The notes below the pieces were generated by a model that saw only the letters and a list, made by a program, of their open reading frames with translations, made no database searches and was not told the origin of the DNA. A program made the translations under genes and the position numbers. A DNA stretch of 64,000 bases from Propionicicella superfundia DSM 22317 (GTDB lineage Bacteria > Actinomycetota > Actinomycetes > Propionibacteriales > Propionibacteriaceae): positions 265,409 to 329,408 of the forward strand of contig NZ_KE384020.1 of NCBI RefSeq assembly GCF_000423465.1. Direction: 5' to 3'. Below are positions 1 through 64,000 of the stretch, piece by piece. The first letter of the stretch is position 1. The number at the start of each line of letters is the position of its first letter.

Positions 1-771
<771 letters not shown>

Positions 772-784
772 GTCGGGGCCCTGG

Positions 785-1978
785 GTGAAGTCGATCGAAG
801 AACTCGGCGATCTCACCGGGAAGCGAGTGCTGATCCGGTGCGATTTCAATGTCCCGCTCGATGGCGACCGCATCACCGATGACGGTCGCATCAGGGCAGC
901 CCTCCCGACCCTCACGAAGCTGCGTGAGGCCGGGGCTCGAGTCATCGTCATGGCTCACCTGGGGCGCCCGAAGGGCACCGTCAACCCCGCGTTCTCGCTC
1001 GCCCCGGCCGCTGCGCGGCTGGGGGAGCTGCTGGGGATCGACGTGGCGCTGGCCGCCGACGTCGTCGGGCCGTCTGCGCAGGCCACCGTCGCTGCGCTCG
1101 GAGACGGCGACGTCGCGCTGCTGGAGAACGTCCGGTACGAACCGGGCGAGGAGTCCAAGGACGAGGCCGAGCGCGTGGCGCTGGCCGAGAAGTACGCGGC
1201 CCTGGCCGACGTGTTCGTGTCCGACGGCTTCGGCGTGGTCCACCGCAAGCAGGCGTCCGTCTACGACGTCGCGAAGCTGCTGCCGAGCGCGGCCGGCCTC
1301 CTGGTCGCCAAGGAGGTCTCCGTCCTCGAGAAGCTCGTCAACGACCCGGAGCGTCCCTCCGTCGTCGTGCTCGGCGGGGCGAAGGTGGCCGACAAACTGG
1401 CGGTGATCGAGAATCTCCTGAAGACGGCCGACACGCTGATCGTGGGTGGCGGCATGGCGTACACCTTCTTGAAGTCGCGGGGGCTCGAGGTCGGTACCTC
1501 CATCCTGGACGCCGAGAAGGTGGACACGGTGAAGGGCTACCTCGCGACGGCCGCCGCCACCGGGAAGAAGCTCCTGCTGCCGGTGGACATCGTCGTGGCC
1601 CCGGAGTTCTCCAACGATGCTCCCGCCACGGTCGTCCCCGTCGAGGCGATCCCCGCCGACCAGATGGGGCTCGACATCGGCCCGGCGACCGCGCAGGCGT
1701 TCGCCGCGGCGATCTCCGAGGCGAAGACGGTCTTCTGGAACGGGCCGATGGGCGTGTTCGAGATGCCGACGTTCTCCAAGGGCACGAAGGCCATTGCGAC
1801 AGCGCTGGCCGAGACGGAGGCGTTCACCGTGATCGGCGGCGGCGACTCCGCAGCGGCGGTCCGCCAGTTGGGGTTCTCCGACGACCAGTTCGGTCACATC
1901 TCCACCGGCGGCGGTGCGTCGCTGGAGTACCTGGAAGGCAAGGAATTGCCCGGTCTGGCCGTCCTTGAGGAGGACTGA
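785..1978 (+). CDS. pgk: phosphoglycerate kinase
   Basis: Transfers the acyl phosphate of 1,3-bisphosphoglycerate to ADP, the first ATP-yielding step of glycolysis. The 397-aa length is normal for the family. The substrate-binding signature RCDFNVP is at residues 18-24, the N-terminal domain carries the MAHLGRPKG segment, and the nucleotide-binding C-terminal domain ends with GGGDSAAA and the STGGGASLE stretch. Start is GTG at 785, 13 bases after the gap stop; the ribosome site ahead of it is weak, which suggests translational coupling. tpiA follows after two bases, so the three genes form one operon. Confidence 0.97.
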
Positions 1979-1980
1979 CG

Positions 1981-2760
1981 ATGAGTCGCAAACCGCTCAT
2001 GGCGGGCAACTGGAAGATGAACCTCAACCACGTCGAGGCGGCCGGTCTCGTGCAGAACCTCGCGTGGACGCTGAAGGATCGCAAGTTCGATCCCGAGCGG
2101 TCCGAGGCGACGGTGCTGGTGCCGTACACCGACATCCGCACCGTCCAGACGCTGATCGAGGGCGACAAGCTGCCGTTCTCGCACGGTGCCCAGGACGTGT
2201 CCACGCACGAGTCGGGCGCGTTCACCGGCGAGGTGTCGGCCGACATGCTGGCCAAGCTGAACTGTGCGTACGTCGTCGTCGGCCACTCCGAGCGCCGCGA
2301 GTATCACGGTGAGACCGACGAGGTCGTCAACGCCAAGGCGCGGGCCGCGCTGGCGCATGGGATGACGCCGATCGTGTGCGTGGGGGAGGGGCTCGACATC
2401 CGCAAGGAAGGACGCCATGTCCCGTACACGCTGGACCAGGTGAAGGGCTCGCTCGCCGGACTGTCCGCCGAGCAGGTCGGCGGGCTGGTCGTCGCGTACG
2501 AGCCGGTCTGGGCCATCGGGACCGGTGAGGTCGCGACCCCGGACGATGCGCAGGAGGTGTGCGGGGCGATCCGGGGTTTCATCTCCGACGAGTTCGGAGC
2601 CGAGGCCGCCGCCGCCGTGCGGATCCAGTACGGCGGTTCGGTGAAGGGCAGCAATGTCGCCGAGATCATGGCTCGGCCGGACATCGACGGTGCGCTGGTC
2701 GGAGGCGCGAGCCTCAAGCCCGAGGACTTCGCATCCATCGTGTTGTTCTACGAACAGTGA
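1981..2760 (+). CDS. tpiA: triosephosphate isomerase
   Basis: Interconverts dihydroxyacetone phosphate and glyceraldehyde 3-phosphate. The 259-aa TIM barrel shows the expected catalytic residues: Lys12 in NWKMN, His102 in VGHSERR and Glu174 in [11 protein letters not shown], plus the phosphate-binding YGGSVKG and GALVGGASL loops. ATG start, with a GAGGAGG ribosome site lying inside the end of pgk. It closes the glycolytic operon; a strong hairpin follows it at 2768-2805. Confidence 0.97.
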
Positions 2761-2767
2761 GTCCAGG

Positions 2768-2805
2768 CGATCGGGTGGGTGCCGGCGACGGCGCCCACCC
2801 GATCG
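2768..2805 (+). terminator. terminator hairpin after tpiA
   Basis: Two 16-base arms (2768-2783 and 2790-2805) pair throughout, with one G-U wobble, around a six-base loop. There is no clear U tract, as is common in high-GC actinobacteria. It separates the glycolytic operon from secG. Confidence 0.8.
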
Positions 2806-2844
2806 GTCTGTTCGCATCGGATAGGGCGAACACCTTCTCTGAGT

Positions 2845-2850
2845 TAGGAT
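2845..2850 (+). promoter_or_regulatory. -10 element of a leaderless secG promoter
   Basis: TAGGAT matches TANNNT and is followed by exactly seven bases before the GTG of secG. The transcript would therefore begin at or next to the start codon. No good ribosome site precedes the GTG, and no clear -35 box is visible. Confidence 0.55.
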
Positions 2851-2857
2851 TCTCGTT

Positions 2858-3127
2858 GTGTCTATGACTTGGCCGATCCTCATCGTCTCGATCATCCTCG
2901 CAGCCTGCAGTGTGGTGCTCGCGGCGTTCGTCCTGCTGCACAAGGGGCGGGGCGGCGGCCTGTCCGACCTGTTCGGCGGCGGGATGTCGACGTCCATGGG
3001 AGGAACGTCGGTGGCCGAGCGCAACCTCGACCGGTTGACGGTCGTCATCGGCCTGGTGTGGCTTGCCTGTGTCGTGGCGTTGCTCGTCCTGTACAAGTAC
3101 TTCCCGACCGTCGCCCCGATGGTGTGA
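2858..3127 (+). CDS. secG: SecG subunit of the Sec translocase
   Basis: Small inner-membrane subunit that assists SecYE-SecA preprotein export. The 89-aa protein has two hydrophobic helices (about residues 5-26 and 62-82) separated by the glycine-rich cytoplasmic loop FLLHKGRGGGLSDLFGGG that typifies SecG. Start is GTG at 2858; the adjacent -10 hexamer suggests leaderless translation. secG next to tpiA is a conserved actinobacterial arrangement. The residues after the loop (SMGGTSVAERNLDR) also fit the family. Confidence 0.93.
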   Translation: MSMTWPILIVSIILAACSVVLAAFVLLHKGRGGGLSDLFGGGMSTSMGGTSVAERNLDRLTVVIGLVWLACVVALLVLYKYFPTVAPMV

Positions 3128-3171
3128 GTGGTCGAGACCGCGCGTGAATGTGAACAAGGAGTAGAGCAGAA

Positions 3172-3528
3172 GTGGCTGGTGGGAGCGCGATTCGCGGTAG
3201 CCGTGTAGGGGCTGGACCGCTCGGAGAGGCTGAACGAGGAGACGCGGCGCCGCGGTTGTACGTCTCGTATTACTGTTCGAACGGACACCAGACCCGGCCG
3301 GCCTTCGCCGTCGAGGCCCAGGTGCCCGAGACCTGGGACTGCCCGCGATGCGGCCTGCCGGCGAACATGGACGCCGAGAACCCGCCGCCCCCGCCGAAGA
3401 CGCAGCCGTACAAGACCCATCTGGCCTATGTGAAGGAGCGGCGCAGCGACTCCGAGGCAGCGAAGATCCTCGCCGAGGCGCTCGTCGACCTGCGCAAGCG
3501 TCGCGAACTGGGCGAGGTCTTCTACTGA
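3172..3528 (+). CDS. rbpA: RNA polymerase-binding protein RbpA
   Basis: Actinobacterial transcription factor that binds RNA polymerase and group 1 or 2 sigma factors and stabilises open complexes. The 118-aa protein begins with the basic GSAIRGSRVG segment. A zinc-ribbon-like core follows, with CSNGH and CPRCG, and then a C-terminal sigma-interaction helix with HLAYVKERRS. The start is GTG, with AAGGAG ten bases upstream. It follows secG by 44 bases and ends just before a strong hairpin. RbpA is restricted to Actinomycetota, so it also supports the taxonomic call. Confidence 0.93.
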   Translation: MAGGSAIRGSRVGAGPLGEAERGDAAPRLYVSYYCSNGHQTRPAFAVEAQVPETWDCPRCGLPANMDAENPPPPPKTQPYKTHLAYVKERRSDSEAAKILAEALVDLRKRRELGEVFY

Positions 3529-3550
3529 GCCGTTCCCTCAGCCCTGCACG

Positions 3551-3576
3551 CGGCCGCTCCCTCGCGGGAGCGGCCG
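3551..3576. terminator. terminator between rbpA and pgl
   Basis: Perfect 11-base-pair hairpin (arms 3551-3561 and 3566-3576) with a TCGC loop. It lies between the end of rbpA on the plus strand and the end of pgl on the minus strand, so it can serve both. Confidence 0.8.
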
Positions 3577-3660
3577 TCGTCACGTCATGACCTCCTCGGT
3601 GTCGCGGATCGCCCAGGCGGCGACGAGTCCGCGGCGACGGCGGTCGCGGCTCGGGCCGTG

Positions 3661-4389
3661 TCAGAGCTCGCAGTGGTACGGAACCGGGAGTCCCTCGCAG
3701 GCGGCGACGTCCAGGAAGAAGCGGGTCGCGACCGTCCCGCTGATGCGTCCGCCGGGCAGCGTCTCGTCGCCGGCGACCGCGCGGGCGACGGCGTCCGCCT
3801 TGTCGTGGCCGGTCACGAGGAACCACACCTCCCGGGAGTTGTTCAGCACGGGGACGGTGAGACTGATGCGCTCGGCGGGTGGCTTGGGCGCTTCGGTGAC
3901 CTCGATCACCTTGGCGATCGGCGGGTCGGAGGACGGATGGTCGGGGAAGATGGACGCCACGTGTCCGTCGGGCCCCATGCCGAGCAGGCAGATGTCGAAG
4001 GCCGTGTCGCCGAGTTCCTTCGCATAGGTCGAGGCTGCCTGTGCGCCGTCGAGGATGCCGTCGGAACCGGGCATGGAGTGGGTGAGGGCCGGGGAGAGGC
4101 CGAGGCTGCCCAGGATCTCCAGCGTCGGGCCCGCGTTCCGATCCGGATCGCTGCTCGGCAGGAACCGCTCGTCACCCCACCACAGCTCCAACTGGTCGGA
4201 GTGCAGCGCCCCCTTGGCGTGGGCCGCGAAACGCGCGTACATCCGCTGCGCGATGCGTCCGCCGGTGAGGCACAGTTGCGCCACGGCGCCGGCCTCCTGG
4301 ATTCCTGCGAGGTCCCGGACGAGTCGTCGCGCGACGCCGTCGGCGAGGTCGTCGGGGTCCGGGTAGCGGTGGATGCGCCGTATGGCCAC
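3661..4389 (-). CDS. pgl: 6-phosphogluconolactonase
   Basis: Hydrolyses 6-phosphogluconolactone to 6-phosphogluconate, the second step of the oxidative pentose phosphate pathway. The 242-aa protein has the family signatures LTGG near the N-terminus, the WWGDERF block, and the GMGPDGHVASIFP stretch that surrounds the catalytic histidine. It is the last gene of a zwf-opcA-pgl reverse-strand operon; its start lies one base from the opcA stop. Assignment is secure from motifs and neighbours. Confidence 0.95.
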   Translation of the reverse strand: MAIRRIHRYPDPDDLADGVARRLVRDLAGIQEAGAVAQLCLTGGRIAQRMYARFAAHAKGALHSDQLELWWGDERFLPSSDPDRNAGPTLEILGSLGLSPALTHSMPGSDGILDGAQAASTYAKELGDTAFDICLLGMGPDGHVASIFPDHPSSDPPIAKVIEVTEAPKPPAERISLTVPVLNNSREVWFLVTGHDKADAVARAVAGDETLPGGRISGTVATRFFLDVAACEGLPVPYHCEL

Positions 4390-4390
4390 G

Positions 4391-5308
4391 TCAGGCCCCC
4401 TCTCCCTCGCGACGATATCGCTCCGACAGGGTCTCCATGGTGGCCTCGAAGACCTCGTCGGTGTCCAGGCGCCGCAGTTCCTCGGTGAGCAGGTCGTTGA
4501 TGTCGCGTCGGCGCAGCGCGACGGTCCGGCACGGCAGCCCGGGCGCCGTGAACTGTGCGAGGGCGCCGTCGGTGCGGGTGATGGCGATGTCGCCGGCGTC
4601 GGTGTGCATCACGACGCCGGTGATGCCCGGCCCGTCCGAGGCGAGTTGCTCGACCGGAACGGCCAGCCTGTTCGCCAGCCATGCCGCCAGCAGCGTCGCC
4701 GGTGCGTTGTCGCGGTTTCCGGACAGGGTGACCGACCGCACGGTGGCGGGGTACTGGTCGAGCGCCGTCACGAGCAGGGCCCGCCACCGGGTGAGCCGGG
4801 TCCAGGTGAGGTCGGTGTCACCGACGGAGTGCGAGGCGGCGCGTTCGCGGAGGGCCTGCTGCGGGTCCGGTGCGCCCATCGCGTCGGTGATGCGGCGGGT
4901 GCCGAGCTCGCCGATCGGGTCGGAGCCCGGTCGCGCCGGGGCGATCCCCGGCCACCACACGACGATCGGCGAGTCGGGCAGCAGCAACGGGACGAGCGTG
5001 GAGCGCCGGTGCTGGGCGAGCTCTCCGCGGAACAGCAGGGTGATGACCTCGCCCGGCACGTCCTCGCCCATCCGGATCGTCGCGTCCAGGCCGGTCTCGG
5101 TCTCCGTGCGAGTGGCGATGACGATGATCCGCGAGGGGTGCTCGCGGCCGGCGTCCACGCAGGCCCGCAGCACGCGGTCGAAGTCCCACGTGTCGGCCAC
5201 GACGATCATCGTGAAGACCAGGCCGCTCGCCACGCCTTGATTGCGGCGTGCCTGGATGAGCTGGGCGTTGATGCCCGCCGAGGTCGTGTCGTCCAGAGTG
5301 AGGATCAC
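4391..5308 (-). CDS. opcA: glucose-6-phosphate dehydrogenase assembly protein OpcA
   Basis: OpcA acts as an allosteric or assembly partner of glucose-6-phosphate dehydrogenase in actinobacteria and cyanobacteria. The 305-aa protein shows the family segments SRIIVIATR, LLFRGELAQHRRSTLVPLLLPDSPIVVWWPG and ARRITD-like regions. ATG start 16 bases downstream of the zwf stop. Its place between zwf and pgl is the standard actinobacterial order. No catalytic motif is expected, so the call depends on family resemblance and context. Confidence 0.92.
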   Translation of the reverse strand: MILTLDDTTSAGINAQLIQARRNQGVASGLVFTMIVVADTWDFDRVLRACVDAGREHPSRIIVIATRTETETGLDATIRMGEDVPGEVITLLFRGELAQHRRSTLVPLLLPDSPIVVWWPGIAPARPGSDPIGELGTRRITDAMGAPDPQQALRERAASHSVGDTDLTWTRLTRWRALLVTALDQYPATVRSVTLSGNRDNAPATLLAAWLANRLAVPVEQLASDGPGITGVVMHTDAGDIAITRTDGALAQFTAPGLPCRTVALRRRDINDLLTEELRRLDTDEVFEATMETLSERYRREGEGA

Positions 5309-5324
5309 GCTTCCACCTCTCGTC

Positions 5325-6854
5325 TCATGGCCTGCGCCAGGTGCGTCCGCTCGCGGCCATCATCGCCGCCGCGGACTCCGGGCCCCACGTGCCCGACGCG
5401 TAGGGGTCGGGCGTGGTCGGAAGGGACGCCCAGTAGTCCAGGACCGGGTCGAGGATGCGCCACGATGCCTCGACCTGCGCGCGCTGGGGGAACAGCGGTG
5501 GATCGCCGAGCAGGACGTCGATGATGAGCCGTTCGTACGCCTCGGGGGAGGACTCGGTGAACGAGCCCCCGTAGGTGAAGTCCATGCTGACCTCGCGGAT
5601 CTCCATCTGCGTGCTGGGCACCTTGGCCCCGAACCGGAGCGTGACGCCCTCGTCGGGCTGGATGCGCAACACGATCGCGTTCGCTCCGAGCTCGGCCACG
5701 TCGGTGAACGGCAGGTGCGGTGCCGGCTGGAGCACGAGTGCGATCTCCGTCACGCGGCGCGGCATCCGTTTCGCCGCCCGCAGGTAGAACGGGACGCCCG
5801 CCCAGCGGCGGTTGTCGATGTCGACGCGGATCGCGGCGTACGTCTCGGTCCGGGAATCCTGGGGGATGCCGTCCTCCTCCAGATAGCCGCGCACCTTGAC
5901 GCCGCCGGCCCACGCACCTGTGTACTGGCCGCGAGCCGTGTCGCGGGCGAAGTCCCGCGGCGGCCGTACGGCATCCAGCACCTTCTGCTTCTCGATCCGC
6001 AGGTTCTCGGCGGTGAAGGACGTGGGCTCCTCCATGGCCGTCAGCGCCAGCAGTTGCAGCAGGTGGTTCTGGATGACGTCGCGGGCGGCGCCGATGCCGT
6101 CGTAGTATCCGGCGCGGCCGCCGATGCCGATGTCCTCGGCCATCGTGATCTGCACGTGGTCGATGTACGTCCGGCTCCAGATCGGCTCGAACAACTGGTT
6201 CGCGAAGCGCAGCGCCAGCAGGTTCTGCACCGTCTCCTTGCCGAGGTAGTGGTCGATGCGGAAGACGGACGACTCGGGAAACGCCGACGACACGGTCTTC
6301 TCGAGTTCCTGTGCGCTGGTGAGGTCGCGTCCGAACGGCTTCTCGATGACGACGCGGCTCCACCTGCCGGGGGAGTGCTCGGTGAGCCCGACGCGCGTGA
6401 GTTGGGCGATGACCTGGTTGAACATCCGCGGCGGGACGGACAGGTAGAACGCATGGTTTCCCCCGGTGCCCTGGACGTTGTCCAATTCCTGCAGCGTCGC
6501 CTTCAGCCGCACGAACGCCTCGTCGTCGTCGAAGGTGCCCTGGACGAACCGGATGGACTCCATGAGCTGGGCCCAGGTCTCCTCGCGGAACGGCGTGCGG
6601 GAATGCTCACGGACCGAGTCGTGGACGACCTGGGCGAAGTCCTCGTCGGCCCAGTCGCGTCGTGCGAAGCCGACGAGTCCGAAGCCCGGGGGCAGCAGCC
6701 CGCGGTTGGCCAGGTCGTACAACGCCGGCATGAGCTTCTTGCGGGACAGGTCGCCGGTCACGCCGAACAGCACGAGCGCGCAGGGTCCGGGAATGCGCGG
6801 AACTCGGCGATCCTGCAGGTCCTGCAACGGGTTGGGGCGATCGGGATCACTCAC
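5325..6854 (-). CDS. zwf: glucose-6-phosphate 1-dehydrogenase
   Basis: Oxidises glucose 6-phosphate with NADP to 6-phosphogluconolactone. The 509-aa protein has the nucleotide-binding GVTGDL at residues 31-36, the EKPFGRDL stretch near 171-178 and the catalytic RIDHYLGKE at 199-207. GTG start with a GAGGAAAC ribosome site. It heads the zwf-opcA-pgl operon and is divergent from ctaB. tkt and tal, which in many actinobacteria sit between ctaB and zwf, are absent here. Confidence 0.97.
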   Translation of the reverse strand: MSDPDRPNPLQDLQDRRVPRIPGPCALVLFGVTGDLSRKKLMPALYDLANRGLLPPGFGLVGFARRDWADEDFAQVVHDSVREHSRTPFREETWAQLMESIRFVQGTFDDDEAFVRLKATLQELDNVQGTGGNHAFYLSVPPRMFNQVIAQLTRVGLTEHSPGRWSRVVIEKPFGRDLTSAQELEKTVSSAFPESSVFRIDHYLGKETVQNLLALRFANQLFEPIWSRTYIDHVQITMAEDIGIGGRAGYYDGIGAARDVIQNHLLQLLALTAMEEPTSFTAENLRIEKQKVLDAVRPPRDFARDTARGQYTGAWAGGVKVRGYLEEDGIPQDSRTETYAAIRVDIDNRRWAGVPFYLRAAKRMPRRVTEIALVLQPAPHLPFTDVAELGANAIVLRIQPDEGVTLRFGAKVPSTQMEIREVSMDFTYGGSFTESSPEAYERLIIDVLLGDPPLFPQRAQVEASWRILDPVLDYWASLPTTPDPYASGTWGPESAAAMMAASGRTWRRP

Positions 6855-7016
6855 GTGGTTTCCTCATCCTGCCGGTGCGATGGTCCGGGGACCATCCTGC
6901 CCGCCGTGCGTCGCAGCCGATCCCTCCCCCTCATCTTGCTGCACCGGCGGCCCGGGCGAAAGGCGCGGATCGCCGGCCGGGCCGGTTCGGCGGCGCCGGG
7001 GGCACGGGGCACGAGC

Positions 7017-8045
7017 GTGAGGACGGGAGTTCCGGGTTGTGCCGGGGTACGGGTAACGTACGACCAACCGTTCTCCGGCCCCTGCGGCGGGGACCGGGCC
7101 GCCCGTGAGGAAGGCATCGCCATCACCGACAGCGCCACCACGCAGACCCCGGCCAAGCGCACCGGCCGGGAGATCATCGCTGCGTACGTGGGGCTCACGA
7201 AGCCTCGCATCATCGAGTTGCTGCTGGTCACGACCATCCCGGCCATGTTCCTGGCCGCCGGCGGCGTCCCGGACCTGTGGGTCGTCCTCTGGACGATGAC
7301 GGGCGGGACTCTGGCGGCCGCGAGCGCCAACGTCTTCAACTCGGTGCTGGACGCCGACATCGACCAGCACATGCGCCGCACCCGGAACCGCCCGATGCCG
7401 CGGCATTCGGTCTCGCGTGGGGCGGCCTTCGCCTTCGGCGCGGTGTTGGGCGTCGGCTCCGTGGTCGTGCTGGGCCTCGGGACGACGCCGCTGGCGGCCC
7501 TGCTGGCCGTCGTCGCGAACGCCTACTACGTGTTCGTCTACACGATGGCCCTGAAGCGGCGGACGTCCCAGAACATCGTGTGGGGCGGCATCGCCGGCTG
7601 TTTCCCTCCCCTCATCGGCTGGGTCGCCGTGACCGGGGAGGTGGCCCTTCCTCCGCTCGTGCTGTTCGCCATCGTCTTCGCGTGGACGCCGCCGCACACC
7701 TGGGCGCTGGCGATCCGCTACAAGGAGGACTACGCGCAGGCGCACATCCCGATGCTCCCTGTCGTCATGCCGCCCCGGAAGGTGGCGGCGCGCATCCTCG
7801 CGTACACGATCCTCACGGTCGCGGTCAGCCTGCTGTTGTGGCCGGTGGCCGGCACGGGCTGGCTGTACGTGGCGGTCGCCGGCGGCGCGGGACTGGCGAT
7901 GATCGGCGAGGCCGTCCTGCTGTACCGGCGCGCCGCGAAGGGCGTGGACGAGATCCAGCTACGGCCGATGCGCCTGTTCCACCTTTCGAACACCTATCTG
8001 GCGCTCGTCTTCGCCGCCGCCGCCGTCGACACGCTGCTTCCCTGA
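7017..8045 (+). CDS. ctaB: protoheme IX farnesyltransferase (heme O synthase), start uncertain
   Basis: Membrane UbiA-family prenyltransferase that adds a farnesyl group to heme B, giving heme O for cytochrome oxidase. The catalytic region NSVLDADIDQHMRRTRNRP and the second acidic segment after PPHTWALAIRYKEDYAQAHIPMLPV are intact, with about nine membrane helices. Conserved sequence begins near 7140 (GREIIAAYVGLTKPR). The only conventional in-frame start nearby is GTG at 7017, which would add some 40 unconserved residues. A GAGGAAGG ribosome site at 7107-7114 instead points to a non-standard ATC at 7122. The last 87 bases overlap the convergent ctaA. Confidence 0.93.
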   Translation: MRTGVPGCAGVRVTYDQPFSGPCGGDRAAREEGIAITDSATTQTPAKRTGREIIAAYVGLTKPRIIELLLVTTIPAMFLAAGGVPDLWVVLWTMTGGTLAAASANVFNSVLDADIDQHMRRTRNRPMPRHSVSRGAAFAFGAVLGVGSVVVLGLGTTPLAALLAVVANAYYVFVYTMALKRRTSQNIVWGGIAGCFPPLIGWVAVTGEVALPPLVLFAIVFAWTPPHTWALAIRYKEDYAQAHIPMLPVVMPPRKVAARILAYTILTVAVSLLLWPVAGTGWLYVAVAGGAGLAMIGEAVLLYRRAAKGVDEIQLRPMRLFHLSNTYLALVFAAAAVDTLLP

Positions 8046-8885
8046 ACGGACCACCCGGAAGGCGAGGTTGGCCAGCGCGGCCGAGAACAGGGCCGTGCCG
8101 AGCATGTGGGTGATCACGATCTCCAGCGGCAGGTGGGTGGCGTACTGGACGTAGCCGACGATCCCCTGGAGGATCTCGACCACGAGAAGCAGGACGACGG
8201 CTCGCCGGGCGGTTGTCCGGCGCAGGGCGACCAATGCCCAGACCGTTGCGGCGACGAGCGCCCACGCGGCCCAGGCGTGGGTCTTCGCCGTGAGTTCGAG
8301 GGGGAGCCCGTTGCGGGTTGCGGCGCCGTCGCCGGAGTTCGGTCCCGCGCCGGTGGTCACCACACCCGCCGCGAGGACGACCACGCCGAGCAGCGTGACG
8401 ATCCGGACCGCGAGGACGCCGCCGCGGTGGGCATCGGTGACGAGCGGGACGTCCCACGCCACGTGGATCATCTTCACGCAGAGCGCGACGAGGGCGACCG
8501 ACAGCACCATGTGCAGCCCGACCACCCAGGGATTCAGGCGTGCGAGGACCGACAGCCCCCCAACGACCGCCTGGAGGGGGATACCGAGCCCGGCCGCCAG
8601 CGCCAGCCGCGCGAGTCGGCGGTCGGCCGCGCCGCGGCGCGCCGCGCGCACCGCGAGGACGAACGTGACGACGGCGATGGCGGCGAGGACGAAGGTGAGC
8701 AGCCGGTTGCCGAACTCGATCGCTCCGTGGATGCCGAGCTCGGGATGCGGCGTGTAGGAGTCGGCCGTGCACTGGGGCCAGGTGGGGCAGCCGAGGCCGG
8801 AGCCGGTGACGCGGACGATCGCACCTGTGACGATGATCACCTGGTTGGCGACGAGGGACGCGACCGTCCAGCCTTTCAGAGACAT
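7959..8885 (-). CDS. ctaA: heme A synthase (COX15/CtaA family)
   Basis: Membrane monooxygenase that oxidises the C8 methyl of heme O to form heme A. The 308-aa protein begins MSLKGWTV, then the conserved IVRVTGSGLGCPTWPQC with the periplasmic Glu-loop region (HGAIEFGNRLL). Heme-ligand histidines are seen in GLHMVLS, KTHAWAAW and VITHMLG. ATG at 8885; an alternative GTG at 8894 would overlap the permease stop in a GTGA arrangement. The C-terminal 29 residues are encoded antisense to the end of ctaB. An ABC exporter pair lies directly upstream on the same strand. Confidence 0.94.
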   Translation of the reverse strand: MSLKGWTVASLVANQVIIVTGAIVRVTGSGLGCPTWPQCTADSYTPHPELGIHGAIEFGNRLLTFVLAAIAVVTFVLAVRAARRGAADRRLARLALAAGLGIPLQAVVGGLSVLARLNPWVVGLHMVLSVALVALCVKMIHVAWDVPLVTDAHRGGVLAVRIVTLLGVVVLAAGVVTTGAGPNSGDGAATRNGLPLELTAKTHAWAAWALVAATVWALVALRRTTARRAVVLLLVVEILQGIVGYVQYATHLPLEIVITHMLGTALFSAALANLAFRVVRSGKQRVDGGGGEDERQIGVRKVEQAHRP

Positions 8886-8890
8886 GCCCT

Positions 8891-9652
8891 TCACGACATC
8901 CACCGGAACGCCTTTCGCGCGAGCAGGATCGAGCCTGCGGCCCAGCCGAGCAGGACGAGCAGGGGCCAGGCCACGGTAGCGCCGATCGCCGAGGCGCGGA
9001 GAGTCTCTCCGAGCGCGCCCGTCGGAAGCGCCCACACGATCGGCCGCAGGACCGGCGGGAAGACGTCGACCGGGATCATGATCCCTGCGACGAGCCCGGC
9101 GAGATAGACCAGGTTCGCCAGCGCGAGCGTCACCTCGGCCTTCAGCCGCCCGGCCGGCACGAGCGCCAGTCCCGCGAACGCGAGCCCGGCCAGGCCGGTC
9201 GCTGCGAGGGCGATGAGTGCATCGACGGGACCGCCGCGCGGCCTCCAGCCGAGGGCCAGCCCCAGGAGGCCGAGCAGCAGGCACTGGGTCGCGGCCACGG
9301 CGGTGACGGCGACGGCCTTGCCTGCGATCAGGCCGGTCGGGCCGAGGGGAGTGGCGACGAGCCGTTCGAGCACCCCGTCGCGACGCTCGAATCCGGTGAG
9401 GATCGCCAGGGAGGTGAAGGTCGACGACCACACGGCGAGGGCGAGCACCGACGGCACGAGGGCGTCGAGCGTCACCGGGAACCGGTCCGCGAGCAGACGA
9501 CCGCCGACGAGGAGGCCGACCGGGATGACGACCGCGAGCAGCAGTTGCTCGCCGTTGCGGAGCACGATGCCCAGCTCGGTGAGCGCGTGCGCCCGGATGC
9601 GCCGGGCCGCGGGGGCGGCCGCAGCGGCGGGCGTGAGGTCGAGCCCGCTCAT
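8891..9652 (-). CDS. ABC exporter permease beside ctaA
   Basis: Integral membrane half of an ABC-2 type exporter, 253 aa, with about six hydrophobic segments such as LLLAVVIPVGLLVGG and AATQCLLLGLLGLALG. It overlaps the upstream ATPase gene by four bases (ATGA) and abuts ctaA, so the three genes are almost surely co-transcribed. The same ATPase-permease pair stands next to ctaA in mycobacteria and other actinobacteria, but its substrate is unknown. A role in respiratory or heme-related export is inference from position only. Confidence 0.85.
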   Translation of the reverse strand: MSGLDLTPAAAAAPAARRIRAHALTELGIVLRNGEQLLLAVVIPVGLLVGGRLLADRFPVTLDALVPSVLALAVWSSTFTSLAILTGFERRDGVLERLVATPLGPTGLIAGKAVAVTAVAATQCLLLGLLGLALGWRPRGGPVDALIALAATGLAGLAFAGLALVPAGRLKAEVTLALANLVYLAGLVAGIMIPVDVFPPVLRPIVWALPTGALGETLRASAIGATVAWPLLVLLGWAAGSILLARKAFRWMS

Positions 9653-10359
9653 CGCGGTGTCCTTCCGCGCGTGTGGGCGAGGAACACGTCCTCCAGGGAT
9701 GCGGTGGCCGTCAGCTCTGCCGTCACGCCTCCGGTCACGATCCGCCCGTCGTCCATGATGTACACGTGGTCGGCGCGGACGGCCTCGGCCATGTCGTGGG
9801 TGGCGAGGACGATCGTCACGCCTGCGTCGCGGAGGCGGTCCATCACGTCCCAGGTATGGCGGCGGGCATGCGGGTCCATTCCGGCGGTGGGCTCGTCGAG
9901 GACGACGAGTTCGGGGCGTCCGATGAGGGCGGCCGCGAGGTTGAGGGCCTGCCGCTGACCGCCCGACAGGCGCCGGAAAGGGATCTCGGCGAAGTCGCCG
10001 ACGCCGAGGTCGTCCATGAGCGGGCCGACCGGGTGGGGCGTGGCGTAGAGCCGCGCCAGATACCCGAGGAGCCGGCGGGGGGTGATCCCCGACCACGATC
10101 CGGGGCTCTGGGGCATCCAGCCCACGCGCAGGCGGTTGGCCGCGCTGCCGGGCGCCTCACCGAGCACGCGGACCGTCCCCGCATCGGGTGTGATGAGCCC
10201 GGTGCAGCACCGGAAGGTTGTCGTCTTGCCCGCGCCGTTGGGGCCGAGCACCGCCGTGATCGCGCCACGCTCGGCGGTCAGACTGAGCCCGGCGAGGATC
10301 CGCCGCGACCCGCGGGTGACGTCGACACCATGGATGGCGACGGCGGCGGGCGGACTCAC
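9649..10359 (-). CDS. ABC exporter ATP-binding protein beside ctaA
   Basis: Cytosolic ATPase subunit of 236 aa that partners the following permease. Walker A GPNGAGKT, signature LSGGQRQ, Walker B VVLDEPTAGMD and the switch histidine in LATHDM are all intact. GTG start. A TAGACT hexamer six bases upstream of the start suggests a leaderless transcript for the ATPase-permease-ctaA operon. Substrate is not predictable from the sequence; ABC-2 exporters of this kind move drugs, lipids or polysaccharides. Confidence 0.9.
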   Translation of the reverse strand: MSPPAAVAIHGVDVTRGSRRILAGLSLTAERGAITAVLGPNGAGKTTTFRCCTGLITPDAGTVRVLGEAPGSAANRLRVGWMPQSPGSWSGITPRRLLGYLARLYATPHPVGPLMDDLGVGDFAEIPFRRLSGGQRQALNLAAALIGRPELVVLDEPTAGMDPHARRHTWDVMDRLRDAGVTIVLATHDMAEAVRADHVYIMDDGRIVTGGVTAELTATASLEDVFLAHTRGRTPR

Positions 10360-10365
10360 GGGGTC

Positions 10366-10371
10366 AGTCTA
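10366..10371 (-). promoter_or_regulatory. -10 element of a leaderless promoter for the ABC-ctaA operon
   Basis: On the minus strand, TAGACT (TANNNT) is followed by six bases and then the GTG of the ATPase gene. This places the predicted transcript start at the start codon. Confidence 0.55.
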
Positions 10372-10529
10372 CGGGCCGCCGCGCCGCGCTCGCCCGGGCC
10401 GGGTTCCCGGGTCATCGACGGCCGTGGGTCGTGGTCTCGACAGGATCGACCATGCGCCGCCCGGGTCACCAGACGGGCGCTCTCATCCTGGGTTCCGGGG
10501 TGCGGACGACCGGGGACGCGGAAAGGGGG

Positions 10530-10545
10530 CCGGAAACGTATCCGG
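10530..10545 (+). promoter_or_regulatory. LacI-type operator upstream of the DUF624 gene
   Basis: CCGGAAACGTATCCGG differs at one base from the perfect palindrome CCGGAAACGTTTCCGG found upstream of the sugar-binding gene at 11349-11364. The central CG and A/T-flanked half sites are typical of LacI-family operators. It lies about 110 bases before the DUF624 start; a weak TAGGGT -10 candidate is at 10590-10595. Confidence 0.7.
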
Positions 10546-10637
10546 GGCAGGTGGTTCGCCGTCCGTCGCGTCCGATGCCGGCCTGAATGTAGGGTGATGG
10601 GGATTCGGGCGTGGCCGCGCCGGGAAGGAGGCGGGTC

Positions 10638-11279
10638 ATGCGAACCCCTCGGTTCGACGTGGAGGCGCCGTTCTGGCGCACGATGGGCCGCATCGGCGAC
10701 ATCATCTTGCTCAATGCGCTGACACTGGTCGCCTGCCTTCCGGTGGTCACCGCCGGTGCCGCGCTCACCGCCCTCTACGACGGCGCCCGCCGACTGCTGG
10801 CGGGGGAGGGCGGATCGGTGACGGCGCTGTTCTTCCGCTCGTTCCGGTCCAACTTCCGGCAGGCCACCGCGCTGTGGGGCATCGTTGCGGTCGCCGGCGT
10901 GGGGGTGGCCGCCTCCTGGTGGCCCGATGTTCCGCCCCTTCTCGTCGGACTGCGCGTGGTCCTCACCGCCGTCTATCTGCTGACCTTCCCCTTCGTCTGG
11001 GTGTTGCAGGCGCGATTCGTCAACACCGTGCCGAACACCCTCAGGAACGCGTTCGTGGTCGCTTTCGGACGGCCGCGGTGGTCGTTGGGCGTGCTCGCCG
11101 TGCACGCAGGGATCCTCTGCCTTGCCGTGGCAGTGGCGATCTGGCTTCCCCAGGGGCTGCTCCTGCTGCTTCTCCTCGGATACCCGCTGGTGGTCTTCGC
11201 CGCCACGCCGCTGGCGGAGCGGGCCATCGCGCCGCTGCTGGCGCAGGCGTCCCAGGCGGGCGCCACCGGCGTCCGCTAA
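10638..11279 (+). CDS. DUF624 (YesL-like) membrane protein
   Basis: A 213-aa integral membrane protein of the DUF624 family. Such proteins often accompany sugar ABC transporters of the YtcQ/LplA type and have no proven function. It begins MRTPRFDVEAPFWRTMGRIGDIILLN, with five or so hydrophobic segments and a polar ALYDGARRLLAGEGG loop characteristic of the family. Start is ATG at 10638 behind a strong AAGGAGG; a GTG 27 bases upstream lacks one. A LacI-type operator lies upstream and a second, matching one lies between this gene and the binding-protein gene. It therefore appears to be in the same sugar regulon. Confidence 0.85.
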   Translation: MRTPRFDVEAPFWRTMGRIGDIILLNALTLVACLPVVTAGAALTALYDGARRLLAGEGGSVTALFFRSFRSNFRQATALWGIVAVAGVGVAASWWPDVPPLLVGLRVVLTAVYLLTFPFVWVLQARFVNTVPNTLRNAFVVAFGRPRWSLGVLAVHAGILCLAVAVAIWLPQGLLLLLLLGYPLVVFAATPLAERAIAPLLAQASQAGATGVR

Positions 11280-11307
11280 CGCTCCGGACACGATCCCGGC
11301 CCGGGTG

Positions 11308-11336
11308 TTGCGCTCGGGACCGAAGTCGCGTAGCTT
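11308..11336 (+). promoter_or_regulatory. promoter of the sugar ABC operon
   Basis: TTGCGC at 11308-11313 and TAGCTT at 11331-11336 are separated by 17 bases, a standard sigma-70 layout. The predicted transcript start near 11343 lies just before the palindromic operator, so bound repressor would block initiation or clearance. Confidence 0.65.
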
Positions 11337-11348
11337 GCAGCCAAGAGA

Positions 11349-11364
11349 CCGGAAACGTTTCCGG
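11349..11364 (+). promoter_or_regulatory. perfect LacI-type operator of the sugar ABC operon
   Basis: CCGGAAACGTTTCCGG is a perfect 16-base palindrome placed just downstream of the predicted transcription start. The likely ligand is the LacI-family protein encoded at 14592-15689, the last gene of the same operon, which implies autoregulation. Confidence 0.8.
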
Positions 11365-11448
11365 ATGTGGCCAGCGTGGGCACCCGAAGACGGCTCTCGG
11401 TAGCAGCTCCACATCCGGCCGATGATGGCCGGATAGGAAGGTTGATCA

Positions 11449-12792
11449 ATGAGGCACCACAAACTGTTGCGTCTGCTGAGCGCAGGAGCGGCCGCACTCG
11501 CCCTCACCGGAACGTTGGCGGCGTGCGGATCTCCCTCCAGCGGCGGCACCGCGGGCTCGGACGGCAAGGTGTACTACCTCAACTTCAAGCCCGAGGTCGC
11601 CGATGCCTGGAAGAACCTCGCGACCGAGTACACGAACGAGACCGGCGTCGCCGTCAGCGTCCAGACCGCGGCGTCCGGCACCTACGAGACCACGCTGAAG
11701 TCCGAGATGGCCAAGTCGGAAGCGCCGACGCTGTTCCAGGTGAACGGGCCCGTGGGCCTCGCCACGTGGAAGGACTATGCGGCCGACCTGTCCGACACCG
11801 CGATCTACAAGAATCTGACCGACCAGAACGTCGCGCTGAAGAGCGACGACGGGAGCCAGGCGCTCGCAGTTCCGTTCGCGATGGAGACCTACGGCATCAT
11901 CTACAACAAGGCCCTGCTGCAGAAGTACCTGGCGCTGCCGGGCGCCGCCGTGACGTCGATCGACCAGATCGACAACCTCGCCACGCTGCAGAAGGTCGCC
12001 GAAGGCATCCAGGCCGACAAGAGCAAGCTGGGCGTCGAGGGCGCGTTCACGTCGGCCGGGTTCGACTCGTCCTCCGACTGGCGCTTCCACACCCACCTGG
12101 CGAACGTCCCGCTCTACTACGAGTACAAGGCCGACAACATCACCGGCCAGCCGGAGTCGATCAAGGGGACGTACCTCGACGGGTACAAGAAGATCTTCGA
12201 CCTGTACCTGCAGAACTCGACCACCAAGCCGTCGCTGCTGTCGAGCAAGACGATCGAGGACGCCAACTCCGAGTTCGCGTTGGGCAAGGCCGTCTTCTAT
12301 CAGAACGGCACCTGGGCCTACAACGACATCAAGGGCAAGAAGGTCGCCGACGCCGACATGGGGATGCTGCCGATCTACATCGGCGCCGAGGGCGAGGAGA
12401 ACCAGGGCCTGTGCACGGGCTCGGAGAACTACTGGGTGATCAACAGCAACGCCTCCGAGGCCGACCAGGCCGCGACCAAGGCGTTCCTCGAGTGGGTCAT
12501 CACCTCCGACAAGGGGCGCGAGGCGCTGAGCAACACCATGGGCTTCGTGACGCCGTTCTCGACCTTCGGCGACTACACGTCGACCAACCCGCTGGTGCTG
12601 GCCGACGCCGCCTACCAGAAGGCCGGGAAGACGCCGGTGAGCTGGAACTTCACCACCATGCCGTCGCAGAACTGGAAGACCACGCTGGGCCAGGCCCTGC
12701 TGCAGTACGCGCAGGGGACCAGTGACTGGGACGGCGTGAAGAAGGCATTCGTCGACAACTGGGCCGTCGAGTACAAGCTCGTCCACTCCTGA
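11449..12792 (+). CDS. sugar ABC transporter substrate-binding lipoprotein
   Basis: Extracytoplasmic solute-binding protein of family 1, 447 aa, anchored as a lipoprotein: a basic N-terminus, a hydrophobic stretch and the lipobox LAAC with its cysteine near residue 26. The mature part is rich in aromatic residues and shows the family's periplasmic-binding layout (VNGPVGLATWKDYAADLS, ETYGIIYNKALL, YQNGTWAYNDIKG). ATG with AGGAAGG ahead. It is the first gene of the operon, behind a promoter and LacI operator. Oligosaccharide or monosaccharide specificity cannot be read from sequence; no glycosidase is nearby to hint at it. Confidence 0.93.
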   Translation: MRHHKLLRLLSAGAAALALTGTLAACGSPSSGGTAGSDGKVYYLNFKPEVADAWKNLATEYTNETGVAVSVQTAASGTYETTLKSEMAKSEAPTLFQVNGPVGLATWKDYAADLSDTAIYKNLTDQNVALKSDDGSQALAVPFAMETYGIIYNKALLQKYLALPGAAVTSIDQIDNLATLQKVAEGIQADKSKLGVEGAFTSAGFDSSSDWRFHTHLANVPLYYEYKADNITGQPESIKGTYLDGYKKIFDLYLQNSTTKPSLLSSKTIEDANSEFALGKAVFYQNGTWAYNDIKGKKVADADMGMLPIYIGAEGEENQGLCTGSENYWVINSNASEADQAATKAFLEWVITSDKGREALSNTMGFVTPFSTFGDYTSTNPLVLADAAYQKAGKTPVSWNFTTMPSQNWKTTLGQALLQYAQGTSDWDGVKKAFVDNWAVEYKLVHS

Positions 12793-12800
12793 CGCCTGCC

Positions 12801-12831
12801 GGTGGTGCGGGGGCGCTCCCTCCGCACCACC
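12801..12831 (+). terminator. intercistronic stem-loop after the binding-protein gene
   Basis: Two 13-base arms (12801-12813 and 12819-12831) pair with one G-U wobble around a five-base loop. It sits between the binding-protein gene and the first permease gene. In comparable sugar ABC operons such hairpins reduce expression of the permeases or stabilise the upstream message. Confidence 0.65.
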
Positions 12832-12860
12832 GACGGCCGGACCCCGAAGGAGCCTGACTT

Positions 12861-13703
12861 ATGAAGAAGATCCTCCCACGCTGGGGCTGGCTGTTCACCG
12901 GCCCCACCCTCGTCGCGTTCCTGATCGGGTTCGTCATCCCGTTCGTCCTGGGCGTGTACCTCTCGTTCACCCGGTTCACCACGATCACGCGGACGACCTG
13001 GGTCGGGCTGGCGAACTACGCCCGGGTGTTCGGCGACAGCGTCTTCCTCCACTCCCTGTGGTACACGGCGGCCTTCTCCGTCGTGACGACCCTCGTCATC
13101 AACGTCGCGGCGTTCGCCGTCGCCTACATGCTCGTGAAGGCCATCAAGGGCTCGAACATCTTCCGATCGGTCTTCTTCATGCCGAACCTCATCGGCGGCA
13201 TCGTCCTCGGCTACATCTGGCTGCTCCTGCTCAACGGCGTCCTCAGCCTGTGGGCGCGGTCGATCACGTACTCGGAGACCTTCGGGTTCTGGGGCATGGT
13301 CGTCTTGATGTGCTGGCAGCAGATCGGCTACATGATGGTGATCTACATCGCGGGCCTCCAGTCGGTGCCCGAAGACGTCATCGAGGCGGCCAAGGTCGAC
13401 GGGGCGTCCAACCGGACGATCCTGTGGCGCATCATCATCCCGCTCGTCATGCCGTCGATCACGGTGTGCACGTTCCTGACGCTGACGAACGGGTTCAAGA
13501 TGTTCGACCAGAACCTCGCGCTCACGAACGGGGCGCCGTCGCGGATGTCCGAACTGCTCGCCCTCAACATCTTCAACACGTTCTACGGCCGGCCCGGGTT
13601 CGAGGGCGTCGGCCAGGCGAAGGCCGTCATCTTCCTGCTCATCGTCGCGGCGATCTCGCTGGCCCAGAATTACTTCACCCGCCGGAGGGAGTCGAAGGCA
13701 TGA
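12861..13703 (+). CDS. sugar ABC transporter permease, first subunit
   Basis: Inner-membrane permease of the MalF/UgpA (BPD_transp_1) type, 280 aa, six membrane helices. The EAA loop that contacts the ATPase reads EAAKVDGASNRTILWRIIIP. ATG start with AAGGAG ahead. It ends in a four-base ATGA overlap with the second permease, so the two are made together. The operon encodes no ATPase; as in many actinobacteria, a shared MsiK-like ATPase encoded elsewhere probably energises it. Confidence 0.94.
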   Translation: MKKILPRWGWLFTGPTLVAFLIGFVIPFVLGVYLSFTRFTTITRTTWVGLANYARVFGDSVFLHSLWYTAAFSVVTTLVINVAAFAVAYMLVKAIKGSNIFRSVFFMPNLIGGIVLGYIWLLLLNGVLSLWARSITYSETFGFWGMVVLMCWQQIGYMMVIYIAGLQSVPEDVIEAAKVDGASNRTILWRIIIPLVMPSITVCTFLTLTNGFKMFDQNLALTNGAPSRMSELLALNIFNTFYGRPGFEGVGQAKAVIFLLIVAAISLAQNYFTRRRESKA

Positions 13704-14533
13704 CTGAGACACGTCGCCCGCGGGCGTGGACGGTGTTCTTCTCGCTGCTGTCCGTCGCGTACGTCTATCCGATCGTCCTCGTCCTCATCAACTCGTTCAA
13801 GGACAAGGTCTTCATCGCCGACAACCCGTTCACGCTCCCCACCGCCGAGTCGTTCGTCGGTCTCGGCAATTACGAGCGCGGCGTGCAGATGACCGACTTC
13901 TTCGCGTCGTTCGGGTGGTCCCTGGTCATCACGGTCGGCGCGACCGCACTCATCCTGCTGTGCACCTCCATGAGCGCGTGGTGGATCGTGCGGGTGGACA
14001 ACCTGTTCGCGAAGTCGCTGTACACGTCCTTCCTGTTCAACCTCGTCGTGCCGTTCCAGATGGTGATGTTCACCCTGTCGTGGTTCACCGACCTCCTCGG
14101 GCTGGGCACCCCGTTCGGGCTGTGGATCGTGTATCTCGGCTTCGGCGCGGGACTCGCCGTCTTCATCTTCACCGGCTTCGTGAAGTCCATTCCCACCGAG
14201 CTGGAGGAGGCGGCGCTGATGGACGGCTGCGGCCCCGTCCGCACGTTCTTCTGGGTCATCCTGCCGGTGATGAAACCGGCGATCGTGACGGTCGGCATTC
14301 TGCAGGTCATGTGGCTGTGGAACGACTATCTGCTGCCGTACCTGACGCTCGACCTGAAGCACTACAAGACGATCCCGATCGCCGTTCAGTATCTGAAGGG
14401 CGGCTACGGATCGGTCGACATGGGGGCGATGATGGGAGTCCTCGTGCTCGCCATGGTCCCGGTCATCGTCTTCTATCTCGCATCCCAGCGGCACATCATC
14501 CGCGGGGTGGTGTCGGGAGCGGTGAAGGGCTGA
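13700..14533 (+). CDS. sugar ABC transporter permease, second subunit
   Basis: Inner-membrane permease of the MalG/UgpE type, 277 aa. It has six hydrophobic segments and the EAA loop EAALMDGCGPVRTFFWVILP. Start is ATG at 13700, overlapping the previous stop. The C-terminal QRHIIRGVVSGAVKG is typical of the family. Together with the preceding permease it forms the membrane channel. lacI follows 58 bases later. Confidence 0.94.
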   Translation: MTETRRPRAWTVFFSLLSVAYVYPIVLVLINSFKDKVFIADNPFTLPTAESFVGLGNYERGVQMTDFFASFGWSLVITVGATALILLCTSMSAWWIVRVDNLFAKSLYTSFLFNLVVPFQMVMFTLSWFTDLLGLGTPFGLWIVYLGFGAGLAVFIFTGFVKSIPTELEEAALMDGCGPVRTFFWVILPVMKPAIVTVGILQVMWLWNDYLLPYLTLDLKHYKTIPIAVQYLKGGYGSVDMGAMMGVLVLAMVPVIVFYLASQRHIIRGVVSGAVKG

Positions 14534-14591
14534 ACGCGGCTCACCCCGGCACGACACGTAGGCATCGGGATCCATCGAGGAGATGAGCAGT

Positions 14592-15689
14592 GTGGCCGGA
14601 ATCACCATCAAGGAGCTCGCCGAGATCTGCGGCGTGGCCGTGAGCACGGTGTCGCGGGCCATGAACGACCGGTCGGACGTGAACCCCGAGACGCGCATGC
14701 GCATCCTCGCCGCCGCGCACGAGCACGGGTACACGCCGAACGCGAGTGCGCGGAGTCTGAAGATCGCAGCGACTCGATCGGTCGCCGTGATCATCCAGGG
14801 CGAGCCGGGGCAACTGTTGTTCCAGATGCTCGGCCAGTTGGAGCAGCAGTTGGGCGACGAGGGGTACGACGTGATCGTGTCCCATGTTCCCGAGGCGCGG
14901 GCGCACGCCAGCACGGTCGAGCGGATCGTCGACGACGGGAAGTTCGCCGGCGTCGTGTTCCTCGGCCGCTACGGCGATCGCGCCGACCGCAGCGCGCCCG
15001 AGCTGAGCCGCAAGCTCGCGTCCATCGACGTGCCGATGGTCTTCTGCACGACCGTCGAGTTCTCGGACTCGCCCGGCCTGCACTCCTCGGTGTCGGTGGA
15101 CGACAGGGCGGGCGCCTACGAGCTCACCCGCCATCTTCTCGAGCAGGGGCACCGGAGGATCGCCTTCGGCGGCACCGGCATCGCCGGTCACCACCGGCAC
15201 CCGTGGGCGTTGCGACTGAGCGGCTACCGGGCCGCACTCGCCGAGGCAGGTCTGGAGGCGGACCCGGGACTGGTGATCGCGTCGATCCACCCGCAGCGGC
15301 TGTACACCATGACCGACGGCTACGAGTCGGCAAAGGCCTGGCTGCGGAGCGGCCCCCCGCCCTTCACCGCCATCGTCGGAGCGTGCGACGCCACGGCCAT
15401 CGGAATCGGGCGAGCGCTCCACGAGGCGGGCATCAGCGTGCCCGAGGACTGTTCGCTGACGGGCTTCGACGGGCTTGAGGCGGCGTTCTTCACCACGCCG
15501 ACGCTCACGACCATGCGGCAGCCGCTCGACACGGTCGCGCAGCTCACCAGCCGCGTCCTGCTGTCGGCGATGTCGGCCGCGCCGCGCGCGACCGAGCAGA
15601 TCTGGATCCGCGGCGACCTCGCGGTGGGCGAGTCGACCGGTCCCGCTCCGGCCGAAGGCGTCCGGATCGACGTGCGCGCGCTGGCGTAG
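14592..15689 (+). CDS. LacI-family transcriptional regulator of the sugar operon
   Basis: A 365-aa repressor with an N-terminal helix-turn-helix (TIKELAEICGVAVSTVSRAMNDR) and hinge (TPNASARSLK), followed by a periplasmic-binding-like effector domain. GTG at 14592 is preferred because GAGGAG stands nine bases upstream. An ATG at 14583 is also in frame but directly abuts that ribosome site. As the last gene of the transporter operon it likely binds the CCGGAAACGTTTCCGG palindromes and is released by the imported sugar. The ligand is unknown. Confidence 0.92.
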   Translation: MAGITIKELAEICGVAVSTVSRAMNDRSDVNPETRMRILAAAHEHGYTPNASARSLKIAATRSVAVIIQGEPGQLLFQMLGQLEQQLGDEGYDVIVSHVPEARAHASTVERIVDDGKFAGVVFLGRYGDRADRSAPELSRKLASIDVPMVFCTTVEFSDSPGLHSSVSVDDRAGAYELTRHLLEQGHRRIAFGGTGIAGHHRHPWALRLSGYRAALAEAGLEADPGLVIASIHPQRLYTMTDGYESAKAWLRSGPPPFTAIVGACDATAIGIGRALHEAGISVPEDCSLTGFDGLEAAFFTTPTLTTMRQPLDTVAQLTSRVLLSAMSAAPRATEQIWIRGDLAVGESTGPAPAEGVRIDVRALA

Positions 15690-15720
15690 CGGCCGGACAA
15701 CGGCGCGGCACGGCGGTCCA

Positions 15721-15760
15721 CGACGAGGGGCGCCACCCGGATGGGTGGCGCCCCTCGTCG
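15721..15760. terminator. strong terminator between lacI and hppA
   Basis: Perfect 18-base-pair hairpin (arms 15721-15738 and 15743-15760) with a four-base GGAT loop. It lies between two convergent genes, so it can end both the sugar operon and hppA transcripts. Confidence 0.9.
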
Positions 15761-15783
15761 TCAGGGTGCTGCGGGAGGAGCCG

Positions 15784-18423
<2,640 letters not shown>

Positions 18424-18471
18424 GATGAGTCCTTCTCCGTGGTGCCGTCAACATCGGCGTCGTCGGTTCGT

Positions 18472-18564
18472 GTGTGTGCCACACTTCTGCGCCTGCAACC
18501 CTACGAGCGTGGGACGCAAGGCGCGCCGATGTTGGAAAACTGGTCACCGATGTCCGAAGTGTGG
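18472..18564. promoter_or_regulatory. candidate control region between hppA and sufR
   Basis: The 205-base divergent gap holds GTGTG-N3-CACAC at 18472-18484. CCACACTTC at 18479-18487 is also repeated in perfect inverted orientation at 18556-18564. A TAGGGT hexamer on the minus strand (18498-18503) could be the hppA -10. The repeats may be sites for SufR or another regulator. Confidence 0.4.
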
Positions 18565-18628
18565 AACGTCTGACCCGCGATGCCGGGCCGGAGTTTGGAT
18601 TTGGGGCGAAAAAGGAAAGAATGAAGTT

Positions 18629-19357
18629 GTGAAAACGGTAGGCGATCCCCGCGAGACGGAGCCGGACGTGGCTCCGGCACCCGCCGTGGACGGCGACGCC
18701 ACCACCCGGGAGCGTGTCGCCCGGTCCATCCTGCAGTACGGGCCGTCGACGGCGGCCCAACTCGCCGAGCGGCTGCATCTCACCCCGGCGGCCGTCCGGC
18801 GGCATCTGGCCACGCTCGTGGAGGCGGGCCACCTCGTCCCGCGCCGCGAGCGGGTCTTCGGGCCCCGCGGGCGCGGGCGCCCGGCCAACGTGTTCGTGAT
18901 CACCGACCAGGGCCGGTGCGAGTTCTACCAGGCCTACGACGATCTCGCCATCAAGGCCCTCGACTACCTCCGGGAGTCCGCCGGGCCGCATGCGGTGGAG
19001 CAGTTCGCCGAGTACCTGTTCGCGGCGGTGGCCGCCCGGTTCGACGACGTCCGCACCGACGAGCAGGACCTTCCCCGCGTCGAGACCCTGGCCGAGGTCC
19101 TCAGCGAGCAGGGGTACCTGGCCGGCGTCGAGCCGATCGAATCGGGCACCCAGCTCTGCCAGTACCATTGCCCGGTCGCGCACGTGGCCGAGCGCTACCC
19201 GCAGTTGTGCGACGTCGAGACCCGCGTCTTCGCCGATCTGCTCGGGAGCCATGTGCAGCGCCTCGCCACCATCGCGCGCGGCGACGGCATCTGCACCACG
19301 CACGTCCCGAAGCCCGTCCCGAACCCGTTGCACCCGTCACCGAGGGAGAACCAATGA
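18629..19357 (+). CDS. sufR: SufR-type Fe-S-sensing repressor
   Basis: A 242-aa DeoR-like/winged-helix regulator that controls suf operons according to Fe-S status. The N-terminal helix-turn-helix ([24 protein letters not shown]) and wing ([12 protein letters not shown]) are clear. The C-terminal domain carries clustered cysteines CQYHC and PQLC, consistent with an Fe-S cluster site, plus GICTTH. GTG at 18629 with AAAGGAAAG ahead. It overlaps sufB by four bases and is divergent from hppA, so it likely represses its own operon. Confidence 0.9.
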
Positions 19358-20793
19358 CTCAAGTCAAGCCCATGCCCGGTCTGGGGGCCACCCAGGATGA
19401 GCACATCGCGGCGCTGGGGAACTACCAGTACGGGTGGCACGACTCCGACGCGGCCGGCGCCGTCGCCCAGCGCGGCCTCACCCCCGACGTCGTCCGCGGC
19501 ATCTCGCACCTGAAGGACGAGCCGGACTGGATGCTGCAGCGCCGGCTGAAGGGACTGCGGCTCTTCGAGCGCAAGCCCATGCCCGCCTGGGGCGCCGACC
19601 TCGGCGAGATCGACTTCGACCAGATCAAGTACTTCGTGCGCTCCACCGAGAAGCAGGCGGCGAGCTGGGACGACCTCCCCGCCGACATCAAGAACACCTA
19701 TGACCGGCTGGGCATCCCCGAGGCCGAGAAGGCGCGCCTCGTCGCCGGCGTGGCCGCCCAGTACGAGTCCGAGGTCGTGTACCACAAGATCAACGAGGAA
19801 CTGGAGAAGCAGGGCGTCGTCTTCCTCGACACCGACACCGGCCTGAAGGAGCATCCCGAGATCTTCGAGGAGTACTTCGGCTCGGTGATCCCGGTCGGCG
19901 ACAACAAGTTCGCCGCCCTCAACACGGCGGTGTGGTCCGGGGGGTCCTTCGTGTACGTGCCGCCGGGCGTCCACGTGCGGATTCCCCTGCAGGCCTACTT
20001 CCGGATCAACACCGAGAACATGGGGCAGTTCGAGCGCACGCTGATCATCGCCGACGAGGGCTCCTACGTGCACTACGTCGAGGGCTGCACCGCCCCGATC
20101 TACTCGACGGACTCGCTGCACAGCGCCGTCGTCGAGATCATCGTGCGGAAGAACGCCCGCGTCCGGTACACCACGATCCAGAACTGGTCGACCAACGTGT
20201 ACAACCTCGTCACCAAGCGCGCGATCTGCGACGAGGGCGCGACCATGGAGTGGATCGACGGCAACATCGGCTCGAAGGCGACCATGAAGTACCCCGCGGT
20301 CTACCTGATGGGCGAGCACTCCCGCGGCGAGACCTTGTCCATCGCGTTCGCCGGCGAGGGGCAGCATCAGGACGCCGGGTCGAAGATGGTGCACTGTGCG
20401 CCGCACACCTCGTCGTCGATCATCTCCAAGTCGGTGGCCCGCGGCGGCGGCAGGTCGTCGTACCGGGGCCTCGTCCAGGTGCAGGAGGGCGCGCATCACG
20501 CCGCCTCCTCCGTGAAGTGCGACGCGCTCCTGGTGGACACCATCAGCCGCTCCGACACCTACCCGTACGTGGACGTCCGCGAGGACGACGTCTCGATGGC
20601 GCACGAGGCCACCGTGTCGAAGGTGAGCGACGACCAGCTCTTCTACCTGATGAGCCGCGGCATGGGCGAGGACGAGGCGATGGCGATGATCGTGCGCGGC
20701 TTCGTCGAGCCGATCGCGCGCGAACTGCCCATGGAGTACGCGCTGGAGCTCAACAGGCTGATCGAACTGCAGATGGAAGGGGCCGTGGGCTGA
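19354..20793 (+). CDS. sufB: Fe-S cluster scaffold subunit SufB
   Basis: Core subunit of the SufBC2D scaffold on which Fe-S clusters are built in the cytosol. The 479-aa protein shows the family's beta-helix region ([19 protein letters not shown]), YVEGCTAP, and the C-terminal block with KCDALL and MSRGM. Start ATG overlaps the sufR stop. Unlike mycobacterial SufB it contains no intein. sufD follows after 43 bases. Confidence 0.96.
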
Positions 20794-20836
20794 CCCCGGC
20801 CGCACGAGAGCACGCGAGAGAAGAGTACGGAGAAAG

Positions 20837-22009
20837 ATGACTGTGACTGTGCCGAATGTGGCCGAGGCGGCTGAGTCCCCGGCGTCCCACCTGCACCCGG
20901 TGGCGTCCTTCGACCTGGCCGACCACCCGTTGCCGACCGGCCGGGAGGAGGTCTGGCGGTTCACGCCGATGAAGCGGTTCGGAGGTCTGCTCGACGGCAC
21001 CCCGAGCTCCAGCCACCTGAGCTGGGACGTCAGCCTGCCCGACGGCGCCGCGACATCGGAGCTGACCCTGCCGGAGATCGTGGCGCTCGGCGTCCCCGCG
21101 CCGGTGGACCGTGCGTCGGCGCTCGCCGCGAACCTCGGCGGCGGTGCGGTGCAGGTCTCGGTCCCCGCCGGGGTGGAGCTGGCCGAGCCCATCGTCGTCC
21201 GCCTGCACGGCGAGTCGATCGACGACGTGGTGTACGGGCACGTCGTGTTCCGGGTCGGCGCGCACGCCAAGGCGACGATCGTCGTCCGGCACACAGGGTC
21301 CGCGCGGTACGCCAGCGCGGTGTCCGTCCTCGCCGGGGACGGCGCGGACCTCACCTTCGTCGCCGTCCAGGACTGGGCCGACGACGCGGTGCACGCGGGG
21401 CACACCGGCCTGCGGATCGGCCGCGACGCCAAGGTGCGCACGGTGACGGTCAGCCTCGGGGGCGACATCGTGCGCCTCGTCGAGACCGCGGAGTACGACG
21501 GCCCCGGCGGTGAGCTCGAGCAGTTCGGGCTGTACTTCGTCGACGCGGGCCAGCACATCGAGCACCGCCTGTTCGTCGACCACAACGAGCCGCGCACGCG
21601 CTCCCACGTCGACTACCGCGGCGCCCTCCAGGGCGACGGCGCCCACTCGGTGTGGGTGGGCGACGTGCTCATCCGCAAGGTCGCCGAGGGCATCAACACG
21701 TATGAGACGAACAAGAACCTGGTCCTCACCGACGGCTGCCGGGCCGACAGCGTGCCCAACCTCGAGATCGAGACGGGCGAGATCGAGGGCGCGGGGCACT
21801 CGTCGACGACCGGGCGGTTCGACGACGAGCAGTTGTTCTACCTGCGGTCCCGCGGCATCCCGGAGGACGAAGCGCGGCTGCTGGTCGTCCGCGGGTTCTT
21901 CGTCGACATCATCCGCCGGATCGGGGTCCCCGATCTGGAGGAGCAGCTCATGCGCGTCGTCGAGTCCGAGCTCGCCAGTTCCGTGATCGCGCGCCGGGGC
22001 GAGCAGTGA
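20837..22009 (+). CDS. sufD: Fe-S cluster scaffold subunit SufD
   Basis: SufB paralogue, 390 aa, that completes the SufBC2D complex. The N-terminal half is variable (TGREEVWRFTPMKRFGGLL is family-typical), and the C-terminal half has the conserved beta-helix with HRLFVDHNEPRTRSHVDYRG and the FYLRSRGIPEDEARLLVVRGFF tail. ATG start with GGAGAAAG ahead. The stop overlaps the GTG of the Rieske gene by four bases. Confidence 0.95.
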   Translation: MTVTVPNVAEAAESPASHLHPVASFDLADHPLPTGREEVWRFTPMKRFGGLLDGTPSSSHLSWDVSLPDGAATSELTLPEIVALGVPAPVDRASALAANLGGGAVQVSVPAGVELAEPIVVRLHGESIDDVVYGHVVFRVGAHAKATIVVRHTGSARYASAVSVLAGDGADLTFVAVQDWADDAVHAGHTGLRIGRDAKVRTVTVSLGGDIVRLVETAEYDGPGGELEQFGLYFVDAGQHIEHRLFVDHNEPRTRSHVDYRGALQGDGAHSVWVGDVLIRKVAEGINTYETNKNLVLTDGCRADSVPNLEIETGEIEGAGHSSTTGRFDDEQLFYLRSRGIPEDEARLLVVRGFFVDIIRRIGVPDLEEQLMRVVESELASSVIARRGEQ

Positions 22010-22344
22010 GCTTCGTCCCCGTGTGTGCCGTCGCCGACGTCCCCCGGGGCGAGGTGCGCCCCTTCACGGTGGCCGACACGCCGGTCGCCGTCGTCAACAC
22101 CGACGAGGGGGTGTTCGCGATCCTGGACATGTGCTCCCACGCCGAGGTCCCGCTCTCCGAAGGGGAGGTGGAGGACTGCACGCTCGAGTGCTACATGCAC
22201 GGGTCGCGCTTCGACCTCCGCACCGGGGAGCCGCTGGAACTGCCGGCGGTCGCCCCCGTTCCCGTCTTCCCCGTCCGGATCACCGACGCCCAGGTCCTCG
22301 TCGACCTGGACAACCCTCTCACCACCGCAACCCAGGAGTCCTAA
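22006..22344 (+). CDS. Rieske-type [2Fe-2S] ferredoxin in the suf operon
   Basis: Small 112-aa non-heme Rieske protein with the cluster ligands in CSHAEVPLSEG and CYMHGSRFD. Proteins of this kind are regularly found between sufD and sufC in actinobacteria. They are thought to deliver electrons during cluster assembly, but this is not proven. GTG start overlaps sufD by four bases; sufC follows five bases after the stop. Confidence 0.92.
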   Translation: MSFVPVCAVADVPRGEVRPFTVADTPVAVVNTDEGVFAILDMCSHAEVPLSEGEVEDCTLECYMHGSRFDLRTGEPLELPAVAPVPVFPVRITDAQVLVDLDNPLTTATQES

Positions 22345-22349
22345 GTCCG

Positions 22350-23113
<764 letters not shown>

Positions 23114-23117
<4 letters not shown>

Positions 23118-24397
23118 CCGTGACGGACGAGACGGAGGTGTCGATGGCGCTCGACGTCGCCGCGGTGCGGAGCGACTTCCCGATTCTGACCAGGGACGTC
23201 GCGGGCGTGCCGCTGGCCTATCTGGACTCCGCGAACACCTCTCAGAAGCCGCGCGCGGTCGTGGACGCGATCAGCGACCACCTGCTGCGGCACAACGCCA
23301 ACGTGGCCAGGGCGATGCACACCCTCGGGGCGGAGGCGACCGGAGCGTTCGAGGCGGCGCGGGCGAAGGTCGCCGCCTTCGTGGGTGCCGCCCGTCCCGA
23401 GGAGATCGTCTTCACGAAGAACGCGTCCGAGGCATTGAACCTCGCCGCGCACACGCTGGGGGCGGGCCTGCGACCCGGCGACGAGATCGTCGTGTCGGTC
23501 ATGGAGCACCACTCCAACATCGTTCCGTGGCAGCTTCTCGCCCAGCGGACGGGCGCGACCCTGCGGTGGTTCGACATCACCGCCGAGGGACGGCTCGACC
23601 TCGACCGGGCTCGCGCGGAGGGCCTCGTCAACGAACGGACCCGGATCGTCTCGCTGACGTGGGTGTCGAATGTCCTGGGCACCGTCAACCCCGTCGCGAG
23701 AATCGCCGGGTGGGCGCACGCTGTCGGAGCGACGATGGTGGTCGACGGCTCGCAGGGCGTGCCGCACCTGCCGACGTCGGTCGCCGAGCTGGGCGCCGAC
23801 CTCCTGGCCTTCACGGGGCACAAGATGCTCGGCCCGACCGGGATCGGCGCGTTGTGGGGCAGATACGAGCTGCTCGCCTCGCTGCCGCCCTTCCTCGGCG
23901 GTGGGGAGATGATCGAGGTCGTCCGCATGGACGGCTCGACCTACGCGCCGCCGCCGCACCGGTTCGAGGCCGGGACGCCGCCGATCGCGGAGGCCGTCGG
24001 GCTCGGCGCCGCGGTGGACTATCTGACGGCGCTGGGCATGGACGCCGTCGCGGCGCACGAGCGGGAGATCACCGAGCACCTGCTCACGGGCCTGTCGCAG
24101 ACGCCCGGAGTGCGGCTGCTCGGCCCGGCCGACCTCGACGACCGCGGCGGTGCGGTGTCGTTCACGCTCACGACGGCCGACGGCTTCGAGGTCCATCCGC
24201 ACGACGTCATGCAGCTCCTCGACTCGCGCGGGGTGGCCGTGCGCGGCGGACACCACTGCGCCCGGCCGCTGCACGACAGGCTGGGGATCGCAACGTCGAC
24301 CCGTGCGTCCAGCCACGCGTACACGACGACCGCCGAGGTGGATCGGCTCCTCGACGCGCTGGCCTACACCCGCGACTTCTTCGGAGGTGCCCGATGA
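23114..24397 (+). CDS. sufS: cysteine desulfurase SufS
   Basis: PLP enzyme that takes sulfur from cysteine to form a persulfide for Fe-S assembly, 427 aa, group II. The PLP lysine is at about residue 237 in TGHKMLGPTG and the catalytic cysteine near residue 382 in RGGHHCARP. It overlaps sufC upstream and sufU downstream, each in an ATGA arrangement. That order matches sulfur transfer from SufS to SufU and then to SufBCD. Confidence 0.97.
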
Positions 24398-24840
24398 GCA
24401 TGGAGCAGCTCTACCAGGACATCATCCTGGAGCACTACAAGCTGAAGAGCCACAGCGGGCGGCGGGAGCCGTTCGGGGCCGAGGTGCACCACGTCAACCC
24501 GAGCTGCGGCGACGAGGTCACGCTGCGCGTCGACCTGGCCGACGGCCGGGTGCGGGACGTCTCGTACGACGGCGTGGGCTGTGCCATCTCGCAGGCGTCC
24601 ACGTCGATCATGAGCGACCTGGTCATCGGGCAGCCGGTGGCCGACGCACTACGTCTGCACGACGAGTTCCTGGCTCTCATGCAGAGCCAGGGGAAGAGCG
24701 AACCGGACGAGGACGTTCTCGGCGACGCCGTCGCGTTCGTCGGGGTGTCCCAGCTTCCGGCCCGGGTCAAGTGTGCGCTGCTCGGCTGGTCGGCGTTCAA
24801 GGACGCGACCTTGCGAGCGACGGCCGAGGAGGACGAATGA
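24394..24840 (+). CDS. sufU: SufU sulfur-transfer protein
   Basis: Zinc-bound sulfurtransferase of 148 aa that accepts persulfide sulfur from SufS in Gram-positive bacteria. The three ligand cysteines are visible in NPSCGDE, GVGCAIS and RVKCALL. An ATG with GGAGGT ahead overlaps the sufS stop; an in-frame ATG six bases later is also possible. It overlaps sufT by four bases. Confidence 0.95.
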   Translation: MSMEQLYQDIILEHYKLKSHSGRREPFGAEVHHVNPSCGDEVTLRVDLADGRVRDVSYDGVGCAISQASTSIMSDLVIGQPVADALRLHDEFLALMQSQGKSEPDEDVLGDAVAFVGVSQLPARVKCALLGWSAFKDATLRATAEEDE

Positions 24841-25211
24841 CCGAGACACCACGCCCGTCCGACCTGGTGGCGGACGATCTGCCCGAGGTCGACCTCACGG
24901 GCAGGATCACCGAGGACCAGGTTCTGGAGGCGATGAAGGACGTCATCGACCCCGAGCTCGGTGTGAACGTCGTCGATCTCGGCCTCGTCTACGGGGTCGA
25001 CGTCGACGATCAGAACAATCTCACGCTCGATATGACGCTCACGATGCCGACCTGCCCGCTGTACGACTACATCGAGCAGCAGGTGGAGGTGGTGCTGGCC
25101 CCGATGGTGACGTCGACGGCCGTGAACTGGGTCATGGAGCCCATGTGGTCCCCCCACAACATCACCGAGGACGGCCGCGAGCAGTTGCGCGCCATGGGCT
25201 ACAACGTCTGA
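24837..25211 (+). CDS. sufT: SufT-like DUF59 (MIP18) Fe-S assembly factor
   Basis: A 124-aa protein of the DUF59/MIP18 family that assists maturation of Fe-S proteins. The family core is seen in VLEAMKDVIDPELGVNVVDLGLVYG and the TMPTCPLYDYI segment with its conserved cysteine. It ends the suf operon, overlapping sufU by four bases, and a hairpin follows the stop. Confidence 0.92.
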   Translation: MTETPRPSDLVADDLPEVDLTGRITEDQVLEAMKDVIDPELGVNVVDLGLVYGVDVDDQNNLTLDMTLTMPTCPLYDYIEQQVEVVLAPMVTSTAVNWVMEPMWSPHNITEDGREQLRAMGYNV

Positions 25212-25241
25212 CCGCCGCACGCCGGCCCGGCGGGGGCGGTG
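25212..25241 (+). terminator. terminator hairpin after the suf operon
   Basis: Nested hairpin: an outer six-base stem (25212-25217 with 25236-25241) and an inner five-base stem (25221-25225 with 25229-25233). It begins right at the end of sufT. The base composition is very GC-rich and there is no U tract. Confidence 0.5.
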
Positions 25242-25313
25242 CGCGTTGCCGCTACCCTTGTGGGTCGGTGTCGGACGGGCGCGGAGCGCGCCCAGGGGAG
25301 GGTGAGAACCGCA

Positions 25314-26915
25314 GTGTTGGTGGCGCGGGATGTCGAGGTGCGTGCCGGGGCGCGGCTGTTGTTGAACGCCGTGTCGTTCCAGGTCACCCCCGGGGACAAG
25401 ATCGGGCTGGTGGGGCGCAACGGCGCCGGCAAGACGACCTTGACCCGCATCCTGGCCGGGGAGGCGCTGCCCGCTGCGGGAACCGTCCAGCGCGGCGGCC
25501 GGATCGGGTACCTTCCGCAGGACCCGCGGACCGGCGATCTCGACCAGCTCGCCAAGCAGCGGGTGCTCGCGGCACGCGGGCTCGACACGGTGCTCACGCG
25601 GCTGCGGACCTATTCCGACCGGATGGGCGCGGCGACCGGCGGGGAGGAGCTCGAGGCGGCGATGACGTCCTACGCCCGGGCCGAGGCGGAGCTGCAGGCC
25701 GCTGGCGGGTATGCCGCAGAGGCCGAGGCGGCACGGATCGCGGCGAACGTCGGCCTCGACAACCGGGTGCTCGGCCAGCCGCTGCGGACCTTGTCGGGCG
25801 GGCAGCGGCGTCGTGTGGAGCTTGCCCGCATCCTCTTCTCGGGCGCCGACACCCTGCTGCTGGACGAGCCGACCAACCACCTCGACGCCGACTCGATCGT
25901 GTGGCTGCGCGGCTTCCTCCAGACCTACGCGGGGGGCGTCGTCGTCATCTCGCACGACACCGGTCTGCTCGAGCACACGGTCAACAAGGTGTTCCACCTG
26001 GACGCGAACCGGGCCGTGCTGGACCAGTACGCGCTGGACTGGAAGCACTACCTGGTGCAGCGCGAGACGGACGAGAAGCGCCGTAAGCGGGAACGGCGCA
26101 ATGCCGAGAAGAAGGCCGAGGCGCTGCTCGCGCAGGCCGACAAGATGAGGGCGAAGGCGACCAAGGCGGTCGCGGCCCAGAACATGGCGCGCCGCGCCGA
26201 GCGCCTGCTGGCCGGGGTGGAGACGGAGCGGGCCGTCGATCAGGTGGCGAGGATCCGGTTCCCCGATCCGGCCCCGTGCGGCAAGACGCCGCTGCGCGCC
26301 TCCGGCCTCAGCAAGTCCTACGGCTCGCTGGAGGTCTTCACCGACGTGGATCTCGCGATCGACAAGGGCTCCCAGGTGGTCGTCCTGGGGCTCAACGGCG
26401 CGGGCAAGACGACACTGCTCCGGGTGCTGGCGGGCCTCGAGCGGCCCGACACCGGGGAGGTGGAGCCGGGGCACGGGCTGCGGCTGGGCTATTACGCCCA
26501 GGAGCACGAGACGCTGGACGTGTCTCGCACCGTGCTGGAGAACATGCAGACGGCGGCAGGGGATCTCAACGAGACCGAGACGCGGAAGATCCTCGGCTCC
26601 TTCCTGTTCACCGGAGACGATGCCGACAAGCCCGCGCGGGTGCTGTCGGGCGGGGAGAAGACGCGACTGGCGCTGGCCATGCTGGTCGTCTCGGCGGCCA
26701 ACGTCCTGCTGCTGGACGAGCCGACGAACAACCTCGATCCGGCCTCCCGCGCCGAGGTGCTGCACGCGATCAACACCTACTCCGGCGCGGTCGTGCTCGT
26801 GACCCACGACGAGGGGGCCGTCCAGGCGCTCGATCCCGAACGGGTGCTGCTGCTGCCCGACGGGATCGAGGACCTGTGGAACGACGACTACGCCGACCTG
26901 GTGTCCCTGGCCTAG
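25314..26915 (+). CDS. ABC-F family ATPase
   Basis: Soluble protein of 533 aa with two ABC ATPase domains and no membrane segments, the layout of ABC-F ribosome-associated factors. Domain 1 has GRNGAGKTT and LSGGQRRR, domain 2 has GLNGAGKTT and LSGGEKTR. A charged linker (KRRKRERRNAEKKAEALL) joins them. The closest layout is the Ettl-like or antibiotic-resistance subclass, which cannot be told apart here. GTG at 25314 is chosen over GTGs at 25302 and 25239 because the conserved sequence begins VLVARDVEV. It follows the suf operon but has its own space for a promoter. Confidence 0.88.
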   Translation: MLVARDVEVRAGARLLLNAVSFQVTPGDKIGLVGRNGAGKTTLTRILAGEALPAAGTVQRGGRIGYLPQDPRTGDLDQLAKQRVLAARGLDTVLTRLRTYSDRMGAATGGEELEAAMTSYARAEAELQAAGGYAAEAEAARIAANVGLDNRVLGQPLRTLSGGQRRRVELARILFSGADTLLLDEPTNHLDADSIVWLRGFLQTYAGGVVVISHDTGLLEHTVNKVFHLDANRAVLDQYALDWKHYLVQRETDEKRRKRERRNAEKKAEALLAQADKMRAKATKAVAAQNMARRAERLLAGVETERAVDQVARIRFPDPAPCGKTPLRASGLSKSYGSLEVFTDVDLAIDKGSQVVVLGLNGAGKTTLLRVLAGLERPDTGEVEPGHGLRLGYYAQEHETLDVSRTVLENMQTAAGDLNETETRKILGSFLFTGDDADKPARVLSGGEKTRLALAMLVVSAANVLLLDEPTNNLDPASRAEVLHAINTYSGAVVLVTHDEGAVQALDPERVLLLPDGIEDLWNDDYADLVSLA

Positions 26916-27051
26916 CCGTACTGGCTGGGTGCCTGCCCGGCAGGGCCGGGGGCCGGTGACATCCGCGCCGACGGGGCACACCCCGGACAAGGCGGCGCGT
27001 GACGGCGTGGGGCCCTGGGTCTCCCGGCGCCGCTGCGAGCGTCTTCGGGCC

Positions 27052-27591
27052 CTACGCGGCGGGAAGCGCCCGCTCGGCCGCGTCGGCCGCGTCGGGACGC
27101 AGCGGCAGGGACACGATCCGGCTGCTGGAGCGGAACGCGTCGTAGCGGCGGGAGAGACCGGCGGCGAGACTGACCCCGCGGAGCCGGCTCGCCGCCTCTC
27201 CGTACGACACGCGGACGAGCGGCAGGCCACCGCCCGATCGTGCGAACCGGACATCCTCGACGTCGGCGGCATCCAGGTGCCACCCGGCCAGGCCGGATCG
27301 GTGCGCACCGTCGGGGCCGAGGGTGATCGTGCCGCCTCCGACCGAGAAGGAGAACCACGCCAGCAGCGCGGTCGCGACCGCCAGCACCGCCCAGATGAGG
27401 ACGAGCGCCCCGCTCTCGCGGAGGATCGACCACACGACCAGCGGCACCCAGGCGACCGCGAGCACGGCGTACAGGATTCCCAGCGCACGCGCGGTCCGGT
27501 CGCGGACGGCGAGCGTCACCGGGGTCGGCGGGAGGCCGCGGCGGCGTGACGGCTTTCCGGACGGCGGGTCCTGACGGTTCTTCGCGCTCAT
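27052..27591 (-). CDS. membrane protein with PH-like C-terminal domain
   Basis: A 179-aa actinobacterial protein of unknown function. After a polar, proline- and arginine-rich N-terminus it has two membrane helices (about residues 45-65 and 70-92). A C-terminal soluble domain follows whose beta-rich pattern (GGGTITLGPDGAHRSGLAGW) resembles bacterial PH-like domains. ATG start 12 bases downstream of the rlmA-like stop, so the two probably share a transcript. It is convergent with the ABC-F gene. Function is not assigned. Confidence 0.75.
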   Translation of the reverse strand: MSAKNRQDPPSGKPSRRRGLPPTPVTLAVRDRTARALGILYAVLAVAWVPLVVWSILRESGALVLIWAVLAVATALLAWFSFSVGGGTITLGPDGAHRSGLAGWHLDAADVEDVRFARSGGGLPLVRVSYGEAASRLRGVSLAAGLSRRYDAFRSSSRIVSLPLRPDAADAAERALPAA

Positions 27592-27602
27592 GGACGGTAA
27601 CG

Positions 27603-28472
27603 CTAGTCGGCCGCGGGCGAGCGGGCGGGCGGTCCCGCGGACGGGTCCGGGTCGAGGCGTCGCAGGACGAGCACCCGCAGTGCCAGGGTCACCTCCACCG
27701 CCGTGGCCGGGCGGCGGCCGGCGGCGCCGTGGAACGCGTTGGGTCCCATCGCGATCAGGTCGGCGACCTCGGCGGGCGAGAGCTCGACGCGCCGCACGGA
27801 CGTCCAGGCGGATTCGCGCGCGAAGCGCCCCGCCAGCGCGGCCTCGAGCTTGCGGTCCTTGTCCTCCTCGACGTCGAGCAGGCCGAGGGATGCGCGGAGC
27901 TCGGCGAGGTGGGACGGTTCGGGCAGCGCCACGAGCAGTCGTCCCCCGGGCCTCAGCACCCGATGGAACTCGGCCGCGTTGCGCGGCGCGAACACGCACA
28001 GCAGGGTGTCCACGGTCCCGGTGCGGATCGGCAGGCCGGCCCACGTGTCGGCGACGATCGCAGCCATCCGGGCGTGGGCCTTCGCCGCCCGCCGGGCGGC
28101 GGCCACGGACACGTCCGCGGCGAGGCCGCGCGCGGCGGGGTGGTCGTCCAGCGCCCGGGCGAGGTAGTGGCCGGTGCCCGCGCCGGCCTCGGCGAAGGTC
28201 TCGCCGAGGCAGCGGTCCGACAGCGCGGCGGCCATCGGCTCGTACCAGCCGCGCGCGAGGAAACGGACCCGGGCGGCGACCATGTCGGTCGTGTCGGCGT
28301 TCTCGGGCGCCGGGCCGCGCAGCAGGTTCAGGTAGCCCTGACGGGCACGATCGAAGCTGTGCCGGGCGGGACACGCCGCACCCTGGGAGGTGAGCGCGAG
28401 CGGCTCGGCGCAGACGGGACAGCGCAGGAGTCCGGCGGCGGCTTCGAGGGTCACCGCTCCATCCTGCTGCAT
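27603..28472 (-). CDS. rlmA: 23S rRNA (guanine-N1)-methyltransferase, RlmA family
   Basis: SAM-dependent methyltransferase of 289 aa acting on hairpin 35 of 23S rRNA. The N-terminal zinc motif is CPVC followed by CPARHSFD, then the family GYLNLLRG segment, the substrate region ARVRFLARGWYEPM and the SAM-binding AEAGAGTGHYLA. Family members methylate G745 (RlmA I) or G748 (RlmA II, TlrB, tylosin resistance). As an actinobacterial protein the second class is likelier, but the sequence alone does not settle it. It is divergent from the phosphomutase gene. Confidence 0.88.
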   Translation of the reverse strand: MQQDGAVTLEAAAGLLRCPVCAEPLALTSQGAACPARHSFDRARQGYLNLLRGPAPENADTTDMVAARVRFLARGWYEPMAAALSDRCLGETFAEAGAGTGHYLARALDDHPAARGLAADVSVAAARRAAKAHARMAAIVADTWAGLPIRTGTVDTLLCVFAPRNAAEFHRVLRPGGRLLVALPEPSHLAELRASLGLLDVEEDKDRKLEAALAGRFARESAWTSVRRVELSPAEVADLIAMGPNAFHGAAGRRPATAVEVTLALRVLVLRRLDPDPSAGPPARSPAAD

Positions 28473-28577
28473 CGGCGACGGCGCCGCACGGCGCGCGAAG
28501 CCCCGCCCGCCGCGACAGCACGGGCCCGCTTTGTCACAATGAGCCCCAACAAGTGAGACCGCGTCGAGGGAGCTGCG

Positions 28578-30263
28578 ATGCCCGACCTGTTCACGACCGC
28601 CGCCGACTGGCTGGCCGCCGACCCCGATCCGGCCGACCGGGCCGAGGTGGCCCGGCTGCTGGCCGAGGCCCAGCGTGGCGGAGAGGAGTCACTCGCCGAG
28701 CTGGGCGACCGGTTCTCCGGGCGCCTCGCGTTCGGGACGGCGGGCCTTCGCGGCCGGATGGGCGGGGGTCCGAACCGGATGAACACGGCGGTCGTCACCA
28801 CGGCCACGGCGGGGCTCGCCGGCTTTCTGCAGGAGCGGCTCCCCGCCGGTCGCCACGTCGTGATCGGGTACGACGGCAGGCACCGGTCGGCGGCGTTCGC
28901 GCGGACGGCGGCGGGCGTGCTCGTCGCGGCCGGTGCGCGGGTGTCGCTCCTGCCGCGCATGCTGCCGACACCCGTCCTCGCGTTCTCCTTGCTGCACATG
29001 GACGCCGACGCGGGCGTGATGATCACCGCCTCCCACAACCCGGCGGCCGACAACGGCTACAAGGTGTACCTGGGGGCACGGGTGAGCGATGCGGGCGGGG
29101 CGCAGATCGTCCCGCCCGCCGACGCCCAGATCTTCGCCGCGATCGAGGCCGTCGGGCCCGCGAACCTGGTCCCCGTCGCGTCGCGCGGGTGGGATCTCGT
29201 GAGCGAGGACGTCCTCGACGCGTACGTCACGACAGCGGCAGGGCTCGTCGCGGGGGCGCCGACGGACCTGCGCGTGACGCTCACCGCCATGCACGGGGTG
29301 GGTGCCGAGACGGCGCAGCATGCGTTCGCGGCCGCCGGATACACCGACGTCCACCTCGTGCCGAGCCAGGCGCGGCCCGACCCGGACTTCCCGACGGTCG
29401 CGTTCCCCAATCCCGAGGAGCCCGGCGCGCTCGACCTGGCGGCCGTGACCGCGTCCGAGGTCGGCGCCGATCTCGTCGTCGCTCTCGATCCGGACGCGGA
29501 CCGGTGTGCGGTCGCGGTCCCCGACGCGACCTCGCCCTCGGGGTGGCGGCCGCTGTCGGGGGACGAACTGGGGGCGTTGCTCGGCAGCCAGGCCGCCGCC
29601 GAGCACGAGGGCGATCCGACAGCCGTCCTGTCTCGGTCCATCGTGTCGTCGTCGTTGCTGGGCAGGATCGCCGCGGCGCACGGCGTGGGCGCGGCCGAGA
29701 CGCTGACGGGGTTCAAGTGGATCACGCGGGCCCCGGGCGTCGTGTACGGCTACGAAGAGGCGATCGGCTACTGCGTGAACCCGGCGGCCGTCCGCGACAA
29801 GGACGGGATCACGGCGGGGCTCAAGACGATGGCGCTGGCCGCGCGGCTCAAGGCGGAGGCGCGCACGCTCGATGACCTGCTCACCGACCTCGCGATCGCG
29901 CACGGCCTGCACCTCACCGCGCCTCTCACGTTCCGGGTCGCCGACCTGTCGCTCATCGCGACGGGGATGGCCAACCTGCGGGCGGTGCCGCCGCGCGAGC
30001 TGGCCGGGTCGCCCGTCGTCGACTACGCCGATCTCACCGGGGGATGGCGCGGGCTCCCTCCGACCGACGGTGTTCGTCTGGCGACGGCGATCGGCGATCG
30101 CGTCGTCGTCCGGCCGTCCGGGACCGAGCCGAAGCTGAAGTGCTATCTGGAGGCGGTCGAGCCGGTCGCCGGCGCCGCCGACCTGCCGCGCGCCCGCCGG
30201 GCGGCGCAGGGGAGGATCGACCGGATCAAGGACGAGTTGCGGCTGATCCTGCGGCTTCCGTGA
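28578..30263 (+). CDS. phospho-sugar mutase (phosphoglucomutase/phosphomannomutase)
   Basis: Cytosolic alpha-D-phosphohexomutase of 561 aa, the long PgcA/Pgm2-like form. All four active-site loops are visible: phosphoserine loop TASHNP, metal loop DPDADR, sugar-binding loop GYEEAIGY and phosphate-binding loop RPSGTEPK. It supplies glucose 1-phosphate or mannose 1-phosphate for envelope sugars and glycogen. ATG with GAGGGAG ahead. Its last 38 bases overlap the convergent surf1 gene. Confidence 0.93.
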   Translation: MPDLFTTAADWLAADPDPADRAEVARLLAEAQRGGEESLAELGDRFSGRLAFGTAGLRGRMGGGPNRMNTAVVTTATAGLAGFLQERLPAGRHVVIGYDGRHRSAAFARTAAGVLVAAGARVSLLPRMLPTPVLAFSLLHMDADAGVMITASHNPAADNGYKVYLGARVSDAGGAQIVPPADAQIFAAIEAVGPANLVPVASRGWDLVSEDVLDAYVTTAAGLVAGAPTDLRVTLTAMHGVGAETAQHAFAAAGYTDVHLVPSQARPDPDFPTVAFPNPEEPGALDLAAVTASEVGADLVVALDPDADRCAVAVPDATSPSGWRPLSGDELGALLGSQAAAEHEGDPTAVLSRSIVSSSLLGRIAAAHGVGAAETLTGFKWITRAPGVVYGYEEAIGYCVNPAAVRDKDGITAGLKTMALAARLKAEARTLDDLLTDLAIAHGLHLTAPLTFRVADLSLIATGMANLRAVPPRELAGSPVVDYADLTGGWRGLPPTDGVRLATAIGDRVVVRPSGTEPKLKCYLEAVEPVAGAADLPRARRAAQGRIDRIKDELRLILRLP

Positions 30264-31059
30264 CGTCCGTGGCGTCCTGGGCCGGGGTCGCGGAGCCGGA
30301 CGACGGCGCCGTGCGCCGCCGCCGCAGGTCGCGGACGTCGTTGCGGATGAAGACGAAGAGGCCGGCCGCGGCGATGGCCGCGAACATGAACCACTGCACC
30401 GCGTACCAGAAGTGCGGGCCCTCGTCGAGGGTCGGCAGCGCCACCGGCCGCAGGTCTCCGGCCTGAGCGGGGGTGATCTCCAGCAGCCCGATGTAGCCGT
30501 CGGCGACCTCGTAGCCGAGGGACTCGGAGATCGCGGGCGCGTTGATCAGCCGCATCATCCCGTCGACGGGTGTGATCGCTTCGGCGGAGCCCTGCTCGCT
30601 GCGTCGCACGTGGCCGATCACCGTCACCGTCCCGGTCGGCGCGGGAGGGATCTGCGCGACGACGGAGGTGTTGGTCTCGAGGAAGCCCCGGTCGACGAGG
30701 ACGACATCGCCCGATGCCGTCCGCAGCGGGGTCACGACCTCCACTCCCCGGGCGCCGTCGTTGGTGCGGTAGCGGATCTGGAACTGGTGCTCGGTGTCGA
30801 ACGTCCCGCTGATGCGGACGCGCTGCCACTGGTCGAGATCGGTGATGGTCGTGTCCGGGGTGAACACCTGTTCGTAGTCGACGATCGGCGCCGACTCGTG
30901 CGCTTCGACGATCGCATTGTTGGCCTTGCGCTGCGCGAGCCGGTCCAGTTGCCACTCGCCGAGCCGGACGAAGACGACCCCGAGGACGATCACGAAGACC
31001 GCCAGCCCGGCCCACCTCACCCACGGGCGCTTCGCGCCGCCGGTCCCCGCCATGCCCAT
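30226..31059 (-). CDS. SURF1 family cytochrome oxidase assembly protein
   Basis: Membrane protein of 277 aa with one helix at each end (about 15-33 and 222-243) and a soluble middle domain, the SURF1 topology. Family motifs include LGEWQLDRL at the first helix and GPHFWYAVQWFMFA before the second. SURF1 helps load heme A into cytochrome c oxidase, which fits ctaA and ctaB 22 kb away. It lies three bases downstream of the DUF3099 gene. Confidence 0.9.
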   Translation of the reverse strand: MGMAGTGGAKRPWVRWAGLAVFVIVLGVVFVRLGEWQLDRLAQRKANNAIVEAHESAPIVDYEQVFTPDTTITDLDQWQRVRISGTFDTEHQFQIRYRTNDGARGVEVVTPLRTASGDVVLVDRGFLETNTSVVAQIPPAPTGTVTVIGHVRRSEQGSAEAITPVDGMMRLINAPAISESLGYEVADGYIGLLEITPAQAGDLRPVALPTLDEGPHFWYAVQWFMFAAIAAAGLFVFIRNDVRDLRRRRTAPSSGSATPAQDATDVTEAAGSAATRP

Positions 31060-31062
31060 GGG

Positions 31063-31383
31063 TCAGGGCTCCACACTGCCCGGCACCGTCCCGGGCGAGA
31101 CGAGCTGCGGCTGCGCGCCGGGCGCGTCCGTGGGCGAGACGGACGGGCGGCGGAGGTCGACGGCGTTCGCGAGCAGGACCGCCACGGCCGGAAGCACGGC
31201 CGCCCCGAGCAGGAACACCCACTGCAGCCATCCGTCGATCGCGACGGCCAGCGCGAAGCAGGCGACACGGACCCCCATCGTGATGAGGTAGCGGCGATTG
31301 CGGGCGGCCGAGTCCAGGCTGCGGCCGGGCCGGGCGCTCGTGATGAGCGTCGGTCGATCGCGCCGCGCCGACGATCCGGGCAT
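31063..31383 (-). CDS. DUF3099 membrane protein
   Basis: A 106-aa actinobacterial protein of the DUF3099 family with two adjacent helices (about residues 35-53 and 56-72) after the conserved LITSARPGRSLD and RRYLITMGVR stretches. Function is unknown. It is the first gene of a two-gene unit with surf1. A TAGAGT -10 hexamer stands six bases from its ATG, which suggests a leaderless message. Confidence 0.85.
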   Translation of the reverse strand: MPGSSARRDRPTLITSARPGRSLDSAARNRRYLITMGVRVACFALAVAIDGWLQWVFLLGAAVLPAVAVLLANAVDLRRPSVSPTDAPGAQPQLVSPGTVPGSVEP

Positions 31384-31389
31384 GCCGTC

Positions 31390-31395
31390 ACTCTA
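31390..31395 (-). promoter_or_regulatory. -10 element of a leaderless DUF3099-surf1 promoter
   Basis: Minus-strand TAGAGT (TANNNT) followed by six bases and the ATG at 31383. No ribosome site is present. Confidence 0.55.
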
Positions 31396-31491
31396 GTGCC
31401 GCGCGCGGACGTCCGGCACACGACGGCCCTCGGGAGTGTGACCGGCGGCACGGACGGGTGTCCGCAGCGGCACCACGGTCGTGCGATCGGT

Positions 31492-31497
31492 TAACGT
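31492..31497 (+). promoter_or_regulatory. -10 element of a leaderless fabG-fabI promoter
   Basis: TAACGT (TANNNT) followed by six bases and the GTG at 31504. No ribosome site precedes the GTG, so transcription probably starts at it. Confidence 0.55.
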
Positions 31498-31503
31498 TCA
31501 GCC

Positions 31504-32226
31504 GTGAGTATTCAAGAGTCTGCTGCCAGAAGCGTGGTCGTCACCGGCGGGAACCGGGGAATCGGACGTGCGATCGTCGAGCGGTTCGTCGCCGCCGGGC
31601 ATCGGGTCGCCTCGTTCGACCTGGGCGGCGAGCCGCCCGCGGGCGTCGTCGGCGTCTCCTGCAACGTGACGGATCCCGAGCAGGTCGATGCCGCGTTCGC
31701 GACGGCAGAGGAGGCCAACGGCCCCGTCGAGATCCTCGTCGCCAACGCCGGCATCACGAAGGACACCCTGCTGCTGCGGATGTCCGACGCCGACTGGGAC
31801 GCTGTGATCGGCGTCAACCTGACCGGTTCCTTCCGCTGCGCGAAGCGTGCGGTGAGGTCCATGATCGCCAAGCGGTTCGGCCGGATCGTCTTCCTCGGAT
31901 CCGTGGTCGGCCTGTACGGCTCGGCGGGGCAGGTGAACTACTCCGCTTCGAAGGCGGGGCTCGTCGGCATGGCGCGGTCGCTGACACGCGAGGTCGGAAG
32001 CCGCGGCGTCACGGTCAACGTCGTCGCTCCGGGCTTCATCGAGACCGACATGACAGCCGTCCTCTCCGAGGAGGTCGTGGCCGGGTACAAGAAGGCGATC
32101 CCCGCCGGCCGGATGGGGCAGCCCGCCGACGTCGCGGCGGCGATCCAGTTCCTGGCCAGCGACGAGGCGGGTTTCATCACCGGGGCCGTGATCCCGGTCG
32201 ATGGCGGCCTCGGCATGGGGCACTGA
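31504..32226 (+). CDS. fabG: 3-oxoacyl-ACP reductase (FabG/MabA)
   Basis: NADPH-dependent short-chain dehydrogenase of 240 aa that reduces beta-ketoacyl-ACP in fatty acid elongation. The cofactor motif TGGNRGIG is near residue 14, NAG near 85, and the catalytic Tyr146 and Lys150 lie in YSASK. GTG start. Adjacent fabI, 10 bases downstream, gives the fabG1-inhA pair known from mycobacteria, where both serve the type II synthase. Confidence 0.95.
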   Translation: MSIQESAARSVVVTGGNRGIGRAIVERFVAAGHRVASFDLGGEPPAGVVGVSCNVTDPEQVDAAFATAEEANGPVEILVANAGITKDTLLLRMSDADWDAVIGVNLTGSFRCAKRAVRSMIAKRFGRIVFLGSVVGLYGSAGQVNYSASKAGLVGMARSLTREVGSRGVTVNVVAPGFIETDMTAVLSEEVVAGYKKAIPAGRMGQPADVAAAIQFLASDEAGFITGAVIPVDGGLGMGH

Positions 32227-32236
32227 GGAGGGCGGC

Positions 32237-33007
32237 ATGGGGATCCTCGACGGAAAGAACATCCTCGTCGCGGGCGTGACGATGCACACGTCCATCGGGT
32301 ACAAGGTGGCCGAGCTCGCCCAGCAGGAGGGGGCGACGGTCATCGTCTCCAACTTCGGGCGGGCCATGAGCCTCACCGGCCGCGTCATCAAGCGCCTCGA
32401 CCCGGTGCCGGCGCTGATCGAACTCGACGTGACCGATGACGAGCACCTCGCCGGACTCGCCGACACGCTGCGCGAGCATGTCGACCATCTCGACGGCGTG
32501 GTGCACTCGATCGCGTTCGCGAATCCGGAGACGGCCCTGGGTGGACGGTTCCTCCAGACCTCCTGGCCCGATGTCGGGCAGGCCGTCCACGTGTCCGCGT
32601 ACTCTCTCGTCGCGCTCGCGATGGCGTGCCGTCCGCTCCTCGGACGAGGCTCGTCCATCGTCGGCATGACCTTCGACGCAACCGTCTCGTGGCCCTTCTA
32701 CGACTGGATGGGCGTCGCGAAGGCCGCGCTGGAGTCCGCGAACCGCTATCTGGCCCGGTACCTGGGGCCCGACGGCGTTCGCAGCAACCTCATTTCCGCA
32801 GGCCCGATCGACACGCTCGCAAAGAAGGCCATTCCGGGGACCGAAGAGTTCAACAGGGTCTGGGGAGAGCGCGCGCCGCTGGGCTGGTCGACCACCGATT
32901 CGGTTCCGGCGGCAAAAGGCGTCCTGAGTTTGCTCAGTGACTACTTCCCGGCGACCACAGGTGAGATCATTCACGTTGACGGTGGCCTGCATGCCACCGG
33001 AAGCTAG
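32237..33007 (+). CDS. fabI: enoyl-ACP reductase (InhA/FabI)
   Basis: NADH-dependent enoyl-ACP reductase of 256 aa that completes each fatty acid elongation cycle. It begins MGILDGKNILVAGV, has HSIAFAN in the cofactor site and the catalytic Tyr155-x6-Lys162 in FYDWMGVAKAALES, as in InhA (Tyr158, Lys165). ATG at 32237 with GAGGAGG five bases upstream. The family is the target of isoniazid-NAD and triclosan. It follows fabG in one operon. Confidence 0.96.
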   Translation: MGILDGKNILVAGVTMHTSIGYKVAELAQQEGATVIVSNFGRAMSLTGRVIKRLDPVPALIELDVTDDEHLAGLADTLREHVDHLDGVVHSIAFANPETALGGRFLQTSWPDVGQAVHVSAYSLVALAMACRPLLGRGSSIVGMTFDATVSWPFYDWMGVAKAALESANRYLARYLGPDGVRSNLISAGPIDTLAKKAIPGTEEFNRVWGERAPLGWSTTDSVPAAKGVLSLLSDYFPATTGEIIHVDGGLHATGS

Positions 33008-33036
33008 AGTGTCACCAACCGCCAAAGGAGGCTCAA

Positions 33037-33231
33037 GTGACGGAGAAACCGGTTGTGAACCCGAACTACGGGGGCAATGACGAACCGCAGCCCGAGAACG
33101 ACCCGCTCGTCAATCCCAATATGGGCGGCGAGCAAGCCTATGACGCCGAAGACATCGATTCGTCGGGTGATCCCGAGGTGAACCCGAACTTCGGCGGCGG
33201 GGATCGTCCGCGCCCCCCGAAGCAGGACTGA
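33037..33231 (+). CDS. 64-aa acidic protein with VNPNxGG repeats
   Basis: A short acidic, proline- and glycine-rich protein that I do not recognise. VNPNYGG, VNPNMGG and VNPNFGG occur at residues 7-13, 25-31 and 48-54; only the aromatic or Met position varies. There is no signal peptide, membrane segment or cysteine, so it is likely cytosolic and disordered. GTG start with AAAGGAG six bases ahead, which is strong evidence that it is translated. It lies 29 bases after fabI and ends before a terminator, so it appears to be the last gene of the fabG-fabI operon. Confidence 0.75.
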   Translation: MTEKPVVNPNYGGNDEPQPENDPLVNPNMGGEQAYDAEDIDSSGDPEVNPNFGGGDRPRPPKQD

Positions 33232-33251
33232 GGCGTCGAGATTCCTTCGCG

Positions 33252-33290
33252 ACAAGACCCCGTTGCGCCCCGTGCGTGACGGGGTCTTGT
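33252..33290 (+). terminator. terminator after the fabG-fabI-small protein operon
   Basis: Perfect 12-base-pair stem (33252-33263 with 33279-33290) and a 15-base loop. The TAGGTT -10 element of the next gene begins at its last base. Confidence 0.75.
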
Positions 33291-33295
33291 AGGTT
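33290..33295 (+). promoter_or_regulatory. -10 element of a leaderless promoter for the ABC ATPase
   Basis: TAGGTT (TANNNT) followed by seven bases and the ATG at 33303. The gene has no ribosome site. The hexamer abuts the preceding terminator stem. Confidence 0.5.
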
Positions 33296-33302
33296 CTTGG
33301 GT

Positions 33303-34088
33303 ATGGCAGCGGTTGTGGAGTTGGCGGGGGTGTCCATCGTGCGCGGCGGCAAACACCTGCTGCGGGACGTCGACTGGCGAATCGATGAGGGCGAGCGCTG
33401 GGTGGTCATCGGTCCCAACGGGGCGGGAAAGACGACGCTGCTGCAGATCCTGGCCGCGCAGGTGCATCCCACATCGGGCCTTGCCGCACTGCTGGGCGAG
33501 TTGCTCGGCGCGGTCGACGTGTTCGAACTCCGCCCTCGCATCGGGGTCTCCTCGGCGGCCCTCGCCGACCGCATCCCGCGCGGAGAGTCCGTCGGCGATG
33601 TCGTGGTGTCGGCCGCGTACGCGACGGTCGGCCGGTGGCGGGAGGCCTACGACCCGGTCGACTATCTGCGCGCCGCCGCACTGATGCGGCAGTTCGGCGT
33701 CGAGCATCTCGGCCGCCGGACGTTCGGGACCTTGTCGGAAGGCGAGCGGAAGCGGGTGCAGCTCGCACGCGCACTGATGACCGATCCCGAACTGCTGCTG
33801 CTGGACGAACCGGGTGCGGGCCTCGACCTGGCCGGTCGTGAGCGGCTCGTCACCGCCCTCGGGGACCTCTGCAGCGACGAGGAGGCGCCCACCACCGTCC
33901 TCGTCACACATCACATCGAGGAGATCCCGGCGGGAATCACGCACGCGCTGATGCTTGCCGACGGCATGGTGACCGCGGCAGGTCCCATCCACGAGACGCT
34001 CACCGACGAGGCGCTGACCCGGACGTTCGGCCTGGACCTCGCCCTGGAGTTCACCGCGGGTCGGTGGGCCGCCCGGGCGCGTCGCTGA
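33303..34088 (+). CDS. ABC transporter ATP-binding protein, stand-alone
   Basis: A 261-aa single-domain ATPase with Walker A GPNGAGKTT, signature LSEGERKR, Walker B LLLLDEPGAGLD and the switch histidine region VTHHIEEIP. The LSEGE signature and HHIEEIP segment resemble the ModF/YlmA-type ATPases that lack a linked permease. ATG at 33303, leaderless by position. No permease is adjacent, so its partner or role is unknown. The last 38 bases overlap the convergent transporter gene. Confidence 0.85.
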   Translation: MAAVVELAGVSIVRGGKHLLRDVDWRIDEGERWVVIGPNGAGKTTLLQILAAQVHPTSGLAALLGELLGAVDVFELRPRIGVSSAALADRIPRGESVGDVVVSAAYATVGRWREAYDPVDYLRAAALMRQFGVEHLGRRTFGTLSEGERKRVQLARALMTDPELLLLDEPGAGLDLAGRERLVTALGDLCSDEEAPTTVLVTHHIEEIPAGITHALMLADGMVTAAGPIHETLTDEALTRTFGLDLALEFTAGRWAARARR

Positions 34089-35061
34089 GCTCGGGCTCCG
34101 GCGGGGCGGAACGGCCGTAGCGGCCCGCGAGCCACCCGCAGGTCATGAGCTGCAACTGGTGGAACAGCATCAGGGGCAGGATCAGCAGGCCGACATCCTG
34201 GCCCGCGAACAGCACGGTCGCCATGGGCAGGCCGCTGGCCAGCGACTTCTTCGTGCCGCAGAACTGGATCGCGATCCGGTCGGCGCGGGTGAAGCGCGCC
34301 AGGCCCGGCAGATACCAGGTCGCGGTGAGCATCACGACGAGGATCGCGACGCACGCGGCGACGAGCACGGCGACGTCCAGCAGGGACACCCGCTGCCACA
34401 TGTGCTCGCGCACGCCCTCCGAGAACGCCGCGTACACCACCAGCACGATGGACGCCTGGTCGAACAGCTTCAGCCGCGGGTGCCGCGCGACCCACTCGGC
34501 GAGCCACCTGCGCAGCACCTGGCCGACGACGAACGGCAGGAGGATCTGCGCCATGATGTCGATCACCGAGCCGGGGTCGACGCTCGCCCCGCCGGAGACG
34601 TTCATCAGGGCGACGGTGAGCAGCGGCGTGAGGACGACGCCGATCAGGTTCGACGCCGAGGCAGACACGATCGCGCCTGCCACGTTGCCCTTGGCGATGG
34701 ACGTGAACGCGATCGAGGACTGGACGGTCGACGGCACGAGCGAGAGGAACAGCATCCCGGCCGCGAGCGTCGGGTTGATCAGCCGCGGAAGCACCGCGTC
34801 CAGGCCGAGCCCGATGAGCGGGAACGCGACATAGGTGAACGACAGGATGGTCAGGTGGAGCCGCCAGTGGGTCAGGCCGCGCAGCGCCTCCCGGGGGTGG
34901 AGCCGAACCCCGTGCACGAAGAACAACCCGGCGACGGCCACCTTCGTGGCGACGTCCACGACCGGGATCGCGATGCCGCGGGCGGGCAGGAAGCTGGCCA
35001 GGACCGCGGCCGCGAGGATGCCCACCAGGAACCAGTCGACCCTGAGCCTGCGCCTCGCCAC
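34051..35061 (-). CDS. bile acid:sodium symporter-like transporter (SBF-like)
   Basis: Integral membrane protein of 336 aa with about nine or ten helices. It belongs to the SBF-like group (YfeH type) of the bile acid/Na+ symporter superfamily. Family features include VRLHPREAL after helix 2, the SLVPSTVQSSIAFTSIAKGN crossover and FCGTKKSLASGLPMA. GTG start, with TAGGCT six bases ahead indicating leaderless transcription. The transported anion is unknown. Confidence 0.88.
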   Translation of the reverse strand: MARRRLRVDWFLVGILAAAVLASFLPARGIAIPVVDVATKVAVAGLFFVHGVRLHPREALRGLTHWRLHLTILSFTYVAFPLIGLGLDAVLPRLINPTLAAGMLFLSLVPSTVQSSIAFTSIAKGNVAGAIVSASASNLIGVVLTPLLTVALMNVSGGASVDPGSVIDIMAQILLPFVVGQVLRRWLAEWVARHPRLKLFDQASIVLVVYAAFSEGVREHMWQRVSLLDVAVLVAACVAILVVMLTATWYLPGLARFTRADRIAIQFCGTKKSLASGLPMATVLFAGQDVGLLILPLMLFHQLQLMTCGWLAGRYGRSAPPEPELSDAPGRPTDPR

Positions 35062-35067
35062 CGGGGC

Positions 35068-35073
35068 AGCCTA
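35068..35073 (-). promoter_or_regulatory. -10 element of a leaderless promoter for the SBF-like gene
   Basis: Minus-strand TAGGCT (TANNNT) followed by six bases and the GTG at 35061. No ribosome site is present. Confidence 0.55.
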
Positions 35074-35158
35074 GCGGCCTGCGGTCGTCCGCGGAGCCGG
35101 ACCGAGACCCGAGCACGGCTGGTAGCGTCGGAACGGCTCGGGCGAACGGGGAGGCTCC

Positions 35159-35968
35159 ATGGCGCACCGGATCGACGTGGACGATCCTGCCGACTCCCGT
35201 CTCGGCGACTACACCCGGCTGCGCGACGCGTCCCTGCGACGGCACGTGGAGGTCGAGCGCGGGATCTTCATCGCCGAGGGGCACAAGATCATCGCCAGGG
35301 CCCTGGCCGCCGGGCTGCGACCCCGCTCGCTGCTGCTGGCGGAGCGGTGGCTGGCGGGTCTCGCGCCGGTGCTGGGCGAGTTCGACGTCCCCGTGTACGT
35401 GGTGACCGAGGCGCTGGCCGAGGAGATCACCGGATTCCACGTGCATCGCGGCGCGCTGGGCGCCTTCCAGCGCCCGGTGCCGTTGTCTCCGGACGCCCTG
35501 CTGGGCGCGCAGCGCCTCGTCGTCCTCGAGGACATCGTCGACCACACGAACGTCGGGGCGTGCTTCCGTTCGGCCGCCGGCCTCGGCTGGGACGGTGTGC
35601 TCGTCTCCCCGCGGTGCGCGGATCCGCTGTACCGCCGGTCGGTCAAGGTCAGCATGGGGGCGGTGCTGGAACTGCCCTGGGCCCGGCTCGCCGATCACGG
35701 CTCGGCGGTGTCGCGACTGCGCGCCGCGGGATTCACCGTCGCCGCCCTCGCGCTCGCCGACGAGGCCCTGACCCTGGACGACTTCGCCCGGCGGGTACGG
35801 GAGCGGCCTCGCCCCGTCGCGCTGCTGCTCGGCACCGAGGGCCACGGGCTCAGCGATCGCTGGCTCGCCCAGGCCGACCACGTCGTCACGATCCCCATGC
35901 AGCGGGGGATCGACTCCCTCAACGTCGCGGCCGCCAGCGCGGTCGCGTGCTACGAGCTGCGTCCCTGA
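35159..35968 (+). CDS. TrmH/SpoU family rRNA or tRNA 2'-O-methyltransferase
   Basis: SPOUT methyltransferase of 269 aa. The N-terminal substrate-binding domain begins with FIAEGHKII. The knotted C-terminal domain shows motif 1 (VDHTNVGACFRSAAGLGWDGV), motif 2 (LLLGTEGHGLSD) and motif 3 (IPMQRGIDSLNVAAASAV). Target nucleotide is not predictable; RlmB-like and TsnR-like enzymes share these motifs. ATG with GGGGAGG ahead; TAGCGT at 35123-35128 is a possible -10. It is not in an operon with the reverse-strand neighbour. Confidence 0.92.
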   Translation: MAHRIDVDDPADSRLGDYTRLRDASLRRHVEVERGIFIAEGHKIIARALAAGLRPRSLLLAERWLAGLAPVLGEFDVPVYVVTEALAEEITGFHVHRGALGAFQRPVPLSPDALLGAQRLVVLEDIVDHTNVGACFRSAAGLGWDGVLVSPRCADPLYRRSVKVSMGAVLELPWARLADHGSAVSRLRAAGFTVAALALADEALTLDDFARRVRERPRPVALLLGTEGHGLSDRWLAQADHVVTIPMQRGIDSLNVAAASAVACYELRP

Positions 35969-36005
35969 GAGCTGGGGACGCGGCAGATCCACGTCGCGAC
36001 CTCGC

Positions 36006-36011
36006 TACGAT
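36006..36011 (+). promoter_or_regulatory. -10 element upstream of def
   Basis: TACGAT (TANNNT) 34 bases before the def ATG. It overlaps an in-frame upstream ATG, which makes that ATG an unlikely start. Confidence 0.4.
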
Positions 36012-36045
36012 GTCCCGGTTACCTGTCGTCCGACCGGAGGAACCG

Positions 36046-36636
36046 ATGACCGCAGCAGCACAGCGCAAGGGGAAGATCCTGCCGATCACCCGGTGGGGCA
36101 CACCTGTGATGCATGCGCCGACGACGCCGGTCACCGCGTTCGACGACGACCTCGGGGAGCTGGTCGCGGACATGTTCGTGACCATGGACGAGGCCAACGG
36201 GGTGGGGCTCGCGGCGACGCAGGTCGGGCGCGGGATCTCACTGTTCGTGTTCCGCTGCCCCGATGCCGACAACCGGATCCACGAGGGAGTCGTGTGCAAC
36301 CCGGTCGTGACGCTGCCCGAGGGCCACGACCGGCAGCTCGTGGCCGAGGACGAGGGCTGTCTGTCGTTCCCCGGCGCGTACCAGTCGCTGGCGCGCCCCG
36401 ACCACGCCGTGTGCACGGGGCAGGACGAGCACGGCGAGCCGGTCGAGATCGTCGGGACGGGGCTGCTCGCCCGGTGCCTGCAGCACGAGACCGACCACCT
36501 GCACGGGACGGTCTTCGGGGACCGCCTGTCGGCCCGTGCGCGCAAGCTGCTGACCAGGCAGCACGACCAACTGGCACATCTGTACCCCGAGGACTGGCCG
36601 GTCACGCCACGCCGCACATCGGCCGACGAGGGGTGA
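36046..36636 (+). CDS. def: peptide deformylase
   Basis: Metal enzyme that removes the formyl group from nascent protein N-termini, 196 aa. All three family motifs are intact: GVGLAATQ, EGCLS with metal ligand Cys105, and QHETDHLHG with His147, Glu148 and His151. ATG at 36046 is preferred because CGGAGG stands five bases upstream; an earlier ATG at 36010 overlaps a -10 hexamer. xerC follows within 60 bases. Confidence 0.95.
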   Translation: MTAAAQRKGKILPITRWGTPVMHAPTTPVTAFDDDLGELVADMFVTMDEANGVGLAATQVGRGISLFVFRCPDADNRIHEGVVCNPVVTLPEGHDRQLVAEDEGCLSFPGAYQSLARPDHAVCTGQDEHGEPVEIVGTGLLARCLQHETDHLHGTVFGDRLSARARKLLTRQHDQLAHLYPEDWPVTPRRTSADEG

Positions 36637-36694
36637 GCCGACGCGCCCGATGCCGGCTGCGGGGCGTGGGCTGCGCGGCGGCGAGGAGTCTCGG

Positions 36695-37639
36695 GTGCAC
36701 TCTGGAGGGGTGACCCGACCCGACGAGAGCCCGTTCGGGGAGGTCCTGCGCCGCTACGGCGAACATCTGGAGCTGGGGCGCGGCCTCTCGCCGCACACGT
36801 GCCGTGCGTACCTGGGCGACCTGCGCGAGCTGGCCGCGCATCTGACCGAAGCCGGCATCGATGATCTGGAGGCTGTGGACCTCGCGGCGTTGCGGGGCTG
36901 GCTCGCGGCGCAGCAGCGGTCCGGAGCCGGGCGCTCCACGATGCAGCGACGCGCCGTCGCGGTCCGTGTGTTCTTCGCCTGGGCATACCGCACGGGTCTC
37001 GTCGCGACCGATCCGGCCGCCCAGTTGCGGTCGCCGAAACGGCAGCGGCGCCTGCCGGCGACCCTCGATCAGGCCGAGGCGAAGGCGCTCCTGGACGGGA
37101 TGCCGTCCCCCGAGCCCGGCGCGTCCGCGGCGGAACGGGCCGTGCTGCGACGGGATACGGCGATGCTGGAGACGCTGTACGCGAGCGGGGTCCGCGTCTC
37201 GGAGCTGTGCGGCGCCGACGTGTCGTCGCTGGATGTCGAGCGCGGGGTGCTGCGCGTACTCGGCAAGGGTGACAAGGAGCGGGCCGTCCCGCTCGGCAGG
37301 CCGGCGCTGCGGGCACTCGCAGCGTGGCTGGACGATCGGGCGCACCTCGCGGCACCGGGGGAGGAGTCGCTGTTCGTGGGCGATCGGGGGCGCCGCATCG
37401 ACCCGCGTGTCGTGCGGCGCATCGTTCACCGCGCCCTCGCGCGCGTGCCGGACGCGCCGGATCTCGGCCCTCACGGGCTGCGCCATGCGATGGCCACTCA
37501 CCTGGTGGAGGGCGGCGCGGACCTGCGCTCGGTGCAGGAGATCCTGGGGCACTCCTCGTTGGCGACCACCCAGATCTACACCCACGTCTCCAGCGAGCGG
37601 CTGCGGGCGAGCTTCCGGCAGGCCCACCCGCGCGCCTGA
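36695..37639 (+). CDS. xerC: tyrosine recombinase XerC
   Basis: Site-specific recombinase of 314 aa that resolves chromosome dimers at dif with XerD. It has an N-terminal SAM-like DNA-binding domain and a catalytic domain. The latter shows Arg in ASGVRVSELCG, Lys in GKGDKER, HGLRHAMATHL with the His-x-x-Arg pair, and LGHSSLATTQIYTHV with the nucleophilic tyrosine. GTG at 36695 has GAGGAG six bases upstream; a later GTG at 36710 has poorer spacing. Lone-gene context away from phage genes supports the housekeeping XerC role. Confidence 0.9.
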   Translation: MHSGGVTRPDESPFGEVLRRYGEHLELGRGLSPHTCRAYLGDLRELAAHLTEAGIDDLEAVDLAALRGWLAAQQRSGAGRSTMQRRAVAVRVFFAWAYRTGLVATDPAAQLRSPKRQRRLPATLDQAEAKALLDGMPSPEPGASAAERAVLRRDTAMLETLYASGVRVSELCGADVSSLDVERGVLRVLGKGDKERAVPLGRPALRALAAWLDDRAHLAAPGEESLFVGDRGRRIDPRVVRRIVHRALARVPDAPDLGPHGLRHAMATHLVEGGADLRSVQEILGHSSLATTQIYTHVSSERLRASFRQAHPRA

Positions 37640-37713
37640 CGGCCGGCGGGCCGTGCGGTCGGGAGGTGGTCACGCACCCGACATCCGACACCCCTGGGCG
37701 GTCCGTCCCGCCC
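37639..37713. terminator. two short hairpins between xerC and cls
   Basis: A six-base-pair hairpin at 37639-37654 (loop GGCG) and another at 37696-37713 lie between the convergent xerC and cls genes. Each could end one transcript. They are short, so the call is tentative. Confidence 0.35.
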
Positions 37714-37720
37714 ACAGCGG

Positions 37721-39172
37721 TCACAGGAGGCGCGATGTGAGCCGGAACAGCGAGTTCCGGTACTGGCGCCATCGCCCGAGTTGCGCGAGGTCGGTGAGGG
37801 TGAACTCGCGGCACGCGGCCTGATCGGCGAGGAACTGCTCGCGGTGTGCCCGGGTGGTGGCGTCGTCGTGGACGACGGTCGACACCTCGTCGTGGAGGAT
37901 GAGGCTGCGGATGTCCCAGTTGCAGGTGCCGATGACGGTGAGATCGTCATCCATGGTGAGGGTCTTGGCGTGGAGGAAGCCCGCCTCGTACTTGAAGACG
38001 CGGCCGCCGGCCTCCAGGAACGGCCGGTAGTAGCTGTGCGCCACCCACCACGGGACGGCCTTGTCGTACACGCCGGCCATCATGAGCCGTACGTCGGTGC
38101 CGGAGGCCGCCGCCGTGCACAGCGCGGTGAGAAGGGGCTCGTCGGGGACGAAATAGGGGGTCTGGATCCAGACGGCCTCGCGCGCCGAGCCGAGGCAGGT
38201 GATGAAGACGTCCCTGTTGCCGGGGTAGGTCGTCCACACGCTGGAGTACACGATCTGCACGGGCAGCGCTCCCGGGGCCGCCTCCGTCGTGGCCGGGAGG
38301 AAATCGGGGGCGAGAAGGTCGTCGTGGCGGCCGTTGAGCCGCCAGATCCCCGCCGTGAGGGACTGCAACTGCGCGACAACCGGACCGGTGACCCGAAGGT
38401 GGGTGTCGCGCCACGAGTCGTACCGCTTGCCGCCGTCGGCATACTCCTGGCCCATGTTCATGCCGCCGGTGTAGGCGACGCGTCCGTCGACGACGGCGAT
38501 CTTCATGTGGTTGCGGTAGTTCATGCGCAGCAGCCGCCGGTAGCAGGGCTGCACCTTCACCCCGGCCCTGCGCAGCCGCCGCAACTCGTCCTTGCGGTAG
38601 GCGATCGACCCCAGCCAGTCGTACAGCAGGAACACCTCGACGCCCGCCGCGACCCGGTCGAGCAGGACGTCGGTAACCCGGGCCGTGAGCTCGTCGCGCT
38701 CCCAGATCAGGTACATCAAGGTGATGGTGCGTTCGGCCGCCGCGAGGTCGGCGAGGAGATCGCCGAACTTGTCGGCACCGTTGTAGTACACGGTGAGCGT
38801 GTCGGCGCCCACGATGTGGGCCTGCGCCTCGTGGTGCGCGACCCGGGCGACCTTCTCGCTCGGCTCGCCGGCCCGGGTGGCCGGCGGGTCGCCGAAGTGT
38901 CGCTGCGCCTCCTCGACGGTCGCGGTGAGCGCGTGCGTGACGTCGCCCACCAGTTCCTCCTCGCGTCGGCGAAGGCGAGAATCCCGTCGATAGTTGCGGC
39001 CGAGGAAGAGATAGGCGACGAAGCCGAGGACGGGGACGAGTGCCAGGATGAACAGCCATGCCAGGACGGTGCTCGGATCGCGGTCGTCGGTGACGAGCAC
39101 GAAGACCAGGGTCACGAGGGCGAGCACGTACAGAGCCGACAGCACCAGCGTGATCACCGTGTCCGCATCCAT
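37721..39172 (-). CDS. cls: cardiolipin synthase, phospholipase D type
   Basis: Membrane enzyme of 483 aa that makes cardiolipin from phosphatidylglycerol. Two N-terminal helices (about 7-28 and 37-57) precede two PLD domains with HKD motifs, H222-x-K224-x4-D229 and H401-x-K403-x4-D408, followed by GGMNMG and GTCNWDIRS respectively. The length and helix pair match bacterial ClsA. It lies 58 bases downstream of the M23 peptidase gene on the same strand. Confidence 0.93.
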   Translation of the reverse strand: MDADTVITLVLSALYVLALVTLVFVLVTDDRDPSTVLAWLFILALVPVLGFVAYLFLGRNYRRDSRLRRREEELVGDVTHALTATVEEAQRHFGDPPATRAGEPSEKVARVAHHEAQAHIVGADTLTVYYNGADKFGDLLADLAAAERTITLMYLIWERDELTARVTDVLLDRVAAGVEVFLLYDWLGSIAYRKDELRRLRRAGVKVQPCYRRLLRMNYRNHMKIAVVDGRVAYTGGMNMGQEYADGGKRYDSWRDTHLRVTGPVVAQLQSLTAGIWRLNGRHDDLLAPDFLPATTEAAPGALPVQIVYSSVWTTYPGNRDVFITCLGSAREAVWIQTPYFVPDEPLLTALCTAAASGTDVRLMMAGVYDKAVPWWVAHSYYRPFLEAGGRVFKYEAGFLHAKTLTMDDDLTVIGTCNWDIRSLILHDEVSTVVHDDATTRAHREQFLADQAACREFTLTDLAQLGRWRQYRNSLFRLTSRLL

Positions 39173-39230
39173 GCGGCACAGTCTGGCAGGGCGGCGCCCC
39201 GCGGGGACGCCCGTCCACCCGTTTCGCGGA

Positions 39231-40190
39231 TCACTGCCTTGTCAGGTACTCCATGGGGTCGGCGAGCCGGTCATCGGCGTACACCATGAAGTGCAGGTGG
39301 CAGCCCGTCGAGTCACCGGTCGTGCCGACGGATCCGATGACCTGCCCGGCGGCGACGCGCCGGCCCGGCTCGACGATGTACCCGGTGGCGTGGTTGTACG
39401 CCGTGGTGAGCCGCGATCCGCCTGTCTGCCCATGTTCCAGCACCAGCCGGTTGCCGTATGACGGATGCCATGCGACCGAACGCACCACACCGGCCGCGGC
39501 GGCCCTGATCGGCGACCCGCACGGGGCGCCGAAGTCGGTTCCGGAGTGGAGCCGCCAGGTGCCCGTGATCGGGTCGACCCGCATCCCGAACGGGGACGTC
39601 ACCGGTCCGGTCACCGGGGAGAGCAGCGCCGCTCCCGTGCGCGGCGACACAGCCGGCCCGGTCGCCCTCTCGCGGATCCGACCGGCCGTCAGTTCCCGGC
39701 TGCCGGCGGGGAGAAGGCGGACCTCGGACACCTGGGCCGTGAGCATGAGCAGTGGATCGAGGTACTCCTCGCCCTCTCTGAGGCCCCAATGCAGGCACGC
39801 CTCGGCGGGACAACCCGCGTGACCGGCCTGTACGGAGCCGAGGGGGGAGCCGACCGTCACCCTCTGCCCGACCGCCGTCGTCGGGGCGACCGGTTCGTAG
39901 GTGGTGCGCACCGACCCGTGCGAGACGACGATCACGCCGCGCCCGGCGATGGAGCCGGCGAAGGTCACCGTGCCGGATGCCGCGGCGCGGACGACCGCCC
40001 CCGGCGCGACGGCCAGGTCGACACCGCGGTGCCCGGGGAGCCAGTCCAGCTCGGGCGGGTCGAAACCGCGGACCACGTCGCCGTCGACAGGAGCGGTCGC
40101 CGGATCGGGAAGGGTCGGCAGCGCGGCGGCGGGTGCGGCGGCCGCGAACGACAGCACGCATGCGAGGAGCACGATCGACAGGCGTCTCAT
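39231..40190 (-). CDS. secreted protein with two M23 (LytM) peptidase domains
   Basis: A 319-aa exported protein with signal peptide MRRLSIVLLACVLSFAAAAP and two consecutive LytM-like domains. The second (about 190-319) has a complete zinc site: His215 and Asp219 in HSGTD, and His298-Leu-His300. The first (about 37-150) keeps His54 and Asp58 in HRGVD and His134, but the first histidine of the HxH motif is replaced by Cys132. It may therefore be inactive or regulatory. M23 enzymes cleave peptidoglycan cross-bridges or stems. A single M23 gene upstream of rpsB is common in actinobacteria; two domains in one chain are not usual. Confidence 0.9.
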   Translation of the reverse strand: MRRLSIVLLACVLSFAAAAPAAALPTLPDPATAPVDGDVVRGFDPPELDWLPGHRGVDLAVAPGAVVRAAASGTVTFAGSIAGRGVIVVSHGSVRTTYEPVAPTTAVGQRVTVGSPLGSVQAGHAGCPAEACLHWGLREGEEYLDPLLMLTAQVSEVRLLPAGSRELTAGRIRERATGPAVSPRTGAALLSPVTGPVTSPFGMRVDPITGTWRLHSGTDFGAPCGSPIRAAAAGVVRSVAWHPSYGNRLVLEHGQTGGSRLTTAYNHATGYIVEPGRRVAAGQVIGSVGTTGDSTGCHLHFMVYADDRLADPMEYLTRQ

Positions 40191-40522
40191 GCTGACGACA
40201 TGGGCGGGGGCGGGCGAACCTGCCCGGGGAACAGTGCCTTCTGTGGACGACGACCGTCGTCGCGCCGGGCTGTGGACACAGGGCCTCCCGGTCTCCGCCC
40301 TGCGACGAACGGGGAGAGTTGGTCCGGCGGCGGCTGTCCTTCTAGAATCGTCCCAGCGACTCGGCAGATCCGAGTCGACTTCGCATGTGACGGATCGCTT
40401 CGCGATGCCCGTCTCCCGGTCCCCTGCGGGGGCGAGGCGGGTGGTCACATCAGGCGGACCGAAGGGTTCGGTTCGGAAAACCGTGCGCGGCGCGTCCGCG
40501 CTGCGCCAGGAAAGGAACGGCC
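40191..40522 (+). promoter_or_regulatory. rpsB promoter and structured 5' leader
   Basis: No gene fits this 332-base gap. TAGAAT at 40343-40348 with TTGGTC 18 bases upstream (40319-40324) is a good promoter. The roughly 170-base leader can fold: a seven-base-pair hairpin at 40358-40376, and an outer stem TGTGAC (40386-40391) with GTCACA (40444-40449) enclosing two inner hairpins. A further hairpin lies at 40458-40472. Such a leader before rpsB suggests autogenous control by S2. Confidence 0.6.
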
Positions 40523-41548
40523 ATGGCCGTCGTCACGACCCGGCAGTTGCTGGAGAGCGGTGTCCACTTCGGGCACCAGACCCGTCGCTGGAACCCGAAG
40601 ATGAAGCGCTTCATCTTCGCGGAGCGCAACGGGATCTACATCATCGACCTGCAGCAGTCGCTGACCTACATCGACAACGCGTACGCCTTCGTGAAGGAGA
40701 TCGTCGCCCGCGGAGGGCAGATCCTCTTCGTCGGCACGAAGAAGCAGGCCCAGGAAGCCATCTCCGATCAGGCGACCCGCGTCGGCATGCCGTTCGTCAA
40801 CCAGCGTTGGCTCGGCGGCATGCTCACCAACTTCCACACCGTCATCAAGCGGATCCAGCGGCTCAAGGAACTCGAGGCGATGGACTTCGACGATGTCGCC
40901 GCGAGCGGCCTGACGAAGAAGGAGCTCCTCGGGCTGCGGCGCGAGAAGGACAAGCTCGACAAGACCCTCGGCGGCATCCGCGACATGGCCAAGGTCCCGC
41001 AGGCCGTGTGGATCGTCGACACCAAGAAGGAGCACCTCGCCGTCGACGAGGCGCGCAAGCTGAAGATCCCCGTCGTCGCGATCCTCGACACCAACTGCGA
41101 CCCCGACGAGGTCGACTACCCGATTCCGGGCAACGACGACGCCATCCGCGCGGTCGCGCTGCTCACCCGGGTCGTCGCCGACGCCGTGGCCGAGGGCCTC
41201 ATCAGCCGCTCGTCCGGCGGGCAGCCCGAAGGCGCGCCCGAGGCCGAGCCGATGCCCGAATGGGAGCGCGAGATGCTGGGCGCCGACGCGGCCCCCGCCG
41301 CCGATGATGCTGCTGTCGTCGAGGCGACCGATCCGCAGGGCGCCGCTCTGGCCGACGCGGCCGGCGAGCCCGTGCCTGCCGATCCCGCGCAGGTCGCCGC
41401 CTCCGCGGCCGAGGTCGCCCCGGTGGGGGAGACGCCGGCCGAGGTCGCCCCCGTGGAGGAGACGCCGGCCGAGGTCGCCCCGGTGGAGGAGACGCCGGCC
41501 GAGGAAGCCCCTGTCGCGGCCGCGGCGGATGCGACCGAGACCGAGTGA
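40523..41548 (+). CDS. rpsB: 30S ribosomal protein S2 with extended repeat tail
   Basis: Ribosomal protein S2, first gene of the rpsB-tsf-pyrH-frr cluster. The core (residues 1 to about 240) is typical: [41 protein letters not shown] and the [22 protein letters not shown] block. A roughly 100-residue acidic, Ala/Pro/Glu-rich C-terminal tail follows, holding three and a half copies of a decapeptide of the form [13 protein letters not shown] with AGGAAAGG ahead. The tail is likely disordered and exposed on the small subunit; its role is unknown. Confidence 0.97.
41408..41512 (+). repeat. 30-base tandem repeat in the rpsB tail
   Basis: Three near-identical in-frame 30-base units (41408-41437, 41438-41467, 41468-41497) and a partial fourth encode the S2 decapeptides. 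Differences are single-base, which suggests recent slippage or recombination. Confidence 0.9.
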
Positions 41549-41594
41549 TCCTTCCCTGCGTGACCGCTGAACAGACGAGAGACAAGAAGACGAA

Positions 41595-42407
41595 ATGGCA
41601 ATCACTGCAACTGACGTGAAGAAGCTCCGTGACGCCACGGGCGCGGGGATGATGGACGCCAAGAAGGCGCTCACCGAGAGCGAGGGCGACTTCGAGAAGG
41701 CCATCGAACTGCTGCGGATCACGGGTCTGGCCAAGGCCGCGAACCGGTCCGACCGGGAGGCGAGCAACGGCATCGTCGCGTCCTCGGCCGGCAGCCTCAT
41801 CCATCTCGGCGCCGAGACGGACTTCGTCGCCAAGATGGACGAGTTCATCCGGCTCGCCGACGAGATCGCCGAGGTCGTCGCCACGCAGGGCGCGGGCAAC
41901 CTGGAGGACGCCCTCCTGCTGCCGCTGCACGATCGCACCGTGGGCGATGCCGTGGCGGACCTCGCAGCCACCTCCGGGGAGAAGATCGAGCTGAAGAACG
42001 TCGCGACGTTCGCCGAGCCGACGGTCGTGTACCTGCACCGCCGCTCGCAGGACCTGCCCCCGCAGGTCGGCGTGCTGGTCGAGTACTCCGGGGGCGACGC
42101 CGACCTGGTCCGCAAGGTCGCCATGCAGATCGCCTCGCAGATGCCGCAGTACGTGACGCGCGAGGACATCCCCGCCGACGTGATCGAGAACGAGCGCCGG
42201 GTGGCCGAGCTCACCGCGCGCGAGGAGGGCAAGCCCGACAACATCATCCCGCGGGTGGTGGACGGGCGCCTCAACGGCTTCTACAAGGAGGTCTGTCTCG
42301 TCGAGCAGCCGTGGGTGCTGGACGACAAGCAGGTGGTCGGCAAGGTGCTGGCCGCCGCAGGCGTCACCGTGACGCGGTTCGCCCGCTTCGCGGCCGGCGG
42401 CAAGTAG
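41595..42407 (+). CDS. tsf: translation elongation factor Ts
   Basis: Guanine nucleotide exchange factor for EF-Tu, 270 aa. The N-terminal UBA-like domain ([20 protein letters not shown]) and the TDFVAK signature in the core are intact. ATG start 46 bases after rpsB. A strong hairpin separates it from pyrH. Confidence 0.97.
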
Positions 42408-42419
42408 GACACAGCCGAG

Positions 42420-42454
42420 GACGAGCGTCACAGGGCGGACCTGTGGCGCTCGTC
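42420..42454 (+). terminator. hairpin between tsf and pyrH
   Basis: Fifteen-base arms (42420-42434 and 42440-42454) pair with one G-U wobble around a five-base loop. It probably ends or attenuates the rpsB-tsf transcript before pyrH. Confidence 0.75.
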
Positions 42455-42477
42455 CCGCACAACGAGGGAGACGTCGC

Positions 42478-43188
42478 ATGGCAGGGTACAGAAGAGTCTT
42501 GCTCAAGCTCTCCGGCGAGGCGTTCGGCGGGGGACAGGTCGGTGTCGACCCCGACATCATCGCCCGCATCGCCGGCGAGATCGCCGAGATCACCCGGCAG
42601 GGGGTCCAGGTCGCGATCGTCACGGGCGGCGGCAACTTCTTCCGCGGCGCCGAACTGCAGCAGCGCGGCATGGACCGCCGCCGCGCCGACTACATGGGCA
42701 TGCTCGGCACGGTGATGAACTGCCTCGCGTTGCAGGACTTCTGCGAACAGGCCGGTGTGGAGACCCGCGTCCAGACAGCCATCACGATGGGGCAGGTCGC
42801 CGAGCCGTACATCCCGCTGCGCGCGATCCGGCATCTGGAGAAGGGGCGCGTGGTCATCTTCGGCGCCGGTTCCGGGATGCCGTTCTTCTCCACCGACACC
42901 GTGGCGGCGCAGCGAGCGCTGGAGGTGAGGGCGGAGGTTCTCCTGATGGCCAAGCAGGGCACCGACGGGGTGTACGACGACGATCCCCGCACCAATCCCG
43001 CCGCGCAACGGTTCGAGGATCTCACCTACGACGAGTTCCTCGCACGGAACCTCAAGGTGGCCGACGCGACGGCGATCAGCCTGGCGCGCGAGCACCGGCT
43101 CCCCATGATCTTCTTCTCCCTGGATACGCCGGGCAACGTCGTCCGGGTCGTGGCGGGTGAGAGGATCGGAACAACCATCCACTCCTGA
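42478..43188 (+). CDS. pyrH: UMP kinase
   Basis: Phosphorylates UMP to UDP in pyrimidine nucleotide synthesis; 236 aa, amino-acid-kinase fold. It begins with the LLKLSGEAF phosphate-binding segment and has [18 protein letters not shown] and [17 protein letters not shown] with GAGGGAG ahead. frr follows after 32 bases; the cluster order is conserved in most bacteria. Confidence 0.97.
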
Positions 43189-43220
43189 CCGACAGGTTCG
43201 GGCAAGAAAGAGGCTGAGCA

Positions 43221-43778
43221 GTGATCCCCGACATTCTCAAGAGCGCCGAGCACAAGATGACGGCCGCGATCGACCACGCCCAGGAGGAGTTCGCCGCGAT
43301 CCGGACGGGCCGTGCCCACCCGGCGATGTTCAACAAGCTGCTGGTGGACTACTACGGCTCCTTGACGCCGCTGCAGCAGTTGGCGACCTTCCAGGTCCCC
43401 GAGGCCCGCGTCGTGCTCATCTCGCCCTTCGACCGCGCCGCGATGCCCGGCATCGAGAAGGCCATCCGCGACTCCGATCTCGGCGTGAACCCGGCCAACG
43501 ACGGCAACGTGGTCCGCGTCGTCATGCCGCAGCTCACCGAGGAGCGGCGCAAGGAGTACACGAAGGTCGCCCGCACGAAGGGTGAAGAGGCCAAGGTCGC
43601 GGTCCGCAACATCCGCCGCCACGCCGTCGACCAGATCGCCAGGCTCGTCAAGGACAAGGAGATCGGCGAGGACGAGGGCAAGCGCGCCGAAAAGGAGCTC
43701 GAGGGCGTCACCAAGAAGTACGTCGACCAGGTCGACGAGCTGATGAAGGCCAAGGAAGCCGAGCTGCTCGAGGTCTGA
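43221..43778 (+). CDS. frr: ribosome recycling factor
   Basis: Splits post-termination ribosomes with EF-G. The 185-aa protein shows the family segments [31 protein letters not shown] and [18 protein letters not shown] start. The last base of its stop is the first base of the cdsA ATG. Confidence 0.97.
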
Positions 43779-44653
43779 TGAGCGAAACCGCCGAGCCGGC
43801 CCAGCCGCAGCCCAGGGGACCGGGCAGGAATCTGCCCGCTGCGATCGGCGTCGGGGCCGGGCTCGCCGCGGTCGTGGTGGCGTGCCTGCTGTGGTGGAAC
43901 TGGGGCTTCGTCCTCCTCGTGGCAGCGATGCTGTCTCGTGGGGCGGTGGAGGTCGCGCGGGCCGTGCGTCGCCTGGGGATGCGCCCAGCCACCGTTCCCA
44001 TCGTGTTCGGGACCGTTCTCATCGTGGTCGGATCGTACGCGGCCGCGCAGACCGAGCATCTGCTCGGCCTGACCCCGAACGCCGTGACGATCGGGTCGCT
44101 GGGGCTCACCGTGCTGGCGGCGCTGGTGTGGCGGATGCCCGGGGGGTCCGACGGGTACGTGCGCGACTCGGCGGCGAGCCTGTTCCTCATCGGGTACCTG
44201 CCGACGCTCGGCTCGTTCCTGTCCTTGCTGATGGCGCCCGCCGACGGTGCCGCCCGCGTCGCGACCTTCATCCTCTGCATCGTCATGAGCGACACCGGGG
44301 GGTACGTGGTCGGTGTCCTGGTCGGCAAGCACCCCATGGCGCCGCGGATCAGTCCGAAGAAGACGTGGGAGGGCTTCGCCGGGTCGATCGTCGCGGCGGC
44401 GGCGATGGGCGCGTTCCTCGCGGTCTTCGCGCTGCACACCGAGTTCTGGAAGGGCATCCTCATCGGCATCGCCCTCGTGTTCGCCGGCACCGGCGGCGAC
44501 CTGATCGAGTCGATGATCAAGCGGGACGTCGGCATCAAGGACATGAGCCATGTCCTGCCGGGGCACGGAGGCGTCATGGACCGGCTCGACTCCCTGCTCG
44601 TCGGCGCTCCGATCGCATGGATCGTCATGTACCTGCTCGTCCCGGGAGGCTGA
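43778..44653 (+). CDS. cdsA: phosphatidate cytidylyltransferase (CDP-diglyceride synthase)
   Basis: Membrane enzyme making CDP-diacylglycerol from phosphatidate and CTP, 291 aa with about eight helices. The C-terminal signature reads [19 protein letters not shown] followed by MDRLDS, which holds the catalytic aspartates. The N-terminal 20 residues are polar and proline-rich. It overlaps the frr stop by one base. Together with cls it serves cardiolipin synthesis. Confidence 0.95.
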
Positions 44654-44655
44654 CG

Positions 44656-45873
44656 ATGGACGACCGGCACGAGGCCGCGGCGAACGATCCCGACCTCACC
44701 CCGCAGGAGAGCCTCGAGCGGCGTCTCCCGCTCGTCATGGCCGCACCCAGGCGCGGGCGCCCCCCGCAGCACTGGGCCGACCTCGACCCCGCCGCCCGCG
44801 TGGCGGCGCTCACCGACGCCGGCCTTCCGCGGTTTCGCGCCGCCCAACTGTCGCGGCACTACTTCGTGCACCACACGTCCGACCCCGACCGGTGGAGCGA
44901 CATCCCCGCCGCGGAGCGCGCCCAGTTGCGGGAGGTGTTCTTCCCCCGGCTGGTCGATCCGGTCCGGGAGTTGCGCTGCGACGGCGACACGACGGTCAAG
45001 ACGCTGTGGCGGCTCCACGACGGCTCGCGCGTCGAGAGCGTCCTCATGCGCTACGGCGTGCCCGGCGTGAGGTCCAGCGGCCGAGGCCGGATGCGGACGA
45101 CGGTCTGCGTCTCGTCGCAGGCCGGGTGCGGGATGGCCTGCCCGTTCTGCGCGACCGGGCAGGGCGGCCTCACGCGCAACCTGAGCGCGGCCGAGATCCT
45201 CGATCAGGTCGTGGTGTCGGCCCGGATGCTGGAGGAGGGCGCCCTTGCCGGCGGCCCTGGTCCCGTGAACAACGTCGTGTTCATGGGCATGGGCGAGCCG
45301 ATGGCGAATTTCGCGGCGGTGCTGGCCGCCACCGAGGCGATGATCGCCCCCGCTCCCGACGGGCTCGGGATCAGCGCGCGCGGTGTCACGATCTCGACGG
45401 TGGGGCTGGTTCCTCGCATCCGGCAGTTGACGGAGTGGGGACGGCCGGTGACGCTCGCGGTGAGTCTGCACGCGCCCGACGACGACCTGCGCGACGGGCT
45501 CGTCCCGATCAACTCGCGTTGGAAGGTGGCCGAGGTGCTGGACGCCGCGTGGGAGCATGCGCGGGCGACGCGACGGCGCGTGTCCATCGAGTATGCGCTG
45601 ATCAAGGACGTCAACGACCAGGCGTGGCGGGCCGATCTGCTGGCCACGCTGCTGCGGCAGCGTGGCGACTGGGGCTGGGTGCATGTCAACCTCATCCCGC
45701 TGAACCCGACACCCGGTTCGATGTGGACCGCCAGCGATGCCGCCGACCAGGACGAGTTCGTCCGGCGGCTGGAGGCCAGGGGAGTTCCCGTCACCGTCCG
45801 CGACACCCGGGGTCGCGAGATCGACGGCGCCTGCGGCCAGCTCGCCGCTCTGGATCGCGCCGGCTCTGCGTGA
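44656..45873 (+). CDS. rlmN: dual-specificity RNA methyltransferase RlmN
   Basis: Radical SAM enzyme that methylates C2 of A2503 in 23S rRNA and A37 in some tRNAs. The 405-aa protein has the CxxxCxxC cluster motif at Cys158, Cys162 and Cys165, and the GMGEPMANF segment. The C-terminal catalytic cysteine lies in [12 protein letters not shown] two bases after cdsA, so translationally coupled. The C-terminus is followed at once by an antitoxin-like gene. Confidence 0.95.
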
Positions 45874-45874
45874 G

Positions 45875-46096
45875 GTGCGGGACCTCCGCAACCGCGGCGG
45901 TGCCGTCGTGGACGAGGTGGCGCGCGGCGGAGCGGTGGTCGTCACGCGAGATGGGACCCCCGTGGCCGAACTCCGGCCGCTCCCGGGCCCTGCGCTCACG
46001 GTGAGAGAACTGATTCGGCGCCGCCGGTCGCTCCCCGATGTCGATCTCGCTCGGCTGCGCTCCGATATCGACGAGTGGATCGACGCGAGCCTGTGA
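45875..46096 (+). CDS. Phd/VapB-like antitoxin
   Basis: A 73-aa antitoxin of the Phd/YefM type, with VRDLRNRGGAVVDEVARGG, then ITRDGTPVAELRP-like VVVTRDGTPVAELRPL and a C-terminal toxin-binding arm VDLARLRSDIDEWIDASL. Such proteins neutralise PIN-domain VapC RNases and autoregulate. The first ordinary start is GTG at 45875, one base after rlmN, with no ribosome site. Related antitoxins usually begin some five residues earlier, so the 5' end may be truncated or translation coupled to rlmN. Confidence 0.75.
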   Translation: MRDLRNRGGAVVDEVARGGAVVVTRDGTPVAELRPLPGPALTVRELIRRRRSLPDVDLARLRSDIDEWIDASL

Positions 46097-46520
46097 GCGA
46101 GGAGCAGGCGACCAGCGGCATCATCGACACGAACACCCTCATCCTGCTCGGACGTCTCGATCCGGACGACCTTCCCGGGATTCCGCTGATCACGACGATC
46201 ACCCTCGCGGAGCTCTCGGTCGGACCCCTGTGGCGACCGACGACATCGAACGGTCCCGCCGGCAGGCGCATCTGCAACCGGCCGAGGCCGACTTCGATCC
46301 GCTGCCGTTCGACGCGGCCGCGGCGCGGGCATTCGGCTCGGTGGCCGCGAGCCTTCGCGCCCGCGGTCGCAAGCCCGCGGCCCGGGCCTGTGACGCGCTC
46401 ATCGCGGCGGTTGCTGTGGCGTCGTCGCTGCCGCTCTACACGGCCGACCCGGATGACTTCGAGGGCATCGAGGGCCTTGACCTGCGTCCGGTGCCGGTCA
46501 GCGCCTCTCGTCCGCGGTGA
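46093..46520 (+). pseudogene. VapC-type PIN-domain toxin, frameshifted
   Basis: The N-terminal part (GTG 46093, frame 1) reads GIIDTNTLILLGRL and TLAELSVGPL, carrying the first Asp and the Glu of a PIN RNase site. After about 46230 the matching sequence continues in frame 3 as ATDDIERSRRQAHLQ, then CDALIAA and YTADPDDF with the last two acidic residues. Loss of one base near 46228-46232 explains the break. All four catalytic acids survive, so the break is recent or a sequencing error. It overlaps the antitoxin stop (GTGA) and runs 23 bases into the convergent LOG gene. Confidence 0.85.
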
Positions 46521-47604
46521 CCTCCAGCGCCTCCAGCGCCTCGGGCACGCTGTCGACCAGATGGACGGCGCCGGCCATGAGGCGTCCCCGCGCCAGCCCG
46601 CTCAGCAACGGCCAGGCGGGGACGTCCCGGGTCCAGTGGCGTTTCCCCAGCAGCACCAGGGGAGCGATTCCACCGGCGTCACGGGCGTAGTAGTCGCCGG
46701 TGACGGCCTGGAAGATCTCCTGGACCGTGCCGGCGGCACCCGGCAGGTAGACGATGCCGCCGCGGCAGCGCTGGAGCAGCGCCTCCTCGCGCCGGGCGTT
46801 GTCGAAGTACTTGGCCGACGCGGTGACGAACACATTGGGCGGCTCGTGGCCGTACACCCACGTGGGGACGCCGACGGTGAAGCCGGGGTCGTCCGCCAGG
46901 GCGCGGGCCGCGAAGCCGGCCTGCGCCCAGGCGTCCACGTCTGCCGCGAAGCCCGGTGCGTCGGCGAGCCGCGCGAGGGCGGCCGGGATTCGCCCGGCGC
47001 AGCGGTGGAACCAGGCCCCGAGATTCGCCGCCTCCATCGCGCCGGGCCCGCCGCCGGTCACCACGAGGCGGCCGGCGGAGGCCAGCGCCCGGCCGAGGTC
47101 GACGGCGCGCTCGTACTCGCTGGTCGCGCGGGCGATGGCGTGCCCGCCCATGACTCCCACGGTGCGGCTCGCGGGGTAGCCCGACCCGGCCTCGGCGAAC
47201 GCGTCGTCGATCGAGTGGTCGTGCAGCGCCATGGCCAGGGTGCCGCTGAGGTCCGTTCCCCGCCCGGGCCTCCGGAACCAGGCGTCGACGCGCGCGTCGA
47301 CGGTCCGCGCGTAGCCCTGGTCGAGCCCCCGGTACAGATCGGTCGGCGTGTACAGGTACGCCCGGTACGGGTTGAACGGAAGGGCGGGCAATCGCGGGAA
47401 GAGCTGTGCGCCGGCGTCGCGGAGGCGGCTTTCGGCCTGCCGGGCGATCCGGCACCCGAGGAACACCGCCCCCTTGACCGGCAGATGCCGCAGCACCTCG
47501 GTGCGTGCGGAGAGATCGAGCGACTGGACGAAGCACCCGGCGACCGTGCCGTGGGAGCTCACCTGTGCGTCGAACTCCGCAAGCGTGTGCAACTCGGTGA
47601 CCAC
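46498..47604 (-). CDS. LOG-family (TIGR00730-like) nucleotide-binding protein
   Basis: A 368-aa Rossmann-fold protein of the LOG/lysine-decarboxylase-like superfamily. It shows VTGGGPGAMEAANLGAW and, in place of the usual PGGxGTxxE, the variant YLPGAAGTVQEIF. An N-terminal extension of about 150 residues precedes the fold. Family members hydrolyse nucleotide 5'-monophosphates (cytokinin activation) or have unknown roles. GTG at 47604 is the likely start, with no clear ribosome site. It is divergent from thrC, 39 bases away. Confidence 0.85.
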   Translation of the reverse strand: MVTELHTLAEFDAQVSSHGTVAGCFVQSLDLSARTEVLRHLPVKGAVFLGCRIARQAESRLRDAGAQLFPRLPALPFNPYRAYLYTPTDLYRGLDQGYARTVDARVDAWFRRPGRGTDLSGTLAMALHDHSIDDAFAEAGSGYPASRTVGVMGGHAIARATSEYERAVDLGRALASAGRLVVTGGGPGAMEAANLGAWFHRCAGRIPAALARLADAPGFAADVDAWAQAGFAARALADDPGFTVGVPTWVYGHEPPNVFVTASAKYFDNARREEALLQRCRGGIVYLPGAAGTVQEIFQAVTGDYYARDAGGIAPLVLLGKRHWTRDVPAWPLLSGLARGRLMAGAVHLVDSVPEALEALEVTADERR

Positions 47605-47631
47605 GGGGAGATTGAAGCACGTCGGGGCCGG

Positions 47632-47637
47632 TAGCCT
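47632..47637 (+). promoter_or_regulatory. -10 element of a leaderless thrC promoter
   Basis: TAGCCT (TANNNT) followed by six bases and the GTG at 47644. No ribosome site is present. Confidence 0.55.
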
Positions 47638-47643
47638 TGCCCC

Positions 47644-49098
47644 GTGCGCTACGTCTCCACCCGCGGGGCGGCCGGCGATGTGCCGGTCGGGTTCTGCGAC
47701 ATCCTTCTCGAAGGCCTGGCCCCCGACGGCGGGCTGTACGTTCCGGAGTCCTATCCGCAGGTGTCGGCCGGGACGCTGGAGGAGTGGCGGGGCGTCCTCG
47801 CGACGCAGGGCTACGCAGAGCTCGCGTTCCGCGTCCTCAGCCTCTTCATCGACGACATCCCCGCCGCCGACCTGCAGGCGATCTGCGCTCGGGCGTACGC
47901 GGCCGAGGCATTCGGATCGCGTCTCGTCGTGCCCGCGACGCCGCTCGCGGGACGGCTGTGGCTCCTGCACCTGTCCAACGGCCCGACGGCAGCGTTCAAG
48001 GATGTCGCCATGCAGCTCCTCGGGGAGCTGTTCGCCTACGAGCTGGCGCGTCGCGGCTCGACGCTGAACATCCTCGGAGCGACGTCCGGCGACACGGGAT
48101 CGGCCGCCGAGTACGCGATGCGCGGCAAGCCGGGAGTCACGGTGTTCATGCTGACCCCGGCCGGCCGGATGTCGGCGTTCCAGCAGGCGCAGATGTTCTC
48201 CATCGACGACCCGCACATCGTCAACATCGCGGTGGACGGCGTGTTCGACGATTGCCAGGACCTCGTGAAGGACCTCGCCGGCGACCTCGCGTTCAAGCGG
48301 AGGTGGCGGCTGGGCGCCGTGAACTCGATCAACCTGGCGCGGCTGCTCGCCCAGGTCGTCTACTACGTGGCCGGATGGCTCCAGGCGACGTCCGGTCCCG
48401 GTCAGCCCGTGAGCTTCGCCGTCCCGTCCGGCAACTTCGGCAACATCTGTGCCGGTCACGTGGCGCGGCGGATGGGGGTGCCGATCGACACGCTGATCCT
48501 GGCGACCAACGAGAACAACGTGCTGCACGAGTTCTTCTCGACGGGCGTCTACCAGGTGCGCGGCGCGGCCGACACCTACGCCACCTCCAGCCCGTCCATG
48601 GACATCTCGAAGGCATCCAACTTCGAGCGCTTCGTGTTCGACCTGCTGGGCCGGGACGGCGCCCGTGTCCGCGACCTGTTCGGCTCCCCGGAGTTCGCCG
48701 CCACCGGACGTTTCGACCTGTCGGGCACCCCCGGGTTCGCCGGGCTTCGGGAGCGTTTCGGAATCGTGTCCGGGACGTCGGCCCACGCCGACCGGGTGGC
48801 CACCATCGCGCGCGTCCACGCCGAGACGGGTGTCACGATCGACCCGCACACCGCCGATGCCGTGAAGGTCGCCACCGACCTCATCGAGGGGGTCGCCGAG
48901 CCCGTGCTCGTCCACGAGACGGCGCTGCCGGTGAAGTTCGCGGCGACGATTCGCGAGGCGCTGGGGCACGCCCCGGAGGTCCCGGCGGTGTTCGCGGGAA
49001 TCGAGGGTCTGCCGCGGCACGTCGTGGATCTGCCCGACGATGCGGCGGTTCTCAAGGAGTTCATCGCGACGCGGCTCACGGCTCTCGCCGCCGGCTAG
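47644..49098 (+). CDS. thrC: threonine synthase
   Basis: PLP enzyme converting O-phosphohomoserine to threonine. The 484-aa length and the N-terminal domain (MRYVSTRG, FCDILLEGLAPDGGLYVPE) mark the longer, fungal- or E. coli-like class. The PLP lysine is at about residue 119 in GPTAAFKDVAMQ, and the phosphate-binding GATSGDTGSAA and PSGNFGN loops follow. GTG start, leaderless by position. No hom or thrB is adjacent. Confidence 0.95.
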   Translation: MRYVSTRGAAGDVPVGFCDILLEGLAPDGGLYVPESYPQVSAGTLEEWRGVLATQGYAELAFRVLSLFIDDIPAADLQAICARAYAAEAFGSRLVVPATPLAGRLWLLHLSNGPTAAFKDVAMQLLGELFAYELARRGSTLNILGATSGDTGSAAEYAMRGKPGVTVFMLTPAGRMSAFQQAQMFSIDDPHIVNIAVDGVFDDCQDLVKDLAGDLAFKRRWRLGAVNSINLARLLAQVVYYVAGWLQATSGPGQPVSFAVPSGNFGNICAGHVARRMGVPIDTLILATNENNVLHEFFSTGVYQVRGAADTYATSSPSMDISKASNFERFVFDLLGRDGARVRDLFGSPEFAATGRFDLSGTPGFAGLRERFGIVSGTSAHADRVATIARVHAETGVTIDPHTADAVKVATDLIEGVAEPVLVHETALPVKFAATIREALGHAPEVPAVFAGIEGLPRHVVDLPDDAAVLKEFIATRLTALAAG

Positions 49099-49101
49099 CA
49101 G

Positions 49102-49132
49102 GGGCTCCCCGGTCGAGCCGCTCGGCGAGCCC
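49102..49132. terminator. hairpin between thrC and the metallo-hydrolase gene
   Basis: Outer stem GGGCTC (49102-49107) with GAGCCC (49127-49132) and inner CGAG with CTCG around a CCG loop. It lies four bases after the thrC stop, between convergent genes. Confidence 0.5.
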
Positions 49133-49184
49133 GGCCCGACGGTGTCGCGATGGTGCCGTGGCCGCGTTCGCGCCCCGGAGATCC

Positions 49185-50024
49185 TCAGGACAGGGGGCGG
49201 ACGGGCAACTGCTCGCGTGGGATCAGGCCCTTGCCCGCCAACTCCGCGTACAGCAGGGGCAGCGCCGCCCTCACCGTCGGCTCGGGGAACGGCCAGTCGC
49301 CCTTCTCCCAGGCGTCCTCTTCGGCAACGCCCTGCTTGACGAGGTACTCGGCCTGCCCGTACAGCGCCGAGATGCGTGCGCGCTGGTCGAATGCGAAGAC
49401 ACGGTCGACCGGGTCGCCGTGTCCCGGGACGATGAGGGCGTCCTCGCCGAGGATGCCGAGGATGCCGTCGAGTGCGGCCGGCCAGGCGGCGATGGAGCTC
49501 TCGGGTCCGAACTGCGGCGGGTCGAGCGACTCCAGCAGGTCGCCGGCGAACACCACCTCGTGTTCGGGCACGATGACGACCAGATCCCCGGCGGTGTGTC
49601 CGGGCCCGAAGTGGACGATCTCGGCCCGGACACCGCCCAGGTCGACCGTGGTCGCGAGGTGGACGAGCTGTGACGGCAGCACGAGCTCGGCCGGGTCGAT
49701 GCGCAGTTCGAACGCTTCCTCGAGGACGACGGGGTCGGCCAGGTCCTGCTCGAGGGATGCGTGACCGATCGTGGGCAGGTCGGTGAAGGCCGCCAGTCCG
49801 AAGAAGTGGTCGTAGTGGCGATGCGTGACGACCACGTGGGTTACGTCGGCGACCTCGGCGGCGCGTTCGCGGATCCGACGACCCTGCTCGGGCCAGCTTC
49901 CCGTGTCGATGAGCAGCGCTCCGGTGTCGCCCACCACGAGGCCGATGTTGACGTGCTCGGGCTGGGCCACGAGCCGCCACACGCCGTGCGTCACGCGGAT
50001 CCAGTCGCTGAGTTCGCTCGCCAT
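49185..50024 (-). CDS. metallo-beta-lactamase fold hydrolase
   Basis: A 279-aa MBL-fold protein with the metal motif HxHxDH at residues 68-73 (THRHYDH), GPGHTAGD, and further ligands in FAGDLLES and VPGHGDPV. Family members are glyoxalase II-like or other thioester/lactone hydrolases; the substrate cannot be named. ATG at 50024. No operon partner on its strand. Confidence 0.88.
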   Translation of the reverse strand: MASELSDWIRVTHGVWRLVAQPEHVNIGLVVGDTGALLIDTGSWPEQGRRIRERAAEVADVTHVVVTHRHYDHFFGLAAFTDLPTIGHASLEQDLADPVVLEEAFELRIDPAELVLPSQLVHLATTVDLGGVRAEIVHFGPGHTAGDLVVIVPEHEVVFAGDLLESLDPPQFGPESSIAAWPAALDGILGILGEDALIVPGHGDPVDRVFAFDQRARISALYGQAEYLVKQGVAEEDAWEKGDWPFPEPTVRAALPLLYAELAGKGLIPREQLPVRPLS

Positions 50025-50215
50025 GCCCCTAGCCTGCCACCTCGGTCGGGGCGGCACGCCGGGACCGTGCGGGTACACCGAACCCGGCCGTGCCGCCGAC
50101 GGGCGAAACGGACTCACAACCGGCATGTAACGCCGCCGTGACGTCGACACCGCATGCTGGTCGTGTCCAGGATGAACGCCCCTGTCGGGGCGAGGCGCTT
50201 CCGGGAGGGACGGGA

Positions 50216-50740
50216 ATGGCGGAGGCAGGGAGCACGCGGGTCGAGGTGACCCCCATGTGCGTGGGAGGCACGTTGCGCGGGTTCCTCATCCTGGGGCGGT
50301 GGCCGCAGGACACGGTCGAATGGGCGCAGTTCCTCATCGTCGCCGTCCGCACTGCGGCTGTTCCGGGCATGCTTCCGGCCGGCAGCACCGTGTTCCGCGT
50401 GATCGAGGACCTGCCGGATCCCGCGCCGTACGCCGCGATCGGACTCGTTCTCATCGAAGGGTCCCTCGTCGGCGACGACGCGATCGAGCCGGGCCGCTTC
50501 GGGGCGCTGCCTCCGGCGCTGGCCGTCCTGCACCCGCCGTCGGAGTCGCCGGGCGACCGGGCGGGGACCGCGTCGGGCTGCCTGTTCCTGCCGGGGCTGC
50601 CGCATCTCGGGCTGGACCATCGTGCCGCCTGGGTGGAGACCGACGCGGACGGGGTCGTGACCCGGCTGACGAGCAAGGCCGATCTCGATCCGCGCGCCGA
50701 CGTCGACACCGCCGTCCTGGCCGCCCTGATCGCGGCCTGA
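50216..50740 (+). CDS. conserved hypothetical protein upstream of hrcA
   Basis: A 174-aa protein that I do not recognise. It has no clear signal peptide or helices; the predicted pattern is mixed alpha/beta with a hydrophobic FLILGRWPQDTVEWAQFLIVAV core and a polar, proline-rich middle (LPPALAVLHPPSESPGD). ATG at 50216 with GGGAGGG six bases upstream supports real translation. It precedes the hrcA operon by 107 bases on the same strand but is separated from it by the CIRCE promoter. Confidence 0.7.
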   Translation: MAEAGSTRVEVTPMCVGGTLRGFLILGRWPQDTVEWAQFLIVAVRTAAVPGMLPAGSTVFRVIEDLPDPAPYAAIGLVLIEGSLVGDDAIEPGRFGALPPALAVLHPPSESPGDRAGTASGCLFLPGLPHLGLDHRAAWVETDADGVVTRLTSKADLDPRADVDTAVLAALIAA

Positions 50741-50783
50741 CGCCCGTCGCGAGCGCTCGGGCACCGTCGGCGCCGCGGCGCGG

Positions 50784-50812
50784 TCGGCACGTTCCCGGGA
50801 AGGCGATAGACT
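50784..50812 (+). promoter_or_regulatory. promoter of the hrcA-dnaJ operon
   Basis: TCGGCA at 50784-50789 and TAGACT at 50807-50812 are 17 bases apart. The -10 overlaps the first bases of the CIRCE element, so HrcA binding would block it. Confidence 0.6.
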
Positions 50813-50837
50813 GGCACTCATACGCCGAGAGTGCCAG
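50811..50837 (+). promoter_or_regulatory. CIRCE element (HrcA operator)
   Basis: CTGGCACTC and its exact inverse GAGTGCCAG flank a nine-base spacer, the CIRCE geometry; the outer bases differ slightly from the TTAGCACTC consensus. It lies between the promoter and the hrcA start, so hrcA represses itself. Confidence 0.92.
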
Positions 50838-50847
50838 GAGGTGGACG

Positions 50848-51864
50848 ATGCTCGACGACAGGAAGCTCCAGATCCTGCGCGCGATCGTCGCCGACTATGT
50901 ATCCAGCATGGAACCGGTGGGATCGAAGGCGTTGGTCGAACGGCACAACCTCGACGTCTCTCCGGCAACGGTCCGCAACGACATGGCGGTGCTCGAGGAG
51001 GAGGGGTACATCACCCAGCCCCACACCTCCGCCGGCCGGATTCCCACCGACAAGGGCTACCGGCTGTTCGTCGACCGGCTCGGGGCGATCAAGCCGCTGT
51101 CGGTCGCCGAGCGCCGGGCGATCACGACCTTCATGGAGGGCGCGGTCGAGGTCGACGATGTCGTGATGCGGACCGTGCGGCTGCTGGCCAGCATCACGCG
51201 CCAGGTCGCGATCGTGCAGTATCCGGTGATGACGTCGACGACCGTGCGGCACGTGGACATCGTCGTGCTCGGCCCCGAGCGCGCCGTCCTCATCCTCGTG
51301 CATTCCTCCGGCAAGGTCGATCAGCGCATCCTCGAACTCCACGGTGAGACCGAGGAGGACGCGGCGGACCTCTCTGCCCGGTTCACGGCGGCGCTGGAGG
51401 GGCAGCCGCCGTCGATCGCCGTCGACAAGCTGGTGGCCGCCGTGGAGGCGCTTGCGCCCGAGCGGAAGCCGCTCGGGGAGGCCATCGGCGCGCACCTGAT
51501 GGAACTGCTCGCCGGCGATGCCTCGACGCGGGTGGTCGTCGGCGGCGTTCCCAACCTGTCGCGGTTCGGGCCGGAGTTCGCACACTCCCTGCGGCCGGTG
51601 CTGGAGGCTCTCGAGGAGCACGTGGTGCTGCTGCGTTTGCTGTCCGAGGCCAGCGAGGCCGACAATCTCGTGGTGCGAATCGGGCACGAGAACCCCTACG
51701 AGGAACTGCGGGGGACGTCCGTCGTGTCCAGTTCGTACGGCAACAGCAGCACCGTGCGCGCGACCCTCGGCATCGTGGGGCCCACGCGCATGGACTACCC
51801 CTCCACCATGGCGGCGGTGCGCGCCGTGGCCAGTTACGTCGGACGATTCCTTTCCGAAGGGTAA
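50848..51864 (+). CDS. hrcA: heat-inducible repressor HrcA
   Basis: Represses heat-shock genes at CIRCE sites, with GroEL as the usual co-factor. The 338-aa protein begins [19 protein letters not shown], with a winged helix ([35 protein letters not shown]) and the C-terminal dimerisation region ending in [17 protein letters not shown] with AGGAGGT ahead. dnaJ follows after ten bases. Confidence 0.96.
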
Positions 51865-51874
51865 GACCAACCTG

Positions 51875-55744
<3,870 letters not shown>

Positions 55745-55752
55745 GCCGCGGG

Positions 55753-56724
55753 TCAGGACGCGCCGGGCTCCGCCGAACGCTCCGAAACCGCCGGATTTCT
55801 GCCGATTTCCGCGAGTTTGCGAGCGCTCGGCGCACGGTGGGGGCCAGACCAGAAGTCCCGCTCCCGGGCGAGGTTGTCGCGGGCGGCGGCCTCCCACAGC
55901 TCGTGGCCGGCGGCGGTCCGGAAGAGCCGGTCGCGATCGAGCAGCCGGTCCAGCACCGCGAGGCGACCCGCGCGCCAGCGCTCCTCGGGCAGATCGGGGT
56001 ATTCGAGCCGGACGTCGCGGACGTAGACGTCGTAGCGTCCGGGCACGACCGCCAGGATCGCCAGATCCGCATCGCTGAGCAGTGCCCCGGCCGCGTCCGC
56101 GGGGCCGGGGTCGTGGGTGGCGGTGAGCCGGACGAGCCTCGCCACCTCGGCCACCTCCGCCGTGGGCACGAGGCCGGGCAGCAGGCGTTCGGCCAGCCGG
56201 GCGGAGGCCTGCTCGTCGTCCCCGTCCGCGCCGTCGTGCACGGCGTCGTGGAACCACGCCGCCAGGACGGTCGGCCGGGCGCTCGGACCGGCGTCGAGGT
56301 CTGCCAGCCGGTCCAGGACGAAGGCGAGATGGCGCACGTCATGGTAATGGCGGTGCTCCTGCATCCAATGGCGCAACAGTTCGTCACCGATCCCGGCCGC
56401 TCCCGGCAGCGTCTCCTCCCACGCGGCGACGAGGCCGGGCACGACGGCGGCGCGCTTCGGGGCCCGCGCGGGGCCGCGGACCCGCAACCCCGAGGCGAGC
56501 AGCCGCCGGATCAGCTCCGTCTCCCGCACCGGCTCGGCTCCCAGGGCCACGAGATCGGCGTACAGCCGCCGGGGGACGTCGTAATGATCGTGGTCGAACG
56601 CGCGCCACGGAACACCGGCGCGCGTGGCGAACGCGTGCAGCTCGGCGAGCGAGACGTCCGACACCAGGTGCGAGAACACCGTGCCGTGCGCCGGCCACCG
56701 CGGCGGATCGATGAGGACGGCCAC
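55753..56724 (-). CDS. DUF4031 plus HD-domain protein
   Basis: A 323-aa two-domain protein. Residues 1 to about 85 (VLIDPPRWPAHGTVFSHLVSD, then FDHDHYDVP) match DUF4031. The rest is an HD-type metal-dependent phosphohydrolase-like domain with HYHDVRHLAFVL, AAWFHDAVHDG and TATHDP. A nucleotide or signalling-nucleotide substrate is conceivable but unproven. GTG start. A TACTGT -10 hexamer seven bases upstream suggests a leaderless message. It is convergent with the HAD gene. Confidence 0.85.
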   Translation of the reverse strand: MAVLIDPPRWPAHGTVFSHLVSDVSLAELHAFATRAGVPWRAFDHDHYDVPRRLYADLVALGAEPVRETELIRRLLASGLRVRGPARAPKRAAVVPGLVAAWEETLPGAAGIGDELLRHWMQEHRHYHDVRHLAFVLDRLADLDAGPSARPTVLAAWFHDAVHDGADGDDEQASARLAERLLPGLVPTAEVAEVARLVRLTATHDPGPADAAGALLSDADLAILAVVPGRYDVYVRDVRLEYPDLPEERWRAGRLAVLDRLLDRDRLFRTAAGHELWEAAARDNLARERDFWSGPHRAPSARKLAEIGRNPAVSERSAEPGAS

Positions 56725-56731
56725 GGCCGGA

Positions 56732-56737
56732 ACAGTA
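56732..56737 (-). promoter_or_regulatory. -10 element of a leaderless promoter for the DUF4031-HD gene
   Basis: Minus-strand TACTGT (TANNNT) followed by seven bases and the GTG at 56724. No ribosome site is present. Confidence 0.5.
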
Positions 56738-56835
56738 GCCCCCCTACGGGGCGGGCGCCATCGCCGGCCTCCCGGTGAGCGGCGGTTCGCGCCCGGCCTC
56801 CTGTGCGGGAGCAGGAGCCGTGGCAGGCTAGGGAT

Positions 56836-57276
56836 ATGACTGACTACGACCCGACCATGCCCGACGAGTCGGAACAGTTGGACCAACTGCAGCCCGACGA
56901 GACGATGATCGACCGCGGCGTCGCGGACATCCTCGACGAGGGACTGACCGTCCCCGAGAACTGGTCTCCGGCCCAGGGCTACGGCAACACGCCGGCCGAG
57001 ATGCGCCAGGGCGAGACGCTCGACCAGCGCGTCGTCCAGGAGATCCCCGAACCGGCGCCCGCCGTGGAGCCGCCCGCCCCGTGGAATCCCGACCCGACCG
57101 AACGGCGTGAGGTGGGCTCGCGACGCTCCGGTCGTCTCGTCGACGCCAACGAGGGCTACCCGGGCGAGGACTCCGAGGCTCAGGCCGTCGGCCACGATGT
57201 GGGGCTGTCCGGCGGTGCGGCGACGGCCGAGGAGGCGGCGATGCACGTCATCGACGAGTTCGAGGAGAGCGACTGA
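56836..57276 (+). CDS. DUF5709 family protein
   Basis: A 146-aa acidic, probably disordered actinobacterial protein of the DUF5709 family. Conserved points are VADILDEGLTVPENW, GETLDQRVVQEIPEP, the GRLVDANEG stretch and the C-terminal VGLSGGAATAEEAAMHV. It has no membrane segment or catalytic motif and no known function. ATG at 56836; an in-frame ATG-less upstream extension was not used. pip follows 92 bases later. Confidence 0.85.
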   Translation: MTDYDPTMPDESEQLDQLQPDETMIDRGVADILDEGLTVPENWSPAQGYGNTPAEMRQGETLDQRVVQEIPEPAPAVEPPAPWNPDPTERREVGSRRSGRLVDANEGYPGEDSEAQAVGHDVGLSGGAATAEEAAMHVIDEFEESD

Positions 57277-57368
57277 CCGCAGGAACGTGACCGTCGGCGC
57301 AGACGGCGCGCCCGTGACAGACACCGACGGGGCGAACACCACGACGAGGACGAGGAGAGACGACAACC

Positions 57369-58322
57369 ATGAGCCTGTACCCCCTGATCGAGCCGTATGA
57401 GACCGGGTTGCTGGACGTCGGCGACGGACAGCGGATCTACTGGGAGGAGTGCGGCAACCCCGAGGGGAAGCCCGCGGTGTTCGTCCACGGCGGACCGGGA
57501 GGAGGGTCGCTGCCCTCGGCCCGGAGGTTCTTCGACCCCGAGCGATACCGCATCGTCCTGTTCGACCAGCGGATGTGCGGTCGCAGCCTGCCCCACGCCA
57601 GCGAGCCCGGAGCAGACCTCTCCGCCAACACGACCTGGAATCTCGTCGCCGACCTCGAACGGCTCCGCGCCGCCCGCGGCATCGACCGCTGGCTGGTGTT
57701 CGGCGGCTCGTGGGGGAGCACCCTGGCCCTGGCCTACGCGCAGACGCATCCGGCCGCGGTGACCGAGCTCGTCCTGCGTGGGATCTTCACCTGCCGGCGC
57801 TCCGAGCTCGACTGGTACTACAACGGCGGGGCCGGTGCCTTCGCCCCGGCCTGGCGGGAGAGCTTCCTGGCTCCGCTCGGCGGTGCGGCCTTCGCCGGTG
57901 ACGCGATCGCCGCGTATCACGACCTGCTGTTCGATCCCGATCCCGCTGTGCACGGCCCGGCCGGGGTCGCGTGGACGACCTGGGAGGCCGCCACCGTCCA
58001 TCTCCATTACAGCCAGGCCGAGGTCGACGCGATGAGCGATCCGGCCTTCGCCATCGCGTTCGCCCGGATCGAGAACCACTTCTTCTTCCACGACGCGTGG
58101 CTGAGGCCGGGGCAACTGCTCGCGGACGTCGATCGGATCCGGCACATCCCCGCGGTCATCGTGCAGGGCACCTACGATCTCGCCTGCCCGCCGGTGACGG
58201 CGTGGGAGCTGTCCCGTGCCTGGCCGGAGGCCGACGCGCACTTCCTGGACTGCGGGCACTCGGCGACCGAGCCGCTCATCGCCGACCGCCTCGTCGCGGC
58301 CACCGACGCCTTCGCAGGCTGA
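57369..58322 (+). CDS. pip: proline iminopeptidase
   Basis: Alpha/beta-hydrolase of family S33 that removes N-terminal proline from peptides, 317 aa, cytosolic. The nucleophile Ser114 is in GGSWGS, the acid in GTYDLACP and the histidine in CGHSA. The oxyanion-side motif HGGPGGG is present. The usual DQRGCGRS reads DQRMCGRS here. ATG with GAGGAGAG ahead. Confidence 0.93.
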   Translation: MSLYPLIEPYETGLLDVGDGQRIYWEECGNPEGKPAVFVHGGPGGGSLPSARRFFDPERYRIVLFDQRMCGRSLPHASEPGADLSANTTWNLVADLERLRAARGIDRWLVFGGSWGSTLALAYAQTHPAAVTELVLRGIFTCRRSELDWYYNGGAGAFAPAWRESFLAPLGGAAFAGDAIAAYHDLLFDPDPAVHGPAGVAWTTWEAATVHLHYSQAEVDAMSDPAFAIAFARIENHFFFHDAWLRPGQLLADVDRIRHIPAVIVQGTYDLACPPVTAWELSRAWPEADAHFLDCGHSATEPLIADRLVAATDAFAG

Positions 58323-58371
58323 TCCGGAAGGCCGTCGTCGCGAACGCCCTCGACACCGGACCGGGGCTTGA

Positions 58372-58411
58372 CATCCGGAGCGCCTCTCGACCTGTTCGGG
58401 CGCTCCGGATG
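58372..58411. repeat. long inverted repeat after pip, with a TTGACA box
   Basis: Perfect 13-base inverted repeat (CATCCGGAGCGCC at 58372-58384 and its inverse at 58399-58411) with a 14-base loop. It may end the pip transcript. TTGACA at 58368-58373 overlaps its left arm, so an operator role for the downstream AAA+ gene is also possible. The 277-base gap 58323-58599 otherwise shows only a TAGCTT at 58427-58432. Confidence 0.6.
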
Positions 58412-58599
58412 ACCCCCGCGGCGTAGTAGCTTGGCGGCAGCCCGAACACGTGCGCCGCGTCCTCCCACCGTGCCGCTCTGCCAGGCTGCGCCGCCCTGGG
58501 AGCGTCGCGCCGGGCGGCGCGCACGCCTCGCGATGCCGTAGTGCCGGCGCGGTGCATGAGATTCGTGACACGGGAACCGACACCCGGGGAAGGGGCGCC

Positions 58600-59793
58600 A
58601 TGGCGCAGGACGAGGACTTCCTCGACGTGATCGAGAACGAGCTGGGCTCGGACCCGCAGAATCTGGGGCTGCGCGAGGACTTTGTCGTCTTGTTGCTGCA
58701 GACGGATCCGGACCGCGCGGCGCGCGAGCTGGCGGTGTTCGAGGACGCGGGCGGCGACCCGGCCCGCGTGCGTGTCCTGCGGGCGCGTCTCATGGCCGCC
58801 CGCCTGCGCGGCGGCGGGGTCGCCGCACCCGTCCCGCCGCCATCGTCTGTCCCCGTCCGGGTTCCGGTTCCGTCCGACACCGACCTCGACGAGCGCTCGA
58901 CCGATCACCTGTGGGACGCCGAGCGTCCGGCGGTCACCCTCGCCGATGTCGCGGGTCTCACCGAGGTGAAGCAGCACCTCGACTCGACCTTCCTCGCGCC
59001 CCTGCGAAACCCCGAGCTCGCTGCGGCGTTCGGACAGACGCCGGGTGGATCGCTGCTGATGTACGGACCGCCCGGCTGCGGCAAGACGTTCATCGCCAAG
59101 GCGATCGCGGGCGACCTGGGCGCGTCGTTCATCCACGTCACCCTCGCCGACCTGCTCAGCAAGTGGATCGGGGACAGCGAGAAGGCCATCCGGAGCGTGT
59201 TCCGGGACGCCCGCTCCGCCGCGCCGTGCGTCATCTTCTTCGACGAGTTCGATGCGCTCGGCGGGCGTCGCGCCTCGGGCGGCGGCGGGTCGCACTCGAT
59301 GCGGATGGTCGTGACGCAGCTCCTCGAGGAGCTCGACGGCGTCGCCAGCGACAACGACGGGGTCTACTTCCTCGCCGCGACCAACCGTCCGTGGGACATC
59401 GACCCGGCGCTTCGCCGTCCCGGCCGCATCGACCGCACGGTGCTCGTCCTGCCGCCCGACGCGGTCGCGCGGGCGGCCATCCTGCGCGGGGAGCTGGCGG
59501 GCAAGCCCGCCCCGGACGCCGACGTCCTCGCGGTCGCCGCCGCGACCGAGGGGTTCTCGGGGGCCGACATCGCGCAGGTGGCGCGGATCGCCCTGCAGCA
59601 GTCGCTCGCCGCGTCGATGAGCGCGGGCGCGATCGTGCCGGTGACCACTGACGGACTGTTGGCGGCCGTGGCTGAGACCCTTCCGTCGACCACGTCGTGG
59701 TTCGACCAGATGGCGCCCGTGCTCGAGTACGGCGTCGACGACGGCACGTTCGCGCAGCTTCGCGCCTATCGCGTCCGGCACGGCATGCGATGA
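58600..59793 (+). CDS. AAA+ ATPase paired with a TPR protein
   Basis: A 397-aa single-ring AAA ATPase of the classical (FtsH/katanin-like) clade. An N-terminal helical region of about 90 residues and a proline-rich linker precede the ATPase domain, which has Walker A GPPGCGKT at 156-163 and Walker B VIFFDEFD at 211-218. The pore-loop candidate is SKWIGDSEKA, and the arginine fingers lie in ALRRPGRID. There are no membrane helices or protease domain. ATG with GGGAAGGGG ahead. The TPR gene follows 34 bases later, so the two likely act together. Role unknown. Confidence 0.85.
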   Translation: MAQDEDFLDVIENELGSDPQNLGLREDFVVLLLQTDPDRAARELAVFEDAGGDPARVRVLRARLMAARLRGGGVAAPVPPPSSVPVRVPVPSDTDLDERSTDHLWDAERPAVTLADVAGLTEVKQHLDSTFLAPLRNPELAAAFGQTPGGSLLMYGPPGCGKTFIAKAIAGDLGASFIHVTLADLLSKWIGDSEKAIRSVFRDARSAAPCVIFFDEFDALGGRRASGGGGSHSMRMVVTQLLEELDGVASDNDGVYFLAATNRPWDIDPALRRPGRIDRTVLVLPPDAVARAAILRGELAGKPAPDADVLAVAAATEGFSGADIAQVARIALQQSLAASMSAGAIVPVTTDGLLAAVAETLPSTTSWFDQMAPVLEYGVDDGTFAQLRAYRVRHGMR

Positions 59794-59827
59794 GCCCCGG
59801 CATGGACCCTACGACAGGAGGACACCG

Positions 59828-61099
59828 ATGACCGATCCCTCGGACACCGAGCGCGCGGCGATCGAACGCGATCGCGACCTGGCGTGGGAGCTCTACGAGG
59901 CCCAGCCCCAGCACCCCTTGATTCCCCAGCTCGCGAGGAGCGTGCTCGCGAGGGTCCCGGAGTTCACCGGGATGATCGTCCTGCTTGCGATGCACCACGA
60001 GGCCTGCGGGGAGGTCGAGCCGGCGCGCCGGCTCCTCCGCGACCTCGTCGGACGACGCGACCGCCAGTTCCTTAACGCACTCCGGGAGCTCCGCGACCTG
60101 GAGTACGGCGATCAGAACTACGCGGAGGCGCTGCGCCTGGCCGATCTCGTGCTTCAGGAGGCCCCGGAGACCACCTGGCGCGACCTGATGGACCGCGGGA
60201 GCGCGTTGGCGTTCGTCGAACACCTCGAGGAGGGCTGGCAGCAGATCGACGACGCCGTCGACCTGTGCGCGAGGATCGATCCCGACCGCTACGGAGGCGC
60301 GCTCGGACAGCGGGCCACGCTGCTGCTGGCATCGGGTGCGCCGCCCGAGCGCTTCCTGCCCGCGGCCGAGGAGGCGGTCGCGGCCGACCCGAGTGAGACT
60401 CTCCTCGCCACCACCCTCGCCTACGCCTACCTCTACGACTACCGCCCGGACCGGGCCGCCGAACTGCTGGGCCGCGTGCTGCGGGAGGACCCGACCGACG
60501 AGCTCGCCCAGGGCGGGATGACCGTCGCGCGCGCGTTCCTCGACCCGATCGAGCGCGGTGCTGCAACGATCGAGGAGATCCGCGCCGTCGGCATGGGCGA
60601 GATCGCGTGGCGCCGGATGCGCGACATGATCTTCGAGACCGCCCTCGATGAGGCGCTCGCGGCGCTGGACGCTGTGATGCCGGCCGGCCTCGCGGGCTCG
60701 TTGCGTCCACCCCTGGACCCGGAGACCGCGAAGGCGAGCGGCGGCGACCCCACGGTGCTCGCCTGGCACGACGGGCAGGAGCCGGGTGCCGGCGATCGGT
60801 GGGGAATCGGAGAGCCCTTCCGCCTCATGTCCGGGCGCGAGGTCGACGAGATGGACGACGCGATCGAACGGGATCCCGATGCCTGGCCGCAATGGGACAG
60901 CGAGGGCGAGTACTACAGCCAGATCCTCACCGACGATGCCGGCGCCTACCTGATCGAGGGATGGGGCGGGCGCCTGTACCGGCGCGGCCCGGCGGGTACG
61001 GCGGGTACCGAGGTCGCCCCGAGCCTCGCCGACTGGGTCTGGGACCGCGTCGCCGCCTTCGGCGGGCAGGATCCGCGCCCGGTCGGCTCGCGTCGCTGA
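59828..61099 (+). CDS. TPR-repeat protein with a C-terminal SUKH-like region
   Basis: A 423-aa soluble, acidic protein. Residues 1 to about 260 are helical repeats of TPR type (for example QNYAEALRLADLVLQEAP and YRPDRAAELLGRVLREDP). The C-terminal 120 residues are aromatic- and acidic-rich and resemble SMI1/KNR4 (SUKH) folds, although I cannot confirm this by eye. ATG with ACAGGAGG ahead. It directly follows the AAA+ gene and is probably its partner or adaptor. Function unknown. Confidence 0.8.
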   Translation: MTDPSDTERAAIERDRDLAWELYEAQPQHPLIPQLARSVLARVPEFTGMIVLLAMHHEACGEVEPARRLLRDLVGRRDRQFLNALRELRDLEYGDQNYAEALRLADLVLQEAPETTWRDLMDRGSALAFVEHLEEGWQQIDDAVDLCARIDPDRYGGALGQRATLLLASGAPPERFLPAAEEAVAADPSETLLATTLAYAYLYDYRPDRAAELLGRVLREDPTDELAQGGMTVARAFLDPIERGAATIEEIRAVGMGEIAWRRMRDMIFETALDEALAALDAVMPAGLAGSLRPPLDPETAKASGGDPTVLAWHDGQEPGAGDRWGIGEPFRLMSGREVDEMDDAIERDPDAWPQWDSEGEYYSQILTDDAGAYLIEGWGGRLYRRGPAGTAGTEVAPSLADWVWDRVAAFGGQDPRPVGSRR

Positions 61100-61249
61100 G
61101 CCCGGGGCCCGGCGTCGGCGGGCCTTCGTGCAGATCGCGATGCCGACGAGCCCGTCCGCGGGGCCTGGCGGCGAAGGGCGCGCGGGCCGCGGAGAGGGCC
61201 GCCGCTCATGCGAAGGGCGGGCGGCATGCGCGAACGTGGTCGCCCGACG

Positions 61250-61255
61250 TACGAT
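61250..61255 (+). promoter_or_regulatory. -10 element upstream of phoH
   Basis: TACGAT (TANNNT) predicts a transcript start near 61262. If real, it excludes the in-frame ATGs at 61208 and 61226 as phoH starts. Confidence 0.45.
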
Positions 61256-61273
61256 GGATCGGTATTCCGCACC

Positions 61274-62281
61274 TTGGAGGGCAGCCTGAGTTCCACCGAT
61301 TCCGTTCCGGATCCTCTCGGCACGCGCCGCTTCAGCGTGCCGCCGAGCCTTGACATGGTGAACGTCCTGGGGCCCCGCGACGAGTTCCTGCGCATCCTCG
61401 AACGCGATCTCGCGGCGGATGTCCACGCCCGCGGCAACGAGATCACCCTGACAGGGTCGCCCGAGGCGGTGCGTATCGCCGCCGACGTGCTCACCGAGCT
61501 GGTGACGATCGTCCGCACCGGACAGGGCCTCACCGGTGACAGCGTCGAGCGTGTCGTCGCCATGACGAAGGCCGCCGAGCAGACACGTCCTGCCGAGGTG
61601 CTCACCCAGAGCATCCTGAGCAACCGTGGCCGCACGATCCGGCCGAAGACCCTGAACCAGAAGCGGTACGTGGACGCCATCGACGCGCACACGGTCGTGT
61701 TCGGCATCGGCCCGGCCGGCACCGGCAAGACCTACCTCGCGATGGCGAAGGCCGTGCAGGCGCTCCAGCGCAAGGACGTCAACCGGATCATCCTCACACG
61801 GCCCGCGATCGAGGCCGGGGAGCGGCTCGGGTTCCTGCCCGGCACCCTCACCGACAAGGTCGACCCGTACCTGCGGCCGTTGTACGACGCCCTGCACGAC
61901 ATGGTCGATCCCGATTCGGTGCCGCGGCTGATCACGGCCGGCACGATCGAGATCGCGCCGCTGGCGTACATGCGCGGCCGCACGCTGAACGATGCGTTCA
62001 TCATCCTCGACGAGGCTCAGAACACGACGATGGAGCAGATGAAGATGTTCCTGACCCGACTGGGCTTCGGGTCGAAGGTCGTCGTGACCGGCGACGTGAC
62101 CCAGATCGACCTTCCCGGGAGCACACGCTCGGGGCTGCGCGAGGTCACCGGGGTGCTCGACGGCGTCGACGACATCGCGTTCTGCACGCTCACCGGGGCG
62201 GACGTCGTCCGGCACCGCCTCGTCGGCCGCATCGTGGCCGCCTACGACCGTTACGAAGCCGCGGAGGGTTTCCGCCGATGA
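61274..62281 (+). CDS. phoH: PhoH-like ATPase (YbeZ family)
   Basis: Cytosolic P-loop ATPase of about 335 aa, linked to ribosome and RNA metabolism with YbeY. It has a KH-like N-terminal part and the ATPase core with GPAGTGKTYLA, ILTRPAIEAGERLGFLPG, the Walker B region FIILDEAQNTT and VTGDVTQIDLP. The start is unclear: TTG at 61274 is chosen because a -10 hexamer lies at 61250-61255. GGAGGG at 61276-61281 would instead fit a CTG at 61286, while ATGs at 61208 and 61226 lie upstream of the predicted transcript start. ybeY overlaps by four bases. Confidence 0.93.
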   Translation: MEGSLSSTDSVPDPLGTRRFSVPPSLDMVNVLGPRDEFLRILERDLAADVHARGNEITLTGSPEAVRIAADVLTELVTIVRTGQGLTGDSVERVVAMTKAAEQTRPAEVLTQSILSNRGRTIRPKTLNQKRYVDAIDAHTVVFGIGPAGTGKTYLAMAKAVQALQRKDVNRIILTRPAIEAGERLGFLPGTLTDKVDPYLRPLYDALHDMVDPDSVPRLITAGTIEIAPLAYMRGRTLNDAFIILDEAQNTTMEQMKMFLTRLGFGSKVVVTGDVTQIDLPGSTRSGLREVTGVLDGVDDIAFCTLTGADVVRHRLVGRIVAAYDRYEAAEGFRR

Positions 62282-62754
62282 TCGACGTCAACAACGAGTC
62301 CGGCCGCGAGGCCGACGAACTGGGTCTCATCGCCCTCGCACGGTTCGCGATGGACGAGTTGCGGATCCACCCGCAGGCCGAGCTGTCGATCCTGCTCGTC
62401 GACGAGGAGGCGATGACCGGCTACCACGAGAAGTACATGGGCGAGCCCGGACCCACCGACGTCCTGTCGTTCCCGATGGACGAGTTGCGTCCGCCGCGCG
62501 ACGGCGAGGAGCCCGCCCCCGGGGTCCTGGGCGACATCGTCCTGTGCCCGGCCGTCACAGCCCGGCAGGCGGCCGAGAACGGACGCACGCCGCGGGCCGA
62601 AGAGGAGTACCTGCTCGTCCACGGGCTGTTGCACCTGCTCGGGTACGACCATGCCGAACCCGCCGAGAAAGCGGAGATGTTCGGCCTCAACGACACGATC
62701 ATCGCGCGCTGGAGCGAGTCGGGTCGCTCCGCTGCGCCCACCCTCCGATCATGA
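62278..62754 (+). CDS. ybeY: endoribonuclease YbeY
   Basis: Zinc-dependent RNase of 158 aa involved in 16S rRNA maturation and ribosome quality control. The zinc motif H-x3-H-x5-H is seen in HGLLHLLGYDH, and PTDVLSFPMDE is the other family block. ATG overlaps phoH by four bases; the CBS-protein gene follows after 34 bases. Confidence 0.95.
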   Translation: MIDVNNESGREADELGLIALARFAMDELRIHPQAELSILLVDEEAMTGYHEKYMGEPGPTDVLSFPMDELRPPRDGEEPAPGVLGDIVLCPAVTARQAAENGRTPRAEEEYLLVHGLLHLLGYDHAEPAEKAEMFGLNDTIIARWSESGRSAAPTLRS

Positions 62755-62788
62755 GTGGCGGCAGACCCCGGCGAGAGCGCGGGGGATC

Positions 62789-64000
62789 GTGACCGAGACG
62801 GACTGGCTGCTGCTCGCGCTGGCCTTGGCGGGCGTCCTCGTGGCGGGCCTGCTCGCTCTCGTCGAGGCCGCGCTGCAGACGGTGTCGAAGAGCCGCGCCC
62901 GGCGGTTGGCCGAGGAGGGACGACGAGGGGCAGCGCGGCTGCTCACCATGACGCAGGATCCTGCGCCCTACCTCAACACCGTGTACTTCACGCGCGGACT
63001 CTGCGAGGTGACGGCCGTCGTCCTCGTGAGCACCGTCGTGTTCTCGCACGTCAGCGAGCTGTGGCTTCGGCTGCTCATCCCGATCGCGGCGATGTTCGTG
63101 GTGTCCTTCATCGGCCTGGGCGTGGCGCCTCGCACGCTCGGCCGCCAGAACGCCGAGCGCGTCGCCCTCGCCGGGTCCGGGCCGGTGAACGCCCTCAACA
63201 CGGTGCTCGGGCCGATCCCGCAACTGATGATCCTCATCGGAAACGTCCTCACGCCGGGGAGGGGGTTCAGCGACGGGCCGTTCTCCTCGGAGGCCGAGCT
63301 GCGCGAGCTCGTCGACATGGCCGAGGCGTCGTCGGTGATCGAGGCCGGCGAGCGCCGGATGATCCATTCCGTGTTCGACCTCGGCGACACCATCGTCAAG
63401 GAGGTCATGGTCCCGCGCACCGAGATGGTCTACATCGAGTCGCACAAGACCCTGCGGCAGGCCGTGTCGCTGGCACTGCGATCCGGTTTCAGCCGGATCC
63501 CGGTGATCGGCGAGGATCTCGACGACATCGCGGGGGTCCTGTACCTGAAGGACGTCATCCGCCGCGTCTACGACAACGCGCAGGCTCAGTCCTACGAGAC
63601 GGTCGACTCCGTCATGCGGCCGGCGATCTTCTGCCCCGACAGCAAACCCGTCGACGACCTGCTGCGTGAGATGCAGCGCACCCGCAGCCATGTCGTCCTC
63701 GTCGTGGACGAGTTCGGCGGCACGGCGGGCCTGGCCACCATCGAGGACATCCTGGAGGAGATCGTGGGCGAGATCGTCGATGAGTACGACGAGGAGATCC
63801 CGCCCTATGTCGAACTGGGCGACGGCCGTTTCCGGGTGTCGGCGCGCCTCGGCATCGACGATCTCGGGGAGCTGTTCGGCCGCAAGCTCGACGACGACGA
63901 CGTCGACACCGTCCTCGGGCTGATGGCCAAGGAGCTGAACCTCGTGCCGATCCCCGGCTCGATTGTGCAGTGGGAGGGCCTGGAACTCACCGCCGAGCGC
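62789..64000 (+). CDS. CNNM/CBS-domain membrane protein (HlyC/CorC family), 3' end outside window
   Basis: 404 codons are present and the frame is still open at the window edge. Residues 1 to about 150 form a CNNM (DUF21) membrane domain with three helices or more. A CBS pair follows (MVPRTEMVYIESHKTLRQAV and VMRPAIFCPDSKPVDDLL), then VDEFGGTAGLATIEDILEEIVGEI and the start of a CorC_HlyC domain. Family members are implicated in Mg2+ or Co2+ efflux; the hemolysin label is historical. GTG start. The next gene in the conserved cluster is usually era. Confidence 0.93.
   Translation, partial: MTETDWLLLALALAGVLVAGLLALVEAALQTVSKSRARRLAEEGRRGAARLLTMTQDPAPYLNTVYFTRGLCEVTAVVLVSTVVFSHVSELWLRLLIPIAAMFVVSFIGLGVAPRTLGRQNAERVALAGSGPVNALNTVLGPIPQLMILIGNVLTPGRGFSDGPFSSEAELRELVDMAEASSVIEAGERRMIHSVFDLGDTIVKEVMVPRTEMVYIESHKTLRQAVSLALRSGFSRIPVIGEDLDDIAGVLYLKDVIRRVYDNAQAQSYETVDSVMRPAIFCPDSKPVDDLLREMQRTRSHVVLVVDEFGGTAGLATIEDILEEIVGEIVDEYDEEIPPYVELGDGRFRVSARLGIDDLGELFGRKLDDDDVDTVLGLMAKELNLVPIPGSIVQWEGLELTAER

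Follow-up and report, generated by a model that had tools for sequence, protein, structure and literature searches.

Propionicicella superfundia DSM 22317 carries two small ORFs with tandem copies of a conserved heptapeptide motif, and we hypothesize, at a probability of roughly 45%, that the first of them encodes a lineage-specific disordered protein offering three turn-like motif copies to a putative partner protein. This ORF of 64 codons (33037-33231, forward strand) lies behind the fatty acid synthesis genes fabG and fabI in the 64,000-nucleotide stretch of DNA analysed here, referred to as the window. It is probably a real gene under selection, and we infer that it is translated.

The ORF runs from a GTG start to a TGA stop and begins 29 nt past the stop codon of fabI, with a ribosome binding site, AGGAGG (33026-33031, forward strand), 5 nt ahead of the GTG, which agrees with the well-placed site described in the original prediction. 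The coordinates, the start codon, the three VNPN[Y/M/F]GG motifs and their spacings of 18 and 23 residues were likewise confirmed. On the forward strand, motif 1 (VNPNYGG, residues 7-13) is encoded at 33055-33075, motif 2 (VNPNMGG, residues 25-31) at 33109-33129 and motif 3 (VNPNFGG, residues 48-54) at 33178-33198. The terminator proposed behind the gene holds in part: a strong hairpin of 17 pairs with a loop of 5 (33252-33290, forward strand) is the probable transcript end, with -38 kcal/mol for the 67-nt stretch, a folding z-score of -5.8 and none of 200 shuffles equal to it, but it has no T-run and for that reason is missing from a consensus scan for T-run terminators. A two-hexamer promoter scan gave no promoter-like site in 32900-33400, and codon usage is weak (log-odds per codon of 0.12 in frame versus 0.02 in the best antisense frame). 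The protein matched no family in Pfam, NCBIfam, PHROGs or PADLOC up to an E-value of 10, a limit at which the HMMER filters already remove most matches above about 0.1, and no solved structure by sequence at E ≤ 10. Rfam gave no match above gathering scores in the window or in the second stretch described below (L029).

The case for a real gene is strengthened by a sister ORF elsewhere in the same genome, which a search with the 64-residue protein recovered at E 5.9e-5. It occupies L029 9845-10087 (80 amino acids) or, from an upstream ATG, 9809-10087 (92 amino acids). Like the first ORF, it has three V-N-P/A-N-x-G-G motifs (VNPNLGG, VNPNYGG and VNANYGG) at similar spacing (18 and 18 residues), a good ribosome site (GAAGGAG) and a strong hairpin 3' of its stop codon (z -3.6), and the promoter scan likewise found no promoter-like site ahead of it. 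Unlike the first, it is not acidic (7 D/E and 3 K/R), has a longer C-terminal tail and lies among other neighbours; its Pfam matches were confined to E-values of 0.13-0.23, under the curated cut-offs. The original prediction had named the combination of no homologue and no translation signal as evidence against the gene, and we find both a paralogue and a ribosome site.

A degenerate DNA pattern for VN(P/A/S/T)NxGG occurs six times in the 3.62-Mb genome, every time within one of these two ORFs. The same pattern reversed, used as a control, has no match in the genome, so the confinement of the motif to two ORFs is beyond chance. All six copies share V, N, N, G and G without exception, which supports the short repeated motif as the conserved feature of the chain. 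In every copy a bulky hydrophobic residue (Y, M, F or L) comes after N-P/A-N, with Gly-Gly behind it. Across the five invariant positions, 8 of the 30 codons deviate from the commonest codon, and all eight changes are synonymous and fall on the third base; read in other frames, the motif DNA has no invariant column in the two forward frames and three in the best reverse frame. Identity between copies is 12-19 of 21 nt in the motifs and 7-17 of 30 nt in the linkers, and the linkers are unrelated. Because the changes at the invariant motif positions are synonymous only and the linkers have diverged, this pattern, with its small count of eight differing codons, suggests that selection acts on the peptide motif and leaves the linkers free to vary. 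The six motifs in two genes could also descend from one duplicated ancestor with little time to diverge. Once the self match and the hairpin's own reverse match are set aside, there is no long DNA copy of the stretch elsewhere in the genome (non-self hits of 16-31 nt, best E 0.0018). A mobile origin of the stretch was considered and set aside for want of a long repeat.

No tandem motif was found outside this genome among 198 genomes of the family, 394 of the class, 391 of the order and 396 of the phylum, samples that overlap and include the genome itself; its genus is represented by this single genome among the 198. The exact motif occurs in 4 of the 198 family genomes and 19 of the 394 class genomes, with more than one copy only in P. 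superfundia, and at the other 18 class loci no open frame has more than a single motif. A profile built from the six motifs scores 30-34 bits on each of them in its own genome (E 2.2e-6 or better), with no further match there at E ≤ 10. Among the order genomes it matched one other (E ≤ 0.02), a lone VNPNFGG in a 451-residue frame at E 0.018, and among the phylum genomes none beyond its own at the same threshold. At E ≤ 0.1 it matched five other family genomes, where the loci hold VNPNYGG once, NPNLGG once and no such motif in three cases, and none has a tandem. Searched against the genomes of 57 relatives, the 64-residue protein had matches at E ≤ 1 in 21 of them, its own included; beyond itself and its sister the best E-value was 0.039, and none of the loci examined for these weaker matches has the tandem motif.

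The wider collections gave the same result. Degenerate peptide patterns picked out 54 stretches in public genome contigs, none of which was confirmed, and VNPNYGG occurs in 87 stretches (L039-L125, all examined) with one motif per open frame, in a scan that is limited to a single codon pattern with Y as the variable residue, can miss members with other residues throughout and may omit records of this genome or very near ones. Viral contigs yielded 56 stretches with VNPNYGG and 25 with VNPNFGG, with no tandem by the spacing rule; a second N.N.GG occurs in only one of them (L132), whose open frame is 2435 residues long. Neither protein had a tblastn match among plasmids and phages. The pair is probably lineage-specific, and the search that had been proposed for VNPNxGG proteins adjoining inhA in other actinobacteria came back empty in the samples covered.

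The genes around the 64-codon ORF are predicted to encode a fabG-type 3-oxoacyl-ACP reductase (31504-32226), a fabI/inhA-type enoyl-ACP reductase (32237-33007; NF005908 at 403 bits, cut-off 299) and, downstream, an ABC ATPase (33303-34088; PF00005), all on the forward strand. Co-transcription with fabG and fabI is likely, given that only 29 nt separate the ORF from fabI and that the hairpin comes only past the ORF. A TAGGTT at 33290-33295 (forward strand), 7 nt ahead of the ATG at 33303, may serve the ABC gene as its -10 box. The promoter scan is negative there, but five of the six relatives' loci that are compact have TAGGTT (three loci) or TAGATT (two loci) in the corresponding gap ahead of the ABC gene, which suggests a conserved -10 box and a leaderless transcript. 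With such a box the 64-codon gene would be the last in the fabG-fabI transcript. Among the fabI loci compared (the best 29 of 38 matching relatives, from 41 searched), the ABC gene, which in some relatives follows fabI directly, lies 12-75 bp past it in six, leaving no room for the ORF, and 801-873 bp past it in five; in the other 18 it falls outside the compared flank, which in two is only 15 and 926 nt. None of the 29 loci has the tandem motif, and an insertion behind fabI within this lineage is therefore the probable origin of the gene's position. Elsewhere in the window, a radical SAM gene is followed by two small called ORFs (45875-46096 and 46230-46520) for which Pfam gave no match at E ≤ 1e-5.

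The sister ORF is flanked on one side by a gene set for a peptide-type (opp/dpp-type) ABC importer, after which come genes for a LacI-type regulator and for an alpha/beta hydrolase, and on the other side by a LysR-type gene. It lies away from fatty acid synthesis genes, the nearest of that general kind being an AMP-binding enzyme about 5 kb off. Between about 50 and 120 nt upstream of it, depending on the start chosen, is a hairpin with a T-run (L029 9724-9755; TATGCGCAC...GTGTGCATA, then TTTTT) that could be a terminator, attenuator or operator; the scan for such hairpins upstream of the sister found one, against 0.5 expected in shuffles. About 3 kb from the sister, a 74-codon ORF (L029 13219-13443) matches the Colicin D family at E 1.1e-7 and is perhaps a polymorphic toxin tail or a remnant of one.

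The main rival is that both ORFs encode leaderless multi-core peptide precursors, from which VNPNxGG would be excised and possibly modified, to act as a signalling or antibiotic peptide that the importer beside the sister would take up. Several like cores on one chain are found in AMdnA, a precursor of a microviridin pathway (PMC5934393), and the position of the sister, with the importer genes on one side and the LysR gene on the other, would suit such a system. Against this, hardly any leader is present, since only 6 residues precede motif 1, or in the sister 5 (17 from the upstream start), and we see no evident secretion signal by eye. In contrast to known multi-core precursors of ribosomally synthesized and post-translationally modified peptides, the motifs have no Cys, Ser or Thr in the core; Cys is absent from both proteins altogether and Ser and Thr from all six motifs, which disfavours the commonest peptide modification chemistries. 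No modifying or maturation enzyme was identified among the neighbours scanned (15 of the 64 other ORFs of the window and 13 of the 18 others of L029), and of the radical SAM genes seen there, the one near the sister, which has a HemN_C domain, is about 7.9 kb away, and the other lies about 11 kb from the 64-codon ORF. The link to the importer lacks independent support, because relatives of its binding protein occur at four places in only 3 of 36 relatives' genomes (32-37% identity, E ≤ 1e-60). We consider the precursor reading unlikely on balance. Slightly less probable is the proposal that these are two young lineage-specific genes with no settled function, in which a motif-bearing segment was copied and the likeness reflects recent common origin. 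The restriction of tandem motifs to one genome among the samples searched fits it, as do the six compact loci, where the gene is missing from the fabI-ABC gap, but neutral copies would be expected to lose motif residues while their linkers diverged, whereas all eight codon differences at the invariant positions are synonymous, and the lack of any long DNA copy in the genome also speaks against it.

The original prediction had suggested a scaffold or regulator of the FabG-FabI enzymes, for which the short gap behind fabI, the hairpin placed only after the ORF and the probable shared transcript remain the arguments. This is now very unlikely: relatives keep fabI with no tandem-motif gene in the compared flanks, six of their loci have no space for one, and the sister is encoded away from fatty acid synthesis genes. 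Neither context points to a shared pathway, and the position behind the fatty acid genes looks accidental; in our reading the end of fabI is a site of insertion that provides steady expression, and the gene has no role in fatty acid synthesis. Close to refuted is a relationship to the N-terminal peptide of CsgF that binds the CsgG secretion pore. That peptide, GTMTFQFRNPNFGGNPR, contains NPNFGG in a segment that binds its partner (PMC6957492), and of 5.39 million open-access papers a single one, on CsgF, has any of the strings NPNYGG, NPNFGG, NPNLGG, NPNMGG, VNPNxGG and NPNxGG (CsgF together with NPSFGG was not found in the open-access literature). However, CsgG is absent from this genome at E ≤ 0.01, in a search whose control was found in 4 of 14 named genomes, and neither protein has CsgF among its Pfam hits up to E 10. 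In contrast to the three internal copies here, CsgF has a single copy near its N-terminus and belongs to the curli system of outer-membrane bacteria. As no CsgG was found in this genome, the resemblance is most likely convergence. A different likeness is to the thiolases. The segment VNPNGGGIALGHP, which fits the motif with x = G, was found as a single motif-pattern hit in four thiolase-like ORFs (L220, L225, L237 and L037), where we take it to be the C-terminal active-site signature. It stands there once in a large ORF, unlike the motif of the 64-residue protein, which also lacks the GHP part that defines the signature.

Returning to a motif protein with a partner, this reading starts from what the sequences and searches show, namely gene signals, a repeated motif, a sister ORF, conservation at the amino acid level and the absence of a relative from the collections searched, and adds by inference translation, disorder, a turn, a partner and avidity. 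The original prediction had described an acidic disordered chain. The acidity is plain in the composition (14 D/E against 4 K/R), but disorder is only consistent with a single-sequence AlphaFold2 model of the 64-residue protein, with a mean pLDDT of 57.6, a pTM of 0.12 and one helical turn of three residues as its only regular structure. The single-sequence model of the sister has a mean pLDDT of 40.0 and two strands of three residues, where motifs 2 and 3 begin, with pLDDT below 50. Such alignment-free predictions are weak evidence and say little, and they fit two disordered chains. The tails past the last motif (10 residues in the first protein, 32 in the sister) show no likeness to each other by eye. 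A repeated, conserved short motif, a trait of multivalent short-linear-motif proteins, is present in both proteins.

We propose that the 64-codon ORF encodes a small unfolded protein whose sole conserved content would be three copies of V-N-P-N-(Y/M/F/L)-G-G carried on variable linkers. N-P-N stretches are prone to turns, and each copy would probably form a tight N-P-N turn that exposes one hydrophobic side chain and is closed by the flexible Gly-Gly. Each could then dock into a pocket of one putative partner protein, and three copies per chain may provide avidity or tether up to three partner molecules to one another. Encoded at another locus and controlled differently, the sister would bind the same putative partner.

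Orphan small proteins are usually hard to distinguish from noise, and here the comparison that could not be drawn from other genomes comes from a paralogue in the same one. The motif therefore offers a testable handle on the putative partner. Should no partner or processed peptide be found, the gene would stand as an example of a lineage-specific addition to the end of a fatty acid operon. If one is found, VNPNxGG would be a new bacterial recognition code, and we tentatively regard it as possible that a turn motif, present three times per chain in two proteins of one lineage, is read by a dedicated putative partner or excised as a signalling heptapeptide.
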